Below, one piece after another: positions 1-64,000 of a stretch of DNA of 64,000 nt. The position numbers and the translations under genes are program-made. The stretch's first letter is position 1. Each line of letters opens with the position of its first letter. The notes beneath the pieces are model-generated. The model searched no databases. It was not told where the DNA came from and worked only from the letters and a program-made list of their open reading frames with translations. Where the stretch lies: positions 248,001 through 312,000 of the forward strand of contig NZ_QKZL01000002.1 of the NCBI RefSeq assembly GCF_003253995.1, in the 5' to 3' direction. The DNA is from Palleronia aestuarii (GTDB taxonomy: Bacteria > Pseudomonadota > Alphaproteobacteria > Rhodobacterales > Rhodobacteraceae).

Positions 1-167
1 ATCATCAGGATGTTCTTGGGATAGACCTCGTCCTGCAACTCCGCGCTGAGCTGCTTGCGCCGCCAGCGATTCCTGAGCGCCACGGCCACGGCGCGCTTGG
101 CGTCCTTCTGGCCGATGATGAAGCGGTCGAGTTCGCTGACGATCTCGCGAGGGGTCAGGTCGGTCAT
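1..167 (-). CDS. hslU: ATP-dependent protease ATPase subunit HslU (N-terminal fragment)
   Basis: First 55 codons of HslU (ClpY), the AAA+ unfoldase that feeds substrates to the HslV peptidase in the cytoplasm. The start ATG is the complement of 165-167 and the gene runs off the left edge. The visible residues begin [20 protein letters not shown] and continue through the conserved [19 protein letters not shown] stretch to the KNILMI strand just before the Walker A loop, which lies outside the window. It follows hslV on the same strand after a 73-bp gap, the usual hslV-hslU order. Only the N-domain can be checked here, but this segment is diagnostic. Confidence 0.95.
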
Positions 168-240
168 GGCGGGCCTTCGGTCTGGTTTGAGGCGGCAGAG
201 CTAATCATTCGGGCCCGTCTCGCAAGCGGGCAGGGCAGGC

Positions 241-801
241 TCACGTGCCCTCGAGCGTCTCCACGGTCAGGTTTCCGTTGGTGTAGACGCAGATATCGGC
301 CGCGATCTTCATCGCGCGGCGGGCGATCGCCTCCGCGTCTAGATCGGTCTCGATCAGCGCCCGGCCCGCGGCGAGGGCGTAGTTCCCACCCGATCCGATC
401 GCGGCAATGTCGTGTTCCGGCTCGAGCACGTCGCCCGCGCCGGTGACGACGTAGAGTTCGCTGCCGTCCGACACGATCAGCATCGCCTCGAGCTTCTGGA
501 GATACTTGTCGGTGCGCCAGTCTTTGGCCAGCTCGACCGCCGCGCGCTGGAGCTGCCCGGGCGTCGCCTCGAGCTTCTTCTCCAGCCGCTCGAGGAGCGT
601 GAACGCATCTGCGGTAGAGCCCGCGAAGCCCGCTATGATCTCCGCCCCGCCGGGGTTCAGTCTGCGCACCTTGCGCGCCGTGCCCTTGATGACGGTCTGG
701 CCGAGCGTAACCTGTCCGTCACCGGCGATGACCACCTTTCCGCCCTTCCGCACGCCGACGATGGTCGTTCCGTGCCAACCCGGAAAATCCTGTTCCGCCA
801 T
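241..801 (-). CDS. hslV: ATP-dependent protease peptidase subunit HslV
   Basis: Proteolytic subunit (186 aa) of the HslVU (ClpQY) protease, a double hexameric ring of threonine peptidases that degrades misfolded proteins. The catalytic N-terminal Thr corresponds to T12 in [10 protein letters not shown], so about 11 residues must be removed on maturation; E. coli HslV removes only Met. The [10 protein letters not shown] motif and the [14 protein letters not shown] segment are intact, and length is normal. A GAGG-type ribosome site precedes the ATG. The trxA terminator hairpin lies just upstream, so hslVU probably has its own promoter or depends on read-through; no clear RpoH promoter was seen here. 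Confidence 0.96.
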
Positions 802-829
802 GATCCCTCACGCCTTGGGTCAAAGAAAG

Positions 830-849
830 AGGGCGCCCGGAGGCGCCCT
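830..849 (-). terminator. Intrinsic terminator after trxA
   Basis: Read on the minus strand this is a perfect 8-bp GC-rich stem (AGGGCGCC/GGCGCCCT) with a TCCG tetraloop, followed by CTTTCTTTG. It lies 21 bp past the trxA stop and before hslV. It should end the long tsaE-to-trxA transcript, possibly leaking into hslVU. Confidence 0.75.
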
Positions 850-870
850 GAATGGAGGTCTGCACGCAGC

Positions 871-1191
871 TCAGATCTCGCTGTCGATCCAGCTCGTGAG
901 CGCCGCCTTGGGCTTGGCGCCGATCTGGTTGGACACGATCTCTCCGTCCTTGAAGAGAAAGAGCGCCGGGATGCCGCGGACGCCGAGCTTCGCAGGCGAA
1001 TCCGGGTTCTCGTCGACATTTACCTTCACGATCTTCACCTTTCCCGCGTATTCTTCGCTGATTTCCTCGAGGGCGGGGCCGATTTGCTTGCACGGACCGC
1101 ACCATTCCGCCCAGAAATCGACGACCACGGGAAGGTCGGCGTTCCGGACCTCGGCATCGAAGGTCGCATCGGTGACGGCTGTGGTGGCCAT
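871..1191 (-). CDS. trxA: Thioredoxin
   Basis: Cytoplasmic thioredoxin (106 aa), reducing protein disulfides and supplying electrons to enzymes such as ribonucleotide reductase and PAPS reductase. The redox motif WCGPC sits at residues 30-34 and the cis-proline at P75 in RGIPALFLF, as in canonical Trx1. No signal peptide is present. It is the last gene of the minus-strand run from tsaE through addA, starting 54 bp after the addA stop and followed by a strong hairpin terminator. Placement behind addA is typical of Rhodobacterales. Confidence 0.96.
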
Positions 1192-1245
1192 GACGTATCT
1201 CCTGATGAGGGTTGAAGCGCTACGTAGGGACGGCCCCGGAACCCG

Positions 1246-4200
1246 TCAAGCGCAGACACCTGCGCGGAACGCAGCGAGCACCCTGTCCGTCGGCAGCCGC
1301 ATCAGCGTCGCGTTCGCGGTCCAGAGGAGCGCGGTCTCGATCCGCGCATGGGGATAGAGCGCGCCGAGCGCGGTGGCGTAGGCCCCCATCTGTCGCAGGA
1401 GTCCCTCGGGCACGTCCGCCGCGCTTTCGGGAATCGTCCGGTTCGACTTGTAGTCGATGGCGAGGACATGGGTCTCCGTCACGATCAGCCGGTCGATCGT
1501 ACCAAATATCGCCCGTCCCCCGGGCCCCGGCGCGGTGATGTCGACCTCGACGAGGGCGGGCTGCCGCAGCACCTCCCGCAGGTCCGGTTCCGTCAGCACG
1601 CGCCGCGCCTCCGCGAGATACGTGTCGATCTCCTGCGACGAGAGGCCCTCGCGTGCGAAAAGCCGCGTCGCCGTCGCGTCCCAGCCCTCCGGGTGGTCCG
1701 GTACGAGGGTTTCGAGCAGGAGGTGGAGGTATCGCCCGCGCCGCAGCACCGCCTCCTCGTCGGTTTCCACGATCTCTCCGGGCAGCGCCTTCGCGCCGCC
1801 GAGGTTCGAGGGCGCGAGGAGACCTGGCGCCGGGTCCGGTACCGGAAGGTGGGCGTCGATCCAGTCGGGTGGAACCAGCTCGCTCGGGGTCGGTCTGACG
1901 AGTGCGTTGACCGGGCCGGCGTTCCAGTCATGCGCCTCGTGGCGTCGGATCGGCCCCCAGGGCGTCTCGACCTCCGCGGGATCGAGGCGGTCGAGACCGT
2001 CCGCGATGTCGCCGTACCATGTCCCCTCGGTCTTGTCGGGATCGCCCGCGCCGCAGACGATCAGCCAACGCTCCGCCCGGGTCATCGCGACATAGAGGAG
2101 CCGCGCGCGTTCGGCGGCGTCGGCGACCTTGATCCGGTCGAGCGCCGCCTCCATCGCGAGTGGCCGTTCGCCGGCCGATTGCCTCCAGAGCATGAGGCCC
2201 CCGTCCGCGGGCAGGATCTGCTGGCGAACGTCCTCCCGCGCGGACATCGTGTCGGGCAGGATCACGATGGGCGCCTCGAGCCCCTTGGCGCCGTGGATCG
2301 ACATGACGCGGAGCTCTCTGCCCGACCCGTCCGATTGTCGCTTGATCTCCACGTCGTCCACATCGAGCCATGCAAGGAACCCCATCAGGCTCGGGATCTC
2401 GATCCCCTCGAACCGCAGTGCCTCGTCGAGGAGCCGGTCGATCGGATCCTGCGCCTCCGGACCCAGGCGCCCGAGCAGCTTCTCCCGGCCGCGGTGACGC
2501 ACGAGGAGCCGCTCGATCAGGTCGTAGGGCCGCACGTAATCGGCCGCGTCGCGCAGGTCGTCGAGCACGGCGAGGGTCTCGGGGAACTCCTCGCGCCGGG
2601 CGCGCAACGTTTGCCAGAGATAGGCTTTTCCGCGACCGTGGGCGAGGCGGTAGAGCGCATCCTCCGACCAGCCGAAGAGCGGGGAGCGCAAGGCCGTGGC
2701 GAGCGACAGGTCGTCCTCCGGCGTCACGAGGAAGGCCAGCACCGCGCGGATGTCGCGGACCGCGAGGTTGCGCCCGAGTTTCAGGCGATCCGCCCCCGCG
2801 ATGGCGAGCCCTGCCGCCTTGCAGGCCCGGACAATCTCGTGAAAGAGCGGCCCACGGCTTCGCAGGAGGATCAGGACGTCTCCTTCCGTGATCAACCGCC
2901 GTCCCTCACCCTCGGGGATCGTCTCGCCGGCGTCGATCATCGTGCGGATCGCCCCGGCAATCCGACCGGCGAGCCGGACACGCGCATCGCTCGGCGTGAC
3001 GATATCGACGGGATCGTGGAATTCGGGCTCGTCATCGCCCGCTTCGTCCGGTTCGACAGGCCAGAGATCGACGCGACCCGGCAACGTTTCGTGGAAGGCC
3101 AGATGGGACACTTCCGGGCCGAGGGCGCTCGTCCCGGCGGCGAAGACGGCATCCACTGCCTCGAGGATCGCGGACGAGGAGCGGAAGGAATGGCGCATGT
3201 CCCGGCGCCGCAGCCAGTCGTCGTCCCGCGTCGCCGAGAAGCGGTCGTGCATCCCGTCGAACCCCTCGGGATCGGCGCCCTGGAAGGAATAGATCGACTG
3301 CTTCTTGTCGCCCACGACGAAGAGGGTCCGGATCGTGCCCTCCCGTGCCCCCTCGCCTGAGACGAGCTCGCGGGCGAGCGCCTCGATCACCTGCCATTGC
3401 GGCGGCGAGGTGTCTTGCGCCTCGTCGACGAGGATGTGATCGATCCCGCCATCGAGCCGGTAAAGCACCCAATCCGCGACATCGCGCACCGTCAGCAGAT
3501 CGCGTGCCTTCAGGATCAGGTCGTCGAAATCGAGCCAGTTGCGCGCGGCCTTCCGCGCGGCGTAGCGCGGCAGGAAGGCATGGGCGAAGCGGTAGAGCGC
3601 CCGCGTCCGCTCGAACGTGGCGAGCGCTTTCAGCCCCTCCTGCGCCTCCGCCACGCGGTCCATGAAGTCGTGGAGCTCGTCGGCGACAGGGGCCAGCGCC
3701 TCGACCGCCTTCTTGTGGTTTCTCTGTGGAAAGTTGGAGGATTTCGACTGCCCGGCCCGGTCCCCCGAGGCGTAGAGGAACATGCCCGCCAAAGTCTTGA
3801 ACGTGTCGCGGTCGGGCGACCGGAGGTCAAGCGCGAGAAGGTCGGCCGCGAATTGCCGGTAGCTCGGGCTCTGGTCCGACAGGCATTCCGAGACCGCGAC
3901 GACGAGGTCCGTCTCGTCACCCCGGAACGCGCGGGCCCGGATCGCGTCGGCATCTTCGCCGACCTCCAGACCGAGCAGATCCCGAAGGACGGTCTCGTCG
4001 AGCGGGCCGGACAGGGCGTCCCGCCGACCTGCGATCTCCGACACGAGCGCGTCCATCTCGATCCCGCTCTGGTGGAAGGCGAGATCCGCCATCGCGCCCG
4101 GATCGTCGAGCGCGACATCCTCAAGGCATTCGGCCCGGATCCGTGCCGCGTTGCGATCGTCCATCTCCTGGAATTGCGGAGACACGCCCGCTTCCAGCGG

Positions 4201-4587
4201 AAAGCGACGGAGCAACGACGCGCAGAAGGAATGGATCGTCTGGATCCGCAGGCCCCCCGGCGTCTCGATCGCGCGGGCAAAAAGCCGCCGCGCATTGGGC
4301 AGATCCGCCGTTCCGGCGGCACCGAGCTCGGCAAGCTGGCCGGTCAGTTTTGCATCCGGAAGCATTGCCCATTCGCCCAACCGTCGGAAGAGCCGGTTCT
4401 GCATCTCCGACGCCGCCGCTTTGGTATAGGTCAAGCAGAGGATGTTCTGCGGCGGCGTTTGTCCGAGAAGGAGCCGCGCGACCCGGTCGGTGAGGACCCG
4501 CGTCTTGCCCGATCCCGCATTGGCCGAAAGCCAGGTCGAGCTTTGGGGATGGGCCGCATCGACCTGGAGACGTGTCGCTTCGTTCAT
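1246..4587 (-). CDS. addA: Double-strand break repair helicase-nuclease AddA
   Basis: Large UvrD-type subunit of the AddAB helicase-nuclease (1113 aa), the alphaproteobacterial counterpart of RecBCD that resects broken DNA for RecA. Walker A is ANAGSGKT at residues 22-29. Walker B/DEAQD (LVDEAQDTSPPQW), the GDKKQSIYSFQGADP motif, the late helicase motif MSIHGAKGLEAP and LLYVAMTRAE follow in order. The C-terminal RecB-like nuclease shows GTIDR...AIDYKSNR...QMGAYA. The start is the ATG at 4585-4587, which overlaps the addB stop as ATGA; a 13-codon upstream extension is open but would run into addB. Coexpression with addB is implied by the overlap. Confidence 0.95.
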   Translation of the reverse strand: MNEATRLQVDAAHPQSSTWLSANAGSGKTRVLTDRVARLLLGQTPPQNILCLTYTKAAASEMQNRLFRRLGEWAMLPDAKLTGQLAELGAAGTADLPNARRLFARAIETPGGLRIQTIHSFCASLLRRFPLEAGVSPQFQEMDDRNAARIRAECLEDVALDDPGAMADLAFHQSGIEMDALVSEIAGRRDALSGPLDETVLRDLLGLEVGEDADAIRARAFRGDETDLVVAVSECLSDQSPSYRQFAADLLALDLRSPDRDTFKTLAGMFLYASGDRAGQSKSSNFPQRNHKKAVEALAPVADELHDFMDRVAEAQEGLKALATFERTRALYRFAHAFLPRYAARKAARNWLDFDDLILKARDLLTVRDVADWVLYRLDGGIDHILVDEAQDTSPPQWQVIEALARELVSGEGAREGTIRTLFVVGDKKQSIYSFQGADPEGFDGMHDRFSATRDDDWLRRRDMRHSFRSSSAILEAVDAVFAAGTSALGPEVSHLAFHETLPGRVDLWPVEPDEAGDDEPEFHDPVDIVTPSDARVRLAGRIAGAIRTMIDAGETIPEGEGRRLITEGDVLILLRSRGPLFHEIVRACKAAGLAIAGADRLKLGRNLAVRDIRAVLAFLVTPEDDLSLATALRSPLFGWSEDALYRLAHGRGKAYLWQTLRARREEFPETLAVLDDLRDAADYVRPYDLIERLLVRHRGREKLLGRLGPEAQDPIDRLLDEALRFEGIEIPSLMGFLAWLDVDDVEIKRQSDGSGRELRVMSIHGAKGLEAPIVILPDTMSAREDVRQQILPADGGLMLWRQSAGERPLAMEAALDRIKVADAAERARLLYVAMTRAERWLIVCGAGDPDKTEGTWYGDIADGLDRLDPAEVETPWGPIRRHEAHDWNAGPVNALVRPTPSELVPPDWIDAHLPVPDPAPGLLAPSNLGGAKALPGEIVETDEEAVLRRGRYLHLLLETLVPDHPEGWDATATRLFAREGLSSQEIDTYLAEARRVLTEPDLREVLRQPALVEVDITAPGPGGRAIFGTIDRLIVTETHVLAIDYKSNRTIPESAADVPEGLLRQMGAYATALGALYPHARIETALLWTANATLMRLPTDRVLAAFRAGVCA

Positions 4588-7541
4588 CCGACCCGCTCCG
4601 GATGCGGCTCGTCGCTCTCGCCCCATTCCCCGTGCCGCGCAAGATGGTCGAAATCGTAGCTGTGACCCATCCGCTGCATCAGCCGCCGGGAGGTATACCC
4701 CTTCTCCGGGCTCGCATAGGCTTGAAGGAGCGCAGTCAGGTCGGCGAGCGTCGCGTCGGGGTCGAACGAGTGTTTCGCGTCCGGATCCCTCAAGTCATGC
4801 GGCGTATCCGACGGGCTGGTGCCGAGGGAGATGTGGCAGATTGCGCCGACCCGGCCCGCCTCGACACCCTCGAACCCGCCCGCCTCCGCGATGATCGCCT
4901 CGAGGAGAAGCTGCCGGTCGAAAAGCTGCATTTCCTTGGGCGTCGGTGCCTTGCCAGTCTTGTAGTCGTAGAGGACGAGGGTGCCGTCCACGCGCCGATC
5001 GATCCGGTCGGCCTTGCCGTGGAGCGTGACGCCGGTGCCCGGCACGGGGTACGTCGCGCGCCGTTCGAGTGCCACGGGTGCCGCATCCATGCGCCGTCGC
5101 CGCTCGCCTTCCACCATCCAGTTGGCGAGCCGGGCGAGCCGCGCGCGGAAGAGCGCCCGGGTGCTCGGCCAGGGCACCTCGGCCGCGAGGACCGCGTCGG
5201 CGTGGTGCAGGAAGCGCTTTGCCGCGTCGGGGTCGTCGGGCGCATGGTCCGGTCCGAAGGCGTGTTCGAGGATCTCGTGAAACACGATCCCGCGAAGCCG
5301 CGCATCGGGTTCCGGCCGCAAAGGATCGAGCGCGGCGAGCCCCAGAACATGGCGCGCGTAGATCGCGTAGGGATCGCGGACGAGCGTCTGGACCTCCGTG
5401 ATCGACAAACGATCGGGCCGGGCCGCGACGGGTGGGCAGGGCGATGGACGACGTGCTCGCGGCGCGGGAATCGTCGCCCCGTCGAGATGCGCGGCGAGGT
5501 CGAGCCAGCGTCGGCCCCGCGCCCGCATCCCGGCCAGCGCCTCCGGTCCCCGTGTGAGGGGCAGGCCGTTCAGGAGGTTCGTAAGCCGGTTCAACCAGCG
5601 CGAGGCAACGCTCTCGGCCTCCGCGTCGCGGAGCGCGCGGGTGATCACCACTTCAGGCGCGGCCACCGCCTGCTGGAAATCGTGCGCAGCAAGCCCGATC
5701 CGACGGTCGGGCAGCAGGAGTCCCGCCTCATGCCGCATCTTTCGGTTGAGCCAGGGATCGGGTGCCGGCCGCTCGGGCCATGTGCCCTCGCTGAGCCCGC
5801 CGAGGATCACGAGGTCCGCGCCCTGTACGCGCGCCTCGAGCGTACCCCAGATCATGATGTCGGGATGTGTTCGTGCCGCTTCCCTGACAGGCTCCGCACC
5901 GTTCATCACACTGTCGAAGAGCCGGGCGTAGTCGCGCGGGGTCATGTCGCCGCCCGCGTCCGCATCGATATCGATCGCGTCCATCACCGCACGGGCCTTC
6001 GGTCCCGCCTCCGCCTCCCAGAGCGCACCGCTGCCGTGACCCGTGGGGCCACGGGCGAGCGCCTCCGCGAGGCTTCGGTGACGGGCGACAAGGGTGGCGA
6101 GGGCGGCCGTGTCGATAGCGTCGAGGGCGAAGACGGTCGTCTCGAGCCAGCTGATCCAGTCGGTGACTCCCGGATCCTCGCGTTTGTCGGCCCACTCCTT
6201 CAGGGACGCAATGTCGGGGAACGGCGCGCCCGTTCTCCGCAGCCACAGCTCCAGGTCGCGCGTCCGCCGCAGGTGATCGCCGCGCCCGGCCTCCCCGGTA
6301 TGGACGAGGGGGTGCTTGAGCAGACCAAGGAGCGCTTCCGGCGTCATCCGCTGACCCATTTCGTGCGCGATCTGACGCAGGAGCCGGCCCGGGGCGGAGA
6401 GGGCGAGCGGGCGCCCGGCGCTGTCGTCGGGCACGATGCGCCAGCGGTCGAGCGCGGCCGTGACCTGCCGGCTTAGCATCCGGTCGGGCGTGATGAGCGC
6501 GGCCGTGACCCCGCGCTCCGCCGCGTCGCGCAGGACGAGCGCTATGGAGAGCGCTTCGGCCCGGGTGTCCGGCGCCTCGATCAGGCTCATGTGCTCCGTG
6601 GCCGCGACGAGATCGCCGAGGGAGGGTCCGTCGCGCATCCACTGGTCGGTGACGGGCGCCGGGCGCAGCGCCATGGAAACGAGGCGGTTCCGCGCGGGTA
6701 CCGGGTCGGCGCCGTGCCAGCATTCCACGTCCTGAGGCGAAAGGCCCAGATCCGCGACAAGGCGGGCGAAGCGGTATTGCGGATGGTCCTCGCTCGCCAT
6801 CGGATCGCCGAGCGCTTCCCAGATGTCGCCGGGCAGCGTGAAGTCGAAGCCGGGCAGGATCACCGCGCCCTGCGGCAGCCGCGCCACCGCCCGCATGAGG
6901 AGCGCCGTTGCGCCACGCGACCCGGTGGAGCCCGCGAGGATCACGGGGTGGTCGGGCGGATCCGTCTCCCACCGTGCGGCGAGGCGTTCGACGGCGCGCC
7001 GCTGCCGGGCTTCCGGGTCGAGCGGGGCCTCGCCCTCGAAATAGCGACCCACGATGTCGATGAAGGCCAGGGCGCGCTGCCAGTGCCCCGAAAGATCGGA
7101 CACGTCGAGGGCGCGCAGCTTTTCCGGTGGAACGCCCTCTCCCTGCATCTCGTCGAGAAGGACGGCGAGACTGTCGGCAAGATCGAAGACCGCGCCCTCG
7201 GGGGCGAGCCGCGGATCGCGCTCGATGAGCGCGCCGACGAGGCGTGCCAGTTCCAGGCGGCGGCGAAGCGCGCTCGCGGACTGTGGCAGGTCGTCGAGCG
7301 CGGGGTCGGCGGCAAGGTCGGTGACAAGCCGGATCCGCGGCAGGAGCCGGGCGGGGCCGGCGGCGAAGATCTCGACGAGACGGCGTTGCATCCGCCGCGT
7401 ATTGACGAAGAGGCGGCACCGCGCCCAATCCTGCGGAGGGCGATGCCCGAGCCGATCCTCGAGGCCCGAGACGAGACCGGCCGGGAAGTCGGCTCCGGGC
7501 GGCAGACCGAAGAGCCGCGGACGGGTATCCGTTTCAAACAT
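4584..7541 (-). CDS. addB: Double-strand break repair protein AddB (alphaproteobacterial type)
   Basis: Second subunit of the AddAB resection complex (985 aa). The N-terminal and middle parts have the helicase fold without a convincing Walker A loop, as known for AddB of this clade. The C-terminus carries a second RecB-like nuclease with the LYDYKTGK motif. The start ATG at 7539-7541 gives MFETDTRPRLFGLPPG and overlaps the murU stop by 8 bp; an open upstream extension of 54 codons is low-complexity shadow of murU and unlikely to be used. Its stop overlaps addA. Identification rests on the nuclease motif, size and position. Confidence 0.93.
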   Translation of the reverse strand: MFETDTRPRLFGLPPGADFPAGLVSGLEDRLGHRPPQDWARCRLFVNTRRMQRRLVEIFAAGPARLLPRIRLVTDLAADPALDDLPQSASALRRRLELARLVGALIERDPRLAPEGAVFDLADSLAVLLDEMQGEGVPPEKLRALDVSDLSGHWQRALAFIDIVGRYFEGEAPLDPEARQRRAVERLAARWETDPPDHPVILAGSTGSRGATALLMRAVARLPQGAVILPGFDFTLPGDIWEALGDPMASEDHPQYRFARLVADLGLSPQDVECWHGADPVPARNRLVSMALRPAPVTDQWMRDGPSLGDLVAATEHMSLIEAPDTRAEALSIALVLRDAAERGVTAALITPDRMLSRQVTAALDRWRIVPDDSAGRPLALSAPGRLLRQIAHEMGQRMTPEALLGLLKHPLVHTGEAGRGDHLRRTRDLELWLRRTGAPFPDIASLKEWADKREDPGVTDWISWLETTVFALDAIDTAALATLVARHRSLAEALARGPTGHGSGALWEAEAGPKARAVMDAIDIDADAGGDMTPRDYARLFDSVMNGAEPVREAARTHPDIMIWGTLEARVQGADLVILGGLSEGTWPERPAPDPWLNRKMRHEAGLLLPDRRIGLAAHDFQQAVAAPEVVITRALRDAEAESVASRWLNRLTNLLNGLPLTRGPEALAGMRARGRRWLDLAAHLDGATIPAPRARRPSPCPPVAARPDRLSITEVQTLVRDPYAIYARHVLGLAALDPLRPEPDARLRGIVFHEILEHAFGPDHAPDDPDAAKRFLHHADAVLAAEVPWPSTRALFRARLARLANWMVEGERRRRMDAAPVALERRATYPVPGTGVTLHGKADRIDRRVDGTLVLYDYKTGKAPTPKEMQLFDRQLLLEAIIAEAGGFEGVEAGRVGAICHISLGTSPSDTPHDLRDPDAKHSFDPDATLADLTALLQAYASPEKGYTSRRLMQRMGHSYDFDHLARHGEWGESDEPHPERVG

Positions 7542-8217
7542 CGAGACGAAGCGCCTCGGCCGCCGCGATCCCGCCGGGATGGCCCGCATCGACCCAATGC
7601 CCCGGATGGACGATGCCGAAGAGGCGCCCGTTTGCGGCGAACTCGTCCCAGAGCCGCGCGACGGAGAAGACGCGTTCGGATACGGCATGGATCGCCGAGG
7701 CATCGATGATTTGCGCGCCGGTATAGACGAGATCGCCCCCGCGCGTGAGCCGCCCGTCCGCCGCGCGAGCGAAATCGCCCGGACCGTCGCGGCCGTGGAT
7801 CCGGCCGGGTTCGGCCAGCATCATCAGGGCGCCCATCCCCGGCCTCCAATGGCGCGCCAGGGCTGCGAGCGGGTTCGGCCCGGTCCAGACGATGTCGGAA
7901 TTGAGCGTATAAACCGTCTCGGCGCCCAGAAGGGGCAGCGCCTGCCGCAATCCACCGCCGGTATCGAGGATCTCCGGCTCCTCGCGGGAGATCATCACGC
8001 CGCGATCCGCAAGATGGCGTTCGAGCGGTTCGGGCCGGTAATGCGTGTTGACCACGATCCGCGCGATCCCCGCCCCGTTCGCCAGGGCGAGCGCATGGTC
8101 AATGAGCGGACGGCCCGCAACGTCCACCATGGGCTTGGGCCGGTCCCGCGTGAGCGCTCCCATGCGGCTGCCGAACCCCGCGGCGAAGATCATCAGGGGA
8201 AGATCGCCCGCCATCAT
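7534..8217 (-). CDS. murU: Nucleotidyltransferase, probable N-acetylmuramate-1-phosphate uridylyltransferase MurU
   Basis: Sugar-1-phosphate nucleotidyltransferase (227 aa). The signature loop IFAAGFGSRM followed by RDRPKPM lies at residues 10-30, and SD (NSDIVW) marks the metal site near residue 108. Beside an AmgK-type kinase, the best reading is MurU, which converts MurNAc-1-phosphate to UDP-MurNAc in the cell-wall recycling bypass known from Pseudomonas. It overlaps amgK as ATGA and addB by 8 bp, so translation is coupled. A generic NTP transferase for another sugar is the alternative; the kinase neighbour is the main argument for MurU. Confidence 0.85.
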   Translation of the reverse strand: MMAGDLPLMIFAAGFGSRMGALTRDRPKPMVDVAGRPLIDHALALANGAGIARIVVNTHYRPEPLERHLADRGVMISREEPEILDTGGGLRQALPLLGAETVYTLNSDIVWTGPNPLAALARHWRPGMGALMMLAEPGRIHGRDGPGDFARAADGRLTRGGDLVYTGAQIIDASAIHAVSERVFSVARLWDEFAANGRLFGIVHPGHWVDAGHPGGIAAAEALRLDV

Positions 8218-9203
8218 GCCGATCTCGCATGACGGGTGGCGTAGGGGGCGGGAAGAACCCGGTGGACCTGCGCCTTCAGATCTCCAAGCGCCGGATGGTC
8301 GAGGTCGCGCAGGAGGTATCCCCAGACCCGCGGCAAGAGCTCCAGATAGCCGGTCTTTCCCTGTTCCGCCGCGAGCTTCGCGAAAATGCCGAGAAGCCGA
8401 AGCTGCCGCTGCGCGCCCTGCACTGCATAGGCGCGGGCGAACGGCTCCGGATCACGCCCCGTGCGTGCCGCGAAGCGCCGGATCATTTCCCGCTCCACCG
8501 CCTGCGGCACGTCGCGACGCGCATCCTGCAGGAGGGAGACGAGGTCATAGGCGGGATGACCCGCGAGCGCGTCCTGGAAGTCGAGCATGCCCACTCGCGC
8601 GATACCCTCTCGTTCAGGCAGCCAGACAAGGTTCTGCACGTGATAATCGCGATGGAGGAGCACGATGGAGTCGTCCGCGGCCGCCGCGAGATCTGCCTCG
8701 AGCACAAGTTCGAGGGCAGTCCAATCAGTTTCGGACACGCGAAGTCCGGCCAGATACCAGTCCCGCGCGAGCCGGATCGCCGCGGCCATCGCCGGCGCGT
8801 CGTAGCTTTTGGCCCAATGCGGCGGAGCGTCCCGCTGCAGATGAGCGAGCGCGTCGGTCGCCGCGGCATAGAGGTCCGTCTCCATGTGCGGATCACGATC
8901 GAGAAGCGTGACGAAAAGCCCGTCGCCCAGATCCTCCATGAGGAGGAACCCGTGCTCCGGATCGGCCGCGATCTCCGCGGGCACGCTGATCCCCACGCCC
9001 GAGAGGTGATCGCGAACCCGGCGAAAAGGTGCGATATCCTCTCCATTCGCGGGATCGGCGTCCATCAGGATCGCCGTCTCCGGACCGCGGGCCAGTCGGA
9101 GATAGCGCCGTCGGGACGCATCCCCGGCGAGCGGATGTCGCCGCGTGGCGCCCCATCCGGCCTGGGCGAGGAACGTATCGAGGGCGGCCGCGCGGTCAGG
9201 CAT
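8214..9203 (-). CDS. amgK: Aminoglycoside-phosphotransferase-family kinase, probable anomeric MurNAc/GlcNAc kinase AmgK
   Basis: APH-fold kinase (329 aa). The catalytic loop HRDYHVQN is at 184-191 and the metal-binding LDFQDA at 207-212, with a LLMEDLGDG hinge near residue 90. With murU it forms the AmgK-MurU pair that phosphorylates recycled MurNAc at the anomeric carbon and returns it to UDP-MurNAc, bypassing de novo MurA/MurB. The start chosen (ATG 9201-9203) overlaps the tsaE stop by 8 bp; a 29-codon upstream extension is a tsaE shadow. Many annotations call this simply a phosphotransferase. Substrate is inferred from gene pairing. Confidence 0.84.
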   Translation of the reverse strand: MPDRAAALDTFLAQAGWGATRRHPLAGDASRRRYLRLARGPETAILMDADPANGEDIAPFRRVRDHLSGVGISVPAEIAADPEHGFLLMEDLGDGLFVTLLDRDPHMETDLYAAATDALAHLQRDAPPHWAKSYDAPAMAAAIRLARDWYLAGLRVSETDWTALELVLEADLAAAADDSIVLLHRDYHVQNLVWLPEREGIARVGMLDFQDALAGHPAYDLVSLLQDARRDVPQAVEREMIRRFAARTGRDPEPFARAYAVQGAQRQLRLLGIFAKLAAEQGKTGYLELLPRVWGYLLRDLDHPALGDLKAQVHRVLPAPYATRHARSA

Positions 9204-9681
9204 GTGCCGCGTCCTCGAGACCGAGCCGTCCCGCCCAGTGGCGTTCATCGCCTGCAAGACGCGCGCGCCGTCCCGTCCCGGCCATCTCAAGCGTGAGGCG
9301 CAGCGCCGTGGCGGGCCTGTGCCGGCCCATCCGCTCGGGCCATTCGACGAGGGTCAGTGCGGTCTCCAGCGTGTCGAGGATCCCCAGCTCCTCGATCTCG
9401 TCGGGATCGCCGAGGCGGTAGAGATCGGCATGAACGATATCGAGCGTTCCGGCGGCATAGTTCTGGACGAGCGTATAGGTCGGGGACGGCACGTCCTCCA
9501 CCCGTCCGAAGGGCGTCTGCAGCCTCTGGATGATGGCGCGGGCGAGGTGACTCTTGCCGGCGCCCATCTCGCCCGAAAGAAGCACGCAATCGCCGGCCCC
9601 GAGCACACCGGAGAGCGCGCGGGCGAAATCGTCCGTCGCCGCGATATCGGGAAGATCGAGCGTTCGGGTCAACTCCGGCAT
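9196..9681 (-). CDS. tsaE: tRNA threonylcarbamoyladenosine biosynthesis ATPase TsaE
   Basis: Small P-loop ATPase (161 aa) that drives turnover of the TsaB-TsaD complex in t6A37 synthesis on ANN-decoding tRNAs. Walker A is GEMGAGKS at residues 37-44. The family motifs SPTYTLVQNY, HADLYRL and LVEWPERM follow. tsaD is at 20612-21694 in the same window; tsaB is not present. It heads the overlapping run tsaE-amgK-murU-addB-addA, 40 bp downstream of the PAS-protein gene. The C-terminal 30 residues are basic and poorly conserved. Confidence 0.95.
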   Translation of the reverse strand: MPELTRTLDLPDIAATDDFARALSGVLGAGDCVLLSGEMGAGKSHLARAIIQRLQTPFGRVEDVPSPTYTLVQNYAAGTLDIVHADLYRLGDPDEIEELGILDTLETALTLVEWPERMGRHRPATALRLTLEMAGTGRRARLAGDERHWAGRLGLEDAAHA

Positions 9682-9721
9682 GGCCGCACCTTGCCGCCGC
9701 CCGATCCGCGCCGCAAGCGGA

Positions 9722-11281
9722 TTAGGCCTTGATGCGATGCACGGATTCGCGACGCTCGCCGAGTGGGATCAGCTTGCCGGACGCGCCTTGCTCGAAGCGG
9801 ACGAGCGTGCCCGCATCGGGCAGCGGCGCCAGCGTGACGCGGATCGGCCGGCCCGAGCGCATCTGCACCTCGCCCGACCATTCCGACCGCTCGCGCCCCG
9901 TCGACAGGAAGACCCGCGCATCGCCCCAGATCGGCGTGGGCTCCGTCATATGGGTCCAGGTGCGCAACGCATCGGCGGCGCTGATTTCTGCAAAACCGCC
10001 CATCGGCTCGATCTCCCACATCGCGTCATAGGCCTCGTTCGACATGACGAGGGTTCCGCCGCTGTCGAAGACCGCGATCGCTTCCTCGAGCGCGTCGAGC
10101 ACCGCGTGGCCCGTCTCGATCTGCGCGCGGAACTGTTTCGTCAGGCGCAGCTCGGCGCTGATGTCCTCGAAGAGGAAGGCCACGGCGCCGCCGGGCTGCG
10201 GCCGCCCGCTTACGCGGTAGGTGCGACCGCCGGAAAGGTGCCACATTTCCGCATAGGTGCCGTTCGCCGCGGAATGCTCGATGTCCTGCACCGTCTCGCG
10301 CCAGTTCGCGGCCTCTTTCGGCTCCGGCATGACCCGGCGCACGCGCAGCGCGTCGAGAAAGGAGTCGAGCGAGGGCCGGGAGATCAGCAGGTCCGAGGGG
10401 AGTGAGGTCAACTCGCCCAGTGCCGGATTCGTCAGGATGAGCTGGCGGCGCCGGTCGAAGACGGCAAGTCCGATATCGAGGTGGGCGAAGGTGTTCGAGA
10501 AGCTCTGGACGAAGCTGCGGAGCGATTCCTCCGCCGCGACGAGCGCATCTGCAGGCGTGGCCGACAGGACCATGTCGCCGTCGAGCGCCACGGCATGGCA
10601 ATCGTACCACCCCCGCTCTCCTCCACCCGCGATCTGCAGGCGCACGGGGCCCCGCGTGCGCCCCTCGATGCGCCGGAAGAGCGGGGGCGGCGGCCAGGTG
10701 CCGGTATCGCCGAGCTTCTCCGCCTCGACGATCTGAAGGTAGGCGCGGTTGACCCAGGTGATCCGTCCCTCCGCATCCTCGCGCCAGATCGGATAGGGCA
10801 GGCTTTCCCCGATTGCCCTTAGGCCCTCGAGCTCGCGTTCGATCGCCGCGTGCAATCCGCGGTCGAGGGTCACCGCGTCGCGCTCCGCATCCTCGAGCGT
10901 GAGGCGCAGCCGCGGCCCCTCCACGCCGATCGCGAGGCTTCGCACGCCATCGCGCGAGACTACATGCGCGATGCGCCGCCGTTCGGCCGACCGAAGTGTC
11001 GCGGGCAGATCGGGAAATTCTTCCCCGAGGACGGCCATCAGCCGGGCATGGGCCGAGCCGTCGGAGCCGAGGCTGTCGAGGTAATCCTGTGCAGGCCCGG
11101 AGAGATCGACGAGCGTCTCCCCTTCGAAGAGGAAGACCGTCCGAGCGTCCCTCGCGTCTGCGGCACCGAGCTGCATCTTGCGCCGCGATTGCCGCCAGAG
11201 AACGAAACCCGCGCCCGCGCTCGCGGAAAGCGCGCCGACGAGGCCCATGAGAAGGATCGTATGAACGTAGGCCTCGACCAA
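9722..11281 (-). CDS. Membrane-anchored multi-PAS sensor protein without kinase domain
   Basis: About 519 aa with an N-terminal membrane helix (residues about 8-28, VHTILLMGLVGAL then hydrophobic to FVLWRQSRR). At least three PAS-like segments follow: one near ESLPYPIWREDAEGRITWVN, one near LDIGLAVFDRRRQLILTNPA, and one near ALEEAIAVFDSGGTLVMSNEAY. No histidine kinase, GGDEF, EAL or HTH domain follows the last PAS, so output must come by protein contact. Start choice: no ATG is in place. A TTG at 11279-11281 has GGGGA eight bases upstream and is preferred; a TTG at 11321-11323 has a poor ribosome site. It lies between regB and tsaE, with a CtrA-type box upstream. Function unknown. Confidence 0.8.
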   Translation of the reverse strand: MVEAYVHTILLMGLVGALSASAGAGFVLWRQSRRKMQLGAADARDARTVFLFEGETLVDLSGPAQDYLDSLGSDGSAHARLMAVLGEEFPDLPATLRSAERRRIAHVVSRDGVRSLAIGVEGPRLRLTLEDAERDAVTLDRGLHAAIERELEGLRAIGESLPYPIWREDAEGRITWVNRAYLQIVEAEKLGDTGTWPPPPLFRRIEGRTRGPVRLQIAGGGERGWYDCHAVALDGDMVLSATPADALVAAEESLRSFVQSFSNTFAHLDIGLAVFDRRRQLILTNPALGELTSLPSDLLISRPSLDSFLDALRVRRVMPEPKEAANWRETVQDIEHSAANGTYAEMWHLSGGRTYRVSGRPQPGGAVAFLFEDISAELRLTKQFRAQIETGHAVLDALEEAIAVFDSGGTLVMSNEAYDAMWEIEPMGGFAEISAADALRTWTHMTEPTPIWGDARVFLSTGRERSEWSGEVQMRSGRPIRVTLAPLPDAGTLVRFEQGASGKLIPLGERRESVHRIKA

Positions 11282-11331
11282 GACGCGATTCCCCGGTTGA
11301 ACGCTTTCACCGGGACCCTGCAATCTTAACG

Positions 11332-11346
11332 TTAACCGAGGCTTAA
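11332..11346. promoter_or_regulatory. Candidate CtrA binding box TTAA-N7-TTAA
   Basis: TTAA at 11332-11335 and TTAA at 11343-11346 are separated by exactly seven bases (CCGAGGC), matching the full CtrA consensus. The left half also belongs to a perfect palindrome TTAACGTTAA (11326-11335). It lies in the 81-bp gap between regB and the PAS gene, upstream of the preferred PAS start. Binding is inferred only from sequence. Confidence 0.5.
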
Positions 11347-11362
11347 ATCCCGCAAGCGCGGC

Positions 11363-12784
11363 TCATTCCGCGATGGGGGCGTTCTCCTCGAACCCGTTTC
11401 GCTCCGCAGCCGGTACGTCGATATCCTCCCGCTGCCATGTCGTCGTGACGAGCGCTCCCACTCTTGCTCCGGCCGATGCACCTATGTTGAGGAGCGGATG
11501 GCCGTTCGCGAAGGTCAGTTCCGCACCAGACCGCTCGAGCAAGGTCTTTGCGATGAAGAGCCCGAGGCCCATGCCCTCGTAGCGTTCGCGCCGTTCCCCG
11601 GCCTGTTCGGTTCCGCGCCGCTTGCGCAGGAACGGATCGCCCAGGAAAGGCAGCAGGTCCGTGGGATAACCCGGCCCGTCATCGGCGATCCGGAGCATGA
11701 TCTCGGTATCGCTCCAGCGGATGTCGATCCAGACCGTCGTCTTGGCGAAGTCGACGGCGTTCTGCACGAGATTGCGGATCCCGTGGACGATCTCGGGACG
11801 GCGCAGCACGACGGGCTGGTGCGGCTCGGCCGCTGGCTCCGCGATAATGTCAAAGAGGATGGCGATCCCGCGATTCTGATGCGGCTCGGCCGCCTCCTCC
11901 ACCACGGTGCTGATCGGAAGCCGCGTGATCAGCTCGTCGCGCTTGCCCGATTGCCCCATGGAACGCAGGATCACCCGGCAGCGCTCCGCCTGCTCGCGGA
12001 TGAGGCGCGCATCGGCGCGCTGTTCGCCGTCGAGATGCGGGTCGTCCATCATTTCGCCCGAGACGACGGCGATCGTGGCGAGCGGCGTGCCGAGTTCGTG
12101 CGCGGCGGCCGCGACGACACCGCCCAGATCGGTAAGCTTCTGCTCGCGCGCCAGCGCCATCTGCGTGGCCGAGAGCGCGTCCGCCATCGCCGTGATCTCG
12201 CGCGTGACCCGTCGCGCATAGGCGGCCTGGAAGATGATCCCCACGACGATCGCCGACCAGAACCCGAACAGGAAGATGGCGGGCAGGCGAAGCACCTGGC
12301 CGTCATGCGTGGCGAGCGGCATGTTCATCCAGTCGATCAGGGTGACGAGCACGACCGCGACGACGCCCAGCACGACCGTGGCCCGCCCCCTCAGGGTCGT
12401 GGCGGCGATCGCGATCTGCGCGAGGATCAGGACGCTGAAGGGATTGTGCAGACCGCCCGTCAAGGCGAGCAGACTCGTGAGCTGCACCATGTCGAAGGCC
12501 AGAACACCCGCCAGCTCCCGCTCGCTCAGCCGTTTCGTCTCGGGAAAAAGGAAGATGGCGACGAGATTGGTGATGATTGCCGCGCCGATCGCGAGATAGA
12601 TCAACCCGATCTGCGGCCTCAGATCGAAGATCTGAACGCCCACGACCACGGCGAGGAGCTGCCCCGCGATCGCGATCCAGCGCAGCAGGACGAGCGTACG
12701 CAGCCGGACCCAGTTCGACCGGCGCGCGGCGGCGAAGACGGGATCGACCGTATCGGAAGATGAGAGGAGACGGGAATAGGGCAT
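11363..12784 (-). CDS. regB: Redox-sensing histidine kinase RegB/PrrB
   Basis: Membrane sensor kinase (473 aa) of the global redox pair RegBA, which phosphorylates RegA when the respiratory quinone pool is reduced. About six hydrophobic segments span residues 30-190, with the ubiquinone-site motif GGLHNPF at 110-116. The H-box AAAAHELGTPLATI has H229, and the redox-active cysteine of the family is C269 in ERCRVILRSMG. N, G1 and G2 boxes (LVQNAVDFA, DDGPGYP, GMGLGLFIAKTLLERSGA) are intact. The ATG at 12782-12784 is preferred to a TTG 12 codons upstream. It is divergent from regA; senC (prrC), usually next to regA, is absent. Confidence 0.95.
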   Translation of the reverse strand: MPYSRLLSSSDTVDPVFAAARRSNWVRLRTLVLLRWIAIAGQLLAVVVGVQIFDLRPQIGLIYLAIGAAIITNLVAIFLFPETKRLSERELAGVLAFDMVQLTSLLALTGGLHNPFSVLILAQIAIAATTLRGRATVVLGVVAVVLVTLIDWMNMPLATHDGQVLRLPAIFLFGFWSAIVVGIIFQAAYARRVTREITAMADALSATQMALAREQKLTDLGGVVAAAAHELGTPLATIAVVSGEMMDDPHLDGEQRADARLIREQAERCRVILRSMGQSGKRDELITRLPISTVVEEAAEPHQNRGIAILFDIIAEPAAEPHQPVVLRRPEIVHGIRNLVQNAVDFAKTTVWIDIRWSDTEIMLRIADDGPGYPTDLLPFLGDPFLRKRRGTEQAGERRERYEGMGLGLFIAKTLLERSGAELTFANGHPLLNIGASAGARVGALVTTTWQREDIDVPAAERNGFEENAPIAE

Positions 12785-12830
12785 CCCCGTACAGCTTATC
12801 GCCCCGTCCTGCAGGTTCAATGGCGCGTGA

Positions 12831-12846
12831 CCCCGGCATGCCGGGG
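12831..12846. promoter_or_regulatory. Perfect 16-bp palindrome in the regB-regA divergent region
   Basis: CCCCGGCATGCCGGGG reads identically on both strands, about 46 bp before the regB start codon and upstream of the regA promoter candidate. It could be an operator or a hairpin in a regB leader. It does not resemble the GCGNC-type RegA half sites. No function is assigned. Confidence 0.45.
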
Positions 12847-12867
12847 CACGATGCCGCTCCGCCCGAT

Positions 12868-12909
12868 TTGACGGTCCTCCCGCCAGACTTAGATAGCTTC
12901 TAAAGAAGC
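12868..12909 (+). promoter_or_regulatory. Candidate regA promoter with overlapping dyad
   Basis: TTGACG (12868-12873), a 17-bp spacer and AGATAG (12891-12896) resemble a housekeeping promoter. The same geometry precedes tRNA-Lys in this window. A perfect dyad GCTTCT-AA-AGAAGC occupies 12896-12909, at the expected transcription start, where a bound repressor would block initiation. It ends 27 bp before the regA ATG. Prediction from sequence only. Confidence 0.45.
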
Positions 12910-12936
12910 GATGGGTCGGTTCGAGGAGCGCTGGAT

Positions 12937-13491
12937 ATGGCAGAAGCGGCAGAGGACCGGATGGGCGAGGACAAGACGCTGCTCCTCGTCGACGACGACG
13001 AACCGTTCGTCAAGCGGCTCGCCCGCGCGATGGAGAAGCGCGGCTTCGAGGTGGAGACGGCAGAGACCGTGGCCGAGGGCCGGAACATGGCCAAGGCCCG
13101 CCCGCCCGCCTATGCCGTGGTCGATCTCAGGCTCGGCGACGGCAACGGGCTCGATGTGGTGGAGGCGATCCGGGAGAAGCGCGAGGACAGCCGGATCGTC
13201 GTGCTGACGGGCTACGGGGCGATCGCGACCGCGGTCGCGGCGGTCAAGATCGGCGCCACCGACTATCTCTCGAAGCCGGCCGACGCCAACCAGATCACCG
13301 CCGCGCTTCTGTCCGACGGCGAGGACCTGCCGCCGCCGCCAGAGAACCCGATGTCGGCCGACCGCGTCCGCTGGGAGCATATCCAGCGCATCTACGAGCA
13401 ATGCGACCGTAATGTGAGCGAGACGGCGCGCAGGCTCAACATGCACCGACGTACGCTGCAACGCATCCTCGCCAAGCGCTCGCCGCGCTGA
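12937..13491 (+). CDS. regA: Response regulator RegA/PrrA
   Basis: DNA-binding response regulator (184 aa, the family's standard length) partnered with RegB, controlling respiration, photosynthesis, carbon and nitrogen fixation genes in Rhodobacterales. The receiver has acidic residues D20/D21, phospho-acceptor D63 in AVVDLRLGDGNG, the TGYGAIATAVAAVKIG switch region and K at LSKPADAN. The C-terminal Fis-type helix-turn-helix (SETARRLNMHRRTLQRIL) is essentially invariant in the family. ATG at 12937 is used; M9 is an alternative. The stop is 3 bp from the convergent LysR stop. The usual senC-regA arrangement is not kept. Confidence 0.97.
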   Translation: MAEAAEDRMGEDKTLLLVDDDEPFVKRLARAMEKRGFEVETAETVAEGRNMAKARPPAYAVVDLRLGDGNGLDVVEAIREKREDSRIVVLTGYGAIATAVAAVKIGATDYLSKPADANQITAALLSDGEDLPPPPENPMSADRVRWEHIQRIYEQCDRNVSETARRLNMHRRTLQRILAKRSPR

Positions 13492-13494
13492 GCC

Positions 13495-14367
13495 TCAGGC
13501 CTTCGCCTCCCGCCGAAGCCAAGACATCAATGTCCTGAGCGGTCCGGTCGCGCGGTCCGCGCGGGTCAGCATGTGGTAGGCCAGATCGGTGTTTGTCTCC
13601 TCGTAGACGATTTCCAGATCGCCGCGCGCGATATCGGCATCGGCGATGACGCGCGGCACGATGCCGAGGCCGAACCCCGCGCGCACCGCCTCAAGCGCCA
13701 TGGAGATGGTCGGAAAGCTTCTTACGGACACCCGATCGATCTCCAGCCCGTTCTGCTCCGCCCAGAGCAGGTCCTCCGCATTGTTGGCTTCGGTCAGGAG
13801 GTCGTACCCGGCGAGATCGGACAGCGTCGTGATCGGTCGGGCGATCAGACCTGGCGTCGCGACGACCGCGTGCGCCGCGTCGAGGATTCGTTCGGACACC
13901 ACGCCGGTCCAAGGCCCTCGCCCGTACCTCAATGCCATGTCGTAGTTCTGCGCGCGCAGATCGACGACGTCGGGAGAGGGAATGAGTTCGAGCTCCAGTC
14001 CGGGATGTTCCGCCCAGAGCTTGCCGATCCGGGGCATCAGCCAGTTCGCCGCGAGAGACGGCGTGAGGGCGATCCGGAGCGGTCGGTCCTCGTGACGCCG
14101 CAGCAGCGCGGTCGCCGCCGCGCCGACGATCCCGAACCCCTCCGCGAGCGCATCGGCGAGGGCCCGTCCCTCCGGGCTCACCTGCATGCCTGCGCCTTCC
14201 CGCATCATGAGGGCGCAGCCGAAATGTGCCTCGAGCCGCCGCACGTGCTGCGCGATCGCGGCATGGGTGACGTTGAGTTCCCGCGCCGCTGCGGAGAGGG
14301 AGCCATGACGCGCCGCCGCCTCGAACCCGCGTAGCGCCTGCAGAGATGGGACGTCGCGCCAATCCAT
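13495..14367 (-). CDS. LysR-family transcriptional regulator (GcvA-like)
   Basis: LysR regulator of 290 aa with N-terminal winged HTH at about residues 8-65 (LQALRGFEAAARHGSLSAAA then LNVTHAAIAQHVRRLE) and a C-terminal periplasmic-binding-like effector domain (RPLRIALTPSLAANWLMPRI onward). The start sequence resembles the GcvA subgroup, many of which control divergent small operons. A near-perfect dyad abuts its own ATG (14367-14385), suggesting autoregulation. Two micro-ORFs are divergent from it and are the plausible targets. Effector unknown. Confidence 0.9.
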   Translation of the reverse strand: MDWRDVPSLQALRGFEAAARHGSLSAAARELNVTHAAIAQHVRRLEAHFGCALMMREGAGMQVSPEGRALADALAEGFGIVGAAATALLRRHEDRPLRIALTPSLAANWLMPRIGKLWAEHPGLELELIPSPDVVDLRAQNYDMALRYGRGPWTGVVSERILDAAHAVVATPGLIARPITTLSDLAGYDLLTEANNAEDLLWAEQNGLEIDRVSVRSFPTISMALEAVRAGFGLGIVPRVIADADIARGDLEIVYEETNTDLAYHMLTRADRATGPLRTLMSWLRREAKA

Positions 14368-14385
14368 TATAAGTTCAGCTTACAA
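14367..14385. promoter_or_regulatory. Candidate LysR operator dyad
   Basis: TTATAAG (14367-14373) and CTTACAA (14379-14385) form inverted 7-bp arms with one mismatch and a 5-bp spacer, containing the T-N11-A core expected of LysR boxes. The left arm includes the first base of the LysR start codon, so binding would repress the LysR gene and could activate the divergent micro-ORFs that start at 14465. Confidence 0.5.
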
Positions 14386-14464
14386 CCCGGAATACTTCCT
14401 GACTCGCCCGATCTGCGAAAGTCCCTCATCATTTAAAGTATGGAAAGTGGAAGGAAGCAAGATC

Positions 14465-14575
14465 ATGTTAGACTTCATGACAAGGTGGCGGTCGATCCTC
14501 AAGCCCCGGACGACGGGGCAGAAGCGCGGAATATCGCTCTGGGCACAGCGCCCTGACGGGTCCGACAGGCGATAG
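14465..14575 (+). CDS. Micro-ORF of 36 codons divergent from LysR, function unknown
   Basis: ATG at 14465-14467 preceded by GGAAGGAAG, stop TAG at 14573-14575. The peptide starts MLDFMTRWRSILKPRTTGQK, is basic (about 10 Arg/Lys in 36) and ends in PDGSDRR; no membrane helix or known family is recognised. The good ribosome site, divergence from a LysR gene and the second micro-ORF 9 bp later argue that it is translated. It could be a leader peptide for the second ORF. Confidence is limited by size. Confidence 0.4.
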   Translation: MLDFMTRWRSILKPRTTGQKRGISLWAQRPDGSDRR

Positions 14576-14584
14576 GGGGCGATC

Positions 14585-14746
14585 ATGCTGACCATTCTGG
14601 CCGACAGCTTCACCATCGCCGCGCGGCAAGGCGGATGGGCCAGGGGATACGCGCCCTCCGTCCCCGAACCCCGGAAAGGGTGGAAAACCGAAAGAGACGT
14701 CGCGCATCTTCGCCGCGAACGGGAGGAAGAGGACGTGACGCGCTAG
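14585..14746 (+). CDS. Small ORF of 53 codons downstream of the first micro-ORF, function unknown
   Basis: ATG at 14585-14587 has an excellent AGGGGG ribosome site six bases upstream; stop TAG 14744-14746 interlocks with the TAG of the convergent HD hydrolase in a CTAG. The product begins MLTILADSFTIAARQGGWAR and has a charged C-terminus rich in Arg and Glu ([12 protein letters not shown]). No known domain is recognised; the DUF1127 signature, common for small alphaproteobacterial proteins, is absent. Probably cotranscribed with the 36-codon ORF under the adjacent LysR regulator. Confidence 0.5.
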   Translation: MLTILADSFTIAARQGGWARGYAPSVPEPRKGWKTERDVAHLRREREEEDVTR

Positions 14747-15333
14747 AGCTGCGCCATCAACTCCGCGTGCCGCCCGGCGAAGGCGGCGCGCACGTCCCGC
14801 GGGGGCCTCAGGACGATGTCGAGCCCGTCCGTCAATTCGCGGTTCGGGCGGCCGAAGAAGCGATTGGCCTCGGCCTCCGAGAAACCCGCGATCTGCACTG
14901 CCTCGAGCCAGGCGGAGATCCGGTCCGCGGCCTTGATCTGCCGCTTGACGCCCGGCGGAATCGTCGCGGGCAGGCTGAAACGGATATGGATCGCCCCGGC
15001 GAGCCGCGCGTCGAGCGCGCCGTAATCCGGGCCGACCGCCGCCTTCACCGGAGAGATCATGTCGCCGATCACGTATTCGGGCGCGTCATGGAGCAGTGCT
15101 GCCAACTGCCAGCGCGGCTCCGGCCTCGTGAATTTGCGGGAATAGATCGCCTCCACGAGCAGCGAATGCTCGGCCACGGAATAGGGGTAGTCGCCCTTTG
15201 TCTGTCCGTTCCAGCGCGCTACGAAGGCGAGGCCGTGGGCGATGTCGCCCACTTCGATGTCGAGGGGCGAGGGATCGAGGAGGTCGAGCCGTCGGCCCGA
15301 CAGCATCCTTTGCCAAGCGCGGGTCGGTTTCAT
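14743..15333 (-). CDS. HD-domain hydrolase (YfbR-like phosphohydrolase)
   Basis: HD-superfamily metal-dependent phosphohydrolase of 196 aa. Metal ligands appear in order: H in [10 protein letters not shown], the HD pair in [19 protein letters not shown], and a later D in [12 protein letters not shown]. The pattern and length match the YfbR/5'-deoxynucleotidase-like group, so a nucleotide monophosphate is a likely substrate, but specificity cannot be read from sequence. It is divergent from ahcY (142 bp between) and convergent with the micro-ORF. No signal peptide; cytoplasmic. Confidence 0.85.
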
Positions 15334-15475
15334 GGGGATCGTTCCAGGAGGCGTGCGTCCGTCCCCGTTTCCCGGTTTCGGGCCCGCGCGTCAATCGGCG
15401 CACGGCGCGCGATTGCCCCTTCGTCCGGGCGGTGGTAACCGAGCCGCCAACCGCATGGATGCGAGGAGAGGGCAC

Positions 15476-16867
15476 ATGGCCAAGGATTACATCGTCAGGG
15501 ATACCGGCCTCGCGGGCTATGGCCGCAAGGAAATCGATATCGCGGAGACGGAGATGCCGGGGCTGATGGCGCTCCGCGCGGAATACGGAGCCGATAAGCC
15601 GCTTTCGGGCGCCCGCATCGCCGGCTCGCTCCACATGACGATCCAGACCGCCGTCCTGATCGAGACGCTGGTGGCCCTGGGCGCGGAGGTTCGCTGGGCC
15701 TCGTGCAACATCTTCTCCACGCAGGATCACGCCGCGGCCGCGATCGCCGAAGCCGGCGTGCCGGTCTTCGCGATCAAGGGCGAGACGCTTGAGGAATACT
15801 GGGCCTATGCCGACCGAATCTTCGATTTCGGCGACGAGCCCGCGAACCTGATCCTCGACGATGGCGGCGACGCGACGCTCTATATCCTCCTCGGGGCCCG
15901 CGTCGAGGCTGGCGAGGAGGACCTCATCGCCGTTCCGAAATCGGAGGAGGAGACGGCCCTCTTCGCGCAGATCCGCAAGCGTATGAAGGAAAGCCCCGGC
16001 TGGTTCGCCCGCCAGCGCGAGGCGATCCGCGGTGTCTCCGAGGAGACGACGACCGGCGTGCATCGCCTCTACGAGCTGAAGAAGCAGGGCGGGCTGCCCT
16101 TCCCGGCGATCAACGTCAACGACAGCGTCACCAAGTCGAAGTTCGACAACAAGTACGGCTGCCGCGAGAGCCTCGTCGACGGCATCCGCCGCGCCACCGA
16201 CACGATGATGGCCGGCAAGGTCGCGGTCGTCTGCGGCTACGGCGACGTGGGCAAGGGCTCGGCCGCCTCGCTCCGCGGCGCGGGCGCGCGGGTGAAGGTG
16301 ACGGAGGTCGATCCGATCTGCGCGCTCCAGGCGGCGATGGACGGGTTCGAGGTGGTGCTCCTCGAGGAGAACCTCGACGCAGACATCTTCGTCACGACCA
16401 CGGGCAACAAGGACGTCATCCGCATCGAGCATATGCGCGAGATGAAGGACATGGCGATCGTCGGCAATATCGGCCATTTCGACAACGAGATTCAGGTGGC
16501 GAACCTGAAGAACCACAAGTGGACCAACATCAAGGACCAGGTGGACATGATCGAGATGCCGTCGGGCAATCGGATCATCCTCCTGTCCGAGGGGCGGCTC
16601 CTCAATCTCGGCAACGCCACCGGCCACCCGTCCTTCGTGATGTCGGCCTCCTTCACCAATCAGGTCCTGGCGCAGATCGAGCTCTGGAAGAATGGCGGAC
16701 AGTACGAGAACGACGTCTACATCCTGCCGAAGCATCTCGACGAGAAGGTCGCGCGTCTCCATCTCGACCGGATCGGGGTCAAGCTCACCACCCTCGACGC
16801 GGAGCAGGCGGCCTATATCGGCGTCACGCCCGAAGGCCCGTTCAAGCCGGAGCACTACCGCTACTGA
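15476..16867 (+). CDS. ahcY: Adenosylhomocysteinase (S-adenosylhomocysteine hydrolase)
   Basis: NAD-dependent enzyme (463 aa) that splits S-adenosylhomocysteine to adenosine and homocysteine, closing the methylation cycle. The NAD-binding [15 protein letters not shown] loop, the [19 protein letters not shown] active-site segment and the C-terminal KPEHYRY, whose Lys and Tyr contact NAD of the neighbouring subunit, are all present. The start ATG at 15476 follows GGAGAGG; an open upstream frame is discarded. I looked for an SAH riboswitch in 15334-15475 and saw none. The stop overlaps the next ATG as TGATG, coupling translation. Confidence 0.97.
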
Positions 16868-17469
16868 TGGAACGGATCGCGGATATCGCGGAACTGGATG
16901 CGATCTACGGCGATCCGGTGCCGCGCTCCGTCACCAAGGTCCGGCACCGCATCACCCCGCTCTACGCCCGATGGATCGCCGCGTCCCGCTTCGCCGTGCT
17001 CTCCACGGTGGGGCCCGAGGGGACCGATGCGTCACCGCGCGGCGAGGATGGGGCGGTGGCGCATGTCGCCGATGAACGGACGCTGTGGCTGCCTGACTGG
17101 TCCGGTAACAACCGGGTCGATTCGCTCAGGAATATCGTGCGCGACCCTCGGGCGAGCCTGATGTTCCTGATCCCCGGCAACGAGAACGTCGTCCGTGCGA
17201 ACGGCCGGGCTGCGGTGACCGCCGAGCCCCGGCTGACAGAAACCTTCGCACGGGACGGGAAACTGCCGCGGACGGTCATCGTGCTCGACGTGCAGGAGAT
17301 CTATTTCCAGTGCGCGAAGGCGGTCATGCGCTCCGGCCTCTGGACGCGCGAGCCGGATGGCGCCGACGTTCCCAGTGCCGGTGACCTGCTCCGCGAGGTC
17401 GATCCGGATTTCGATGCCGAGGCCTACGATACCGGCTACGAGGCCTTTGCCCGCCCGCGCCTGTGGTAG
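16867..17469 (+). CDS. Pyridoxamine 5'-phosphate oxidase-family FMN flavoprotein
   Basis: Split-barrel flavoprotein (200 aa) of the PPOX-like superfamily, closest by pattern to the MSMEG_1061-type FMN-binding group. Recognisable segments are SRFAVLSTVGPEGTDASPRG, DWSGNNRVDSLRNI and SLMFLIPGNENVVRANGRA. It is unlikely to be the vitamin B6 oxidase, and its substrate is unknown. The ATG shares bases with the ahcY stop, so it is translationally coupled to ahcY, although a functional link is not obvious. Confidence 0.85.
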   Translation: MERIADIAELDAIYGDPVPRSVTKVRHRITPLYARWIAASRFAVLSTVGPEGTDASPRGEDGAVAHVADERTLWLPDWSGNNRVDSLRNIVRDPRASLMFLIPGNENVVRANGRAAVTAEPRLTETFARDGKLPRTVIVLDVQEIYFQCAKAVMRSGLWTREPDGADVPSAGDLLREVDPDFDAEAYDTGYEAFARPRLW

Positions 17470-17505
17470 AGGATGGGCGCGCAAGGCAAGCGAATGGAGG
17501 ACCAG

Positions 17506-17844
17506 ATGCCCGACCGCGACAAGATCATGGGAAGTGCGATTTCCGACCTGAAGGAGATCGAGGACAATCCCGACATGACCCTTCTCGACCGGATCGTCGC
17601 GGATCTCATGCCGGAGATCGAGGATCGGGGCGAGCGGCTCGTCTCCGATTCGGATCGTGACGAATTGCTCCGCATCCGGGAGGAGTTCCTGATCGGACGG
17701 CTCGGCCTCAAGGACGACGAGAGCCTGATGGGCGGTATCCAGAAGGCGATCCGGCTCTATCCCCGGGCGGAGCCGGAAAAGCAGCGGGCCGTGGTCTATT
17801 ACCTCCTCGTCAAGCATTTCGGCAAGGAAGACGCCTACGCCTGA
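17506..17844 (+). CDS. DUF2853 family protein
   Basis: Small acidic protein (112 aa) of unknown function. The segment from LLRIREEFLIGRLGLKDDES through KQRAVVYYLLVKHFGKED matches the DUF2853 pattern. It looks soluble and helical with no export signal. Start ATG 17506 has GGAGG five bases upstream; an ATG four codons earlier (17494) is less well placed. It follows the PPOX gene by 36 bp and may be in the ahcY transcript. Confidence 0.8.
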   Translation: MPDRDKIMGSAISDLKEIEDNPDMTLLDRIVADLMPEIEDRGERLVSDSDRDELLRIREEFLIGRLGLKDDESLMGGIQKAIRLYPRAEPEKQRAVVYYLLVKHFGKEDAYA

Positions 17845-17905
17845 CTGCCCCGGGCTGGCCGCGTGATCCCGCGCGGGCTAGATGCCACGGGGACGGAAGA
17901 CGGGG

Positions 17906-18898
17906 ATGGTCGGGATGATCGAGAAGGCGAAGGCGTTGATCGCCACGAATGGCGCGCCGATGCCATGGGCGACCGTCGCGATCACCTGCGCGGCGATCGC
18001 GGTGCCGCCGCTCGTCGCAATCCTGACGATGGGCCGCGTCGGTGCCGTGGCTTTCCTCGCCTCACTCCCCGCCCATCTGGCCGCAAAGGACGAGGGCGTA
18101 CCGCTCGGTGCGCTCGTTACCCTCTTCATCGGAATGGCCGGCATTCTCAGCCTCGGCGATCCGGAGATGGCGCTGATCGTCGCGCCGCTTCTCGGGATGA
18201 TGGCGGGGATCTGCGGCCATTTCGGCTTCGCACGCCCGGCGATCCGCGGGCTCATCACCTGGACGGTCTTCACCGCGCCGATTATCTCTCCCGACGACAA
18301 GCCGCTCCTCCTTCTTCTCTACATCGCCGCGATGGCCTGGAGCCTCGCCGTCACGCGCATCTTCGGCCAGACCCACACCACGGGCGAGGAGGAGCCGGAG
18401 CGCGACGAATACGCGCTCGTCTTCGGGACCGTCATGGCCGTGGGGCTGTTCCTGTCCGTCTTCGTTGGCGGGCGCTTCTTCGGGGAGCACGGCTTCTGGT
18501 TCCCGCTCACCTTCGTGGTCCTGTGCCTGCCGCCGCATGGCGAGCTGTTCTCGCGCACGATGAAGCGGACGATCGGGACCGTGCTCGGAACCGCCGTGGC
18601 CTTCGGCATCGCCCTGATCTCGCATGCGCCGTGGCTGGTCTTGACGGTCGGGGCGCTGTCCCTGCCGCTGGCCTTCCGGTTCCTGCCGTCGAACTACACG
18701 ATCTTCACCGCGCTCCTGACCGTGTCGGTGCTCGAACTCCTCGCGCTCGCCTCCGAGTTCAACCAACTCGCGATGGAGCGGCTGACGACCATGGGCGCCG
18801 CGGCCGTCATGACGCTCGCCCTTGGCGCGTTGGGCGCGGGGTGCCTGTGGCTCTGGAAGCCCGACACGATCCGCGCCCTGCAGAATCCGGCCGATTGA
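17906..18898 (+). CDS. FUSC-family inner-membrane protein (aromatic acid/fusaric acid exporter-like)
   Basis: Polytopic membrane protein (330 aa) with two blocks of hydrophobic helices (about residues 22-150 and 180-320) separated by a charged loop (QTHTTGEEEPERDEYA). The second block contains the FUSC-type pattern GFWFPLTFVVLCLPPHGE, then RTMKRTIGTVLGTAVAFGIA. Such proteins export aromatic or weak acids, usually with a periplasmic adaptor, which is not encoded here. Start is uncertain: ATG 17906 has GGAAG six bases upstream; ATG 17882 and 17915 are alternatives. Confidence 0.82.
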   Translation: MVGMIEKAKALIATNGAPMPWATVAITCAAIAVPPLVAILTMGRVGAVAFLASLPAHLAAKDEGVPLGALVTLFIGMAGILSLGDPEMALIVAPLLGMMAGICGHFGFARPAIRGLITWTVFTAPIISPDDKPLLLLLYIAAMAWSLAVTRIFGQTHTTGEEEPERDEYALVFGTVMAVGLFLSVFVGGRFFGEHGFWFPLTFVVLCLPPHGELFSRTMKRTIGTVLGTAVAFGIALISHAPWLVLTVGALSLPLAFRFLPSNYTIFTALLTVSVLELLALASEFNQLAMERLTTMGAAAVMTLALGALGAGCLWLWKPDTIRALQNPAD

Positions 18899-18919
18899 TC
18901 CCGGCCGCGCGAGGCCGTC

Positions 18920-20065
18920 TCAGGCGAGGAGGGCCGGTCTTTCGAGCGCGAAATGCTCCGACACCTCGTCGACGAAGCGGTCCGTCTCGATATAGTCGCG
19001 CGCCTTCGCGAAGGCCGTCTCCGCGATGCGGCGACACCTCTCGGGATCGTCGAGCGCGGCGCGGACCACATCCTCCAGATCGGAGAAATCCCACTTGACC
19101 GGAAGGTAGGTCTCGCCCGGCACGTAGAGGTCGGGACATGTCTCGAGATGGCCCATGTCTGGCTTGACCAGCACGGCCCCCGTCATGAAGGCTTCGAGAT
19201 CGCGCCAGCAAAGCTCGCCATAGCCGAACGGGCTCCAGCACAGGCGCGCCTGACGCATCTCGGCGAGGAAAGCCTTCCGGGGGATGCGACCGTCGGGCGT
19301 CTGGCGGATTCCGTCGATCCCGCGCGCCGCCTCCTCCGCATGGAGCCGCATCGCCTGGTACCAAGGCGAGCCCCGCGTCGCGAGCCGACAATGAAGGTCG
19401 ATCGGACGATCCCCGCCCACCGGCGATTCGCCAAGGAACCCCGCCGCGAGCGTCGGATCGAGCAGGAAGTTCGGAGCCAGAGCGAGCCGGTCGAGAAGGT
19501 CGGCGGGCGCCTCCCAGTCCACGACCGGCGCCTCGAGGCCATGGAGCGCGGAATAGTAGTCGACGAGGTTCGTATCGCCGCGGAACGGCTGCGTGAACGC
19601 GCTGCGATCCTTGAAGAGCGCCTTGCGCTGGTAGAGATCGATATGGGGCGCGACGAACCGCCCGAGCCGGAGATCGCAATGCGCGGACGGATCGAGGAAC
19701 ACGATCCGCGCGGACCGGTTCGTCGAGCGGCAATCCGCCAGCGCGCGTTCGAGCGTCGCCGGATCGACGGTGAACCAGGGCTGCACCACGATGACGTCCG
19801 CCGAATGGTCCGCGTCGCCGGCGAGGAATTCGTCCACGGGCCGCAGGCTCAGCGCGACGCCGTATCGCTCCTTCAACGTCTCTTCGTATTTCACGTACGG
19901 ATAGATCAGCGACCAGCTGATAACGTTCGGATGGTAGTAGATCGCGACCCTGGTTCGCGCGTCCGGCGGAAAGGTCCGTCCGAAAAGCGAATTGGAAAAT
20001 TGGCTGACAGGTCTCTGAAACCGGCGCGCGCCGGCTGCCCGTTTCAGGGCGAAGATTGGATTCAT
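18920..20065 (-). CDS. Glycosyltransferase (group 1-like)
   Basis: Protein of 381 aa with no signal or membrane helix. An N-terminal domain with RVAIYYHPNVISWSLIYPY precedes a C-terminal part with the group 1 pattern GELCWRDLEAFMTGAVLVKPDM and YLPVKWDFSDLEDVV, as in glycosyltransferases that modify surface polysaccharide or a protein. Sugar and acceptor are unknown. It is monocistronic between the FUSC gene and the EVE gene; the upstream region has two direct AGGTTAAC repeats flanking a small hairpin. Confidence 0.75.
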   Translation of the reverse strand: MNPIFALKRAAGARRFQRPVSQFSNSLFGRTFPPDARTRVAIYYHPNVISWSLIYPYVKYEETLKERYGVALSLRPVDEFLAGDADHSADVIVVQPWFTVDPATLERALADCRSTNRSARIVFLDPSAHCDLRLGRFVAPHIDLYQRKALFKDRSAFTQPFRGDTNLVDYYSALHGLEAPVVDWEAPADLLDRLALAPNFLLDPTLAAGFLGESPVGGDRPIDLHCRLATRGSPWYQAMRLHAEEAARGIDGIRQTPDGRIPRKAFLAEMRQARLCWSPFGYGELCWRDLEAFMTGAVLVKPDMGHLETCPDLYVPGETYLPVKWDFSDLEDVVRAALDDPERCRRIAETAFAKARDYIETDRFVDEVSEHFALERPALLA

Positions 20066-20103
20066 GGGAGAACTCCCGGACTCACTCGATACAGGAAAAC
20101 AAC

Positions 20104-20155
20104 AGGTTAACTATGGCTAGAATGGCCCAGACGGGTTCGCCCCGTAAAGGTTAAC
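20104..20155. repeat. Paired AGGTTAAC direct repeats upstream of the glycosyltransferase
   Basis: AGGTTAAC occurs at 20104-20111 and again at 20148-20155, 44 bp apart, with the hairpin ACGGG-TTCGC-CCCGT (20131-20145) between them. GTTAAC is a CtrA-like half-site core, but the full TTAA-N7-TTAA form is not present. The repeats sit 39-90 bp upstream of the glycosyltransferase start and could be a regulator pair. Otherwise 20066-20192 holds nothing recognisable. Confidence 0.35.
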
Positions 20156-20192
20156 CAGAGGACATCATGCAGATTTCCGGAAAATTTCGCCC

Positions 20193-20615
20193 CTAGCGCG
20201 AATCGATCCCACCCAACCCGCAGACGATCTCCCACTGGTCGTCCGTGACCGGCTGGACGGAGAGGCGCGAATTCCGCACCAGCACCATGTCGGCGAGTCG
20301 CTCGTCGGCCTTCACCGCATCGAGCGTGACGGGACGCGGCAGAGGTGCGACCGCCTTTATGTCGACGCATTCCCAGCGTTCGTCGTCGGTCGTACTGTCA
20401 GGATGCGCGGCGGCGATCACCTCGACGATGCCCACGATCTCCCGGCTCGTCTGCGAGTGATAGAAGAAGCCCCGGTCGCCGACCTCCATCTCGCGCATGA
20501 AGTTGCGCGCCTGGTAATTGCGCACCCCGTCCCATTCCTCGCCCGCATCGCCCTTCGCGACCTGCTGGTCCCAGCTCCAGGTGGAGGGTTCGGATTTGAA
20601 CAGCCAGTATCTCAT
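20193..20615 (-). CDS. EVE domain-containing protein
   Basis: PUA-like EVE-domain protein of 140 aa (human THYN1 homologue family). It starts [18 protein letters not shown] and has the family segments [27 protein letters not shown] and VGIVEV. EVE domains bind modified bases in DNA or RNA in several systems; the ligand of this group is unknown. Its ATG overlaps the tsaD stop as ATGA, so the two are cotranslated. In many relatives gpsA and a YCII gene lie between tsaD and EVE; here they are missing. Confidence 0.92.
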
Positions 20616-21694
20616 GCCTTTGCTCCCTTCTTGCCGCTGCCGAGGATCGGCGCCGCCTCGGCGTCGAGCGGCCAGCGCGGTCGTGCGACGAGGTCCGTAT
20701 CGCCCCTGTGCCCGGCACGGTACCGCTCGATTCCCGCCCAGGCGATCATCGCGGCATTGTCGGTGCAGAGTGCGAGCGGTGGCGCGACGAAGGCCGTGCC
20801 GTGCCGCCGCGCGACCTCCGCGAGCGCGCCGCGGACGGTGCCGTTCGCCGCGACGCCGCCCGCCACGGCGAAGGCCGCGGGACGAAATCCGCAGGCGGCG
20901 AGCGCCCGGTCGGACTTCTCGGCCAGCACGTCCGCGATGGCGGCCTGGAAGCTCGCGCAGAGATCGGCCTGCGCGCCCATGGGCAGGGCGCCATCCTTCA
21001 GCTCGGCGTCGCGCGCGCGGATCATTGCGGTCTTCAGGCCGGAAAAGGACATGTCACATCCCGCCCGGTCGAGAAGCGGGCGCGGCAGCGCGATGCGCGG
21101 CGTCCCCGACCGCGCGGCCGCCTCCACCGCCGGGCCGCCCGGCTGGCCGAGGCCCAGCAGGCGCGCGACCTTGTCGAACGCCTCCCCCGGCGCATCGTCG
21201 ATCGTGCCGCCGAGCCGTTCGAATCGCTCCGGACCGTGCACGGCGAGAAACTGGCAATGACCGCCAGAGACGAGAAGAACGAGATAGGGGAAGTCCACCC
21301 CGTCGGTGAGCCGGGGGGTCAGCGCATGGCCCGCGAGATGGTTGATCCCCAGGAGCGGCTTGTCCGCCGCCGCCGCGAGCCCGCGCGCGAACATCGTACC
21401 CGCGAGCACGCCGCCGATGAGCCCGGGCCCCGCCGTCACCGCGACCGCGTCCACCTCCGCGAGCGTCACGCCCGCGACCGCCAACGCCTCCTCGGTACAC
21501 AGGTCGAGCTTCTCGACATGGGCGCGCGCCGCGATCTCCGGCACGACGCCGCCATAGGCCGCATGCAGCGCCGCCTGTCCCGCGACCACGTTCGAGAGGA
21601 TCTCCGGCTGCCGCCCGGGGGCGTGCCGGACCAGGGCCGCGGCGGTATCGTCGCAGCTCGATTCGATGCCGAGGATCGTCAGGGGGGCGGTCAT
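20612..21694 (-). CDS. tsaD: tRNA N6-adenosine threonylcarbamoyltransferase TsaD
   Basis: Catalytic subunit (360 aa) that transfers the threonylcarbamoyl group to A37 of tRNAs reading ANN codons. It begins [20 protein letters not shown]. Metal-binding H119 and H123 sit in [13 protein letters not shown], and the ASKHA-type motifs [10 protein letters not shown] and [13 protein letters not shown] are present. The start ATG 21692-21694 fits the family N-terminus; the much longer open frame upstream is antisense to hemD and mitofilin and is ignored. Partner tsaE is in this window. Divergent from hemD with a 57-bp gap. Confidence 0.97.
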
Positions 21695-21751
21695 GGGGAG
21701 CCTGTTGCGCGGAAGGTGCGCGGGGCGTAGCACTGGGCGCATCCTAATGCC

Positions 21752-22456
21752 ATGCCCCCGAGGCTTCGCCTGACCGCTCCGCCCCTGATCCTGTCCCGCC
21801 CGGAGGCGCAGTCCCGCCGCTTCGCGCTCGAGGCGCGGCGCGCGGGGATCGACGGCGCAATTCTCATTTCTCCGGTCCTGCAGGTCCATCTCGATCCACC
21901 GGCGGCGCTGCCTCCGGGCGATCTCGTCCTGTCCTCCGTTCACGGGGTCGCCGCGGCGCGCGATCTTTCCGGGCGGCGCGTCTGGGCCGTCGGTGCCGCG
22001 ACGGCCCGCGCCGCCCTGGCGGCGGGCGCGGATCTGCAGCAGACCGCTCCCGACATCGCGGCCCTTGCAACGTTGCTCCTCGCCGCGCGGCCGGAGCGGG
22101 TCGTCCATCTCCGCGGCACGCATGTCGCCGGATCGCTGATCGAGGACCTCTCGGCGGCGGGTATACGGGCCGAGGGGATCACCGTCTACGACCAGGCGGC
22201 GCGGAGGATCAGCGATGCCGCGCGCCGCGCGATCGCGGCCGGCCCGGTGCTCCTGCCGCTCTTCTCGCCCCGTTCCGCCGCCTTGCTGGGGGCGGAGGTC
22301 GATGGTCCGCCCGTCGCGGCACGGGTTCTCGCGATCAGCGCGGCGGCCGCGCGGGCCTGGCCCTGGCCCGGCGAGGTGCGGATCGCCGCGCGGCCCGACG
22401 GGCGTGCGATGCTCGACGGATTGCGCGGGCTTGTTGACCGCGAGGGGGACCGTTAA
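21752..22456 (+). CDS. hemD: Uroporphyrinogen-III synthase
   Basis: HemD-type enzyme (234 aa) that cyclises hydroxymethylbilane to uroporphyrinogen III for heme, siroheme and cobalamin. HemD sequences are poorly conserved; supporting features are [14 protein letters not shown] at the start, SSVHGVAAA, the [12 protein letters not shown] segment and the [12 protein letters not shown] motif near residue 170. Gene order supports it: divergent from tsaD and followed by the mitofilin-like and HemY genes as in other Rhodobacterales. hemC, normally just before hemD, is absent from the 57-bp gap. Confidence 0.85.
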
Positions 22457-22517
22457 GCTACCCGAGGTCTTCGAGACCGACGGGCCCCGGGGCCCAGGTA
22501 AGAAAGGATCGTGCCCA

Positions 22518-23834
22518 GTGGCGAAACCCGACGTTCCCCCTTCCGACAGCTCATCCTCCGACAGCCGGGATCCCGACGCGACCGAATCCCGGGAGGACAT
22601 CGTGGAACCGGGGACGTCCGAGAGCGAGCCCGCCGCGCCGGGCGAGACTTCCGCCATGACGACCGACGTCGTCACCGATTCGTCCGAGCCCGAAGACCGG
22701 TCCGATCGCGAGACGATCGTGGCACGCGATCCCGAACCGCGCCGCTCGGGCAGCGGCGGTGCCTTCGCGGCGGCGCTCCTCGGCGGGTTTCTCGCCGGGG
22801 CCATCGGCTATCTCGCCGCCTATTACACCGAGTTCGGCCTCTTCGACGGGGGCACCGACGACATCGCCGCGTCGATCGAGGCGCAATCGGCGCGGATCGG
22901 CCAGATCGAGGAGACGCTCGGCGCACCCGACGAGAACGCGGCGCGCCTGACGGCTTCCGAAGACGCCCTTACCCAGACGGGTGGCCGGATCGATACGCTC
23001 GAGGGGCGCATCTCCGAACAGCAATCGCGGATCGACAGCCTCGAGGAGGCCCTGGGCGGCCTCGGCGATGGCGGAGAGGGCAGCGACGCCCTGGCCGCGC
23101 TCGACGCCGCCTCGCAGGAACGCGTCGCCGATCTCACAAGCCGGATCGACGAGTTGCAGCAAACGGTCTCGACCCTCTCCGACGAGGTCTCCACCGAGGA
23201 CGGGCCGTCGGATGCGGTCACCGCGCTGCAGCAGCAGGTCGAGACGCTCTCGACGCAAGTGTCCGATCAGGCAGCGCGGATCGAGGATCAGGCGAGCCAG
23301 ATCACGGCCGCGCGCGATGCCGCCACCGAGGAGACGCGGCGGATCTCGTCCGAGGCCGCGATCGCGGAAATCGGGGCGGCGGTCGAGAACGGCACGCCCT
23401 TCGCCGAATCCGTCGCGGCCTTCCAGACGGCGAGCGACATCCCCGTCCCCTCCGCCTTCGTGGAGAATGGCGGGACCGGCGTCGCCACGCTCGGTGCGTT
23501 GCAGCGCGATTTCTCCGACGCCGCGAGAGACGCCCTTTCCGCGTCGATCTCCGAGACGGCGGGCGATGGCGCGATCGACCGGATCGGCGCGTTCCTGCGT
23601 GCGCAGACCGGCGCCCGGTCGCTCGGCGAGCGGGAGGGGAGCGGCGCGGACGCGATCCTGTCGCGCGCCGAGGCCCGGCTTCAGGACGGCGAATTGCAGG
23701 CCACGCTCGACGAGCTCGGGGCATTGCCCGAGGCGGGTCGAAATGCCATGTCGGACTGGATTTCGCGGGCAGAGGCCCGTCTCCAGACCAGCGAAGCCGT
23801 CGCGCAGGTGTCGCAATCCCTAAACGGTAATTGA
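22518..23834 (+). CDS. Mitofilin/Mic60-like membrane protein (COG4223)
   Basis: Predicted 438-aa protein with a Ser/Asp/Glu-rich cytoplasmic N-terminus (about 80 residues), one membrane helix near residues 80-103 ([20 protein letters not shown]) and a long coiled-coil periplasmic region (repeats such as [32 protein letters not shown]). A conserved C-terminal domain follows, containing [20 protein letters not shown]. This is the alphaproteobacterial Mic60 relative thought to shape the inner membrane. The start is a GTG at 22518 with AGGA nine bases upstream. It lies between hemD and hemY as in the clade. Confidence 0.85.
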
Positions 23835-23845
23835 GGACGAACGCG

Positions 23846-25462
23846 ATGCTCTGGTCCCTTCTCAAGATCGTCCTCTTCTTCTTTGTCGTCGCGGCGCTCG
23901 CGCTCGGCGCGGAATGGCTGATGGAGGCCGAAGGCACGCTGCGCCTGGCCTTTGCCGGCACGGAATTCACGCTCGGCCCGCTTCAGACGGTGATCGCGGT
24001 CCTGCTCCTCGTCCTCGCGGTCTGGATCGTTCTCAAACTTCTCGGCCTCCTCGTCGCTTTTCTGCGGTTCGTGAACGGGGACGAGACGGCGGTGACGCGC
24101 TACTTCTCCCGCAATCGGGAGAAGAAGGGCCTGAACGCCCTCGCCGACGCCCTCCTCGCGCTCGCCTCTGGCGAGGGGAAGGAGGCACAGGCCAAGGCGC
24201 AGCGGGCGGAGCGCTATCTCGACCGTCCCGACCTCACCAAGCTCCTCCTCGCCCAAAGCCACGAGATGACGGGCGAGACGGGAAAGGCGGAGGCCGTCTA
24301 CAAGCAACTCCTCGAGAACGACCGGACCCGCTTCGTCGGCGTGCGTGGCCTGATGAAGCAGAAGCTCGACGCGGGCGACACCGCGACCGCCCTGGCCCTC
24401 GCCGAGCGGGCCTTCGCGCTGAAGCCCAAGCACGTTGAGACGCAGGACACGCTCCTGCGCCTGCAGGCGGCCAAGCACGATTGGTCGGGCGCCCGGAATA
24501 CGCTCGGGGCAAAGCTCAAGCATGGCAGCCTGCCGCGCGACGTCCACCGCCGCCGCGACGCGGTCTTGGCGTTGAGCGAGGCGCGCGATCTCGTGGCCGA
24601 CAATACGACGATCGAGGCGCGGGAAGCCGCGATCGAGGCGAATCGCCTGTCGCCGGACCTGATCCCCGCGGCCGCAATGGCCGCCCGCGGCTATATCGCG
24701 CGCGGACAGAACCGCTACGCCACGCGGGTGTTGAAGAAGGCATGGGACGCGCAGCCGCATCCCGACCTCGCGGCCGCCTTCGCCGAGATCGCACCCGAGG
24801 AGACGCCGGAGCAGCGCATCCGCCGCTTCAACACGCTGACGAAGCTGAAGCCCGACCATCCCGAGACGCGGATGCTGCTCGCCGAGCTTCACATCGCCAA
24901 CGAGGATTTCCCGGCGGCCCGACGGGCGTTGGGCGACCTCGCCACCGCCTCTCCGACGGCGCGGTCGGTGACGATCATGGCCGCGATCGAGCGTGGCGAG
25001 GGGGCGGACGACGCGATCGTTCGCGGATGGCTCACCAAGGCGGTCAATGTCCCCCGCGGCCCGCAATGGGTCTGCGGAAATTGCCACGCGGTCCATTCGA
25101 GCTGGGATCCGATCTGCGGCAATTGCGGGGCCTTCGACACGCTTGCCTGGACGGAACCGCGCGAGGGGGTCGTCGCGATGCCGTCGCAGACCGAGATGCT
25201 GCCGCTCATCGTCGGTCAGGTCACGAAAGGGCCCGGCCCGGTTGTGGACGAGGAACCGACGGCGTCCGCAGCGCCCGACACGCATTCGGCCGAGGCAGGC
25301 GTACCGCCCGTTGATACCGCGCCGCCCGCGTCGAAATCCGACGAGGCCCGACACGCCACCGACGAACCGCTCCAGACGTCCGAGACCGGCAAGCCGGACG
25401 TGCCCGAGGCGGAGATCGTCGGTCCCGAACGCAGCGGCGCCGAGAAGAGCCGCGACGCCTGA
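23846..25462 (+). CDS. hemY: HemY-family TPR membrane protein with C-terminal zinc ribbon
   Basis: HemY N-terminal-domain protein (538 aa), not protoporphyrinogen oxidase. Two hydrophobic helices (residues about 5-25 and 44-68) are followed by TPR-like repeats (ALADALLALASGEGKEAQ and others). Near residue 400 is a four-cysteine ribbon CGNC-x10-CGNC, and then an acidic, Pro/Ala-rich tail. The family is linked to heme synthesis or tetrapyrrole handling by gene order only. Start ATG 23846 has GAGGA eight bases upstream; the TTG at 23831 is rejected because it would overlap the mitofilin stop without a ribosome site. 25463-25590 shows no gene. Confidence 0.85.
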   Translation: MLWSLLKIVLFFFVVAALALGAEWLMEAEGTLRLAFAGTEFTLGPLQTVIAVLLLVLAVWIVLKLLGLLVAFLRFVNGDETAVTRYFSRNREKKGLNALADALLALASGEGKEAQAKAQRAERYLDRPDLTKLLLAQSHEMTGETGKAEAVYKQLLENDRTRFVGVRGLMKQKLDAGDTATALALAERAFALKPKHVETQDTLLRLQAAKHDWSGARNTLGAKLKHGSLPRDVHRRRDAVLALSEARDLVADNTTIEAREAAIEANRLSPDLIPAAAMAARGYIARGQNRYATRVLKKAWDAQPHPDLAAAFAEIAPEETPEQRIRRFNTLTKLKPDHPETRMLLAELHIANEDFPAARRALGDLATASPTARSVTIMAAIERGEGADDAIVRGWLTKAVNVPRGPQWVCGNCHAVHSSWDPICGNCGAFDTLAWTEPREGVVAMPSQTEMLPLIVGQVTKGPGPVVDEEPTASAAPDTHSAEAGVPPVDTAPPASKSDEARHATDEPLQTSETGKPDVPEAEIVGPERSGAEKSRDA

Positions 25463-25590
25463 CGGTACCGCTCTGCACGGCTAGGACGACACATGGCCGG
25501 GCGCATCCCGCTTGAGGCGATTTGTGCAGTTGAACAATCGCCCGGGCCCCCTGAAACTTCGCGAAGGTTCGGGAGGGGAAGAGGCGGCAC

Positions 25591-27144
25591 ATGAGTATTC
25601 GTCGGATGGTCTGGGGCGCGGCGCTCGCCGTCGCCGCGCCGTTCGGACCTGCCCTCGCGCAGGACGTCACCCTGACCTCGCGGGAGGGCGGTCTGGTCGT
25701 CTCGGGCGAATTGCTCGGCTATGACGGGACCTTTCTCCGCCTCCTGACCGAACATGGCGAGGTGAGCGTCGATGCCTCCGGCGTGACCTGCGACGGCGCG
25801 GCCTGCCCGGATCCCGAGCGCTTCGTCACGTATCTGTCCATTTCCGGCGCGGCCTCCGCAGGCCAGGCGCTCTTGCCTCCCCTGATCGAGACGTTCGCGG
25901 CGCGAAACGGCTTCGACCTCGCGCGCGAGGAACGCGGAGCGGGCCTGCGCTACACGATGACGGGCCGTGGATCGCGCGGGGTCGTGGCCGTCTTCGATCT
26001 GACCCTTTCGACGAGCGCGGAGGGATTCGCCGATCTCCTTGCCGGGGACGCGGATATGAACCTGTCGGACCGGGAGATCCTGCCCCGCGAAGCGGCGCTG
26101 GCGCGCGTTGCGGGCCTCGGCGATCTGACCGCTCCGGGGCGAAGCCGAATCGTCGCGCTCGACGCGCTGGTCCCGGTCGTCGCCGTCGGCAATCCCCTGA
26201 AGGAGATCTCCCTCACCGACCTGCGCGATGTGGTGGGCGGTGCTCTGCAGGACTGGTCGGATCTCGGCGGGGCCGAGGCGCCCGTTGCCCTCCATCTCGG
26301 ACCGTCGGGCTCGGGGCAGGATGTGACGCTGTTCCGGCAGCTCTTCGGTGGCGACGCGCCCGCCACCATCGCGACGACGCGACACGAGACTGGCGCGGAT
26401 CTCTCGGCGGCGGTGGCCGAAGACCCGCTCGCCCTCGGGATCGTGCCCTTCTCCGCGCTCGGCAACGCCCAGGTCGTGGCGCTTCGTGGGCCCTGCGGCA
26501 TCGCGTCCGAGGCCGAGATCCGCACGCTGAAGAGCGAGGATTATCCTCTCACGACCCCGATCTTCCTCTACAGCCCCGCGCGGCGTTTGGCGCCGATCGC
26601 CCAGTCCTTCCTCGACTACGCCGTCTCGCCCGCCGCGCAGGCGGTGGTGCGGCGGACGGGATTCGTGGACCAGTTTCCCGAATCGGTGCCGATCGCGGAG
26701 CAGGGCGACCGGTTCCTCGGCGCGATTCTCTCCGCGGGCGACGGGGTTTCCCTCGACGATCTGAAGGACATGGTCGAGGCGATCGCGGGCCGGTCCCGGC
26801 TATCGATCTCGTTCCGCTTCGAGGATGGATCGAGCCGGCTCGACGCTCAATCGCGCTCGAACGTCGCGCTCCTGGCGCAGGCCGCGTCTCGGGGGGTGTT
26901 CGACGGCCGCAGCCTTCTCTTCGCGGGGTTCAGCGATGCGCAGGGCCCGGCCTCGACGAACCGGCGTCTCGCGGGGCGGCGGGCCGAAGCGGTGCGCGCC
27001 GCGGTCGTCGCGGCAGCCGACCTCACCGGTCCGCTATCGCCGTCCTTCGAGACCGCCGCCTTCGGGGAGGCGATGCCGATGGCCTGCGACGACGCGGCCT
27101 GGGGGCGCCGGGTCAATCGCCGTGTCGAGGTCTGGCTCGACTGA
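25591..27144 (+). CDS. Exported PstS-like phosphate-binding domain fused to an OmpA domain
   Basis: Secreted protein (517 aa) with a signal peptide (MSIRRMVWGAALAVAAPFGP to ALA at about residue 23). Residues about 80-370 resemble PstS-type substrate-binding proteins (LGPSGSGQDVTLFRQLFGG, YSPARRLAPIAQSFLDYAVS). The C-terminal 140 residues are an OmpA/MotB peptidoglycan-binding domain (FRFEDGSSRLDAQSRSNVAL, FSDAQG, NRRLAGRRAEAVR, NRRVEVWLD). It has no pst transporter genes beside it, so it may tether a phosphate or phosphate-like sensor to the wall. The stop lies inside a hairpin shared with convergent dnaJ. Confidence 0.82.
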   Translation: MSIRRMVWGAALAVAAPFGPALAQDVTLTSREGGLVVSGELLGYDGTFLRLLTEHGEVSVDASGVTCDGAACPDPERFVTYLSISGAASAGQALLPPLIETFAARNGFDLAREERGAGLRYTMTGRGSRGVVAVFDLTLSTSAEGFADLLAGDADMNLSDREILPREAALARVAGLGDLTAPGRSRIVALDALVPVVAVGNPLKEISLTDLRDVVGGALQDWSDLGGAEAPVALHLGPSGSGQDVTLFRQLFGGDAPATIATTRHETGADLSAAVAEDPLALGIVPFSALGNAQVVALRGPCGIASEAEIRTLKSEDYPLTTPIFLYSPARRLAPIAQSFLDYAVSPAAQAVVRRTGFVDQFPESVPIAEQGDRFLGAILSAGDGVSLDDLKDMVEAIAGRSRLSISFRFEDGSSRLDAQSRSNVALLAQAASRGVFDGRSLLFAGFSDAQGPASTNRRLAGRRAEAVRAAVVAAADLTGPLSPSFETAAFGEAMPMACDDAAWGRRVNRRVEVWLD

Positions 27145-27163
27145 ACCGCGCCGGGCGGTTCAG
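27141..27163. terminator. Shared hairpin containing both convergent stop codons
   Basis: CTGAACCGC (27141-27149) pairs perfectly with GCGGTTCAG (27155-27163) around a GCCGG loop. The TGA of the PstS-OmpA gene is in the left arm and the TGA of dnaJ, on the other strand, in the right arm. No clear T-run follows on either side, so it may work as a transcript 3' end or processing barrier rather than a classic terminator. Confidence 0.55.
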
Positions 27164-28314
27164 CCCTTCATCCCGTCCCAGAACGTCTTCACCTTGCGGA
27201 AAAAGCCGGAGCTTTCGGGATTGTTGTGCTCGCTCAGGTCGTCGAACTCGCGCAGGAGCTCGCGCTGACGGCTGGTGAGGTTCACCGGCGTCTCAACGGC
27301 AAGCTCGATATACATGTCCCCCGCGCCGGCGCCGCGCAGCCGCGGCATCCCCTTGCCGCGCAGGCGCATCTGCTTGCCCGACTGGCTGCCTGCCGGGATC
27401 TTTACACGCGACCGTCCGCCGTCGATCGTGGGAACCTCGATGTCGCCGCCAAGCGCCGCGGAGGCCATGGAGACCGGCACGTGGCAGAAGAGATTCTCTC
27501 CCTCGCGGGTGAAGAGCGGATGCGCCTCGACCTCGATGAAGATGTAGAGATCGCCCGACGGCCCGCCGCGCAGGCCCGCTTCCCCCTCGCCGCCGAGGCG
27601 GATCCGGGTGCCGGTCTCGACACCCGCGGGGATGTTGACGCTGAGCGCGCGATCCTTCTCGACGCGTCCGGCGCCGCCACAGACGTTGCAGGGATTCTTG
27701 ACGATCTGACCCGCGCCCGAACAGGTGGGGCAGATCCGCTCGACCGTGAAGAAGCCCTGCTGCGCGCGTACCTTGCCCATGCCCGAACAGGTGGGGCAGG
27801 TCGCGGGCTCCGCGCCGCCTTCGGCGCCGGTCCCGTGGCAGGTGTCGCATTGCACCGCCGTCGGTACGGTGATCGTCTTCTGCAGTCCGCGATGGGCCTC
27901 CTCGAGGCTGACGCGCAAGTTGTAGCGCAGATCCGCGCCCCGCGTGGCCCGCTGTCCGCCGCCACGGCGCTGCCCGCCCATGATGTCGCCGAAAAGATCG
28001 TCGAACACGTCGGAGAAGGCCGAGGCGAAATCGCCCTGACCGCCATAGCCGCCGCCCGGGCGCCGCTGACCGCCACCGCCCATGCCGCCCTCGAAGGCCG
28101 CGTGGCCGAACCGGTCGTAGGCCGCCTTCTTCTCGGCATCCTTCAGGACGTCGTAGGCCTCGGCCGCTTCCTTGAACTGCGCCTCGGCCTTGGGGTTGTC
28201 GGCATTCCGGTCGGGGTGAAGCTCCTTGGCCTTCTGGCGATAGGCCTTCTTGATCTCGTCCGCAGAGGCACCCTTCGACACGCCCAGAACGTCGTAGAAA
28301 TCGCGTTTTGCCAT
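27160..28314 (-). CDS. dnaJ: Chaperone protein DnaJ
   Basis: Hsp40 cochaperone (384 aa) that delivers unfolded clients to DnaK and stimulates its ATPase. The J domain has HPD at 33-35, a Gly-rich linker follows ([19 protein letters not shown]), and then four zinc motifs [24 protein letters not shown] and CNVCGGAG before the C-terminal substrate domains. Start ATG 28312-28314 ([11 protein letters not shown]) is canonical; seven extra upstream codons are not conserved. It follows dnaK by 77 bp containing a long hairpin and is presumably expressed from the RpoH promoter before dnaK. Confidence 0.97.
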
Positions 28315-28335
28315 GAATCTATCCGTCCTTTCCAA

Positions 28336-28378
28336 ACAGGAAGACCGGCCCGAACATCATCGGACCGGCCTCCCCTGT
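28336..28378 (-). promoter_or_regulatory. Long hairpin between dnaK and dnaJ
   Basis: In the minus-strand transcript the inner stem pairs GGCCGGTCCGA with TCGGGCCGGTC (two G.U pairs), and ACAGG/CCTGT form an outer stem. A partly U-rich TTCCTGTTTGG follows. Position suggests partial termination or mRNA processing that lowers dnaJ relative to dnaK. Confidence 0.55.
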
Positions 28379-28391
28379 CGGTGAACACGTC

Positions 28392-30311
<1,920 letters not shown>

Positions 30312-30440
30312 GTTTCGTGTTCCTCTTCTTAAGGCGATGTTCCTGCGGGCCGGCCCATCCTTCGGCACCGGTCCGGCGATCCCGGTCTTCTCTATTGTCG
30401 TTTTGCCGGATTTTCCGCCCCCGGCTGCGGCGTCTGCGGT

Positions 30441-30469
30441 ATATAGGAGGCGCATTTCTGGCCTGCAAG
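30441..30469 (-). promoter_or_regulatory. RpoH (sigma-32) heat-shock promoter of dnaKJ
   Basis: On the minus strand CTTG (30469-30466), an 18-bp spacer and CCTATAT (30447-30441) match the alphaproteobacterial RpoH consensus CTTG-N17/18-CYTATNT at every defined base. Transcription would begin near 30434, giving a dnaK leader of roughly 120 bases. Confidence 0.8.
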
Positions 30470-30520
30470 CGCCGCTCAGGGGCGTTTTTCGGCCCCGCTG
30501 CAAGGTTTGGGGGAGGGAAC

Positions 30521-31144
30521 ATGGCGGCTCATGACCTGCGTGGCGTGACGCTTCTCAAGGGCGCTCTCGACGCCGCCGGACAGGCCGCGCTCGTGGCCGA
30601 GCTGCGCGCCGTCGCCGCAGCCGCGCCGCTCTTTCACCCCGAGACGGCGCGGGGGCGGAAGATGTCGGTGCGCATGACCTCGGCCGGCCGGCTGGGCTGG
30701 GTGTCGGACCGGCGCGGCTACCGCTACGAACCCGCCCATCCGCAGGGCATGGCCTGGCCCGAGATCCCGCCGCGGCTCCTGACGCTCTGGGACGCGGTCT
30801 CGGGAAGCGCCGTGCCGCCCGATACCTGCCTTCTCAACTATTACGGCGAGGGCGCGCGGATGGGGCTGCATCAGGACCGCGACGAGGCGGAGCTGCACCA
30901 TCCGGTCGTCTCCCTCTCGCTCGGCGACGAGGCGCTCTTCCGGGTGGGCAATGTCGAACGCGGCGGCAAGACGGAGAGCGTCTGGCTCGCCTCGGGCGAT
31001 GTCGCGGTCCTTTCGGGCGCCGCGCGGCTCGTCCATCACGGGATCGACCGGATCCGGTTCGGCTCCTCGCGGCTCCTGCCGCAGGGCGGGCGGATCAACG
31101 TCACGTTGCGCGTCGCGGGTGCAACCGGCACAGACTCGCCCTGA
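30521..31144 (+). CDS. alkB: Alpha-ketoglutarate-dependent DNA repair dioxygenase AlkB
   Basis: Fe(II)/2-oxoglutarate dioxygenase (207 aa) that removes alkyl groups such as 1-methyladenine and 3-methylcytosine from DNA and RNA. Iron ligands are H117 and D119 in LHQDRDE and H173 in VHHGID; the 2-oxoglutarate-binding arginines are R191 and R197 in GGRINVTLR. The [10 protein letters not shown] substrate loop is also typical. GGGAGGGAAC precedes the ATG. Divergent from dnaK, so part of its promoter region overlaps the heat-shock leader. Not next to ada. Confidence 0.94.
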
Positions 31145-31241
31145 GCGGACGGCCTCGCGGCACTCCCAGCTTGCCGTTTCGGGTCGGTTTGACCATAAGT
31201 GCGGCCGAATGGGGCGTAATTGCAACGACGGAGAATACTTC

Positions 31242-32039
31242 TTGGACCATCAGAAACTCCAGAACGTCATGCGGCGTCTCGCGCTCGAAGCGGGCGACGC
31301 GATCATGGAGATCTACGGATCGGAGGATTTCGACGTCCGCGAGAAGGACGATTCGAGCCCCGTGACCGCCGCGGACGAAGCCGCCGACCGGCTGATCGCC
31401 ACAGGCCTGCGGCAGGCCTTCCCTGAGGTCGCGCTGGTGACCGAGGAGCAGTCCGCCTCCCACGGGCAGAACGTCTCCACCTTCTTCATCGTCGATCCCC
31501 TCGACGGGACCAAGGAGTTCGTGCAGCGTCGCGGCGACTTCACCGTCAACATCGCCTATGTCGAGGAAGGACAGCCGATCCGCGGCGTCGTCTATGCCCC
31601 GGCGCGGGAGCGGCTTTTCTACACCGACCCGGTCGGCCATTCGGTCGAGGAGACGGGACCCTTCGACAAGGACATGCCGGGCGAGACGAAGCCCCTGCGC
31701 GTGTCGGAGCCCGACAATTCCGCCCTGATGGTCGTGGCCTCCAAGTCGCACCGCGACGCGGAGACGGACGCCTATATCGCCCGATACGCCGTCCGCGACA
31801 TGACGAGCGCGGGCTCCTCGCTCAAGTTCTGCCTCGTCGCGACCGGGGAGGCGGACCTCTATCCGCGCCTCGGCCGGACGATGGAATGGGACACGGCCGC
31901 GGGCCATGCGGTGCTCGCGGGCGCGGGCGGGGCCGTCGTGCGGTTCGAGGATCACCGGCCGCTCGACTACGGCAAGGACGGGTTCGCCAATCCGTTTTTC
32001 ATCGCGTATGCCCCGGGCGTCCGGCTGTATCCGGCCTGA
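31242..32039 (+). CDS. cysQ: 3'(2'),5'-bisphosphate nucleotidase CysQ
   Basis: Inositol-monophosphatase-fold phosphatase (265 aa) that hydrolyses PAP, the inhibitory by-product of sulfate assimilation and of sulfotransferases. Metal motifs are EEQSAS, DPLDGTKEFVQRRGDF and the C-terminal WDTAAGHAVL. The most likely start is a TTG at 31242 with GGAG eight bases upstream; an ATG at 31209 (11 codons longer) lacks a clear ribosome site. It begins a plus-strand set with galU, galE and a sulfotransferase; the last would produce PAP, which fits CysQ's role. Confidence 0.92.
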   Translation: MDHQKLQNVMRRLALEAGDAIMEIYGSEDFDVREKDDSSPVTAADEAADRLIATGLRQAFPEVALVTEEQSASHGQNVSTFFIVDPLDGTKEFVQRRGDFTVNIAYVEEGQPIRGVVYAPARERLFYTDPVGHSVEETGPFDKDMPGETKPLRVSEPDNSALMVVASKSHRDAETDAYIARYAVRDMTSAGSSLKFCLVATGEADLYPRLGRTMEWDTAAGHAVLAGAGGAVVRFEDHRPLDYGKDGFANPFFIAYAPGVRLYPA

Positions 32040-32107
32040 GGAACGATTCACGGCGCCATCCGCTTTCGACATGGCAAAACAATGCGAAAAACCTAAAGGG
32101 ACGAGAA

Positions 32108-32995
32108 ATGGCTCAAGCGGTAACGAAGGCGGTCTTTCCGGTCGCGGGTCTCGGAACACGGTTCCTGCCGGCGACGAAGTCGATCCCGAAGGAGATCATG
32201 ACCCTCGTGGATCGACCGCTCATCCAGTACGCGATCGACGAGGCGCGCGCGGCCGGCATCACCGACTTCATCTTCGTCACCTCGCGCGGCAAGTCCGCGC
32301 TCGAGGATTACTTCGATTCCGCCCCGGAACTCGAGGCCGCGCTGAAGCAGAAGGGCAAGACCGAGCTGATGGAGGTGCTGGAGCACACCAACATGCCCTC
32401 GGGCGCCATCTCCTACGTGCGCCAGAAGGAGGCGCTCGGCCTCGGCCACGCCGTCTGGTGCGCGCGGCGGCTCATCGGCGACGAGCCCTTCGCCGTGATC
32501 CTGCCCGACGACGTCATCAAGGGTGAGACCTCCTGCCTCAAGCAGATGGTCGATGCCCATGCCGAGACGGGCGGCTGCATGATCGCCGCGATGGAAGTGG
32601 AGCCCGACAAGGCGTCCGCCTACGGCATCCTCGACGTGGAGGAGCGCAACGGCAACGTCCTGAAGGTCAAGGGCATGGTGGAGAAGCCCGCGGCCGAGGA
32701 CGCGCCGTCGAACATCGCCGTCATCGGCCGCTACATCCTCACGCCGTCCGTTCTCGACCGGATCGACAAGCTCGACCGCGGCGCGGGCGGCGAGATCCAG
32801 CTTACCGACGCGATCGCGGCGGAGATCGGCAACGATCCCGGCGTCAGCGGTCTCGTCTTCGAGGGCGACCGCTACGATTGCGGCAACAAGGGCGGTTTCC
32901 TGCAGGCCACGGTGGCCTTCGGTCTCGACCGGCCCGAGTTCCACGACGAGTTCGCGGCCTTCCTGCGCGACCTTCCCTCCTCCAAGCTCGCCTGA
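32108..32995 (+). CDS. galU: UTP-glucose-1-phosphate uridylyltransferase
   Basis: GalU (295 aa) makes UDP-glucose, the precursor for polysaccharides, glycolipids and UDP-galactose. Motifs in order are AVFPVAGLGTRFLPATKSIP with KEIM (nucleotide loop), EALGLGHAVWCAR, AVILPDDVI (metal Asp), and VEKP near residue 195. ATG 32108 follows GAGAA. 68 bp separate it from cysQ and 12 bp from galE, so galU-galE is clearly an operon. Confidence 0.97.
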   Translation: MAQAVTKAVFPVAGLGTRFLPATKSIPKEIMTLVDRPLIQYAIDEARAAGITDFIFVTSRGKSALEDYFDSAPELEAALKQKGKTELMEVLEHTNMPSGAISYVRQKEALGLGHAVWCARRLIGDEPFAVILPDDVIKGETSCLKQMVDAHAETGGCMIAAMEVEPDKASAYGILDVEERNGNVLKVKGMVEKPAAEDAPSNIAVIGRYILTPSVLDRIDKLDRGAGGEIQLTDAIAAEIGNDPGVSGLVFEGDRYDCGNKGGFLQATVAFGLDRPEFHDEFAAFLRDLPSSKLA

Positions 32996-33007
32996 ACGGA
33001 GCCGCCG

Positions 33008-33991
33008 ATGACCACGATCTTCGTCACCGGCGGCGCCGGCTATATCGGGTCGCATGCCTGCAAGATGCTGGCACAGGCGGGCTATACCCCCGTGGCGGTC
33101 GACAACCTCTCGCTCGGCTGGCGCGACGCGGTGAAGTTCGGCCCGCTGGTGGAGGTCGACCTCCTCGACCGCCCGGCCCTCGACCGCGCCTTCGCGGAGC
33201 ATCGTCCGGCGGCGATCATGCATTTCGCCGCGCTCTCCGACGTGGGCCGGTCGATGAAGGAGCCCGGTGAGTACTGGCGCGTCAACGTCGGCGGCTCGCT
33301 CAACCTCATCGAGGCCGCGCTCGACGCGGGCTGCGACCGTTTCGTCTTCTCCTCCACCTGCGCGACCTACGGCGATCAGGACGGCGTCGTCCTCGACGAG
33401 GAGACGGTGCAGAAGCCCATCAACGCCTATGGCGCCTCGAAACGCGCGGTCGAGGAGATGCTCGCGAATTTCGGCGCCACCCACGGGCTCCGCTCGGTGA
33501 TCTTCCGCTACTTCAACGTCGCGGGCGCCTCGCCGGAGGGCGACGTGGGCGAGCATCACCGCCCCGAATCGCACCTGATCCCGCTCATGCTCGACGCGAT
33601 CGACGGCAAGCGGCCCGCGCTCACCGTCTACGGGAGCGACTATCCCACGCCCGACGGCACCTGCATCCGCGACTACGTCCACGTCATGGACCTCATCGAC
33701 GCGCATGTCCGCGGCCTCAAGTGGCTGGAGGACGGGGGAGAGAGCCGCGCCTTCAATCTCGGCACGGGCTCCGGCTTCTCCGTGCGGGAGGTGATACGGC
33801 GCTCCGCCGCGGTCACGAACCGGGAAGTGCCCATCGTCGAGGGGGAGCGGCGTCCGGGCGACGCCACGGCGCTCGTCTCCGGCTCCTCTCGCGCCCGCTC
33901 GGAACTCGGCTGGACGCCCGCGCGCTCCGATCTCGACACGATGATCGCCGATGCCTGGCGGTGGCACCAGAACGGGCATTACGACCAGTGA
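33008..33991 (+). CDS. galE: UDP-glucose 4-epimerase
   Basis: Extended short-chain dehydrogenase (327 aa) interconverting UDP-glucose and UDP-galactose. The NAD loop GGAGYIGSH is at residues 8-16 and the catalytic YGASK sits near 145, with the SSTCATYGD serine segment and the RYFNVAGA motif. It follows galU by 12 bp and directly uses its product. The stop is 16 bp before the sulfotransferase ATG, so all three are likely cotranscribed for surface polysaccharide synthesis. Confidence 0.96.
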   Translation: MTTIFVTGGAGYIGSHACKMLAQAGYTPVAVDNLSLGWRDAVKFGPLVEVDLLDRPALDRAFAEHRPAAIMHFAALSDVGRSMKEPGEYWRVNVGGSLNLIEAALDAGCDRFVFSSTCATYGDQDGVVLDEETVQKPINAYGASKRAVEEMLANFGATHGLRSVIFRYFNVAGASPEGDVGEHHRPESHLIPLMLDAIDGKRPALTVYGSDYPTPDGTCIRDYVHVMDLIDAHVRGLKWLEDGGESRAFNLGTGSGFSVREVIRRSAAVTNREVPIVEGERRPGDATALVSGSSRARSELGWTPARSDLDTMIADAWRWHQNGHYDQ

Positions 33992-34007
33992 TCGCCCGGG
34001 CCTGATC

Positions 34008-35408
34008 ATGGGCGACGTCACCAGCTTCATCCTGATCGCGGCGATGCGAACGGGATCGAACTTTCTCGAGGCGAACCTGCGCCAGATCCCCGGCCTCACC
34101 TGCTGGGGAGAGGCCTTCAATCCCCATTTCGTCGGCAGCGCCGGCCGCAAGCAACTCGCCGGCGTCACGCTCGCGGAGCGGGAGGCCGATCCCGCCCGCC
34201 TCCTCGACGCGCTCGCGGGGGCGAGTGACGGCATTCCGGGCTTCCGGTTCTTCCCCGGCCACGATCCGCGCGTGCTCGACCGCTGCCTCGCCGACCGCTC
34301 CTGCGCCAAGATCATCCTTACCCGCAACCCGCTCGACAGCTTCGTGAGCCTCGAGATCGCCCGCGCCACGCGGCAATGGCGCCTCAAGGAAGGCGCGGAG
34401 AAACGCAGCGCCCGCGTGGCCTTCGACCCCGACGCCTTCGCCGCCTATCTCGACCGCCACGCGGAGTTCCGGTCCGGGATCGATCGTGCGCTCAAGGAAA
34501 GCGGCCAGGCCGCCTTCCGCCTCTCCTACGAGGAGGCGGGCGATCCGGCCGTCTTGAACGGCATCGCGCGCTTCCTCGGGCTCGAGGCCCGGGTGGAGCG
34601 GTTCGAGACCCGCAGCCGGGTGCAGAACCCCGAGGCCCTCTCCGAGCGCGTGACGAATTACGAGGAGATGCTCGCGGCCCTCGGCCGTCTCGACCGCTTC
34701 GGCCTGGAGCGGATGGCGGAAACGCCCCGCCCGCGCCCCGAGGCGCCGGTCCGCTTCGTCGCGCCCCCGCGCACGCCCCTCGTCTATCTGCCCGTGGCGG
34801 GTGGCCCGTCGGGCCGGATCCGCGCCTGGCTCGCCGCGCTCGACGGCATCCGGCCCAAGGACCTCGAGACCGGAGAGGATCGCACCGCGCTCGGGGAGTG
34901 GACGGCGGCCCGTCCCGGCCATCTCGCCTTCACCGTGCTGCGGTCCCCCGCGCGGCGCGTCCACTCCGTCTTCTGCCACCATCTCCTTAACCCGGAGGGC
35001 GGGCGGTTCCGCGAGATCCTGCGCGAAAGCTTCGGCGTCCCGCTGCCCGATGGCCCGCCCGGTCCCGACTGGGACCTCGCGGCGCACCGGCAGGCCTTCG
35101 CGGCCTTCCTCGATGTGGCGGAGGCCAATCTCGCCGGGCGGACCAGCATGGGCGTCGATCCCGCCCTCGCGGAGCAGTCGGAGCGGCTCCGCGCGATCTC
35201 CGACCGCCGCGCGCCCGACCTCGTCCTGAGGGAGGAGGAGCTCGAGACGGCGCTGCCCGCCCTCGCCGCGCGGATGGGGCGGGAGGCCCGCTACGAACCC
35301 GCGCCCCCCGAGCGGCCCTTTCCGCTCTCGGACGTGCTCGACGAAGCGCTGTCGGCCCGGATCGCGGCGATCTACGCCCGCGACATCGCGCTCTACGGCC
35401 TCTCCTGA
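34008..35408 (+). CDS. Two-domain sulfotransferase-like protein (NodH-type N-terminus)
   Basis: Cytoplasmic protein of 466 aa. The N-terminal domain (about 1-240) has the PAPS 5'-phosphosulfate loop AAMRTGSNFLEANLRQIPG and a 3'-phosphate-binding segment KIILTRNPLDSFVSLEIARA, as in NodH-like carbohydrate sulfotransferases. The C-terminal half begins PLVYLPVAGGPSGRIRAWLA and contains FTVLRSPARRVHSVFCHHLL, resembling a second, degenerate sulfotransferase domain. Linkage to galU-galE and cysQ suggests sulfation of a galactose- or glucose-containing surface glycan. Acceptor unknown. It converges on pncB with 7 bp between stops. Confidence 0.75.
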   Translation: MGDVTSFILIAAMRTGSNFLEANLRQIPGLTCWGEAFNPHFVGSAGRKQLAGVTLAEREADPARLLDALAGASDGIPGFRFFPGHDPRVLDRCLADRSCAKIILTRNPLDSFVSLEIARATRQWRLKEGAEKRSARVAFDPDAFAAYLDRHAEFRSGIDRALKESGQAAFRLSYEEAGDPAVLNGIARFLGLEARVERFETRSRVQNPEALSERVTNYEEMLAALGRLDRFGLERMAETPRPRPEAPVRFVAPPRTPLVYLPVAGGPSGRIRAWLAALDGIRPKDLETGEDRTALGEWTAARPGHLAFTVLRSPARRVHSVFCHHLLNPEGGRFREILRESFGVPLPDGPPGPDWDLAAHRQAFAAFLDVAEANLAGRTSMGVDPALAEQSERLRAISDRRAPDLVLREEELETALPALAARMGREARYEPAPPERPFPLSDVLDEALSARIAAIYARDIALYGLS

Positions 35409-35415
35409 ACGCCGC

Positions 35416-36708
35416 TCAGACCACGACCTCCAGCCGCTCCTGCGCGCCGACGCCGAAGACCCGCTTGTAGCGTTCGACCTCCGCCGCGGGCCCCATCGCC
35501 TTCTCGGGATTGTCGCTGAGCTTCACCGTCGGGTGCCCGTCGGCGGCGACGGCCTTGCAGACGAGGGAGAAGGGCGCGAGCCGGTCGCCCGCCACGAGGC
35601 CACGGAAATCGTTCGTCAGAAGGGTGCCCCAGCCGAAGGAGACCCGGACCCGCCCCGCGAATTGCGCGTGCAGCTCCCCGATCTTCTCCACGTCGAGCCC
35701 GTCGGAGAAAATCACCAGCTTCTCGCGCGGATCCTCGCCCCGCGCCTTCCACCACGCGATCGCCCGCTCCGCACCCTTGGCCGGGTCGCCCGAATCGATG
35801 CGGATCCCGGTCCAGCCCGCGAGCCAGTCGGGCGCCCCTTCGAGAAACCCCTCCGTGCCGTAGGTGTCGGGCAGGATGATGCGCAGGTTGCCCTCGTGCT
35901 CCTCATGCCAGTCCGACAGCACGTCGTAGGGCGCGCGGCGCAGGCTCTCGTCGTCGCGGGCGAGCGCGGAATAGACCATCGGCAATTCGTGCGCGTTCGT
36001 CCCGATCGCCTCCATGTCGCGATTCTTGGCGATGAGGCAGTTCGACGTGCCGGTGAAGGCGGAGCCGAGCCCCTCCTGCATCGCCTGCACGCACCAATCC
36101 TGCCACAGGAACGAATGCCGCCGTCGGGTCCCGAAATCCGCGATGCGGAGCCCGTCGATCCCGCGCAGGACCTCCACCTTCTCCCAGAGCTTCGTCATCG
36201 CGCGCGCATAGAGGATCTGCAGCTCGAAGCGGTCCATCGTATCGAGCACGGCGCGCCCGCGCAGCTCCATCAGCACGGCGAGCGCGGGGATCTCCCACAG
36301 CATCACCTCCGGCCACGACCCCTCGAAGGTCAGCTCGTACTGGTCGCCCTTGCGCTCGAGTTCGTAGGGCGGTAGGCGCAGCGCCTCGAACCAGTCCATG
36401 AATCCGGGCGTGAACATCTGCCGCTTGCCATAGAACGTATTGCCGCGCATCCAGGTGCTTTCGCCGCGGCTGAGACTGAGAGACCGGATATGGTCGAGCT
36501 GCTCGCGCAATTCACCTTCGTCAATCAGCCGGGCCAGCGGTATGGACGTGGTGCGGTTGATGAGGGAAAAGGTGACCTGCGCTTCTGGCTTCCGGCGAAA
36601 GACCGACTGACACATGAGAAGCTTGTAGAAATCCGTATCGATCAGCGATCTGACGATCGGGTCGATCTTCCAACGGTGATTCCAGACGCGTGTGGCGATG
36701 TCGACCAT
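35416..36708 (-). CDS. pncB: Nicotinate phosphoribosyltransferase
   Basis: PncB (430 aa) couples nicotinate and PRPP to nicotinate mononucleotide in the NAD salvage pathway. Features are SLIDTDFYKLLMCQSVF near the start, the RRRHSFLWQDW segment, FTGTSN, the phospho-histidine region GTNAHELP, IRIDSGD and the PRPP/phosphate loop FGWGTLLTNDF. Full length for the bacterial type. Divergent from a GAF histidine kinase (146 bp between), which shows no specific operator I can name. Confidence 0.96.
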   Translation of the reverse strand: MVDIATRVWNHRWKIDPIVRSLIDTDFYKLLMCQSVFRRKPEAQVTFSLINRTTSIPLARLIDEGELREQLDHIRSLSLSRGESTWMRGNTFYGKRQMFTPGFMDWFEALRLPPYELERKGDQYELTFEGSWPEVMLWEIPALAVLMELRGRAVLDTMDRFELQILYARAMTKLWEKVEVLRGIDGLRIADFGTRRRHSFLWQDWCVQAMQEGLGSAFTGTSNCLIAKNRDMEAIGTNAHELPMVYSALARDDESLRRAPYDVLSDWHEEHEGNLRIILPDTYGTEGFLEGAPDWLAGWTGIRIDSGDPAKGAERAIAWWKARGEDPREKLVIFSDGLDVEKIGELHAQFAGRVRVSFGWGTLLTNDFRGLVAGDRLAPFSLVCKAVAADGHPTVKLSDNPEKAMGPAAEVERYKRVFGVGAQERLEVVV

Positions 36709-36854
36709 GATCCCCTCCGTTTGCCCCGTGACTTCTGCATGGCCTTGAGTACGCCTACAAGCCGGTCGTGCGACGCTTTGGCGCCCTGCACCGCCTGTGA
36801 TAGACTGAAAGAACCGGACCTGATCGCTTTCGAGAACGAATTGTTTAGATACCC

Positions 36855-38045
36855 ATGAACCTCGACGAAACGGAATTCTTCGACCAGGACATCCAGCGGA
36901 TCCAGTTCATGGAGCAGGTGCCGCTGATCCTGGACGTCTGTGCGCAGGCGACCGGCATGGGGTTCACCGCTATCGCCCGCGTCACGGAGGATCGCTGGAT
37001 CACCTGCGCGTCGCGCGACGACATCGAATTCGGCCTGCGGCCGGGCGACGAGCTCGACGTGGAATCGACGATCTGCAAGGAAGTGCGAACCGCCGAGCGG
37101 CTCGTCGTGATCCAGGACGTAGAGACCGACGCGGTCTATTGCGATCATCCGACGCCGAAGCGTTACGGGTTCCGGAGCTACATCTCGGTGCCGATCGTCC
37201 GCGCTTCCGGAGAGTTCTTCGGGACACTCTGCGCGATCGGTCTGCAGCCGATTAAGGACGATCCGGCCCGTGTGGTGGGATTGTTCAAGCTCTGCGCACA
37301 ACTCGTCGGCGCCCAGATCGACACGTCCGAGATGCTCGAACAGAGCAATGACGCCCTTTCCTTCGAACGCGAGACGGCAAAACTCCGGGAGGAGTTCATC
37401 GCGATCGTCGGGCATGACCTGCGCAACCCGATCGCGGCGCTCGGGGCCGGTCTGCGGCTGATGGAGCGGCAGATGCCCGAGGGTCCGGCCCACGACATGC
37501 TGCCGGAGATGAAGCGCACGGTCCTCAGGGCCAACAAGATCATCGACAACCTGCTCGATTTCGCCCGTGGCCGGATGGGCGAGGGGATCGTCGCGGTCCG
37601 GCGCCGGGACGTGAATCTCTCCGAGGTGATCGAGGATGTCGCCTCGGAGATCCGCGCGGTCTCCCCCCATGAGGTGGAGGTCGATCTCGATCTCGACCGG
37701 CGCATTGATTGCGATCCGCAGCGGGTCGGCCAGCTCGTCTCGAACCTTTTGAGCAACGCGGTCACCCACGGGACGCTGGAAACCCCGATCCTGGTCCGCG
37801 GCCGTACCGACGAGGCCGCGCTCCACATCTCGGTGGAGAATTCCGGCGATCCGGTGACGCCCGAGATGCTGACCTCCCTGTTCCAGCCCTTCGTGCGCGG
37901 CGATCGGTCGAGCCAGAACGGTCTGGGCCTCGGTCTCTATATCAGCTCGCAGATCGCACGTGCCCATGGCGGCGAACTGATCGCCGAATCCGACGGCGGG
38001 AAAACGACCTTCACCTTCGTCATGCCGCTCGAGCCGGCGGGCTAG
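36855..38045 (+). CDS. GAF-domain sensor histidine kinase
   Basis: Soluble kinase of 396 aa with no membrane helix. An N-terminal GAF domain (about 20-160; TGMGFTAIARVTEDRWITCA, YGFRSYISVPIV, GTLCAIG) precedes a HisKA domain with phospho-acceptor H in AIVGHDLRNPIAALGAGLRL. The HATPase domain has NLLSNAVTHGT, VENSGDPVT and GLGLGLYISSQIARAHGG. No response regulator is adjacent, so it is an orphan here. Cys29, Cys51 and others in the GAF could hold a ligand, but none is diagnostic. Its stop interlocks with that of arfB (CTAG). Confidence 0.92.
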   Translation: MNLDETEFFDQDIQRIQFMEQVPLILDVCAQATGMGFTAIARVTEDRWITCASRDDIEFGLRPGDELDVESTICKEVRTAERLVVIQDVETDAVYCDHPTPKRYGFRSYISVPIVRASGEFFGTLCAIGLQPIKDDPARVVGLFKLCAQLVGAQIDTSEMLEQSNDALSFERETAKLREEFIAIVGHDLRNPIAALGAGLRLMERQMPEGPAHDMLPEMKRTVLRANKIIDNLLDFARGRMGEGIVAVRRRDVNLSEVIEDVASEIRAVSPHEVEVDLDLDRRIDCDPQRVGQLVSNLLSNAVTHGTLETPILVRGRTDEAALHISVENSGDPVTPEMLTSLFQPFVRGDRSSQNGLGLGLYISSQIARAHGGELIAESDGGKTTFTFVMPLEPAG

Positions 38046-38476
38046 GCGTCCCGGCTGCCGGGATCGACGCGCCCCCGCATCGCCTTGACCTCGCCGCGGA
38101 CCTTCTTCTCCTTCAGCCGCCGCTTCTTGGAGCCGAGCGTGGGGCGCGTCGCGATGCGCCGCTTCGGCCGCTCCGCCGCCGCGCGGACCAGCTCGGCAAG
38201 CCGGTCACGCGCGATTTCCCGGTTGCGCGCCTGGCTGCGGGTCTCCGCCACCTGAAGCACCAGAGCGCCGTCCCGCGTCCAGCGCCGTCCCGCGAGCCGG
38301 CGAAGCCGCATCTTGACCGGCTGCGGCAGGTTCGGGGACCGCTCCGCCTCGAAGCGCAGCTCCACGGCTGTCGCGACCTTGTTCACGTTCTGCCCGCCCG
38401 GTCCTCCGGACGTGCCGAACTGCTCGACGATCTCCCAATCCTCGATCGTGATCGCCGGGGTGATCTTCAATGCCAT
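38042..38476 (-). CDS. arfB: Alternative ribosome-rescue factor ArfB (peptidyl-tRNA hydrolase)
   Basis: ArfB/YaeJ (144 aa) rescues stalled ribosomes by hydrolysing peptidyl-tRNA. The catalytic GGQ is in SGGPGGQNVNKV near residues 24-35, and the basic C-terminal tail that enters the mRNA channel is present (RPTLGSKKRRLKEKK). ATG 38474-38476 has GGAG five bases upstream. Notably, the same frame stays open upstream to 38656, right through an 11-bp repeat array, giving a possible His/Arg-rich extension. I judge the ATG to be the real start. Confidence 0.94.
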   Translation of the reverse strand: MALKITPAITIEDWEIVEQFGTSGGPGGQNVNKVATAVELRFEAERSPNLPQPVKMRLRRLAGRRWTRDGALVLQVAETRSQARNREIARDRLAELVRAAAERPKRRIATRPTLGSKKRRLKEKKVRGEVKAMRGRVDPGSRDA

Positions 38477-38510
38477 GCCTTCTCCCCCGGATCCGGATCG
38501 CGCGATGTGC

Positions 38511-38654
38511 GTATGCCGGTTTGCATACGTTCGGTGTACGCGCGGCATACGATGTATGTCCGTCCGGTGCACGCGAGCCGTACGTCCGACGCACGCGCGC
38601 TGCACCGATGCTGCACGCGCCGTGTACGTCCGGTGTACGTCCGGTGTACGGGTC
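38511..38654. repeat. Thirteen-unit degenerate tandem array with 11-bp register
   Basis: Units start at 511, 523, 534, 545, 554, 567, 578, 589, 600, 611, 622, 633 and 644 (add 38000), so spacing is 11 bp except for 12, 9 and 13 near the left end. The best unit is GTGTACGTCCG (622 and 633 identical, 644 partial). The first six bases are mostly alternating purine-pyrimidine (GTGTAC, GTGCAC, GCATAC). The register is one helical turn. It lies between the arfB start and a terminator hairpin. The period is not a multiple of three, arguing against coding. Function unknown. Confidence 0.85.
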
Positions 38655-38675
38655 ACGCCCCTCCCTGAACGCGAA

Positions 38676-38702
38676 AAGGGCTGCCGGAAACCGACAGCCC
38701 TT
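38676..38702 (-). terminator. Intrinsic terminator of the small minus-strand unit
   Basis: On the minus strand AAGGGCTG, a mismatch and a CGG/CCG inner pair around a TTT loop close with CAGCCCTT, followed by TTCGC. The 8-bp outer stem is perfect. It stands 69 bp past the stop of the 18-codon frame and ends the unit that starts after the queuosine-precursor transporter gene. Confidence 0.75.
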
Positions 38703-38771
38703 CGAATGTTTTGGAGATGGGCCCGGTTAGAGCGGCGCCCAATCAGGGTTCTGTCACCTCAGGGTTTGCCC

Positions 38772-38828
38772 TCAGGCGATGGCCCCCATGACTGTTCCGA
38801 CCTCATACTCCACCATCATTCTAGACAC
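38772..38828 (-). CDS. Candidate 18-residue peptide with an extreme Shine-Dalgarno
   Basis: GTG at 38826-38828, TGA at 38772-38774; the peptide would be MSRMMVEYEVGTVMGAIA. GGAGG lies exactly seven bases before the GTG and is part of a 17-base stretch complementary to the 16S 3' tail. A TTGACA box (38887-38892, minus) lies just upstream and a hairpin terminator downstream, so this is a self-contained unit of about 190 bp. It could encode a peptide, act as a leader, or be an sRNA that titrates ribosomes. No family recognised. Past the stop, AACCCTGA is repeated twice. Confidence 0.45.
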   Translation of the reverse strand: MSRMMVEYEVGTVMGAIA

Positions 38829-38844
38829 TGGACCACCTCCTTTC
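38828..38844 (-). promoter_or_regulatory. Hyper-extended Shine-Dalgarno
   Basis: The plus strand reads CTGGACCACCTCCTTTC, identical to the 16S rRNA 3' end CTGGATCACCTCCTTTC except one base. The minus-strand transcript could therefore pair with the 16S tail over 17 positions with one G.U pair. Ordinary sites in this window use four to six bases. Confidence 0.6.
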
Positions 38845-38886
38845 ATTTGATTTCCGATAGGTAGAAGTTCGCACAGATTTTGCGTT

Positions 38887-38892
38887 TGTCAA
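38887..38892 (-). promoter_or_regulatory. Candidate -35 element of the small unit
   Basis: TTGACA read on the minus strand, just past the stop of the queuosine-precursor transporter gene. At 17-18 bp spacing the -10 is only AACTTC/ACTTCT, so the promoter is incomplete by consensus. The perfect -35 in GC-rich DNA and the A/T-rich surroundings make it the best candidate. Confidence 0.4.
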
Positions 38893-38898
38893 AAGAAA

Positions 38899-39519
38899 TT
38901 ACGCTATCCGTGGGCCCGCTCTTCTCACGATGACGCGAAATGGTACAAGCGCGATCAAGGCGAGGGCGAACTTCACCATCCAGTCCGCCGCCGCGAGGCT
39001 GACCCAGAGCGGAACGGCCGGTCCGACCCCCAGAAGCGGCAGCGTCTCGTTCGCCCACGACACGTCGTTGCCCGGCTCGACGAAGCTGAGCGCTGCGCTG
39101 AACGCGATGGAAAAGAACAGCGCCGTATCGAGCGCCGATCCAAGCAATGACGAGACGAACGGCGCCCGCCACCATTCCCCGCCCCTGAGGCGGTCGAAGA
39201 CAGAGATATCAAGAAGTTGTGCCATCAGGAACGCGGTTCCCGAACCGATCGCGACCCGCCAGGTGACGAGCGGGCCGAACGCGCCGTCGATCTGCGTGCC
39301 GACGAGGGAGCAGGCGATGCCGACGACAAAACCCGCGAAGACGACGCGCCGCGCGGCCTGCGGCCCGTAGAGGCGGTTCATGACGTCGGTCACGAGGAAG
39401 GCGAATGGATAGGTGAGCGCCCCCCAGGTGAGCCATTGCCCGATGAGGACCTGAACGAGGATGTTGGAGGCCACGACGATGATCGCCATGGCGAGGATGC
39501 CGGGAAGAAGACGGGTCAT
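38899..39519 (-). CDS. Queuosine precursor transporter (YhhQ/VUT family)
   Basis: Inner-membrane protein (206 aa) with about six hydrophobic helices. The family motif FLVTDVMNRLYGPQAARR follows the second helix, and later helices contain SSLLGSALDTALFFSIAFS. YhhQ proteins import preQ0/preQ1 for queuosine at tRNA position 34. Start chosen at ATG 39517-39519 (MTRLLPGILAMAIIV); an ATG 14 codons upstream is possible. No preQ1 riboswitch was recognised in 39520-39618. Confidence 0.88.
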   Translation of the reverse strand: MTRLLPGILAMAIIVVASNILVQVLIGQWLTWGALTYPFAFLVTDVMNRLYGPQAARRVVFAGFVVGIACSLVGTQIDGAFGPLVTWRVAIGSGTAFLMAQLLDISVFDRLRGGEWWRAPFVSSLLGSALDTALFFSIAFSAALSFVEPGNDVSWANETLPLLGVGPAVPLWVSLAAADWMVKFALALIALVPFRVIVRRAGPRIA

Positions 39520-39618
39520 GCGAGGGTCCGTTTTGACAAGGTGGCCGGAGACTTGGCCCATGCGGGCAGCGTCCGCGCTCCTACGCCCGCAGGCGGCGCG
39601 GGACAAGCCCCCGACGGC

Positions 39619-40491
39619 TCAATCGGGCACGCTGTACTCGACGAATTCGGTCCTCTGGAAGAAACGGAAGTTGTCGTCGGAGATCATGGTGACGCGCAGC
39701 CCCCCGTCGCCGTCACGCCAGACCGAGACCCCTTCGAGGTTATCGTGCTGCCCCGTCCGCGATTCGAGGAGCGTCTCCTCCGTTTCGATCCCCTCCGAAC
39801 CGAGTGTGAACCGCCGCACCCGGCTCGCGAAGCCCAGGCCGGAAAAGTACCGCTCAAGGATGTAGAGCCGCCCGCGATCGTCGAAATCCGCGCCGACGGG
39901 ACGAAAGGAATCGCGCTTCGGCACCATGTAGGGCCGCGTCCAGCGCCCGTTTCGGAACCGCCAGATCGGGAACTCGGCCTCGCGGTCGCGCCAGACCTCC
40001 GGCATCGTGTAGAGCGCGCCGTCCGCGTCGATCGCGAGCGCCTCCAGGGAGGAGTTGGACCCCAGCCCGTTGAAGTCTCGCGGCCTCGGCAGGGGCGAGG
40101 GCTTCCCGCCCGGCGTCTCGTACGACCAGACCCGCGCACGATGTTCGAAGGAGACGTAGATGCGCCCATCCGGCGTGACCGCGAGCCCTTCCGAATCCCC
40201 GAACGCCGTCGTCATCGGCGTCCCGTCGGTATTCAGGAGTGGCAGGATCGGACCGATCTTGGCTCCCACGATGTGGCCGTCTTCGCGAAGCAGGCGTCCC
40301 GAAACGATGCTCGAGCGATCCGAGATGGCCGTGAAGTCGATCCCGTTCGCGGCGATGTCGAGGCCAGAGAAACCACCGAAATTCGGATCTTCCAGGCGCC
40401 ACGTATAGTCCCCAACGAATTCGGCGCCCCTTGCGGGAGCACCGAGAATGAGGAGGCAGGCGAGGATCAGCGCGCGAGGACGGCTTGGCAT
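39619..40491 (-). CDS. Exported esterase-like activity of phytase family protein
   Basis: Predicted secreted protein (290 aa) with a signal peptide (MPSRPRALILACLLILGAPA then RGAEF). It looks like a beta-propeller of the Phytase-like/esterase-like family: GGFSGLDIAANGIDFTAISD, FGDSEGLAVTPDGRIYVSFE, NSSLEALAIDADGALYTMPE and HDNLEGVSVW repeat a pattern of strands with SGL/EGL/EAL turns. Substrate unknown. Start ATG 40489-40491 overlaps the mepA stop by 25 bp, so it is probably last in a minus-strand operon from the thioesterase gene. Confidence 0.82.
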   Translation of the reverse strand: MPSRPRALILACLLILGAPARGAEFVGDYTWRLEDPNFGGFSGLDIAANGIDFTAISDRSSIVSGRLLREDGHIVGAKIGPILPLLNTDGTPMTTAFGDSEGLAVTPDGRIYVSFEHRARVWSYETPGGKPSPLPRPRDFNGLGSNSSLEALAIDADGALYTMPEVWRDREAEFPIWRFRNGRWTRPYMVPKRDSFRPVGADFDDRGRLYILERYFSGLGFASRVRRFTLGSEGIETEETLLESRTGQHDNLEGVSVWRDGDGGLRVTMISDDNFRFFQRTEFVEYSVPD

Positions 40492-41369
40492 GCGAGCGGC
40501 AGGTCGGCCATGCGAAGATCGCGTTTCGGCGGTGCGGGGGCGGCGTTGGGATCTGGCGGCGGCGGGTTGAGGATATTGTTCACCCAGGCCTGCGCATCCG
40601 CGCATCCGTCACCGGGCGGCGGCGGTTCCTGGTTCTCGCAGCCCTGCGCCCCGCGCGGGCAGGTCAGGCGTACATGCATATGGTAGTGATGCCCCCACCA
40701 GGGCCGGACCTTCCGGAGATAGCTTCGATCGCCGGTCTCGTCGGCGCACATCCGGACCTTGGCGCCCGGGAAGAGGAAGATACGGGAAACGCGGGGGTCC
40801 TCCGCCGCCGCCTTGACGAGTGCGTGCTGGAACGGACCCCATTGGGAATTGACGTAGGCGCCGGAGCTGCGCTGCATCGACACGGCTGAGAGGTTCTCCC
40901 GCTCCGGCCGGCTGAGGCCGAGCGTGGCGGGCATCAGCCAGATATCCGCGTCGAGCCCGCTCTGGTGGCTCGCATGGCCGGTCAGCATCGGTCCGCCCCG
41001 GGGCTGGCTCATGTCGCCCACGTAGATGCCGTTCGCTTCCGGTCGGGCGGCCATCAGGCGGGAGAGATCCTGCACCATGTCGACCGTCTCGGGATGCGCC
41101 CAGTTGCGATTGCGGCTGAGCCGCATCGCCTGCCAGGTGGGCCCGGTCTCGGGGAGTTGTATCCCGCCTGCGAGGCACCCTCTGGAATAGCCACCATAGG
41201 GGGACGAGGGGAGCGCCGCGGCGTAGGACTTCGAGCCGAAGAGTTCCTTCGCGACGCCGCTCTGCGTGACCTCGACGAGGGGCATGGGGATCGGGTCGGA
41301 TGCGTCGTCGCCGCAGGCGGCGAGCGTGAGGAGCAGGCCCAGGGCTGCAATGGATCGCGCGAGAATCAT
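40467..41369 (-). CDS. mepA: Penicillin-insensitive murein endopeptidase MepA
   Basis: Zinc LAS-type peptidase (300 aa) that cuts D-Ala-mDAP cross-links in peptidoglycan. The N-terminus is a lipoprotein signal (ALGLLLTLAACGDD; lipid Cys at 19). Metal ligands are in GHASHQSGLDADIWL and in WWGHHYHMHVRLTCP, as in E. coli MepA. The C-terminal tail is proline-rich with several cysteines (CENQE, CADAQ, CQAVL) that may form disulfides. ATGA overlap with the upstream MFS gene. Confidence 0.93.
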   Translation of the reverse strand: MILARSIAALGLLLTLAACGDDASDPIPMPLVEVTQSGVAKELFGSKSYAAALPSSPYGGYSRGCLAGGIQLPETGPTWQAMRLSRNRNWAHPETVDMVQDLSRLMAARPEANGIYVGDMSQPRGGPMLTGHASHQSGLDADIWLMPATLGLSRPERENLSAVSMQRSSGAYVNSQWGPFQHALVKAAAEDPRVSRIFLFPGAKVRMCADETGDRSYLRKVRPWWGHHYHMHVRLTCPRGAQGCENQEPPPPGDGCADAQAWVNNILNPPPPDPNAAPAPPKRDLRMADLPLACQAVLAR

Positions 41370-42700
41370 GCCGGCTGATCTCCATCGGTTTCAACCCAGG
41401 GTAGCAGAAGCAGACCCAGGCCGAACAGTCCGATCAACGGAGAAATCCCCCATTGTTGCGATCCGGTCAAGCTCGTCGCGATCCCAATGGAGAGAGGTGC
41501 CAGGAAGGACGTGGCTTTGCCCGCAAGGGCGTAAAGACCGAAGGCCTCGGTCATCCGCTCTGGATCGGCCTGGTGGACCATCATCGTGCGACTCGCGGCC
41601 TGCAATGCACCGCCTGCCGCGCCGATCGCCGCGCCGATCACCATGAAGGTGGTGTCGGGCAGGGTCGCCCCCACCGATTGCGCGATCCCGAAGACCGCGT
41701 CGCGCGAGACGAACATCGCCGCGAGGACGCTTGCGAGAAGGACGAGGATCGCCGCGACGATGACGGGCTTCGGTCCGAAGCGCCGGTCCGCCCGGCCGCC
41801 GAGCCAGGCGAAGATCGCGCCGGTGACGACGGCGATGATCCCGAACGTCCCGGTCTGGACTACCGACCAGTCGAGTACGCCCGCCGCGAAGATCGCGCCG
41901 AGCGCATAGGTTCCGTTGAGCCCGTCGCGGTAGAGCATCGACGCCGCGAGGAAGGCGGTGCGGCTCGGTGTCTCGGGCAGGCGGCGCAGCGTTCGCCCGA
42001 GGCCGCGAAGCGCGCCGGGGATGTCCGTGGGCACGGCGCGGCCGGTGGTCGCGGGATCGCGCACCCAGAGAAAGAACGGCAGGATGAAGACAGCATACCA
42101 GAGCGCGGTCAGCGGGCCGACGAACCGTGTCCCCTCGCGCGTATCCGGGTCGAGACCGAACAGGGGGTCTGTTCCGAGGAGCGTCTTGCCCGTCGCCGCA
42201 TCCTCGGCAAAGAAGAGGAGCACGATCACCAGGGCCACCAGCCCGCCCACGTAACCGAACGCCCAGCCGCTTCCAGAAACATGCCCGAGGTCCTCGCGTG
42301 CGGCGAGGCCGGGCAGCATCGCGTTGGTGAAGATCGTGGCGAACTCCATTCCAACCAGCCCGATTGCGAAGCCCGCCATGACGAGCCACAGGTTCAGCGA
42401 GCCGGGCGCCGCCCACCAGAGCGAGGCCGCGCCCGCGACGTAGAGCAGCGAGAAGAGGCCGATCCAGCACATCCTTTGCCCGGACTGGTCCGCGATCGCC
42501 CCGAGGATTGGCGCGAGGAGCGCGATGACGATCCCCGCCGCGGCGATGCCATAGCCCCAGATCGCCTGCGCCCGGGTCCCGTCCCCGATCAGCGACTGGA
42601 TATAGGGCCCGAAGATGAAGGTGATGAGCAGCGTGTTGTAGGGCTGGCTCGCCCAATCGAAGAAGAACCAGCCCCAGATCCGCCGCTTCCCGGACGTCAT
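41366..42700 (-). CDS. MFS transporter, UMF1/Atg22-like
   Basis: Twelve-helix major facilitator (444 aa). The start MTSGKRRIWGWFFFDWASQP followed by YNTLLITFIFGPY is the hallmark of the UMF1 (Atg22-like) family found in many alphaproteobacteria. GAIADQSGQRM is the A-loop. Yeast Atg22 exports amino acids from vacuoles; bacterial substrates are unknown. Both ends overlap neighbours by 4 bp (ATGA with the thioesterase gene upstream and mepA downstream), so expression is tightly coupled. Confidence 0.9.
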   Translation of the reverse strand: MTSGKRRIWGWFFFDWASQPYNTLLITFIFGPYIQSLIGDGTRAQAIWGYGIAAAGIVIALLAPILGAIADQSGQRMCWIGLFSLLYVAGAASLWWAAPGSLNLWLVMAGFAIGLVGMEFATIFTNAMLPGLAAREDLGHVSGSGWAFGYVGGLVALVIVLLFFAEDAATGKTLLGTDPLFGLDPDTREGTRFVGPLTALWYAVFILPFFLWVRDPATTGRAVPTDIPGALRGLGRTLRRLPETPSRTAFLAASMLYRDGLNGTYALGAIFAAGVLDWSVVQTGTFGIIAVVTGAIFAWLGGRADRRFGPKPVIVAAILVLLASVLAAMFVSRDAVFGIAQSVGATLPDTTFMVIGAAIGAAGGALQAASRTMMVHQADPERMTEAFGLYALAGKATSFLAPLSIGIATSLTGSQQWGISPLIGLFGLGLLLLPWVETDGDQPA

Positions 42701-43230
42701 GCAGGTGCCGGCATCGGCGGCCAGGGCCGCTCCGCCTCTGCCGCGATCCAGGCCGCGATCCAGGCAGGCAGGGGTGGGCTCTTGGCGTCGAACGCCGCCT
42801 CGACCTCCGCCATGGTCACGAGTCCCGCCCTCGAGGTGATCGCGCTGCGCAGGAGGACCTGCGAGGTGCAGGTCTCGCCCTTCCACATGCTCTGATCGAC
42901 ATAGAGGAATCGCGCGTCCCATCCGGCGATCCGGCTGCGCATCTCGATCCGGTCGAACATCCGCACCCTGCGGCGATACCGGATGGACGAACCGGCGACG
43001 GTGCCGCCCCAACCGCGGGCCCGCATGACCTCGCGCGCCCCGATTCGCTGGAAGAGCACGATCCGCCCGAGATCGTAGAGCGTGAGCGTCCGCCCGTTGT
43101 TAAGCTCTACCCAGAGGTCGATGTCCTGCGGCCAGCAGACATGGTGGCTCACATGCGTGTCGAAGAGGCCTAGGCGGGGCGCGTTTCGGTGAATGGCGAT
43201 TTCCTTCGCCATGCGGATCACGGGATACAT
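42697..43230 (-). CDS. Acyl-CoA thioesterase-like protein (hotdog fold)
   Basis: Hotdog-fold protein of 177 aa, beginning MYPVIRMAKEIAIHRNAPRL. The segment THVSHHVCWPQDIDLWVELN followed by NGRTLTLYDLGR resembles the 4HBT_2 thioesterases, where the Asn/Asp of the helix start is catalytic. Substrate is unknown; a medium or long acyl-CoA is a guess. AAGGAG lies eight bases before the ATG, the best ribosome site in this operon, consistent with its being first. Divergent from yggT (114 bp). Confidence 0.82.
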   Translation of the reverse strand: MYPVIRMAKEIAIHRNAPRLGLFDTHVSHHVCWPQDIDLWVELNNGRTLTLYDLGRIVLFQRIGAREVMRARGWGGTVAGSSIRYRRRVRMFDRIEMRSRIAGWDARFLYVDQSMWKGETCTSQVLLRSAITSRAGLVTMAEVEAAFDAKSPPLPAWIAAWIAAEAERPWPPMPAPA

Positions 43231-43344
43231 CGGCCAAACTCCTTCGCGCCACGGGGTGCCGCGCCCCGACCCGGCGGTCAAGTCTTGCCCGCACGTCCGG
43301 CCCCCATTAGATAGCGGGCATCCCATGACGAGAAAGGCTCGCCG

Positions 43345-43632
43345 ATGACGTCGCTCTTCCAGATCCTGCTTCTGATCCTCGACGTCGTCTGGTTCATCAT
43401 GATCGCGCATATCGTGATGTCGTGGCTCATCAACTTCCAGGTCCTGAACCTGCGGCAGCCGCTCGTGTCGCAGATCTGGTTCGGCCTGACGCGACTGCTC
43501 GAACCGATCTACGGACCGATCCGCAGCGTGCTACCCTCGACGGGCGGGCTCGACCTCGCGCCCCTGGTCGCGTTGATCGGCGTCTATGCGCTCCGGATCA
43601 TCCTGATGAACAACGCCCCCGCCTTCTACTGA
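43345..43632 (+). CDS. yggT: YggT family membrane protein
   Basis: Small inner-membrane protein (95 aa) with two hydrophobic regions (residues about 4-30 and 70-90) around the family signature LTRLLEPIYGPIRSVLPSTG and LDLAPLVALIGVYALR. YggT proteins have been linked to osmotic tolerance and to FtsZ/envelope functions, but the mechanism is unclear. It starts 52 bp before recQ on the same strand, so they may be cotranscribed. Confidence 0.93.
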   Translation: MTSLFQILLLILDVVWFIMIAHIVMSWLINFQVLNLRQPLVSQIWFGLTRLLEPIYGPIRSVLPSTGGLDLAPLVALIGVYALRIILMNNAPAFY

Positions 43633-43684
43633 GCGCGCGAACCTTGCCGTCTGCGCCCCGTCCCATCTCGACCCGGTAGGCCGT

Positions 43685-45724
43685 ATGGACCAGGCGCACG
43701 CGCTCCTTTCGCGCATCTTCGGCTATGCCGCCTTTCGCCCCGGCCAGGAGGAGATCGTCGCGGCGGTGTCGTCCGGTCGCGACACGCTCGCCATCATGCC
43801 GACGGGCGGGGGAAAGTCGCTCTGCTACCAGCTCCCGGCCCTCATGCGACCCGGTGTCACGGTCGTCATCTCGCCCCTCATCGCGCTCATGCGCGACCAG
43901 GTGCGCGGGCTGCAGGAGGCGGGCGTGGCCGCCGGTGCGCTGACCTCGGGCAATACCGAGGGCGAGACGGAGGCCGTCTGGACCGCGCTTCATGCGGGCG
44001 AGCTGAAGCTTCTCTACATGGCACCGGAACGTCTCGCCTCGGGCGGCATGGAACGGATGCTCGCGGACGCGCATGTGGGGCTTCTCGCGGTCGACGAGGC
44101 GCATTGCGTGAGCCAGTGGGGGCACGATTTCCGGCCCGACTATCTCAGGATCGGGGCGTTGAGGCAGGCGCTCGACGTGCCCCTCGCGGCCTTCACCGCC
44201 ACCGCCGACGCGGAGACGCGGGCCGAGATCGTCGCGCGGCTCTTCGGCGGGTCGGAGCCCGAGATGTTCCTCCAGGGCTTCGACCGGCCGAACATCCACC
44301 TCGCCTTCCAGCCGAAGAACCAGCCGCGCGGGCAGATCCTGCGCTTCGCCGCTGCGCGGAAAGGCCAGTCGGGCATCGTCTATTGCGGCACGCGCGCCAA
44401 GACTGAAAGCCTATCTCAAGGCTTGGGCGAGGCCGGACACAGCGCCTGTTTTTATCACGGTGGGATGGAGGCGGAGGCGCGGCGCGACGTGGAGTCGCGG
44501 TTCGCGCGGGAGGACGGGCTCGTCGTCTGCGCGACGGTCGCCTTCGGCATGGGCGTGGACAAGCCGGACATTCGCTGGGTCGCGCACGCCGATCTCCCGA
44601 AAAGCATCGAGAGCTATTATCAGGAGATCGGCCGCGCCGGCCGCGACGGGGCGCCGGCGGAGACGCTGACCCTTTACGGCATGGACGACATCCGCCTGCG
44701 CCGCAGCCAGATCGACGAGGGGCTCGCGCCGCCCGAGCGCAAGGATGCCGATCACGGGAGGCTGAACGCGCTCCTGGGCCTTGCCGAGGCGATGGGGTGC
44801 CGCCGCCGGCAGCTCCTCGCCTATTTCGGCGAGGCATCGGAGCCCTGCGGCAATTGCGACCTCTGCGCCCGGCCGCCCGAGACGTTCGACGGGACCGAAG
44901 CGGTACGAATGGCACTTTCCGCGATGCTCAGGACCGGGGAATATTTCGGCACCGGACACCTCGTCGACGTGCTGACGGGCCGGGTCACCGACAAGGTCCG
45001 GGAACGCGGCCACGACAAGCTGCCGACCTTCGGCGTCGGGCGGGAGCACGACAAGCGGCACTGGCAGGCGATCTTTCGACAGATGATGGGGCGCGACCTC
45101 GTGCGGCCCGATCCCACCCGCCACGGCGCCCTCCGCATGACCCATGCCGCGCGTCCGATCCTGCGCGGCGAAGAGAGGATCGAGCTTCGCCTGGATCTGG
45201 CCAGGACGCCGGAGGGCCCGGCCGTGAAGGCGCTCGTGAGCGACGAGGACGCACCGCTCCTGTCGGCGCTCAAGGCCAAGCGCCGCGCGCTCGCGGAGGC
45301 GCAGAAGGTGCCGGCTTACGTCATCTTCGCCGACCGCACGCTGATCGAGATGGCGGAGACGAAGCCCGCCACGCTCGACGAGATGGCACGGATCGGCGGC
45401 GTGGGGGCGACCAAGCTCGAGCGCTACGGCGCGACCTTCCTCGAAGTTCTCACCGGCGGAGCCGAGCGGATGCATCCCGCACGTCGCAAGCTCGCCGGAC
45501 GGCCGGAAGGCGCGCTCCTCGACCGGTTGCAGGCGGCGCAGGCCGAGCTTCTGCGCGGCCCGCAAGGTACCGACAAGCCGATGAGTTGCGCCACGCCGAC
45601 GCTTCGATGGATCGCGGAGCGGCGGCCTGCATCGATCGAGGATCTCGCTCGTGGGCCGGGTCTCTCGGACGCGAAGGTGGAGCGGTTCGGCCCGACCTTC
45701 CTGCGGCTCGTGGCCGAGGATTAG
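43685..45724 (+). CDS. recQ: ATP-dependent DNA helicase RecQ
   Basis: 3'-5' DNA helicase (679 aa) acting in recombination and fork repair. Walker A PTGGGKS (39-45), DEAH (137-140), FTATAD and QEIGRAGRDG (motif VI) are intact. The RecQ-C zinc cluster CRRRQLL...CGNCDLC follows, then a winged helix. Two HRDC domains end the protein (about 520-600, VPAYVIFADRTLIEMAE; about 605-679, MSCATPTLRWIAERRPASIE); most bacterial RecQ have one. ATG at 43685 is the natural start. Confidence 0.96.
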   Translation: MDQAHALLSRIFGYAAFRPGQEEIVAAVSSGRDTLAIMPTGGGKSLCYQLPALMRPGVTVVISPLIALMRDQVRGLQEAGVAAGALTSGNTEGETEAVWTALHAGELKLLYMAPERLASGGMERMLADAHVGLLAVDEAHCVSQWGHDFRPDYLRIGALRQALDVPLAAFTATADAETRAEIVARLFGGSEPEMFLQGFDRPNIHLAFQPKNQPRGQILRFAAARKGQSGIVYCGTRAKTESLSQGLGEAGHSACFYHGGMEAEARRDVESRFAREDGLVVCATVAFGMGVDKPDIRWVAHADLPKSIESYYQEIGRAGRDGAPAETLTLYGMDDIRLRRSQIDEGLAPPERKDADHGRLNALLGLAEAMGCRRRQLLAYFGEASEPCGNCDLCARPPETFDGTEAVRMALSAMLRTGEYFGTGHLVDVLTGRVTDKVRERGHDKLPTFGVGREHDKRHWQAIFRQMMGRDLVRPDPTRHGALRMTHAARPILRGEERIELRLDLARTPEGPAVKALVSDEDAPLLSALKAKRRALAEAQKVPAYVIFADRTLIEMAETKPATLDEMARIGGVGATKLERYGATFLEVLTGGAERMHPARRKLAGRPEGALLDRLQAAQAELLRGPQGTDKPMSCATPTLRWIAERRPASIEDLARGPGLSDAKVERFGPTFLRLVAED

Positions 45725-45730
45725 CGCCTC

Positions 45731-46192
45731 TCAGGGTTGGTAGAGCGGTACGGTGGACATCGACATCTTCGCCGAACCTTCGGTGAGCTCCGCGGCATGG
45801 GCGAGATAGATGAGCGTCCGGTTCGTCTCGTCGTAAATGCGCTTGATCCGGAGCGTCTTGAGGATGATCGAGCGGCGGGTGTTGAACACGTCCTCCCCGC
45901 CCTTGCTGCGGTCGATATCCTCGAGATCGGCCTCGTCGATCGGCCCGGTCTGACGGCAGGCGATGGAGGCGTTCGACGGGTCCTCGAACCAGTTGCCCTG
46001 GCTCAGACGGTCGATCACGGAGCGGTCGAAATAGGCGATGTGGCAGGTGACGCCGGGAATGTCGGGATCGGCGATGGCCTCGATGACGATGTCGTTGCCG
46101 ATCCAGTCGACGCCGACATCGCCGACCTCCTCCGCACCGGCGGGCAGGGCAAGGAGAACGGCCAGGGCCGCGGCAAGCGGACGTCGGATCAT
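45731..46192 (-). CDS. creA: CreA family periplasmic protein
   Basis: CreA (153 aa), a periplasmic protein of unknown function, with a signal peptide (MIRRPLAAALAVLLALPAGA, cleavage near AEEVG). The conserved pattern VDWIGNDIVIEAIADPDIPG, CHIAYFDRS and ASIACRQTGPI follows, with two Cys likely paired in a disulfide. In E. coli it is cotranscribed with creBC, but no creB or creC is here. It converges on recQ with 6 bp between stops. Confidence 0.92.
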   Translation of the reverse strand: MIRRPLAAALAVLLALPAGAEEVGDVGVDWIGNDIVIEAIADPDIPGVTCHIAYFDRSVIDRLSQGNWFEDPSNASIACRQTGPIDEADLEDIDRSKGGEDVFNTRRSIILKTLRIKRIYDETNRTLIYLAHAAELTEGSAKMSMSTVPLYQP

Positions 46193-46297
46193 GGGTCTTT
46201 CTCCTTACTCGAGGGCCGCACGGAACGCCGGAGGTCCGAGATCGTTCCTTACGGGACAACCTAGCATGTCATTCCGAAGTCCCAAACGGAGTCCATC

Positions 46298-47488
46298 ATG
46301 TCGGACGCCTTTCTCGCCCATCTGACCGCGACGCTCGAGGAGATCGAGGCCGATGGCCTCCTCAAACACGAACGCGAGATCGAGGGTGCGCAAGGCGGGC
46401 ATATCGACGTCGGCGGGCGTGACATGCTCAACCTCTGCGCCAACAACTACCTCGGTCTCGCCGACGATCCCCGCCTCGTGGACGCGGCCACGCGGGCGAT
46501 GCAGGAAAACGGGTTCGGCATGGCAAGTGTGCGCTTCATATGCGGCACGCAGGATTTGCACCGCCAGCTCGAGCGGCGTCTGGCCGGGTGGTTCGGCCAC
46601 GACGATGCGATCCTCTTCGCCGCCTGCTTCGACGCGAATGGCGGGCTCTTCGAGCCGCTTCTGGGTCCCGACGACGCGATCGTGTCCGACGCGCTCAACC
46701 ACGCCTCCATCATCGACGGGATCAGGCTCTGCAAGGCACGCCGGTTCCGCTACGCCAATTCCGACATGGAGGATCTGGAGGCCAAGCTCGTCGAGGCGCG
46801 CGAGGGCGGGGCGCGGCACGTGATGATCGCGACGGACGGCGTGTTCTCCATGGACGGTTATCTGGCGAAACTCGGGGAGATCCGGGCGCTCGCGGATCGC
46901 TACGACGCGATGCTGATGGTCGACGATTGCCACGCGACGGGCTTCATGGGGCCCTCGGGTCGCGGCACGCCCGCGCATTGCGGGGTGTCAGCCGACATCC
47001 TGACGGGCACGCTCGGCAAGGCGCTCGGGGGGGCCGTCGGCGGATATGTCTCCGGACCGCAGCCGGTGATCGACGTGCTCAGGCAACGCGCACGTCCCTA
47101 TCTCTTTTCGAACGCCCTTCCGCCCGCGATCACGGCGGCGGGCCTCGCGGCGATCGACATCGTGGAGGCGGGCGATGACCTGCGCGAACGGCTGTTCGAG
47201 AATACACGGCACTGGCGCGAGGGGCTCACGGGGCACGGTTTCGACCTCCTGCCGGGGGAGCATCCGATCGTGCCGGTAATGACAGGCGACGCGAAACTCG
47301 CGCAGAAGATGGCCGAAGGGCTCGACGCGGCGGGCGTCTATGTCTCGGCTTTCTTCTATCCGGTCGTCCCGAAGGGAAAGGCGCGGATCCGCACGCAGAT
47401 GAACGCGGCCCTTACCCGAGACGACCTCGATGCGGGCCTCGATGCGTTCGCGCGGGTCGGGCACGATGTCGGGCTCATCGGAGGCTGA
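46298..47488 (+). CDS. kbl: Glycine C-acetyltransferase (2-amino-3-ketobutyrate CoA ligase)
   Basis: PLP enzyme (396 aa) that splits 2-amino-3-ketobutyrate with CoA into glycine and acetyl-CoA, the second step of threonine degradation. PLP lysine is K241 in [15 protein letters not shown]; the pyridine-N aspartate and following His lie in [12 protein letters not shown] (D209/D210, H212). Segment [12 protein letters not shown] is typical of the alpha-oxoamine synthase family. GGAG lies six bases before the ATG. tdh follows after 2 bp. Confidence 0.97.
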
Positions 47489-47490
47489 TC

Positions 47491-48531
47491 ATGGGCGAGA
47501 ACGAGATGATGGTGCTCGCGAAGTCACGGCCCGAGGAGGGGCTCTGGCGCGAGACGCGGCCGGTGCCGGAGATTGGCCCCGACGACGTGCTTATCCGCGT
47601 CAACAAGACCGGCATCTGCGGCACCGACATCCACATCTGGAACTGGGACGAATGGGCGCGGCGGACGGTCCCGGTGCCGCTCGTCACCGGGCATGAATTC
47701 GCAGGCGAGATCGTCGAGTTGGGGCGCGACGTCGAGGGCCTGTCGCTCGGCCAGCGCGTCTCCGGCGAGGGGCACCTGATCGGCCGCACCTCGCGGCAGA
47801 GCCGGGCGGGAAAATTCCACCTCGATCCGGAGACCCGCGGGATCGGCGTGAACGAACCCGGCGCGTTCGCGGAGTACCTGCGCCTGCCCGCCTTCAACGC
47901 GGTGCCGCTGCCCGACGGCATCGACGACGAAATCGGCGCGATCCTCGACCCACTCGGCAACGCGGTCCATACCGCCCTCTCCTTCGACCTGATCGGCGAG
48001 GACGTGCTCGTCACCGGAGCGGGGCCGATCGGGATCATGGCGGCCGCCGTCGCGCGCCATGTGGGCGCTCGCCATGTCGTCGTCACCGACATCAACCCCG
48101 ACCGTCTGGCGCTTGCCGAGAGCGTCGCGGACGTGGTCGCGGTGAATGTCGCGGAGACCGACCTGCGCGGCGTCACGGAACGGCTCGGCATGAAGCAGGG
48201 CTTCGACGTGGGCCTCGAGATGTCGGGAAGCCAGGCCGCGCTCGATCAGATGGTCGAGGCGATGACGATGGGCGGGCGCATCGCGCTTCTCGGAATTCCG
48301 CCGGGCAAGTCGCCCGTCGACTGGAGCCGGATCGTCTTCAAGGCCATCACGCTCAAGGGTGTCTATGGTCGCGAGATCTTCGAGACGTGGTACAAGATGA
48401 TCGCCATGCTCGAGAACGGGCTCGATGTGCGCCGGGTCATCACCCACCGTTTTTCCGCCCGAGATTTCGAGCAAGGATTCGCGGCGATGCGATCGGGGCG
48501 GACTGGCAAGGTGGTGCTCGACTGGCGCTGA
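47491..48531 (+). CDS. tdh: L-threonine 3-dehydrogenase lacking the structural zinc site
   Basis: Zinc alcohol-dehydrogenase-family Tdh (346 aa) oxidising L-threonine to 2-amino-3-ketobutyrate for Kbl. Catalytic zinc ligands C43 (TGICGTD), H68 and E69 (VTGHEF) and the NAD loop VTGAGPIGIMAAAVARH are kept. The structural zinc lobe is not: compared with E. coli Tdh, the four lobe cysteines are G98, S101, S104 and D112 (GHLIGRTSRQSRAGKFHLD). The rest is clearly Tdh (GREIFETWYKM). ATG 47491 with GGAGG six bases upstream is preferred to M6/M7. Operon with kbl. Confidence 0.95.
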   Translation: MGENEMMVLAKSRPEEGLWRETRPVPEIGPDDVLIRVNKTGICGTDIHIWNWDEWARRTVPVPLVTGHEFAGEIVELGRDVEGLSLGQRVSGEGHLIGRTSRQSRAGKFHLDPETRGIGVNEPGAFAEYLRLPAFNAVPLPDGIDDEIGAILDPLGNAVHTALSFDLIGEDVLVTGAGPIGIMAAAVARHVGARHVVVTDINPDRLALAESVADVVAVNVAETDLRGVTERLGMKQGFDVGLEMSGSQAALDQMVEAMTMGGRIALLGIPPGKSPVDWSRIVFKAITLKGVYGREIFETWYKMIAMLENGLDVRRVITHRFSARDFEQGFAAMRSGRTGKVVLDWR

Positions 48532-48634
48532 GCCAAAGCGGTCCCGACCCAACGGCCATTTTACTTCAAACGCGGCATTCGCTCTTCTAGGTTGCACATG
48601 ACACGGGTGCTGCCATCGAAGAGACGGGACACGC

Positions 48635-49960
48635 ATGAGAAGGTTCGCAGCGATCGGAGTGGCCGTCTGGGCCACGGTTCAGGCCACTACGAGCCCCGCG
48701 CAGGAGGGCATTCGACCGGTCGCGCGGGCCTCCGTCGGTGCGACGATCGCCCCGCTCCGGGAGCCGATCGACAACATTCGGCCCCGGCCCCGCCCCGCGG
48801 CCCAAGAGGCGCCCCGCGCCGCTCAGCCCGGTCATCCCCGTGCTTCCGCCTTTCAGGACTGGATCAACCGGTTCCGCGGTCGCGCCCTGACGCAGGGCGT
48901 CGCGCCCGAGGTATTCGATCGGGCCTTTTCCGGGGTGAGCTACGATCCCGCGGTGATCGAGCGGGATCGCAACCAGTCGGAATTCACCAAGACGCTTTGG
49001 GAGTATCTCGACAGCGCCGCGTCGGATAGCCGGGTCGCGAACGGCCGGGCGGCGCTGGAGGAGAACCGGGCGATCCTCGAGGCCGTCGAGGCGCGCTACG
49101 GCGTCGAGAAAGAGGTCGTCGCGGCGATCTGGGGGCTCGAATCAGCCTATGGCGCGCATCGCGGCTCGACCCGCATCGTCGAGGCGCTGGCGACGCTCGC
49201 TTTCGACGGGCGGCGTGGGCGGTTCTTCGAGGCACAGCTCGTCGCGGCCCTCATGATCCTGCAAAGCGGCGATGTGACGGCCGAGGACATGACCGGGAGT
49301 TGGGCCGGCGCGATGGGCCATACCCAGTTCATCCCGACATCTTATCTCACCTATGCGGTCGATTTCGACGGGGACGGGCATCGCAACATCTGGTCGGAGG
49401 ATCCAACCGACGCCCTCGCCTCCACCGCGGCCTATCTGAACCGGTTCGGTTGGAAGACGGGGGTCCCTTGGGGGGTGGAGATCACCCTTCCCGACACGTT
49501 CGACTTCTCCCTCGCCCGACGCAACGACCGGCGGATGCCGTCCGAATGGGTGGCCCTTGGCGTTCGCGGAACCGATGGGGCGGCGGTGCCGGATTACGGC
49601 GAAGCCTCGATCTTGCTACCGGCGGGCGCGGATGGGGCGGCCTTCATGATCTTTTCGAATTTCGAGGTTCTCGAGCGGTACAACACCGCCGATGCCTACG
49701 TGATCGGCGTGGGGCACCTGAGCGATCGGATCGCCGGTGGTCCGCCGATCCGGGCCGATTGGCCCCGCGGCGACCGTGCGCTCACCTTCGACGAGCGGCT
49801 CGAAATGCAACGCAGGCTGACAAGCCAGGGCTTCGACACCAAGGGGGTCGATGGACGGATCGGGCCTCTCACAATATCGGCCGTCCGCTCCTTCCAGCGC
49901 GCGCAGGGTCTGATCCCCGATGGCTACCCGTCCCTCCGGCTGCTCCAGACATTGCGCTGA
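48635..49960 (+). CDS. Lytic murein transglycosylase (MltB family) with peptidoglycan-binding domain
   Basis: Exported transglycosylase (441 aa). A signal peptide (MRRFAAIGVAVWATVQATTS then PAQ) and a proline-rich linker precede the catalytic domain (about 70-360), whose catalytic Glu is in IWGLESAYG, with GSWAGAMGHTQFIPTSYL and DPTDALASTAAYLNRFGW also conserved. A PG_binding_1 domain follows (about 385-441; LTSQGFDTKGVDGRIGPLTI). It cleaves MurNAc-GlcNAc to 1,6-anhydro products that AmgK/MurU-type recycling handles. Its 3' end overlaps the convergent LOV kinase by 37 bp. Confidence 0.93.
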   Translation: MRRFAAIGVAVWATVQATTSPAQEGIRPVARASVGATIAPLREPIDNIRPRPRPAAQEAPRAAQPGHPRASAFQDWINRFRGRALTQGVAPEVFDRAFSGVSYDPAVIERDRNQSEFTKTLWEYLDSAASDSRVANGRAALEENRAILEAVEARYGVEKEVVAAIWGLESAYGAHRGSTRIVEALATLAFDGRRGRFFEAQLVAALMILQSGDVTAEDMTGSWAGAMGHTQFIPTSYLTYAVDFDGDGHRNIWSEDPTDALASTAAYLNRFGWKTGVPWGVEITLPDTFDFSLARRNDRRMPSEWVALGVRGTDGAAVPDYGEASILLPAGADGAAFMIFSNFEVLERYNTADAYVIGVGHLSDRIAGGPPIRADWPRGDRALTFDERLEMQRRLTSQGFDTKGVDGRIGPLTISAVRSFQRAQGLIPDGYPSLRLLQTLR

Positions 49961-51057
49961 CCGTCTGGCCAAGCGACCGGCAGGTGAATCGTGGCGACGA
50001 GCCCCTCATGTCTCCAGTCGAGCGCGATGCGTCCACCCGCCCCCGCGATGACGGAATTGATGATCCGTGCCCCGATCCCGGTGCCGCGCACCGCAGGTTT
50101 TCCGGAAAGTGTCGGGCCGCCTGACTCCGTCCAGGTAACGATTATTTCATGGCCGGACCGCTGCCATGTCAGGTGCACTTGTCCCTGATCCCGCGACAGC
50201 GCCCCATATTTGAGTGCGTTCGTTGCAAGTTCGTGGATCGCCATGCCGAGCGGCGTGATGATTCGAGGGGGCAGAACCATCGGCGCCGCCTCGATGACGA
50301 TGGCGTCGTAGTCGCCGCGGACGTAGGGCGCGAGCGTGATCTGTGCGAGGCGCAGGAGATTGTCGCTACCGTCGGTTTGCCCCCCCGTCATCGTCGTGGA
50401 ATGCGCGTTGCGAAGGGCTTCGATACGGTCGAGGATTTTCCCGATCGAGGATTGCTCGATGTTCTCGTCGCGGGCGGTGAGACGAATGATGGCGTTGATC
50501 ACCGAGAAGAGATTGGCGGTGCGGTGCTGCAGTTCTTCAGCGACGGAGGCCTGCACCGCGATCCGCTCGCGCTCTTCCACGATGTCGGTCACGTCCCATT
50601 GCGAACCGTAGAAATGGGACAGCCGGCCCTCGTCGTCGTAGATTGGTCCGATATGGAGCGAGTTCCAGAAGGGCGTGCCGTCCTTCTTGTAGTTCAGCAG
50701 CTCGAAGACCCGGACCTCCTCCTTGCGGATCGCCTCACGGATCCGGTCGATCTGGGCGGGGTCGGTTCCGTCGCCTTGCAGGAACCGGCAATTGCGACCG
50801 ATGATCTCCTCGCGTGAGTAGCCGGTCAGATCCGCGAAAGCTTGGTTGATCGAGATGATGGGGCAATCCTCCTGAGAGGGATCGCTGATACAGATCGCCA
50901 TCCGCGCCTGTTCCATCGCATGGATCATGAGATGTTCGGTATCGACTGCCGAATCCTGTGATCGATCCATGTGCGGGCCGCGTTCGGTATGCGGATGGTC
51001 CGCTGCCCCGGCCTCGGCGGTCCGCGAAGCCCGGGACGTCTCAGAAAATTCCTTCAT
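49924..51057 (-). CDS. Blue-light LOV-domain histidine kinase (HWE family)
   Basis: Soluble photoreceptor kinase (377 aa). The LOV/PAS domain (about 45-165) has the flavin-adduct cysteine C90 in GRNCRFLQG and the conserved Gln Q153 in YGSQWDV, so it should bind FMN and respond to blue light. The kinase is HWE type: H178 in ELQHRTANLF, H275-E276 in MAIHELATNALKYGALS and the W309-x-E311 signature (WTESGGP). Start M1 at 51055-51057 has only AAGG close by; M30 is an alternative. No partner regulator is adjacent. Overlaps the transglycosylase 3' end. Confidence 0.93.
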   Translation of the reverse strand: MKEFSETSRASRTAEAGAADHPHTERGPHMDRSQDSAVDTEHLMIHAMEQARMAICISDPSQEDCPIISINQAFADLTGYSREEIIGRNCRFLQGDGTDPAQIDRIREAIRKEEVRVFELLNYKKDGTPFWNSLHIGPIYDDEGRLSHFYGSQWDVTDIVEERERIAVQASVAEELQHRTANLFSVINAIIRLTARDENIEQSSIGKILDRIEALRNAHSTTMTGGQTDGSDNLLRLAQITLAPYVRGDYDAIVIEAAPMVLPPRIITPLGMAIHELATNALKYGALSRDQGQVHLTWQRSGHEIIVTWTESGGPTLSGKPAVRGTGIGARIINSVIAGAGGRIALDWRHEGLVATIHLPVAWPDGQRNVWSSRRDG

Positions 51058-51103
51058 GGCCTTGGAAATACTTCACTCTTTCCAACTAGGGAAGTTTGAA
51101 CTT

Positions 51104-52207
51104 TCACCCGATCCGACCGCGCGGTCCTTCCCCGACCTGCGCACGGTGGAGAAGCAGATGGTCGAGCATCACGGCAGCGGCCATGGCCTCCGCGACCGGG
51201 ACGGCACGGATGCCGACGCACGGGTCGTGCCGGCCCTTGGTCACGACTTCCGTCGGCTCGCCGGATCGGGTGATCGACCGCCGCGGGGTTAGGATGGAGG
51301 AGGTCGGCTTCACGGCGAAGCGGACCACGATATCCTGGCCGGTGGAGATGCCGCCAAGGATGCCGCCGGCATGGTTCGATGCATAGACGGGTCCGTCAGG
51401 CCCCATGTCGATTTCGTCCGCGTTTTCCGTGCCCGTGAGACCGGCGGCCGACATCCCCTCGCCGATCTCCACGCCCTTGACGGCGTTGATGCTCATCATC
51501 GCGGCGGCGAGTTCGGTGTCGAGTTTGGCGTAGACCGGCGCGCCGAGGCCCGGCGGGGCGCCCGCGATCCGCACCTCGATCATCGCGCCCACGGACTGGC
51601 CGTCCTTGCGCAGCGAATCGAGATACGTGCCCCATTCCTCCGCGGCCGCGGCATCCGGGACCCAGAACGGGTTGCGTTCGATCTCGGCCATGTCGATCCG
51701 CGCCGGATCGATCCGCCGCGAGCCCATCTGCACCATGTAACCCGTGACCGAAAGCTCCGGGGCTAGGGCCGCGAGGGCGGCCCGCGCCACACCGCCGGCC
51801 GCCACGCGCGCCGCCGTCTCACGCGCCGAGGACCGCCCGCCGCCACGAGGATCGCGGATGCCGTATTTCTGCCAGTAGGTGATGTCGGCATGGCCGGGGC
51901 GGAACGTCTCCGCGATCTCCGAGTAATCCTTGGAGCGTTGATCGGTATTGCGGATCATGAGCTGGATCGGCGTACCCGTCGTCTTTCCCTCGTAGGTACC
52001 CGACAGGATCTCCACTGCGTCCGGTTCGCGTCGTTGGGTGGTATAGCGGCTTTGCCCCGGCCTGCGGCGATCGAGCCAGACCTGGATATCGGCCTCCGAA
52101 AGCGCGATCCCCGGCGGGCAGCCATCGACGGTCGCCCCGAGCGCTGGGCCGTGGCTCTCGCCCCAGGTCGTGACCCGGAAAATGTGGCCGTAGGTATTGA
52201 AGCTCAT
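51104..52207 (-). CDS. aroC: Chorismate synthase
   Basis: AroC (367 aa) makes chorismate from EPSP with reduced FMN, the last shared step of aromatic synthesis. Signatures are [19 protein letters not shown] (residues 7-25), [16 protein letters not shown], the [18 protein letters not shown] stretch and [13 protein letters not shown]. The start ATG 52205-52207 is seven bases past AGGGAG; an ATG two codons earlier touches the ribosome site and is less likely. Its 5' end faces the TPP riboswitch on the other strand, about 95 bp away. Confidence 0.97.
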
Positions 52208-52302
52208 CGACATTCTCCCTGACCCGGGGGTGTTAGTGCGCGGTCGCGAACGTCTCAAGAGGTTTCGCCTTGCCGCGCCTTGCGCCGCAAACTAGGCTTC
52301 TC

Positions 52303-52385
52303 GCACCTCGGGGCGCCCAAGGGCTGAGACGCGGATCGCGGACCCGTAGAACCTGAACCGGTTAGCACCGGCGGAGGGAAGGTCG
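52303..52385 (+). ncRNA. TPP riboswitch (THI element)
   Basis: Conserved blocks are CGGGGCGCCC, CTGAGA (52324-52329), then ACCCGTAGAACCTGA, CCGGTTAGCACCGGC and GGAGGGAA, in the exact THI-box order. P1 is formed by ACCT (52305-52308) and AGGT (52380-52383). It lies 35 bp before the thiB ATG and should shut down thiBPQ, probably by hiding the ribosome site, when thiamine pyrophosphate is plentiful. Confidence 0.96.
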
Positions 52386-52420
52386 ATCATCCGAGGCCGC
52401 CCGTCCGTCATGGAGATGTG

Positions 52421-53407
52421 ATGCTGCACTCGATCCTCCCCCTTCTCGGTCTTCTTGCGGTCCCGGCGGCCGCACAGGACGCTCCGGTTCTCGAGGTCTA
52501 CACGTACGACAGTTTCGTCAGCGACTGGGGGCCCGGCCCGGCCCTCGAAACGGCATTCGAGGAAAGCTGCGCCTGCGATCTGCGCTTCACCGCCGCGGGC
52601 GACGGCGCTGAACTCCTGGCGCGGCTTAGGCTTGAAGGGGCCCGGACGGAGGCGGATGTGGTCGTCGGCCTCGATACCAGCCTTATCGCGATGGCGGCCG
52701 AGACCGGTCTTTTCGCGCAGCACGGGTTCGAAGGCAGGGCCTGGGACTTGCCGATCGCCTGGCAGGACGACCTCTTCGTTCCGTTCGACTGGGGGTACTT
52801 CGCTTTCATCCATGACCGTTCGCTCGAAACGCCCCCTGCGAGCTTCGAGGAGCTCGCGGAGAGCGACGTCTCGATCCTCATTCAGGATCCGCGCTCTTCG
52901 ACGCCGGGGCTTGGGCTCCTCCTGTGGGTTAAGGCGGCCTATGGCGACGGGGCCGAGGCGATCTGGGAAGGGTTGTCGGACAATATCGTCACGATCACCA
53001 AGGGTTGGTCGGAAGCCTACGGCCTCTTTCTGGACGGCGAGGCGGACATGGTTCTGAGCTATACCACGTCGCCCGCTTATCACATCATCGCGGAGAACGA
53101 CGACAGCAAGATGGCCGCGCCTTTCGAGGAGGGGCATTATCTCCAGATCGAGGTAGCCGGGGCGATCGCGTCGTCGGATGAACTCGACCTCGCGATGGAG
53201 TTTCTCGACTTCCTGACGAGCGACCGGGCGCAATCGGTCCTTCCCACGACGAACTGGATGTATCCCGCCAGGCTGCCGGAAGCCGGTCTTCCCGAAGGGT
53301 TCGAGACGCTGATCGCGCCCGAAACGGCGCTCATCTTTCCCGCGGGCGAGCTGCCGGAGATCCGGTCCATGGCGCTCGACGAATGGCTTACGGCGCTCAG
53401 CCGCTGA
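52421..53407 (+). CDS. thiB: Thiamine ABC transporter substrate-binding protein ThiB
   Basis: Periplasmic binding protein (328 aa) for thiamine and its phosphates. A signal peptide (MLHSILPLLGLLAVPAAAQ) is followed by the ThiB pattern LEVYTYDSFVSDWGPGPAL, ADVVVGLDTSLI, PFDWGYFAFIHD, LIQDPRSSTPGLGLLLW and TNWMYPAR. ATG 52421 has GGAG five bases upstream; the GTG just before it is ignored. First gene after the TPP riboswitch and overlaps thiP by 25 bp. Confidence 0.96.
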   Translation: MLHSILPLLGLLAVPAAAQDAPVLEVYTYDSFVSDWGPGPALETAFEESCACDLRFTAAGDGAELLARLRLEGARTEADVVVGLDTSLIAMAAETGLFAQHGFEGRAWDLPIAWQDDLFVPFDWGYFAFIHDRSLETPPASFEELAESDVSILIQDPRSSTPGLGLLLWVKAAYGDGAEAIWEGLSDNIVTITKGWSEAYGLFLDGEADMVLSYTTSPAYHIIAENDDSKMAAPFEEGHYLQIEVAGAIASSDELDLAMEFLDFLTSDRAQSVLPTTNWMYPARLPEAGLPEGFETLIAPETALIFPAGELPEIRSMALDEWLTALSR

Positions 53408-54936
53408 TCCGGCTTGGACAGATAGCGGCGGGTCTCGTTGTCCTGCTCATCGCGGGCACGATCCTCGCGGTAGCCTGGAGGGCGGAGGCAAGTGCGCGTC
53501 TCGGGGCCGCCGACTGGGCGGCGATCCGCTTCACTCTCTGGCAGGCCGCGTGGTCGGCGATCCTGAGCGTCGCGCTGGCCATCCCGCTCGCCCGTGCATT
53601 GGCGAGGCGCCGCTTTCCAGGGCGCAGCGCGGTCGTGACCATCCTGGGAGCGCCTTTCATCCTGCCGGTGATCGTTGCGGTGCTGGGTCTTCTCGCGATC
53701 TTCGGACGGAACGGATTGCTGAACGCGGGCCTCGGTGCGCTCGGATTGCCGGAGGTGACGATCTACGGCGCCTGGGGCGTGGTTCTTGCGCATGTCTTCT
53801 TCAACCTGCCCCTTGCCACGCGATTTCTGCTGCAGGCTTGGCTCTCCGTTCCGTCGGAGCGGTTCCGTCTCGCGGCAAGCCTGGGTTTCGGGCCCGCCGC
53901 GACGTTCCGAATCATCGAATGGCCCCTCCTGCGGGCGACGGTGCCGGGGGCGGCGCTCGTCATCTTTCTCATCTGCACGACGAGCTTCGCGGTCGCGCTC
54001 ACCCTCGGGGGCGGACCGTCCGCCACGACGATCGAACTCGCGATCTATCAGGCATTCCGTTTCGACTTCGATCTCGGCCGGGCCGCGCTTCTGGCGCTCG
54101 TCCAGCTTGGCGTGACGACGGTGGCGGGTCTTCTCGTGCTTGGCGTGGCCGTGCCGGACGCGATGGGCGGCGGGCTCGACCGCGAGGTCGCGTACCGGCC
54201 GGCTCGGGGCCGTTTCCTAGATGGTCTGATGATCTTGCTCGCCACGGTTTTCCTCGTCACGCCGATCGGGGCGCTCGCCGTCTCGGGCGTCGCTGCCCTT
54301 CCCGGATTGCCGGCGGAGGTCTGGTGGGCCGCGATGCGATCGATCGCCACGGCGCTCGGATCCGCGCTGCTCTGTTTGGTCCTGTCGCTGTCGATCGCAC
54401 TTGCCGTCGTACGGGCGCGGCGCGGCGTAGCGCGTCTTCTCGATCTGGCCGGTCTTCTCGGGATCGCCGCCTCGCCACTCGTGATCGGGACGGGGCTATT
54501 CATCCTGACCTTTCCCTGGATCGCACCGTCGCGCCTCGCCCTGCCGCTCACGGGCCTCGTCAACGCGATCATGGCGATGCCTTTCGCACTGCGCGCGCTC
54601 ATCCCGGCCGTCGCGCGCGTCGAGGCCGATTACGGGAAACTCGCCGACAATCTGGGTCTCAGGGGCGGCGCACGGTTGCGGATCCTGATCCTGCCCCGGC
54701 TTCGGCGGCCGATCGGGTTCTCCGCGGGGCTCGCTGCCGCGCTCTCGATGGGCGATCTGGGCGTCGTGGCGCTCTTCGCCGATGCCGGTTCCGCGACGCT
54801 TCCGCTGCAACTCTACCGCCTCATGGGTGCCTACCGGATGGAGGCGGCATCGGGCGCGGCCCTTCTATTGCTCGGTTTGAGCCTGTGCATCTTCTGGGTC
54901 TTCGATCGCGGGGGGCGTGTCGATGCTGACGCTTGA
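53383..54936 (+). CDS. thiP: Thiamine ABC transporter permease ThiP
   Basis: Permease (517 aa) with about twelve membrane helices in two homologous halves. Each half has an EAA-type loop contacting ThiQ: QAWLSVPSERFRLAASLGFG in the first and VARVEADYGKLADNLGLRGG in the second. FFNLPLATRFLL and SMGDLGVVALFADAG are typical of ThiP. The start ATG is inside the thiB 3' end (25-bp overlap), so translation is coupled. Confidence 0.94.
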   Translation: MAYGAQPLIRLGQIAAGLVVLLIAGTILAVAWRAEASARLGAADWAAIRFTLWQAAWSAILSVALAIPLARALARRRFPGRSAVVTILGAPFILPVIVAVLGLLAIFGRNGLLNAGLGALGLPEVTIYGAWGVVLAHVFFNLPLATRFLLQAWLSVPSERFRLAASLGFGPAATFRIIEWPLLRATVPGAALVIFLICTTSFAVALTLGGGPSATTIELAIYQAFRFDFDLGRAALLALVQLGVTTVAGLLVLGVAVPDAMGGGLDREVAYRPARGRFLDGLMILLATVFLVTPIGALAVSGVAALPGLPAEVWWAAMRSIATALGSALLCLVLSLSIALAVVRARRGVARLLDLAGLLGIAASPLVIGTGLFILTFPWIAPSRLALPLTGLVNAIMAMPFALRALIPAVARVEADYGKLADNLGLRGGARLRILILPRLRRPIGFSAGLAAALSMGDLGVVALFADAGSATLPLQLYRLMGAYRMEAASGAALLLLGLSLCIFWVFDRGGRVDADA

Positions 54937-55618
54937 CGCGGTCGAGATTGCGCGGGGCGCGTTCTGCCTTCGGGCGGATTTCGTCATCCCCGGCGGAGCG
55001 CTCGTTGCCCTGATCGGTGCGTCCGGGGCGGGAAAATCGACCTTACTCGAGGCGATCGGAGGTTTCGTGCCGATATCCGGCGGATCGATCTACTGGTCCG
55101 GCGCCGACATCACCCGCGAACCACCCGATCGCAGGCCGGTGGCAACCCTCTTTCAGGACAACAACCTTTTCCCGCATCTGACGGTGTCGGCCAACATGGC
55201 GCTCGGCCTGACATTGCGACGCCGGCCATCGGCGGCCGATCGGAAGCAGGTTACCGAGATGCTGGAGCGGGTGGGTCTCGACGGGCTCGGTGATCGCAAG
55301 CCCGGGGCGCTATCGGGCGGACAGCGGAGCCGGGTGGCGCTCGCCCGCGCCGTGCTGCAGAATCGGCCGCTCCTCTTGCTCGACGAACCCTTCGCCGCCC
55401 TCGGTCCTGCGCTGAAGGCTGAAATGATCGGGCTCGTCGTTGGACTTGCACGCGAACGGGGCAAGACCCTTATGATGATCACCCATGATCCGCAGGATGC
55501 CCACCTGTTGGGTGACCAGACGATCTTGATCGCCGATGGTCGCGCCGAAGAGCCTGCGGACACGAAGCGGCTTTTTTCCGCCCCGCCGCCGTCCCTCGCA
55601 AGCTACCTCGGAACGTAA
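54923..55618 (+). CDS. thiQ: Thiamine ABC transporter ATP-binding protein ThiQ
   Basis: ATPase subunit (231 aa) of ThiBPQ. Walker A GASGAGKST near residue 32, Q-loop FQDNNLFPHLTV, signature LSGGQRSRVALARA, Walker B LLLLDEPFAALGP and the switch His in MITHDPQDA are all intact. ATG 54923 with a G-rich site seven bases upstream is preferred to a GTG at 54917. It overlaps the thiP 3' end by 14 bp and is followed directly by a bidirectional terminator. Confidence 0.95.
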   Translation: MLTLDAVEIARGAFCLRADFVIPGGALVALIGASGAGKSTLLEAIGGFVPISGGSIYWSGADITREPPDRRPVATLFQDNNLFPHLTVSANMALGLTLRRRPSAADRKQVTEMLERVGLDGLGDRKPGALSGGQRSRVALARAVLQNRPLLLLDEPFAALGPALKAEMIGLVVGLARERGKTLMMITHDPQDAHLLGDQTILIADGRAEEPADTKRLFSAPPPSLASYLGT

Positions 55619-55645
55619 AAGGCCCGGCCGATCGGGCCAGGCCTT
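55619..55645. terminator. Bidirectional terminator between thiQ and petC
   Basis: AAGGCC, one mismatch, GGCC pair with GGCC, GGCCTT around a GATCG loop. The stem is flanked by an A-run on the left (plus strand) and CGAT on the right. It starts at the last base after the thiQ stop and precedes the petC stop by 22 bp, so it serves both convergent operons. Confidence 0.7.
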
Positions 55646-55667
55646 CGATCACTCGGAGCGCCGCTCG

Positions 55668-56507
55668 TCATTCCGCCGGCATTTTCTCCGCCTTGCGCTT
55701 GTAAGGCGCCCAGATCCGCTTGTTCGTAAGATAGAGGAGCGCCGCGAGCACGGCGAGCATCAGGAACCCGACGAATCCCGCGGATTTGCGGGCGGCGAGA
55801 TGCGGTTCCGCCGTCCACATCAGGAAGGCCGCGACGTCCTGCGCGATATCGACCTGTCCGGTCGGGGAGCCGTCCTCGAAGCTGACGTCGTCACCGTAGA
55901 GCGGCGGCGCCATGGCGATCCAGCCGCTCGGGAACGCCGTGTTCTCGTAAAGGACCGCGCCCGCCTCTTCACGCTGCTCTCCGGTATAGCCGTTGAGCAA
56001 GCTCACGATGTATTCCGGGCCACCCATGCCGCGGACGAACTGATTGATCCCAAGGCCATAGGGGCCGTGGAACCCGGCCCGCGCCTTGGCCATGAGGCTC
56101 AGGTCGGGCGCGTTCGACAGCGACGATTCGGGGAAGTGGTCGGTCGGCGTTGCCGGACGGTAGTCGCCTTCCCCGTCGAGCAGCGACTCGTCGAACACCT
56201 CGTAGAAGGCGGCGTAGGCCCGCACCTGGTCGTCGGGAAGGTCAGGCCCACCCGACTGCCCGAGGGAGCGGTAGGCCACGTAGCGCAGGCCGTGGCAGGC
56301 CGAGCAGATCTCGGTGAAGACCTGCAGGCCACGCTGGAGCTGCATCTGGTCGTAGCTGCCAAACGGCCCCTCGAAGGAGAACGAGTAATCGGTGATATGC
56401 GATTCTTCATGTCCACCACCGCCTTCTCCCTCCTGCGCGGCGAGGGCAGCCCCCGGCGCGAACAGGAGACAGACGAGGCCCGCGCGCAGAATCTTCTGAA
56501 ACGTCAT
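55668..56507 (-). CDS. petC: Cytochrome c1 of the bc1 complex
   Basis: Heme c subunit (279 aa) of ubiquinol-cytochrome c oxidoreductase. A signal peptide (about 23 aa, ending ALA) is followed by the heme-binding C68-SA-C71-H72 and the sixth ligand M199 in [16 protein letters not shown]-terminal membrane anchor is at about 243-262 ([20 protein letters not shown]). It accepts electrons from the Rieske center and passes them to soluble or membrane c cytochromes. Last gene of petABC. Confidence 0.97.
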
Positions 56508-56518
56508 GCCTGGTCCTC

Positions 56519-57862
56519 TTACTCGGCGGGATTGACGACGGTCGTGGTGCCGCCGGTATTGGGCGCGTAATGCGTCGCGTAATCGTCTTCAATCGTCTTG
56601 GGCTGCGCGAGCGGCTTCTCGATCACGCCAAGGAGCGGCAGGATGATCAGGAAATACGCGAACCAGTAGGCCGAGGCGATCAGCGAGATCGAGGCATAGG
56701 GCTCTTCGGCGGGCATGGCTCCAACCCACATCAGCACGAAGAAATCGACGACGAGCAGGGCGAACCACCACTTGAACATCGGCCGGTAACGGCCGGAGCG
56801 CACCGACGACGTATCGAGCCAGGGTGCCAGCGCCATGACGATGATCGCGCCGAACATCGCGAGCACGCCGAAGAACTTTGCATCGACGATACCGCCCGTG
56901 ATCCAGCTCGCCGCGATCACCACCCAGACGTCGCCGGTGAAGGCGCGCAGAATTGCGTAGAACGGCAGGAAGTACCATTCCGGAACGATATGGGCAGGCG
57001 TCGCGAGCGGGTTCGCCTCGATGTAGTTGTCGGGGTGGCCGAGGTAATTGGGCATGAAGCCCACGACGGCGAAGAACACCGCGAGGATCACCGCAAGGGC
57101 GAAGAGATCCTTGATCACGAAGTAGGGCCAGAAGGGCAGGGTATCGCGTTCGGCCACTTCCTTGGACGTCCGGCGCACCTCCACCCCGGTGGGGTTGTTG
57201 TTGCCCGTCGTGTGGAAAGCCCAGATATGGACGATGGTCAGGCCCGCGAGGATCATCGGCATCAGGTAGTGAAGCGAGAAGAACCGCGTCAGGGTGTACT
57301 CGCCCACGGCCGGCCCGCCGAGGAGCCAGGTCTGGAGGCTCTCGCCCACGAAGGGAATCGCGCCGAAGAGGCCGGTGATCACGGTCGCGCCCCAGAACGA
57401 CATCTGCCCCCAAGGCAGGACGTAGCCCATGAAGGCGGTACCCATCATCAGCAGGTACATCAGGATGCCGATGATCCAGGTGATCTCGCGCGGTTCCTTG
57501 TAGGAGCCGTAGTAGAGATTGCGGAAGATATGGGCATAGACCGCGACGAAGAAGAGCGACGCCCCGTTGGCGTGGAGATAGCGCAGCATGTAGCCGCCGT
57601 TCACATCGCGCATGATGTGCTCGACGCTTGCGAAGGCCGTCTCCGTCGAAGGGATGTAGTGCATGACGAGCACGATCCCGGTGACGATCTGCAGGACCAG
57701 CGTGAAGGTCAGAACGATGCCCCAGATCCACATCCAGTTAAGGTTCTTCGGGGTCGGGATCATGATCGTGTCGTAGAGCAGCCCGATGACGGGCAGCCGC
57801 TTGTGGACCCAGCGCTCACCGCTCGTCTGCGGCTTGTAGTGATCGTGCGGAATTCCGGCCAT
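56519..57862 (-). CDS. petB: Cytochrome b of the bc1 complex
   Basis: Eight-helix subunit (447 aa) carrying hemes bL and bH and both quinone sites. Conserved features are [12 protein letters not shown] and [20 protein letters not shown] with the heme histidines, [18 protein letters not shown] (cd helix) and the Qo motif [15 protein letters not shown]. Start ATG 57860-57862 ([18 protein letters not shown]) is natural; the longer open frame upstream is in petA. It begins 11 bp after petA and ends 11 bp before petC. Confidence 0.97.
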
Positions 57863-57873
57863 GTCGGCTCTCC

Positions 57874-58449
57874 CTATCCGAGAACGATGGTGGATTCGTC
57901 GGCGAATTCGGCGATCGGAACCGGAAGATTCTCGGGCGCCGGGCCACGGCGGATGCGTCCGGCCGTATCGTAGTGCGATCCGTGGCAAGGGCAGAACCAA
58001 CCGCCGAAATCACCGGCGCTGCCGAGCGGCACGCAGCCCAGATGGGTGCAGACGCCCATCATCACCAGCCATTCCTCCGTGTTCGCGTCGCCCGGCTGGA
58101 CGAGTGCGCGATTGGGATCGGTCGCGGGCGCCGTGTCATCGATATTGGCATTGCGCGCGAGCGGATCGGGCAGGGAGTTCACGTCGACCTCGTTCGCCTC
58201 CGTGATCTCTTCCTCGGTGCGGCGGCGGATGAAGACCGGCTTGCCGAGCCACATGACGGTCAACTGCGTCCCGGGCTGCACGCCACCCACATCGACGCGG
58301 ATGGAGGACAGCGCCTGCACGTCGGCGGTCGGGTTCATCTGGTTGACCAGCGGCCAGATTGCGGCTCCGGCGACGACGGTTCCGGCGCCCGCGGTGGCGT
58401 AGTAGAGGAAGTCGCGGCGGGTGCCGACGTGGTCGTCTGCCTGGGACAC
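57874..58449 (-). CDS. petA: Rieske iron-sulfur subunit of the bc1 complex
   Basis: 2Fe-2S subunit (191 aa). A twin-arginine type N-terminus ([15 protein letters not shown]) leads into the single membrane anchor. Cluster ligands are C134/H136 (GVCTHLGC) and C153/H156 (CPCHGSHY), with disulfide C139-C155. The start is GTG (58447-58449) preceded by GGAG seven bases upstream. First gene of the petABC operon; 58450-58608 is its promoter region, where I see no clear consensus or gene, only a weak CCGGT/ACCGG dyad. Confidence 0.97.
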
Positions 58450-58608
58450 GAAATTTCTCCGTTCTGCTGTGCCGGACTCGCACGGACCCGAAACCGGTAT
58501 TCCACCGGAGCGGGGCGCGGTCCTACGGCTCCTGTCGCGTGTCTAGCGCCACTTTCCCGTTCGGTCCAGCGGACAAACCAACGCAGACCACCGTGAGATG
58601 AGCCTGTG

Positions 58609-59217
58609 TTACAGTTCTGCGCGGGTCGCCGTCATCGAGGCGCGTTCCGCGAACCGCTTCTCCCATGCGGCGAGCCCGTCGCGTCCGGCGCGCCAGTTCC
58701 GCTCGCCGTGGCGCAGGTCGAGATAGCCGAGCGCGCAGGCGGTCGCGATCTGTCCCATGTCGAGCCTGCCGGAAAGATGGCTCATCCAGCGGCCCTCGAG
58801 CGCGTCGAGCGCGCGGGTGATCTTCGCCCATTGGCCGTCGAGCCAGCCGTCGAACACCTTCTCCGACGGCCGCACGCGATGCTCGTAGACCATGAGGACG
58901 GCGGCATCCATGATCCCGTCAGCCGTCGCCTCGAGCGTCAGCGTCTCCCACAGCCGCGCTTCGGGATAGAGCTTGCCGCCCCCGCGGTGGTCGAGATAGC
59001 GGCAGATCACCCGGCTGTCGTAGAGCGCGGGTCCGTCGGGTCGGGTCAAAGTCGGGATCTTGCCCAGCGGATTGTGCGCAGTGTTCCCCGCATCGGGGCT
59101 GACCGGCGTCTGCGATGCCGGCACGATCTTCACGGCGTCGAGCTGACCCGTCTCGTGCAGGGTCACCATGACCTTCCGCACGAAGGGCGAGGCGGCTGCG
59201 TGAAAAAGCTCCATCAT
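58609..59217 (-). CDS. Glutathione S-transferase family protein
   Basis: GST-fold protein (202 aa). The N-terminal thioredoxin-like half has ELFHAAASPFVRKVMVTLHE, NPLGKIPTLTRPDG with the cis-Pro, and the DSRVICRYLDHR motif that binds the glutamyl part of glutathione. The all-helical C-terminal half has GQIATACALGYLDLRHGE. Probable role is detoxification or stress; substrate unknown. The start ATG (59215-59217) has GGAGG ten bases upstream; the next codon is also ATG. Confidence 0.9.
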   Translation of the reverse strand: MMELFHAAASPFVRKVMVTLHETGQLDAVKIVPASQTPVSPDAGNTAHNPLGKIPTLTRPDGPALYDSRVICRYLDHRGGGKLYPEARLWETLTLEATADGIMDAAVLMVYEHRVRPSEKVFDGWLDGQWAKITRALDALEGRWMSHLSGRLDMGQIATACALGYLDLRHGERNWRAGRDGLAAWEKRFAERASMTATRAEL

Positions 59218-59274
59218 GATCCGGTATCCTCCCTCATCGCGCGGCACGCTACGCGGACGGCCGGGGAGTGTCCA

Positions 59275-60555
59275 TCACGCGGCGGCCTCGTCGTTAAGGG
59301 CCTCCGCGCGGAGCGTACCGGTATCGGCTGCGAGGATGCGGGCGCCCACGATGCGTCCCGTGGGCTGGTCGGCTGCGAAACGGACCTCCGCGAATTGCTC
59401 AGTGCGGCCCATGCGGGGGTTTTCCATCAGGACGTGACGCGTTCGGCCCACCTGGGCGGAGAGATGGGCCTCCGTCCTGCAGGCGCCCGCCGTGCGGAGC
59501 CGGGCCGCGCGCTCGCGGATTTCGCCACCGTCCACCTGCGGCATTCGCGCGGCGGGTGTTCCGGGCCGGGGGGAGTAGGGAAAGACGTGCAGCCAGGTCA
59601 AATCGCATTCCTCCACAAGGGAGAGCGAGTCCGCGAAATGCGCCTCCGTTTCGGTCGGGAAGCCTGCGATGATGTCGGCGCCGAAGGTCATCTCCGGGCG
59701 CAGGCGCCGCGCCGCCTCGCAGAAGGCGATAGCGTCGTCACGGAGATGACGGCGCTTCATCCTCTTCAGGATCAGGTCGGATCCGTGCTGCAGGCTCAGG
59801 TGGAGATGCGGCATCAGCCGCTCCTCCTCCGCGATCGCCTGCATCAGCGCCGGATCGACCTCGATCGAATCGATTGAGCTGATCCGAAGCCGCGGCAGGT
59901 TTGGCACGAGCCGCAGGATCCGCGCGACGAGATCGCCCAGCCGTGGCCGCCCCGGCAGGTCGGACCCCCAGGACGTCAGATCGACGCCGGTAAGAACGAC
60001 TTCGTTGTAGCCCTGCGCCGCGAGCCGCCGGATCTGCTCGACCACGATCCCTGCCGGAACGCTGCGGGAATTGCCGCGGCCGTACGGGATGATGCAGAAG
60101 GTGCAGCGGTGGTCGCACCCGTTCTGCACCTGAACGTAGGCACGGGAGCGGGTGCCGAACCCGTCGATCAGATGGCCGGCCGTCTCCTTGACGGACATGA
60201 TGTCGTCGACCTGCACCCGCTCCGTCTTCCCGGTGAAATCCGGCGCGAGCGCGGCCCAGGTCCCGGGCTCCATCTTTTCCGCATTACCGATCACGCGATC
60301 GACCTCGGGCATCGCGGCGAAGCTCTCGGGATCGGTCTGCGCGGCGCAGCCGGTCACGACGATCCGCGCGTCCGGGTTTTCGCGGCGCAGGCGACGGATG
60401 TCCTTCCGGGCCTTTCGGACCGCTTCCGCCGTTACCGCGCAGGTATTCACGACGACCGCGTCCTCGAGCCCCGCCTCGCGTGCCAGCGCCTTCATCGCCT
60501 CCGTCTCGTAGGCGTTGAGCCGGCAGCCGTGGTTGGAGAAGACGGGCGGCTTCAC
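59275..60555 (-). CDS. mtaB: tRNA (N6-threonylcarbamoyladenosine(37)-C2)-methylthiotransferase MtaB
   Basis: Radical SAM methylthiotransferase (426 aa) that converts t6A37 to ms2t6A37, chiefly in tRNA-Lys(UUU). The N-terminal MTTase domain has cluster cysteines C11 ([13 protein letters not shown]), C39 (NTCAVT) and C70 (TGCAAQ); the radical SAM cluster is C147-C151-C154 (CDHRCTFC), followed by IPYGRG. A TRAM-like domain is at the C-terminus. The start is GTG 60553-60555, overlapping the dapF stop as GTGA. Two upstream t6A genes (tsaE, tsaD) and tRNA-Lys(UUU) are also in this window. Confidence 0.94.
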
Positions 60556-61382
60556 GTCAGTGCCGCGAGGAAGGACGCGGTGAGGTGACCGTCGAAGATA
60601 TGCATCGTCGGCCCGGTCATCCACACCCCGTCGTCGCGCCAGTCGACATGGAGCGTTCCACCGTCGAGATCGATGCGAACCCTGCGCCCCGCGAGCCCGC
60701 GCCGATGCGCCGCGACCGCGGCCGCGCAGGAGGACGAGCCGGAGGCGAGCGTCAGCCCTGCACCGCGTTCCCAGACCCGCATCCTCAGATGATCGGGCCC
60801 CGCGACATGGACGACCTGCACGTTGGTGCGCTCGGGAAAGAGGGGGTGGTTCTCGTGCGCCGTGCCGAAATCCGCGAGGTCGATAGCCTCCGCATCGTCG
60901 ACGAAAAACGTGCAATGCGGATTGCCCATCCCGGTCGCGACCGGTTCTCCGGGGATCGGCAGGCGATCGGTCGGGACGTCGCGGGCGAGCGGGATCTCGC
61001 GCCAATCCGTCATCGGCGCGCCCATGTTGACGGAGATGAGGCCATCGCCCGCATCGACAGCCTCGAGAGTTCCACGTTCCGTGGCGAGGACGACACGCCC
61101 CGGACCGTCGCCGATCAGATGACGCGCGATGCAGCGCGTGGCGTTGCCGCAGGCTGCCGAAAGGGAGCCGTCGCTGTTCCAGAACGTGAGCCGCGCATCT
61201 GCCCTTGCATCACTGTCGATCGTCGCGAGCTGATCGAAGCCCACGCCGCGATGCCGGTCCCCGAGCGCGCGGGCAAGCGCGGCCGTCACCGGCACGTCGC
61301 GCGTCCGGCGATCGATCACGACGAAATCGTTGCCCAATCCATGCATCTTCAGGAATGGCACATCTGCGGAACTCTGATCCAT
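60552..61382 (-). CDS. dapF: Diaminopimelate epimerase
   Basis: PLP-independent racemase (276 aa) making meso-diaminopimelate for lysine and peptidoglycan. The two catalytic cysteines are C78 ([11 protein letters not shown]) and C219 ([13 protein letters not shown]). [15 protein letters not shown] at the start and [11 protein letters not shown] are typical. The second motif has Ser in place of the usual first Cys of ACGTGAC, but the catalytic Cys is kept. Start ATG 61380-61382. Operon with mtaB; divergent from tRNA-Lys (104 bp). Confidence 0.95.
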
Positions 61383-61447
61383 GCGCGCGCATATACGCCC
61401 GGCATCCGGTACTGCAAACCCTGTGGGACGAATCGAGCCGTTTCCGC

Positions 61448-61476
61448 TTGACGCATTTTTGAGGCGCGGCTAGTCA
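61448..61476 (+). promoter_or_regulatory. Promoter of tRNA-Lys
   Basis: TTGACG (61448-61453), an exact 17-bp spacer and TAGTCA (61471-61476). The predicted start falls a few bases before the mature tRNA end at 61487. The same -35 and spacing occur before regA. Confidence 0.55.
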
Positions 61477-61486
61477 CCGCCCGAGT

Positions 61487-61562
61487 GAGCCGGTAGCTCA
61501 GTTGGTAGAGCAACTGACTTTTAATCAGTAGGTCCAGGGTTCGAGCCCCTGCCGGCTCACCA
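61487..61562 (+). tRNA. tRNA-Lys (anticodon UUU)
   Basis: 76 nt including an encoded CCA. The acceptor arms GAGCCGG and CCGGCTC pair perfectly with discriminator A; the D arm is AGCTCAGTTGGTAGAGCA, anticodon stem ACTGA/TCAGT with loop CTTTTAA (anticodon TTT), and the T arm CAGGGTTCGAGCCCCTG. A37 should carry t6A or ms2t6A. No integrase or duplicated 3' end is near, so it is not marking an island. Confidence 0.97.
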
Positions 61563-61639
61563 TTCTTCCCGCATAGATCGATCGACCGGCGGCACGGAAA
61601 CGGGGTGCGGGCCGATCTGCTTGACCCGCCTTTGCGGTT

Positions 61640-61664
61640 CCTTACGCTCTGAACAGCCGTAAGG
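61640..61664. promoter_or_regulatory. Inverted repeat upstream of the threonate operon
   Basis: CCTTACG (61640-61646) and CGTAAGG (61658-61664) are perfect arms with an 11-bp spacer; T.G and T-A pairs extend them. A TTGACC at 61621-61626 lies upstream, so the dyad covers the -10 region and start site. It looks like a repressor operator for ltnD-otnK-otnC; the regulator is not in this window. Confidence 0.5.
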
Positions 61665-61714
61665 GACTGCCGACCGCACCGGTCGGTGTCGGGGCGGCGA
61701 TAGGAGGGGACACC

Positions 61715-62620
61715 TTGAGCGACGAAAGAACCATCGCCGTCATCGGGCTCGGCTCGATGGGGTACGGGATTGCGGCATCTCTCCTGAAAGCGGGACATTC
61801 CGTCTACGGGATCGACCTCGACGAGGCGGCAGCGACCCGGTTCCGGGACGCAGGCGGCGCGGCCGGTTCGGCGATCGAGAAGGCGGCGGAGATCGACATC
61901 CTGGTTCTCGTCGTCCTGAACGCCGCGCAGACCGAAGCGGTGCTGTTCGGCGATGACGGGTGGGCCGGAAGGCTCTCGTCCGGCACGACGATCGTTTCCT
62001 GCGCGACCGTCCCGCCCGCCTTCGCCCGCGACATGGCGACCCGCGCGGAGGCCAGGGGCCTGGCCTATCTCGACGCGCCGATCTCGGGCGGTGCGGCCAA
62101 GGCGGCGGCGGGCAAGCTTTCCATCATGGCGTCCGGCTCGCAGGCGGCATTCGAGGGCGCGCGCCCGATGCTCGATGCCTGCGCGGAGACGGTCTTCGAG
62201 CTTGGCGCGGACCCGGGGCAGGGCAGCGCGATGAAGGCGATCAACCAGATGCTCGCCGGCATCCACATCGCCGCGATGGCCGAGGCGCTGACCTTCGGGA
62301 TGACGCAGGATGTGGATCCCGCCAAGGTGATGGAAGTGATCCCCAAATGCGCGGGCACGTCCTGGATGTTCGAGAATCGCGGTCCGCATGTGGTCGACGG
62401 CGACTATTCCCCGAAATCGTCGATCGACATCTGGCCCAAGGATCTCGGCATCGTGCTCGACATCGCGAAGGGCGCGAAGTTCGGGGCGCCGGTGACCGCT
62501 GCCGCCTTGCAGCAATTCCTGGCAGCTTCCGGGTCGGGTCTCGGTGCGGAAGACGACGCGGCCGTGGCGAAGGTCTATGCGCGCAACGCCGGATTGACCC
62601 TGCCGGGAGGCGCCTCATGA
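61715..62620 (+). CDS. ltnD: L-threonate dehydrogenase-like beta-hydroxyacid dehydrogenase (LtnD)
   Basis: NAD-dependent 3-hydroxyisobutyrate-dehydrogenase-family enzyme (301 aa). The dinucleotide loop IGLGSMGYGIAASLLKAG is at residues 10-27, the substrate loop DAPISGGAAKAAAGKL near 119 and the catalytic K in KAINQMLAG near 172. With otnK and otnC it fits LtnD, which oxidises L-threonate to 2-oxo-tetronate. The start is TTG (61715-61717) with a strong TAGGAGGGG upstream. Overlaps otnK as ATGA. Confidence 0.9.
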   Translation: MSDERTIAVIGLGSMGYGIAASLLKAGHSVYGIDLDEAAATRFRDAGGAAGSAIEKAAEIDILVLVVLNAAQTEAVLFGDDGWAGRLSSGTTIVSCATVPPAFARDMATRAEARGLAYLDAPISGGAAKAAAGKLSIMASGSQAAFEGARPMLDACAETVFELGADPGQGSAMKAINQMLAGIHIAAMAEALTFGMTQDVDPAKVMEVIPKCAGTSWMFENRGPHVVDGDYSPKSSIDIWPKDLGIVLDIAKGAKFGAPVTAAALQQFLAASGSGLGAEDDAAVAKVYARNAGLTLPGGAS

Positions 62621-63870
62621 AGCTCGGCTGCATCGGCGACGATTTCACCGGCTCGTCGGATCTCGCGAACATGCTCGCCAAGGGGGGCATGCGGGTCGTG
62701 CAGTACACCGGCATCCCCTCCGGGCCCGCCGAGGACGGGGTGGAGGCGGGGGTCGTGTCACTGAAGTCCCGCACCATCGCGCCCGACAAGGCCGTCGAAC
62801 TCTCCCTGAAGGCCCTCGACTGGCTCGAGGCGCAGGGCTGCACGCAATTCTTCTTTAAGTACTGCTCCACCTTCGATTCGACGAAGGAGGGCAATATCGG
62901 GCCCGTCATCGACGCGCTGCTGGAGCGGCTCGGAACGGATCGCTGCATCGTCTGCCCGGCCTTTCCGGCGACGGGGCGGAGCCTCTACCAGGGCCATCTC
63001 TTCGTGAACGACACGCTCCTGTCGCAATCGGGAATGGAGGATCACCCGCTGACGCCGATGACCGATCCGGACATCCGTCGCTGGGTCGGGTACCAGACGC
63101 AGCACGAGGTAGGGCATGTCGCGGCGCCCACGGTTTTCGACGGGTCGGACGCGATCGAGGCCGCGATCCGCACGGAAGCGGAAGCGGGACGCTCCGTCAT
63201 CGTCGTCGATGCGATCCGTGACGCCGATCTCCACGAGATCGGCCGCGCGGCGCTCGACCTGAAGCTTGTCACCGGCGGCTCCGGCGTGGCCCTCGGCCTG
63301 CCCGCGAACTTCCTCGGCGAGGGAGAGCGGAAGGCACCTGCGGATACCTGGCGAGGCGATGACGGGCCCGCGGCGATCATCGCCGGGTCTGCCTCGCGCA
63401 TGACGCGCGCGCAGGTGGCCCGGTATGCGCAGGATCATCCCGCGATGGAGATCACCGCGGACGCCGTGATGGCCGGCGAGGTGACGCCGGAGGAAGCGGC
63501 GCGTTTCGCGCTGGAGGCCGACGGCATCGCGCTCCTGTATTCCTCTGCCGATCCCGACACGGTGCGCGCCGCGCAGGAACGCTACGGGCGGGAAGAGGTC
63601 GCCGGACGTCTCGAGGGCTTCTTTGCCGAGACGGCACGGAAACTGACCGAGGGCGGCGTCACGCGTCTCGTCACCGCGGGCGGCGAGACTTCGGGCGCCG
63701 TGGTCGAAGGGCTGGGCCTCACCGCGCTCGAGATCGGACCGGAGATCGCCCCGGGTGTCCCGGCGCTGCGTGCAGAAGGGCGCGACCCTGTGCTCGCCCT
63801 CAAATCCGGAAATTTCGGTGACGAGGATTTCTTCGCCAAAGCGCTCGACATCCTCGGAGGACGCACATGA
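62617..63870 (+). CDS. otnK: 3-oxo-tetronate kinase OtnK (four-carbon acid sugar kinase, DUF1537)
   Basis: ATP-dependent kinase (417 aa) of the DUF1537 family that phosphorylates 3-oxo-tetronate at C4. N-terminal sugar-binding signature LGCIGDDFTGSSDLANMLAK; the FKYCSTFDST motif; and C-terminal ATP-binding GGETSGAV and LALKSGNFG. In the threonate/erythronate pathway it follows the dehydrogenase and a C2-C3 isomerase (OtnI or a homologue, not in this window) and precedes OtnC. ATGA overlaps on both sides show one operon. Confidence 0.93.
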   Translation: MKLGCIGDDFTGSSDLANMLAKGGMRVVQYTGIPSGPAEDGVEAGVVSLKSRTIAPDKAVELSLKALDWLEAQGCTQFFFKYCSTFDSTKEGNIGPVIDALLERLGTDRCIVCPAFPATGRSLYQGHLFVNDTLLSQSGMEDHPLTPMTDPDIRRWVGYQTQHEVGHVAAPTVFDGSDAIEAAIRTEAEAGRSVIVVDAIRDADLHEIGRAALDLKLVTGGSGVALGLPANFLGEGERKAPADTWRGDDGPAAIIAGSASRMTRAQVARYAQDHPAMEITADAVMAGEVTPEEAARFALEADGIALLYSSADPDTVRAAQERYGREEVAGRLEGFFAETARKLTEGGVTRLVTAGGETSGAVVEGLGLTALEIGPEIAPGVPALRAEGRDPVLALKSGNFGDEDFFAKALDILGGRT

Positions 63871-64000
63871 GCGAAATGTCCGACCTTCGCGAGTGCATCT
63901 GCATGTTCGCCCGCACGATGCACGGGCGGGGCCTGACCCACGGATCGACCGGCAACATCTCGGCCCGGACGCCGGATGGGGGTCTTCTCGTCACGCCGAC
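63867..64000 (+). CDS. otnC: Class II aldolase family, probable 3-oxo-tetronate 4-phosphate decarboxylase OtnC (partial)
   Basis: First 44 codons, cut by the right edge. Residues MSEMSDLRECICMFARTMHG and the GLTHGSTGNISARTPDG stretch are the class II aldolase/adducin start, where GNIS binds the substrate phosphate. In this operon the decarboxylase OtnC, yielding DHAP from 3-oxo-tetronate 4-phosphate, is the expected third gene. The metal-binding histidines lie outside the window. Confidence 0.85.
   Translation, partial: MSEMSDLRECICMFARTMHGRGLTHGSTGNISARTPDGGLLVTP

Follow-up and report, generated by a model that had tools for sequence, protein, structure and literature searches.

The window, the whole 64,000-nucleotide stretch of Palleronia aestuarii DNA that was analysed, carries a compact element on its minus strand between two protein-coding genes. 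Upstream lies the gene for a queuosine precursor transporter (Vut_1, TIGR00697; 38899..39606, minus strand) and downstream, on the same strand at 38042..38476, the gene arfB, encoding the alternative ribosome rescue hydrolase (NF006718, 174 bits). Just after the transporter gene the element has a -35-like TTGACA at 38887..38892, probably belonging to a promoter of its own, followed by the 17-nt tract GAAAGGAGGTGGTCCAG (38828..38844), which complements the 3' tail of the 16S rRNA with one G.U pair and contains the Shine-Dalgarno sequence (SD) GGAGGTG. The ORF MSRMMVEYEVGTVMGAIA (38772..38828) starts with GTG at 38828 and has 18 codons and a TGA stop. About 70 nt of folded RNA separate it from an intrinsic terminator, GAAGGGCTGTCGG...GCAGCCCTTTT, at about 38674..38703, which is indicated by covariation as well as by the fold of the window RNA; it is absent from the list of a consensus scan that demands at least five T in eight. 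TTGACA, tract, GTG, 18 codons and terminator had all been noted in a preliminary description of the locus (38676..38895, minus strand) and are confirmed; the description overlooked the fold that hides the tract with a downstream mimic of the anti-SD, as well as the kinship to a named sRNA family. Comparison with relatives points to a small gene that has been conserved and whose RNA would fold tightly, with a near-perfect ribosome landing strip and an 18-codon ORF.

An exact TTGACA is the best match within the upstream 85 nt in 88 of the 135 aligned sequences, the window included, and a site with five of the six bases occurs in 26; in 111 of the 135 the TTGACA-like site is located 63-66 nt ahead of the GTG. 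Transcription would start from this site. A TATAAT-type -10 was not identified after the TTGACA, and a consensus promoter scan gave no promoter there, its sole promoter-like match (9 of 12) overlapping the SD. The spacer 3' of the TTGACA, at about 38845-38895 on the minus strand and with a consensus like ACACAAAATCTGTG in the alignment, is partly palindromic and seemingly better kept than a plain promoter spacer needs. It is possibly a regulator site.

The preliminary description had pointed to a pairing of 17 bases with the 16S tail, and this run, including its one G.U, is indeed the longest in the window, as compared to 14 and 11 for the second and third longest and to 11-13 in five mononucleotide shuffles of one strand. 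The exact sequence AAGGAGGTGNTCCAG is found once only in the 4.54-Mb genome, with three further copies at one mismatch; its reversed control gave eight matches there at no more than one mismatch. A search with the 16S tail sequence CTGGATCACCTCCTTTCT yielded five matches in 20 genomes. Three of these, in genomes of the same genus (G002, G006 and G009), lie distant from the elements of those genomes and were taken as 16S ends, and the remaining two (G039 and G042) are the opposite-strand reading of the genomes' own CC2171-like elements; from the window's own draft genome no 16S end was recovered. The columns of the tract are mostly invariant among 69 sequences, the majority of which were retrieved with a pattern in which this block is fixed.

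The occurrence of the element was assessed in several ways. A DNA similarity search of 60 genomes recovered it in 27, one of them the window's own genome, and an exact pattern search found at least 119 stretches in the named genome collection, all of which were used and 80 of which were listed by name. The loci found by pattern fix the SD, the GTG and a following TC, so that start and SD counts on such loci are biased; the model-found set is less biased, although it was drawn from high-scoring rows of a covariance model that was itself built from 69 sequences, largely pattern-found loci. The model matched 260 of 295 family genomes, with a single match in all but 20 (counted by hand from the result tables), which have two; in the eight of them for which the search was repeated, the extra matches score 28.8 bits or less. 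When ten family genomes lacking a match were searched again, three were positive at E<=0.01, two with SD and 18 codons (G016 and G402) and one short and weak, without SD (G337), and seven stayed without a match. The search across relatives that had been suggested for the locus has thus shown tract and terminator to be conserved. The sets of loci used below include 146 loci that include the window and some genomes twice (L021/L049, L013/L113); 135 sequences that remain after removal of the look-alike loci L031, L052, L059, L096 and L129, duplicates and loci with short flanks; and 19 diverged members, which were obtained from 24 lower-scoring loci (L219-L242) by leaving out five without an SD near the expected place. 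All counts derive from related sequences and hence do not represent independent events. A direct repeat, AACCCTGA (38766-38759 and 38750-38743), which had been regarded as a feature of the element, is doubled in only 2 of the 135 sequences, the window being one of them, and was dropped.

The consensus structure of the 135 sequences consists of a closing helix P1, a hairpin P2, the long-range helices P3 and P4, a small P5 and the terminator. In P1 the SD GGAGGU is paired with a downstream mimic of the anti-SD, CCCATCTCC (38713..38721, minus strand), which forms the 3' strand of the helix. The P2 hairpin, UCCAGUGUC...GAUGGUGGA (38809..38832, minus strand), is present both in the consensus and in the window fold and encloses the GTG start, whereas P3 and P4 join the ORF to the sequence after its stop; in the consensus fold the P4/P5 helices (38740..38794, minus strand) connect the latter half of the ORF with the post-stop segment. 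The window RNA folds better than all of 200 dinucleotide shuffles (z -4.7). Among 69 sequences 94.4% of the cells of the consensus structure are paired, as against 37-58% when the structure is slid along the alignment, and two-sided changes were observed at 22 of the 36 pairs, compared to 13.6 in shuffles. This covariation is carried mostly by P4, with changes on both sides at all six pairs, and by the terminator stem, with such changes at 10 of 12 pairs. The four outer pairs of P2 are 99.6% paired, and since P2 is mostly invariant it displays little covariation; the pairing of P3 is barely above that of shuffled columns (847 of 944 cells against 836, in 135 sequences). In P1, 97.9% of the cells are paired and changes are one-sided only, as would be expected if the 16S rRNA fixes one of the strands; P1 therefore rests on conservation and on folding and accessibility.

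With respect to accessibility, the mean unpaired probability of the SD is 0.021, compared to 0.277 with shuffled tails, and it was under the shuffle median in all 34 sequences tested (every fourth of the 135). Of the diverged members with 18 codons, 11 of 14 have the SD below the shuffle mean and 3 do not, and in 8 the hiding is clear, no more than 4 of 30 shuffles giving so low a value; in the five diverged members with other ORF lengths the SD lies above the shuffle mean throughout. The predicted fold, in which the SD is sealed by the anti-SD mimic, the start codon sits in a hairpin and the inner helices covary, is thus supported. Hiding of the SD as a property of the wider group was considered and rejected: in relatives from outside the family the SD is 0.42 unpaired against 0.28 in shuffles, and it is below the shuffle median in 5 of the 28 (out of 30) that were scored.

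The ORF has a length of exactly 18 codons in 132 of the 146 loci and in 67 of the 69 distinct model-found loci. A stop is present at codon 19 in 128 of the 135 aligned sequences (TGA 59, TAG 45, TAA 24), against 104.8 expected from column shuffling (range 97-112); in the other seven TGG is never found. No stops were seen at codon 6 (4.9 expected, range 1-6), at codon 8 (7.6 expected, range 3-10) or at codon 14 (3.4 expected), the last of which is not telling by itself since the shuffles range from 0 to 9. In-frame stops were encountered in one aligned sequence at codon 13 and in one at codon 18. The maintenance of both the stop at codon 19 and the frame argues that translation is under selection: frame, 18-codon length and stop all appear to be selected, and the ORF looks translated.

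Taken together, these features suggest a stand-alone ribosome-gated riboregulator, whose function would lie in the translation of an ORF of fixed length and not in the peptide, a reading that we consider to have an even chance of being correct. The RNA would then be a small RNA gene that doubles as a minimal mRNA. As long as the RNA is free, its maximal SD would be closed by the anti-SD mimic in P1 and the start codon held in P2, with the second half of the ORF kept in P3/P4 by the sequence 3' of the stop. We infer that a 30S subunit could invade the closed SD, since the match between tract and 16S tail covers 15-17 nt, as compared to the 6-7 pairs of P1. Translation of exactly 18 codons would melt P1 to P4, and the ribosome, terminating beside P5, would free the post-stop segment, including an anti-SD-like CAUCUCC. 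The output of such a ribosome-driven switch in the cell could be regulation in trans, with the exposed CAUCUCC region acting on mRNAs, or a report on the supply of free ribosomes. If this holds, a dedicated RNA would report ribosome access or translation independently of any downstream gene. At a probability of about one half, ribosome gating is placed ahead of the four alternatives, namely a peptide as the product, a base-pairing sRNA of the ordinary type, a decoy for the 30S subunit and an arfB leader. The preliminary description had proposed either a ribosome-binding regulator or a tiny, abundant peptide, and of these two guesses the regulator fits better.

The peptide guess, although weakened, is the most probable of the alternatives. 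In a small-protein gene the 18-residue peptide would be the product and the fold would merely set its level. The selection on frame, start, SD and stop agrees with such a gene, as do the recurrence of MSRxxLERGVGT within the main group of loci and the second codon (Ser), the third base of which takes all four letters. The comparison of codons with third bases that had been proposed for the ORF gave a divided answer, however, since elsewhere third bases that the protein leaves free are fixed (GAG in 135 of 135, AGA in 133 of 135). Likewise, amino-acid identity exceeds that of column shuffles by 0.02-0.12 at codons 4, 8, 13, 16, 17 and 18 and by up to 0.015 at codons 3, 10, 11 and 12, but it shows no excess at codons 5, 6, 9, 14 and 15; relatedness could explain the excess that remains, and overall identity is near the level expected from nucleotide conservation. 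Exactly 18 codons are kept in 14 of the 19 diverged, SD-bearing members, the other five having ORFs of 16-26 codons, and yet the peptides are very different: these 14 have little in common beyond the start (ATG in 11), Glu7 (11) and Val10 (11), and in five of them the spacing between SD and start is two bases shorter. In other clades the peptides are unrelated and have 20-35 residues. The peptide thus appears weakly conserved, little beyond its nucleotides, and evolution seems to have kept the length more strictly than the sequence. A small-protein gene is held to be rather unlikely. In L235, L236, L096, L129, L052 and L031 the same SD-start block precedes a third type of peptide, MSS...VEQPL or near it; in the two of these that were tested (L235 and L236) the SD is not hidden.

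The peptides of other clades belong to relatives of CC2171 (RF01867), an sRNA of Caulobacter. The CC2171 model aligns with the element over positions 1-159 of 159 with 39.3 bits (E 3.3e-7), and as this score is below the Rfam gathering cut-off of 75 bits, the element is a divergent relative of CC2171 and not a member by Rfam's rule. Both have a near-identical 5' block of about 30 nt, CAA..GAAAGGAGGUG(A/G)UCCAGUGUCU, and a paired terminator in the corresponding position. The CC2171 model has its codons 3-5 (CAUUGUC) paired with a GACAAUG directly before the terminator, whereas in the element it is the SD itself that pairs, with the anti-SD mimic found at the position of GACAAUG, and the helix of codons 3-5 is mostly skipped in the alignment. 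The two also differ in that the SD of CC2171 relatives is more open than in shuffles, in contrast to the hidden SD of the window's family, and in that the ORF has 18 codons in the element against 20-35 in 34 of 35 distinct ORFs of CC2171 relatives, the remaining one having no stop within the stretch read. Among 35 distinct relatives the helix of codons 3-5 is represented by a perfect match of 7-8 nt in 13 and by none of 5 nt or more in 7, as counted without a chance control; the matches vary (CATTGTC/GACAATG, ATGAGATT/AATCTCAT, CACCAAA/TTTGGTG). What the CC2171 relatives have in common is the SD-start block and the terminator, with differing peptides.

A search across the class with the CC2171 model matched 61 of 289 genomes, 9 of them above the cut-off, and among 14 named controls matched only Caulobacter vibrioides. 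Of 86 genomes in the class, presumed from the named relatives to be the Alphaproteobacteria, 48 contain the SD-start pattern GAAAGGAGGTGRTCNNRTGTC, against none of the 213 others of the phylum (genome numbers counted by hand from the result tables), and the reversed pattern has no match in any of the 299 genomes. Many genomes of the class contain CC2171 relatives that combine near-perfect complementarity to the 3' tail of the 16S rRNA with a short, translated-looking ORF. As a tentative extension of ribosome gating, which we would put at rather below even probability, there may be a class-wide alphaproteobacterial RNA that captures the 30S subunit by its 16S-tail complement and in which an ORF of set length positions the terminating ribosome, the RNA being remodelled and the peptide a by-product; the self-sealing of the SD by imitation of the 16S anti-SD would then belong to the window's family.

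A function of CC2171 was not found in the open-access literature searched. CC2171/RF01867 is tabulated in the Rfam 15 paper (PMC11701678) and included in a list of Mesorhizobium sRNAs (PMC5596092), and passages of Schrader 2014 (PMC4117421), which do not give the names, report that two earlier Caulobacter ncRNAs are actually translated. Pos19 (RSs0019) of Rhodobacter sphaeroides is, according to passages of its description (PMC5036791), likewise a small RNA that has both an sORF and a terminator; these passages place it between cxp and fadB, with an RpoE promoter and a length of 219 nt, and state that mutations of the SD did not completely abolish its translation. Because it occupies a different locus in that description, Pos19 is ruled out as the identity of the element. 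For Staphylococcus aureus, passages on extended Shine-Dalgarno sites describe pairing stretched towards the start codon, which is said to help weak starts (PMC13009471); there the extension amounts to two extra pairs on ordinary mRNAs, as opposed to the 15-17 nt in one dedicated RNA found here.

The relationship to a named sRNA family fits with a base-pairing sRNA, in which the sORF would mainly protect or clear the RNA and the anti-SD-like stretch would pair with the SDs of target mRNAs. Such an sRNA would also be in line with the promoter-like site, the terminator and a location independent of the neighbours. The anti-SD-like stretch, however, pairs with the SD of the same RNA, and protection needs neither an exact length of 18 codons nor full complementarity to the 16S tail, so that we regard this alternative as rather improbable. 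Dual-function sRNAs of the SgrS/SgrT and RNAIII/hld kind are structured and contain a short ORF, the peptide of which has an assayed activity of its own. The element resembles them in being a structured RNA with a short ORF, and differs in its weakly conserved peptide and in having the whole ORF within the predicted fold.

Complementarity to the 16S 3' tail over 15-17 nt in many genomes of the class would also be expected of a 16S antisense RNA or 30S decoy, which would occupy the tail, by titration or in 3'-end maturation, with little productive translation. A decoy requires neither a maintained reading frame or stop nor the hiding of its tract, and it is very improbable.

In 131 of the 146 loci the transporter gene lies no more than 500 nt upstream; the 15 loci without it comprise five look-alikes, five with less than 160 nt of upstream sequence and five in which none was found. 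The element as an extension of the transporter gene is ruled out by its own -35-like site and by these last five loci, which have enough sequence. On the downstream side, arfB follows on the same strand within 450 nt in 93 of the 146 loci, starting 161-355 nt after the GTG; in 16 loci it is located farther away, and in 37 none was found. For 30 of these 37 loci, among them eight named Paracoccus loci and three look-alikes from outside the family, more than 1 kb of downstream sequence is available; without the look-alikes, 27 family loci are left. In 14 loci from other families or look-alikes the flanking ORFs, as obtained by simple ORF calling, vary from locus to locus. As far as gene order goes, the unit is therefore shown to be independent of its neighbouring genes, and its persistence where no arfB follows argues that it is not an arfB leader. 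A leader attenuating the transcription or translation of arfB according to ribosome state would suit the proximity of arfB in the 93 loci, the role of ArfB as a ribosome-rescue factor and the pairing of a CCGGCCC with the 5' arm of the terminator in a consensus fold that lacks the 3' arm, but it is the least probable of the alternatives and as an attenuator is ruled out by synteny and the missing antiterminator signal: unit and terminator are kept where arfB is farther away or not found, the antiterminator pairs show no covariation (667 of 808 cells are paired, where 661 would be expected) and the terminator prevails once its 3' arm is included.

Between the terminator and arfB the window contains an 11-bp tandem repeat, GTGTACGTCCG, in 2.6 perfect copies at 38622-38650, with similar degenerate stretches at about 38500-38650; few of the 93 near cases have a longer distance from the GTG to arfB than the 353 seen here. 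Elsewhere in the window a TPP riboswitch (RF00059, 70.2 bits) is located at 52299-52396 and a tRNA-Lys (TTT) at 61487-61562, both on the plus strand.
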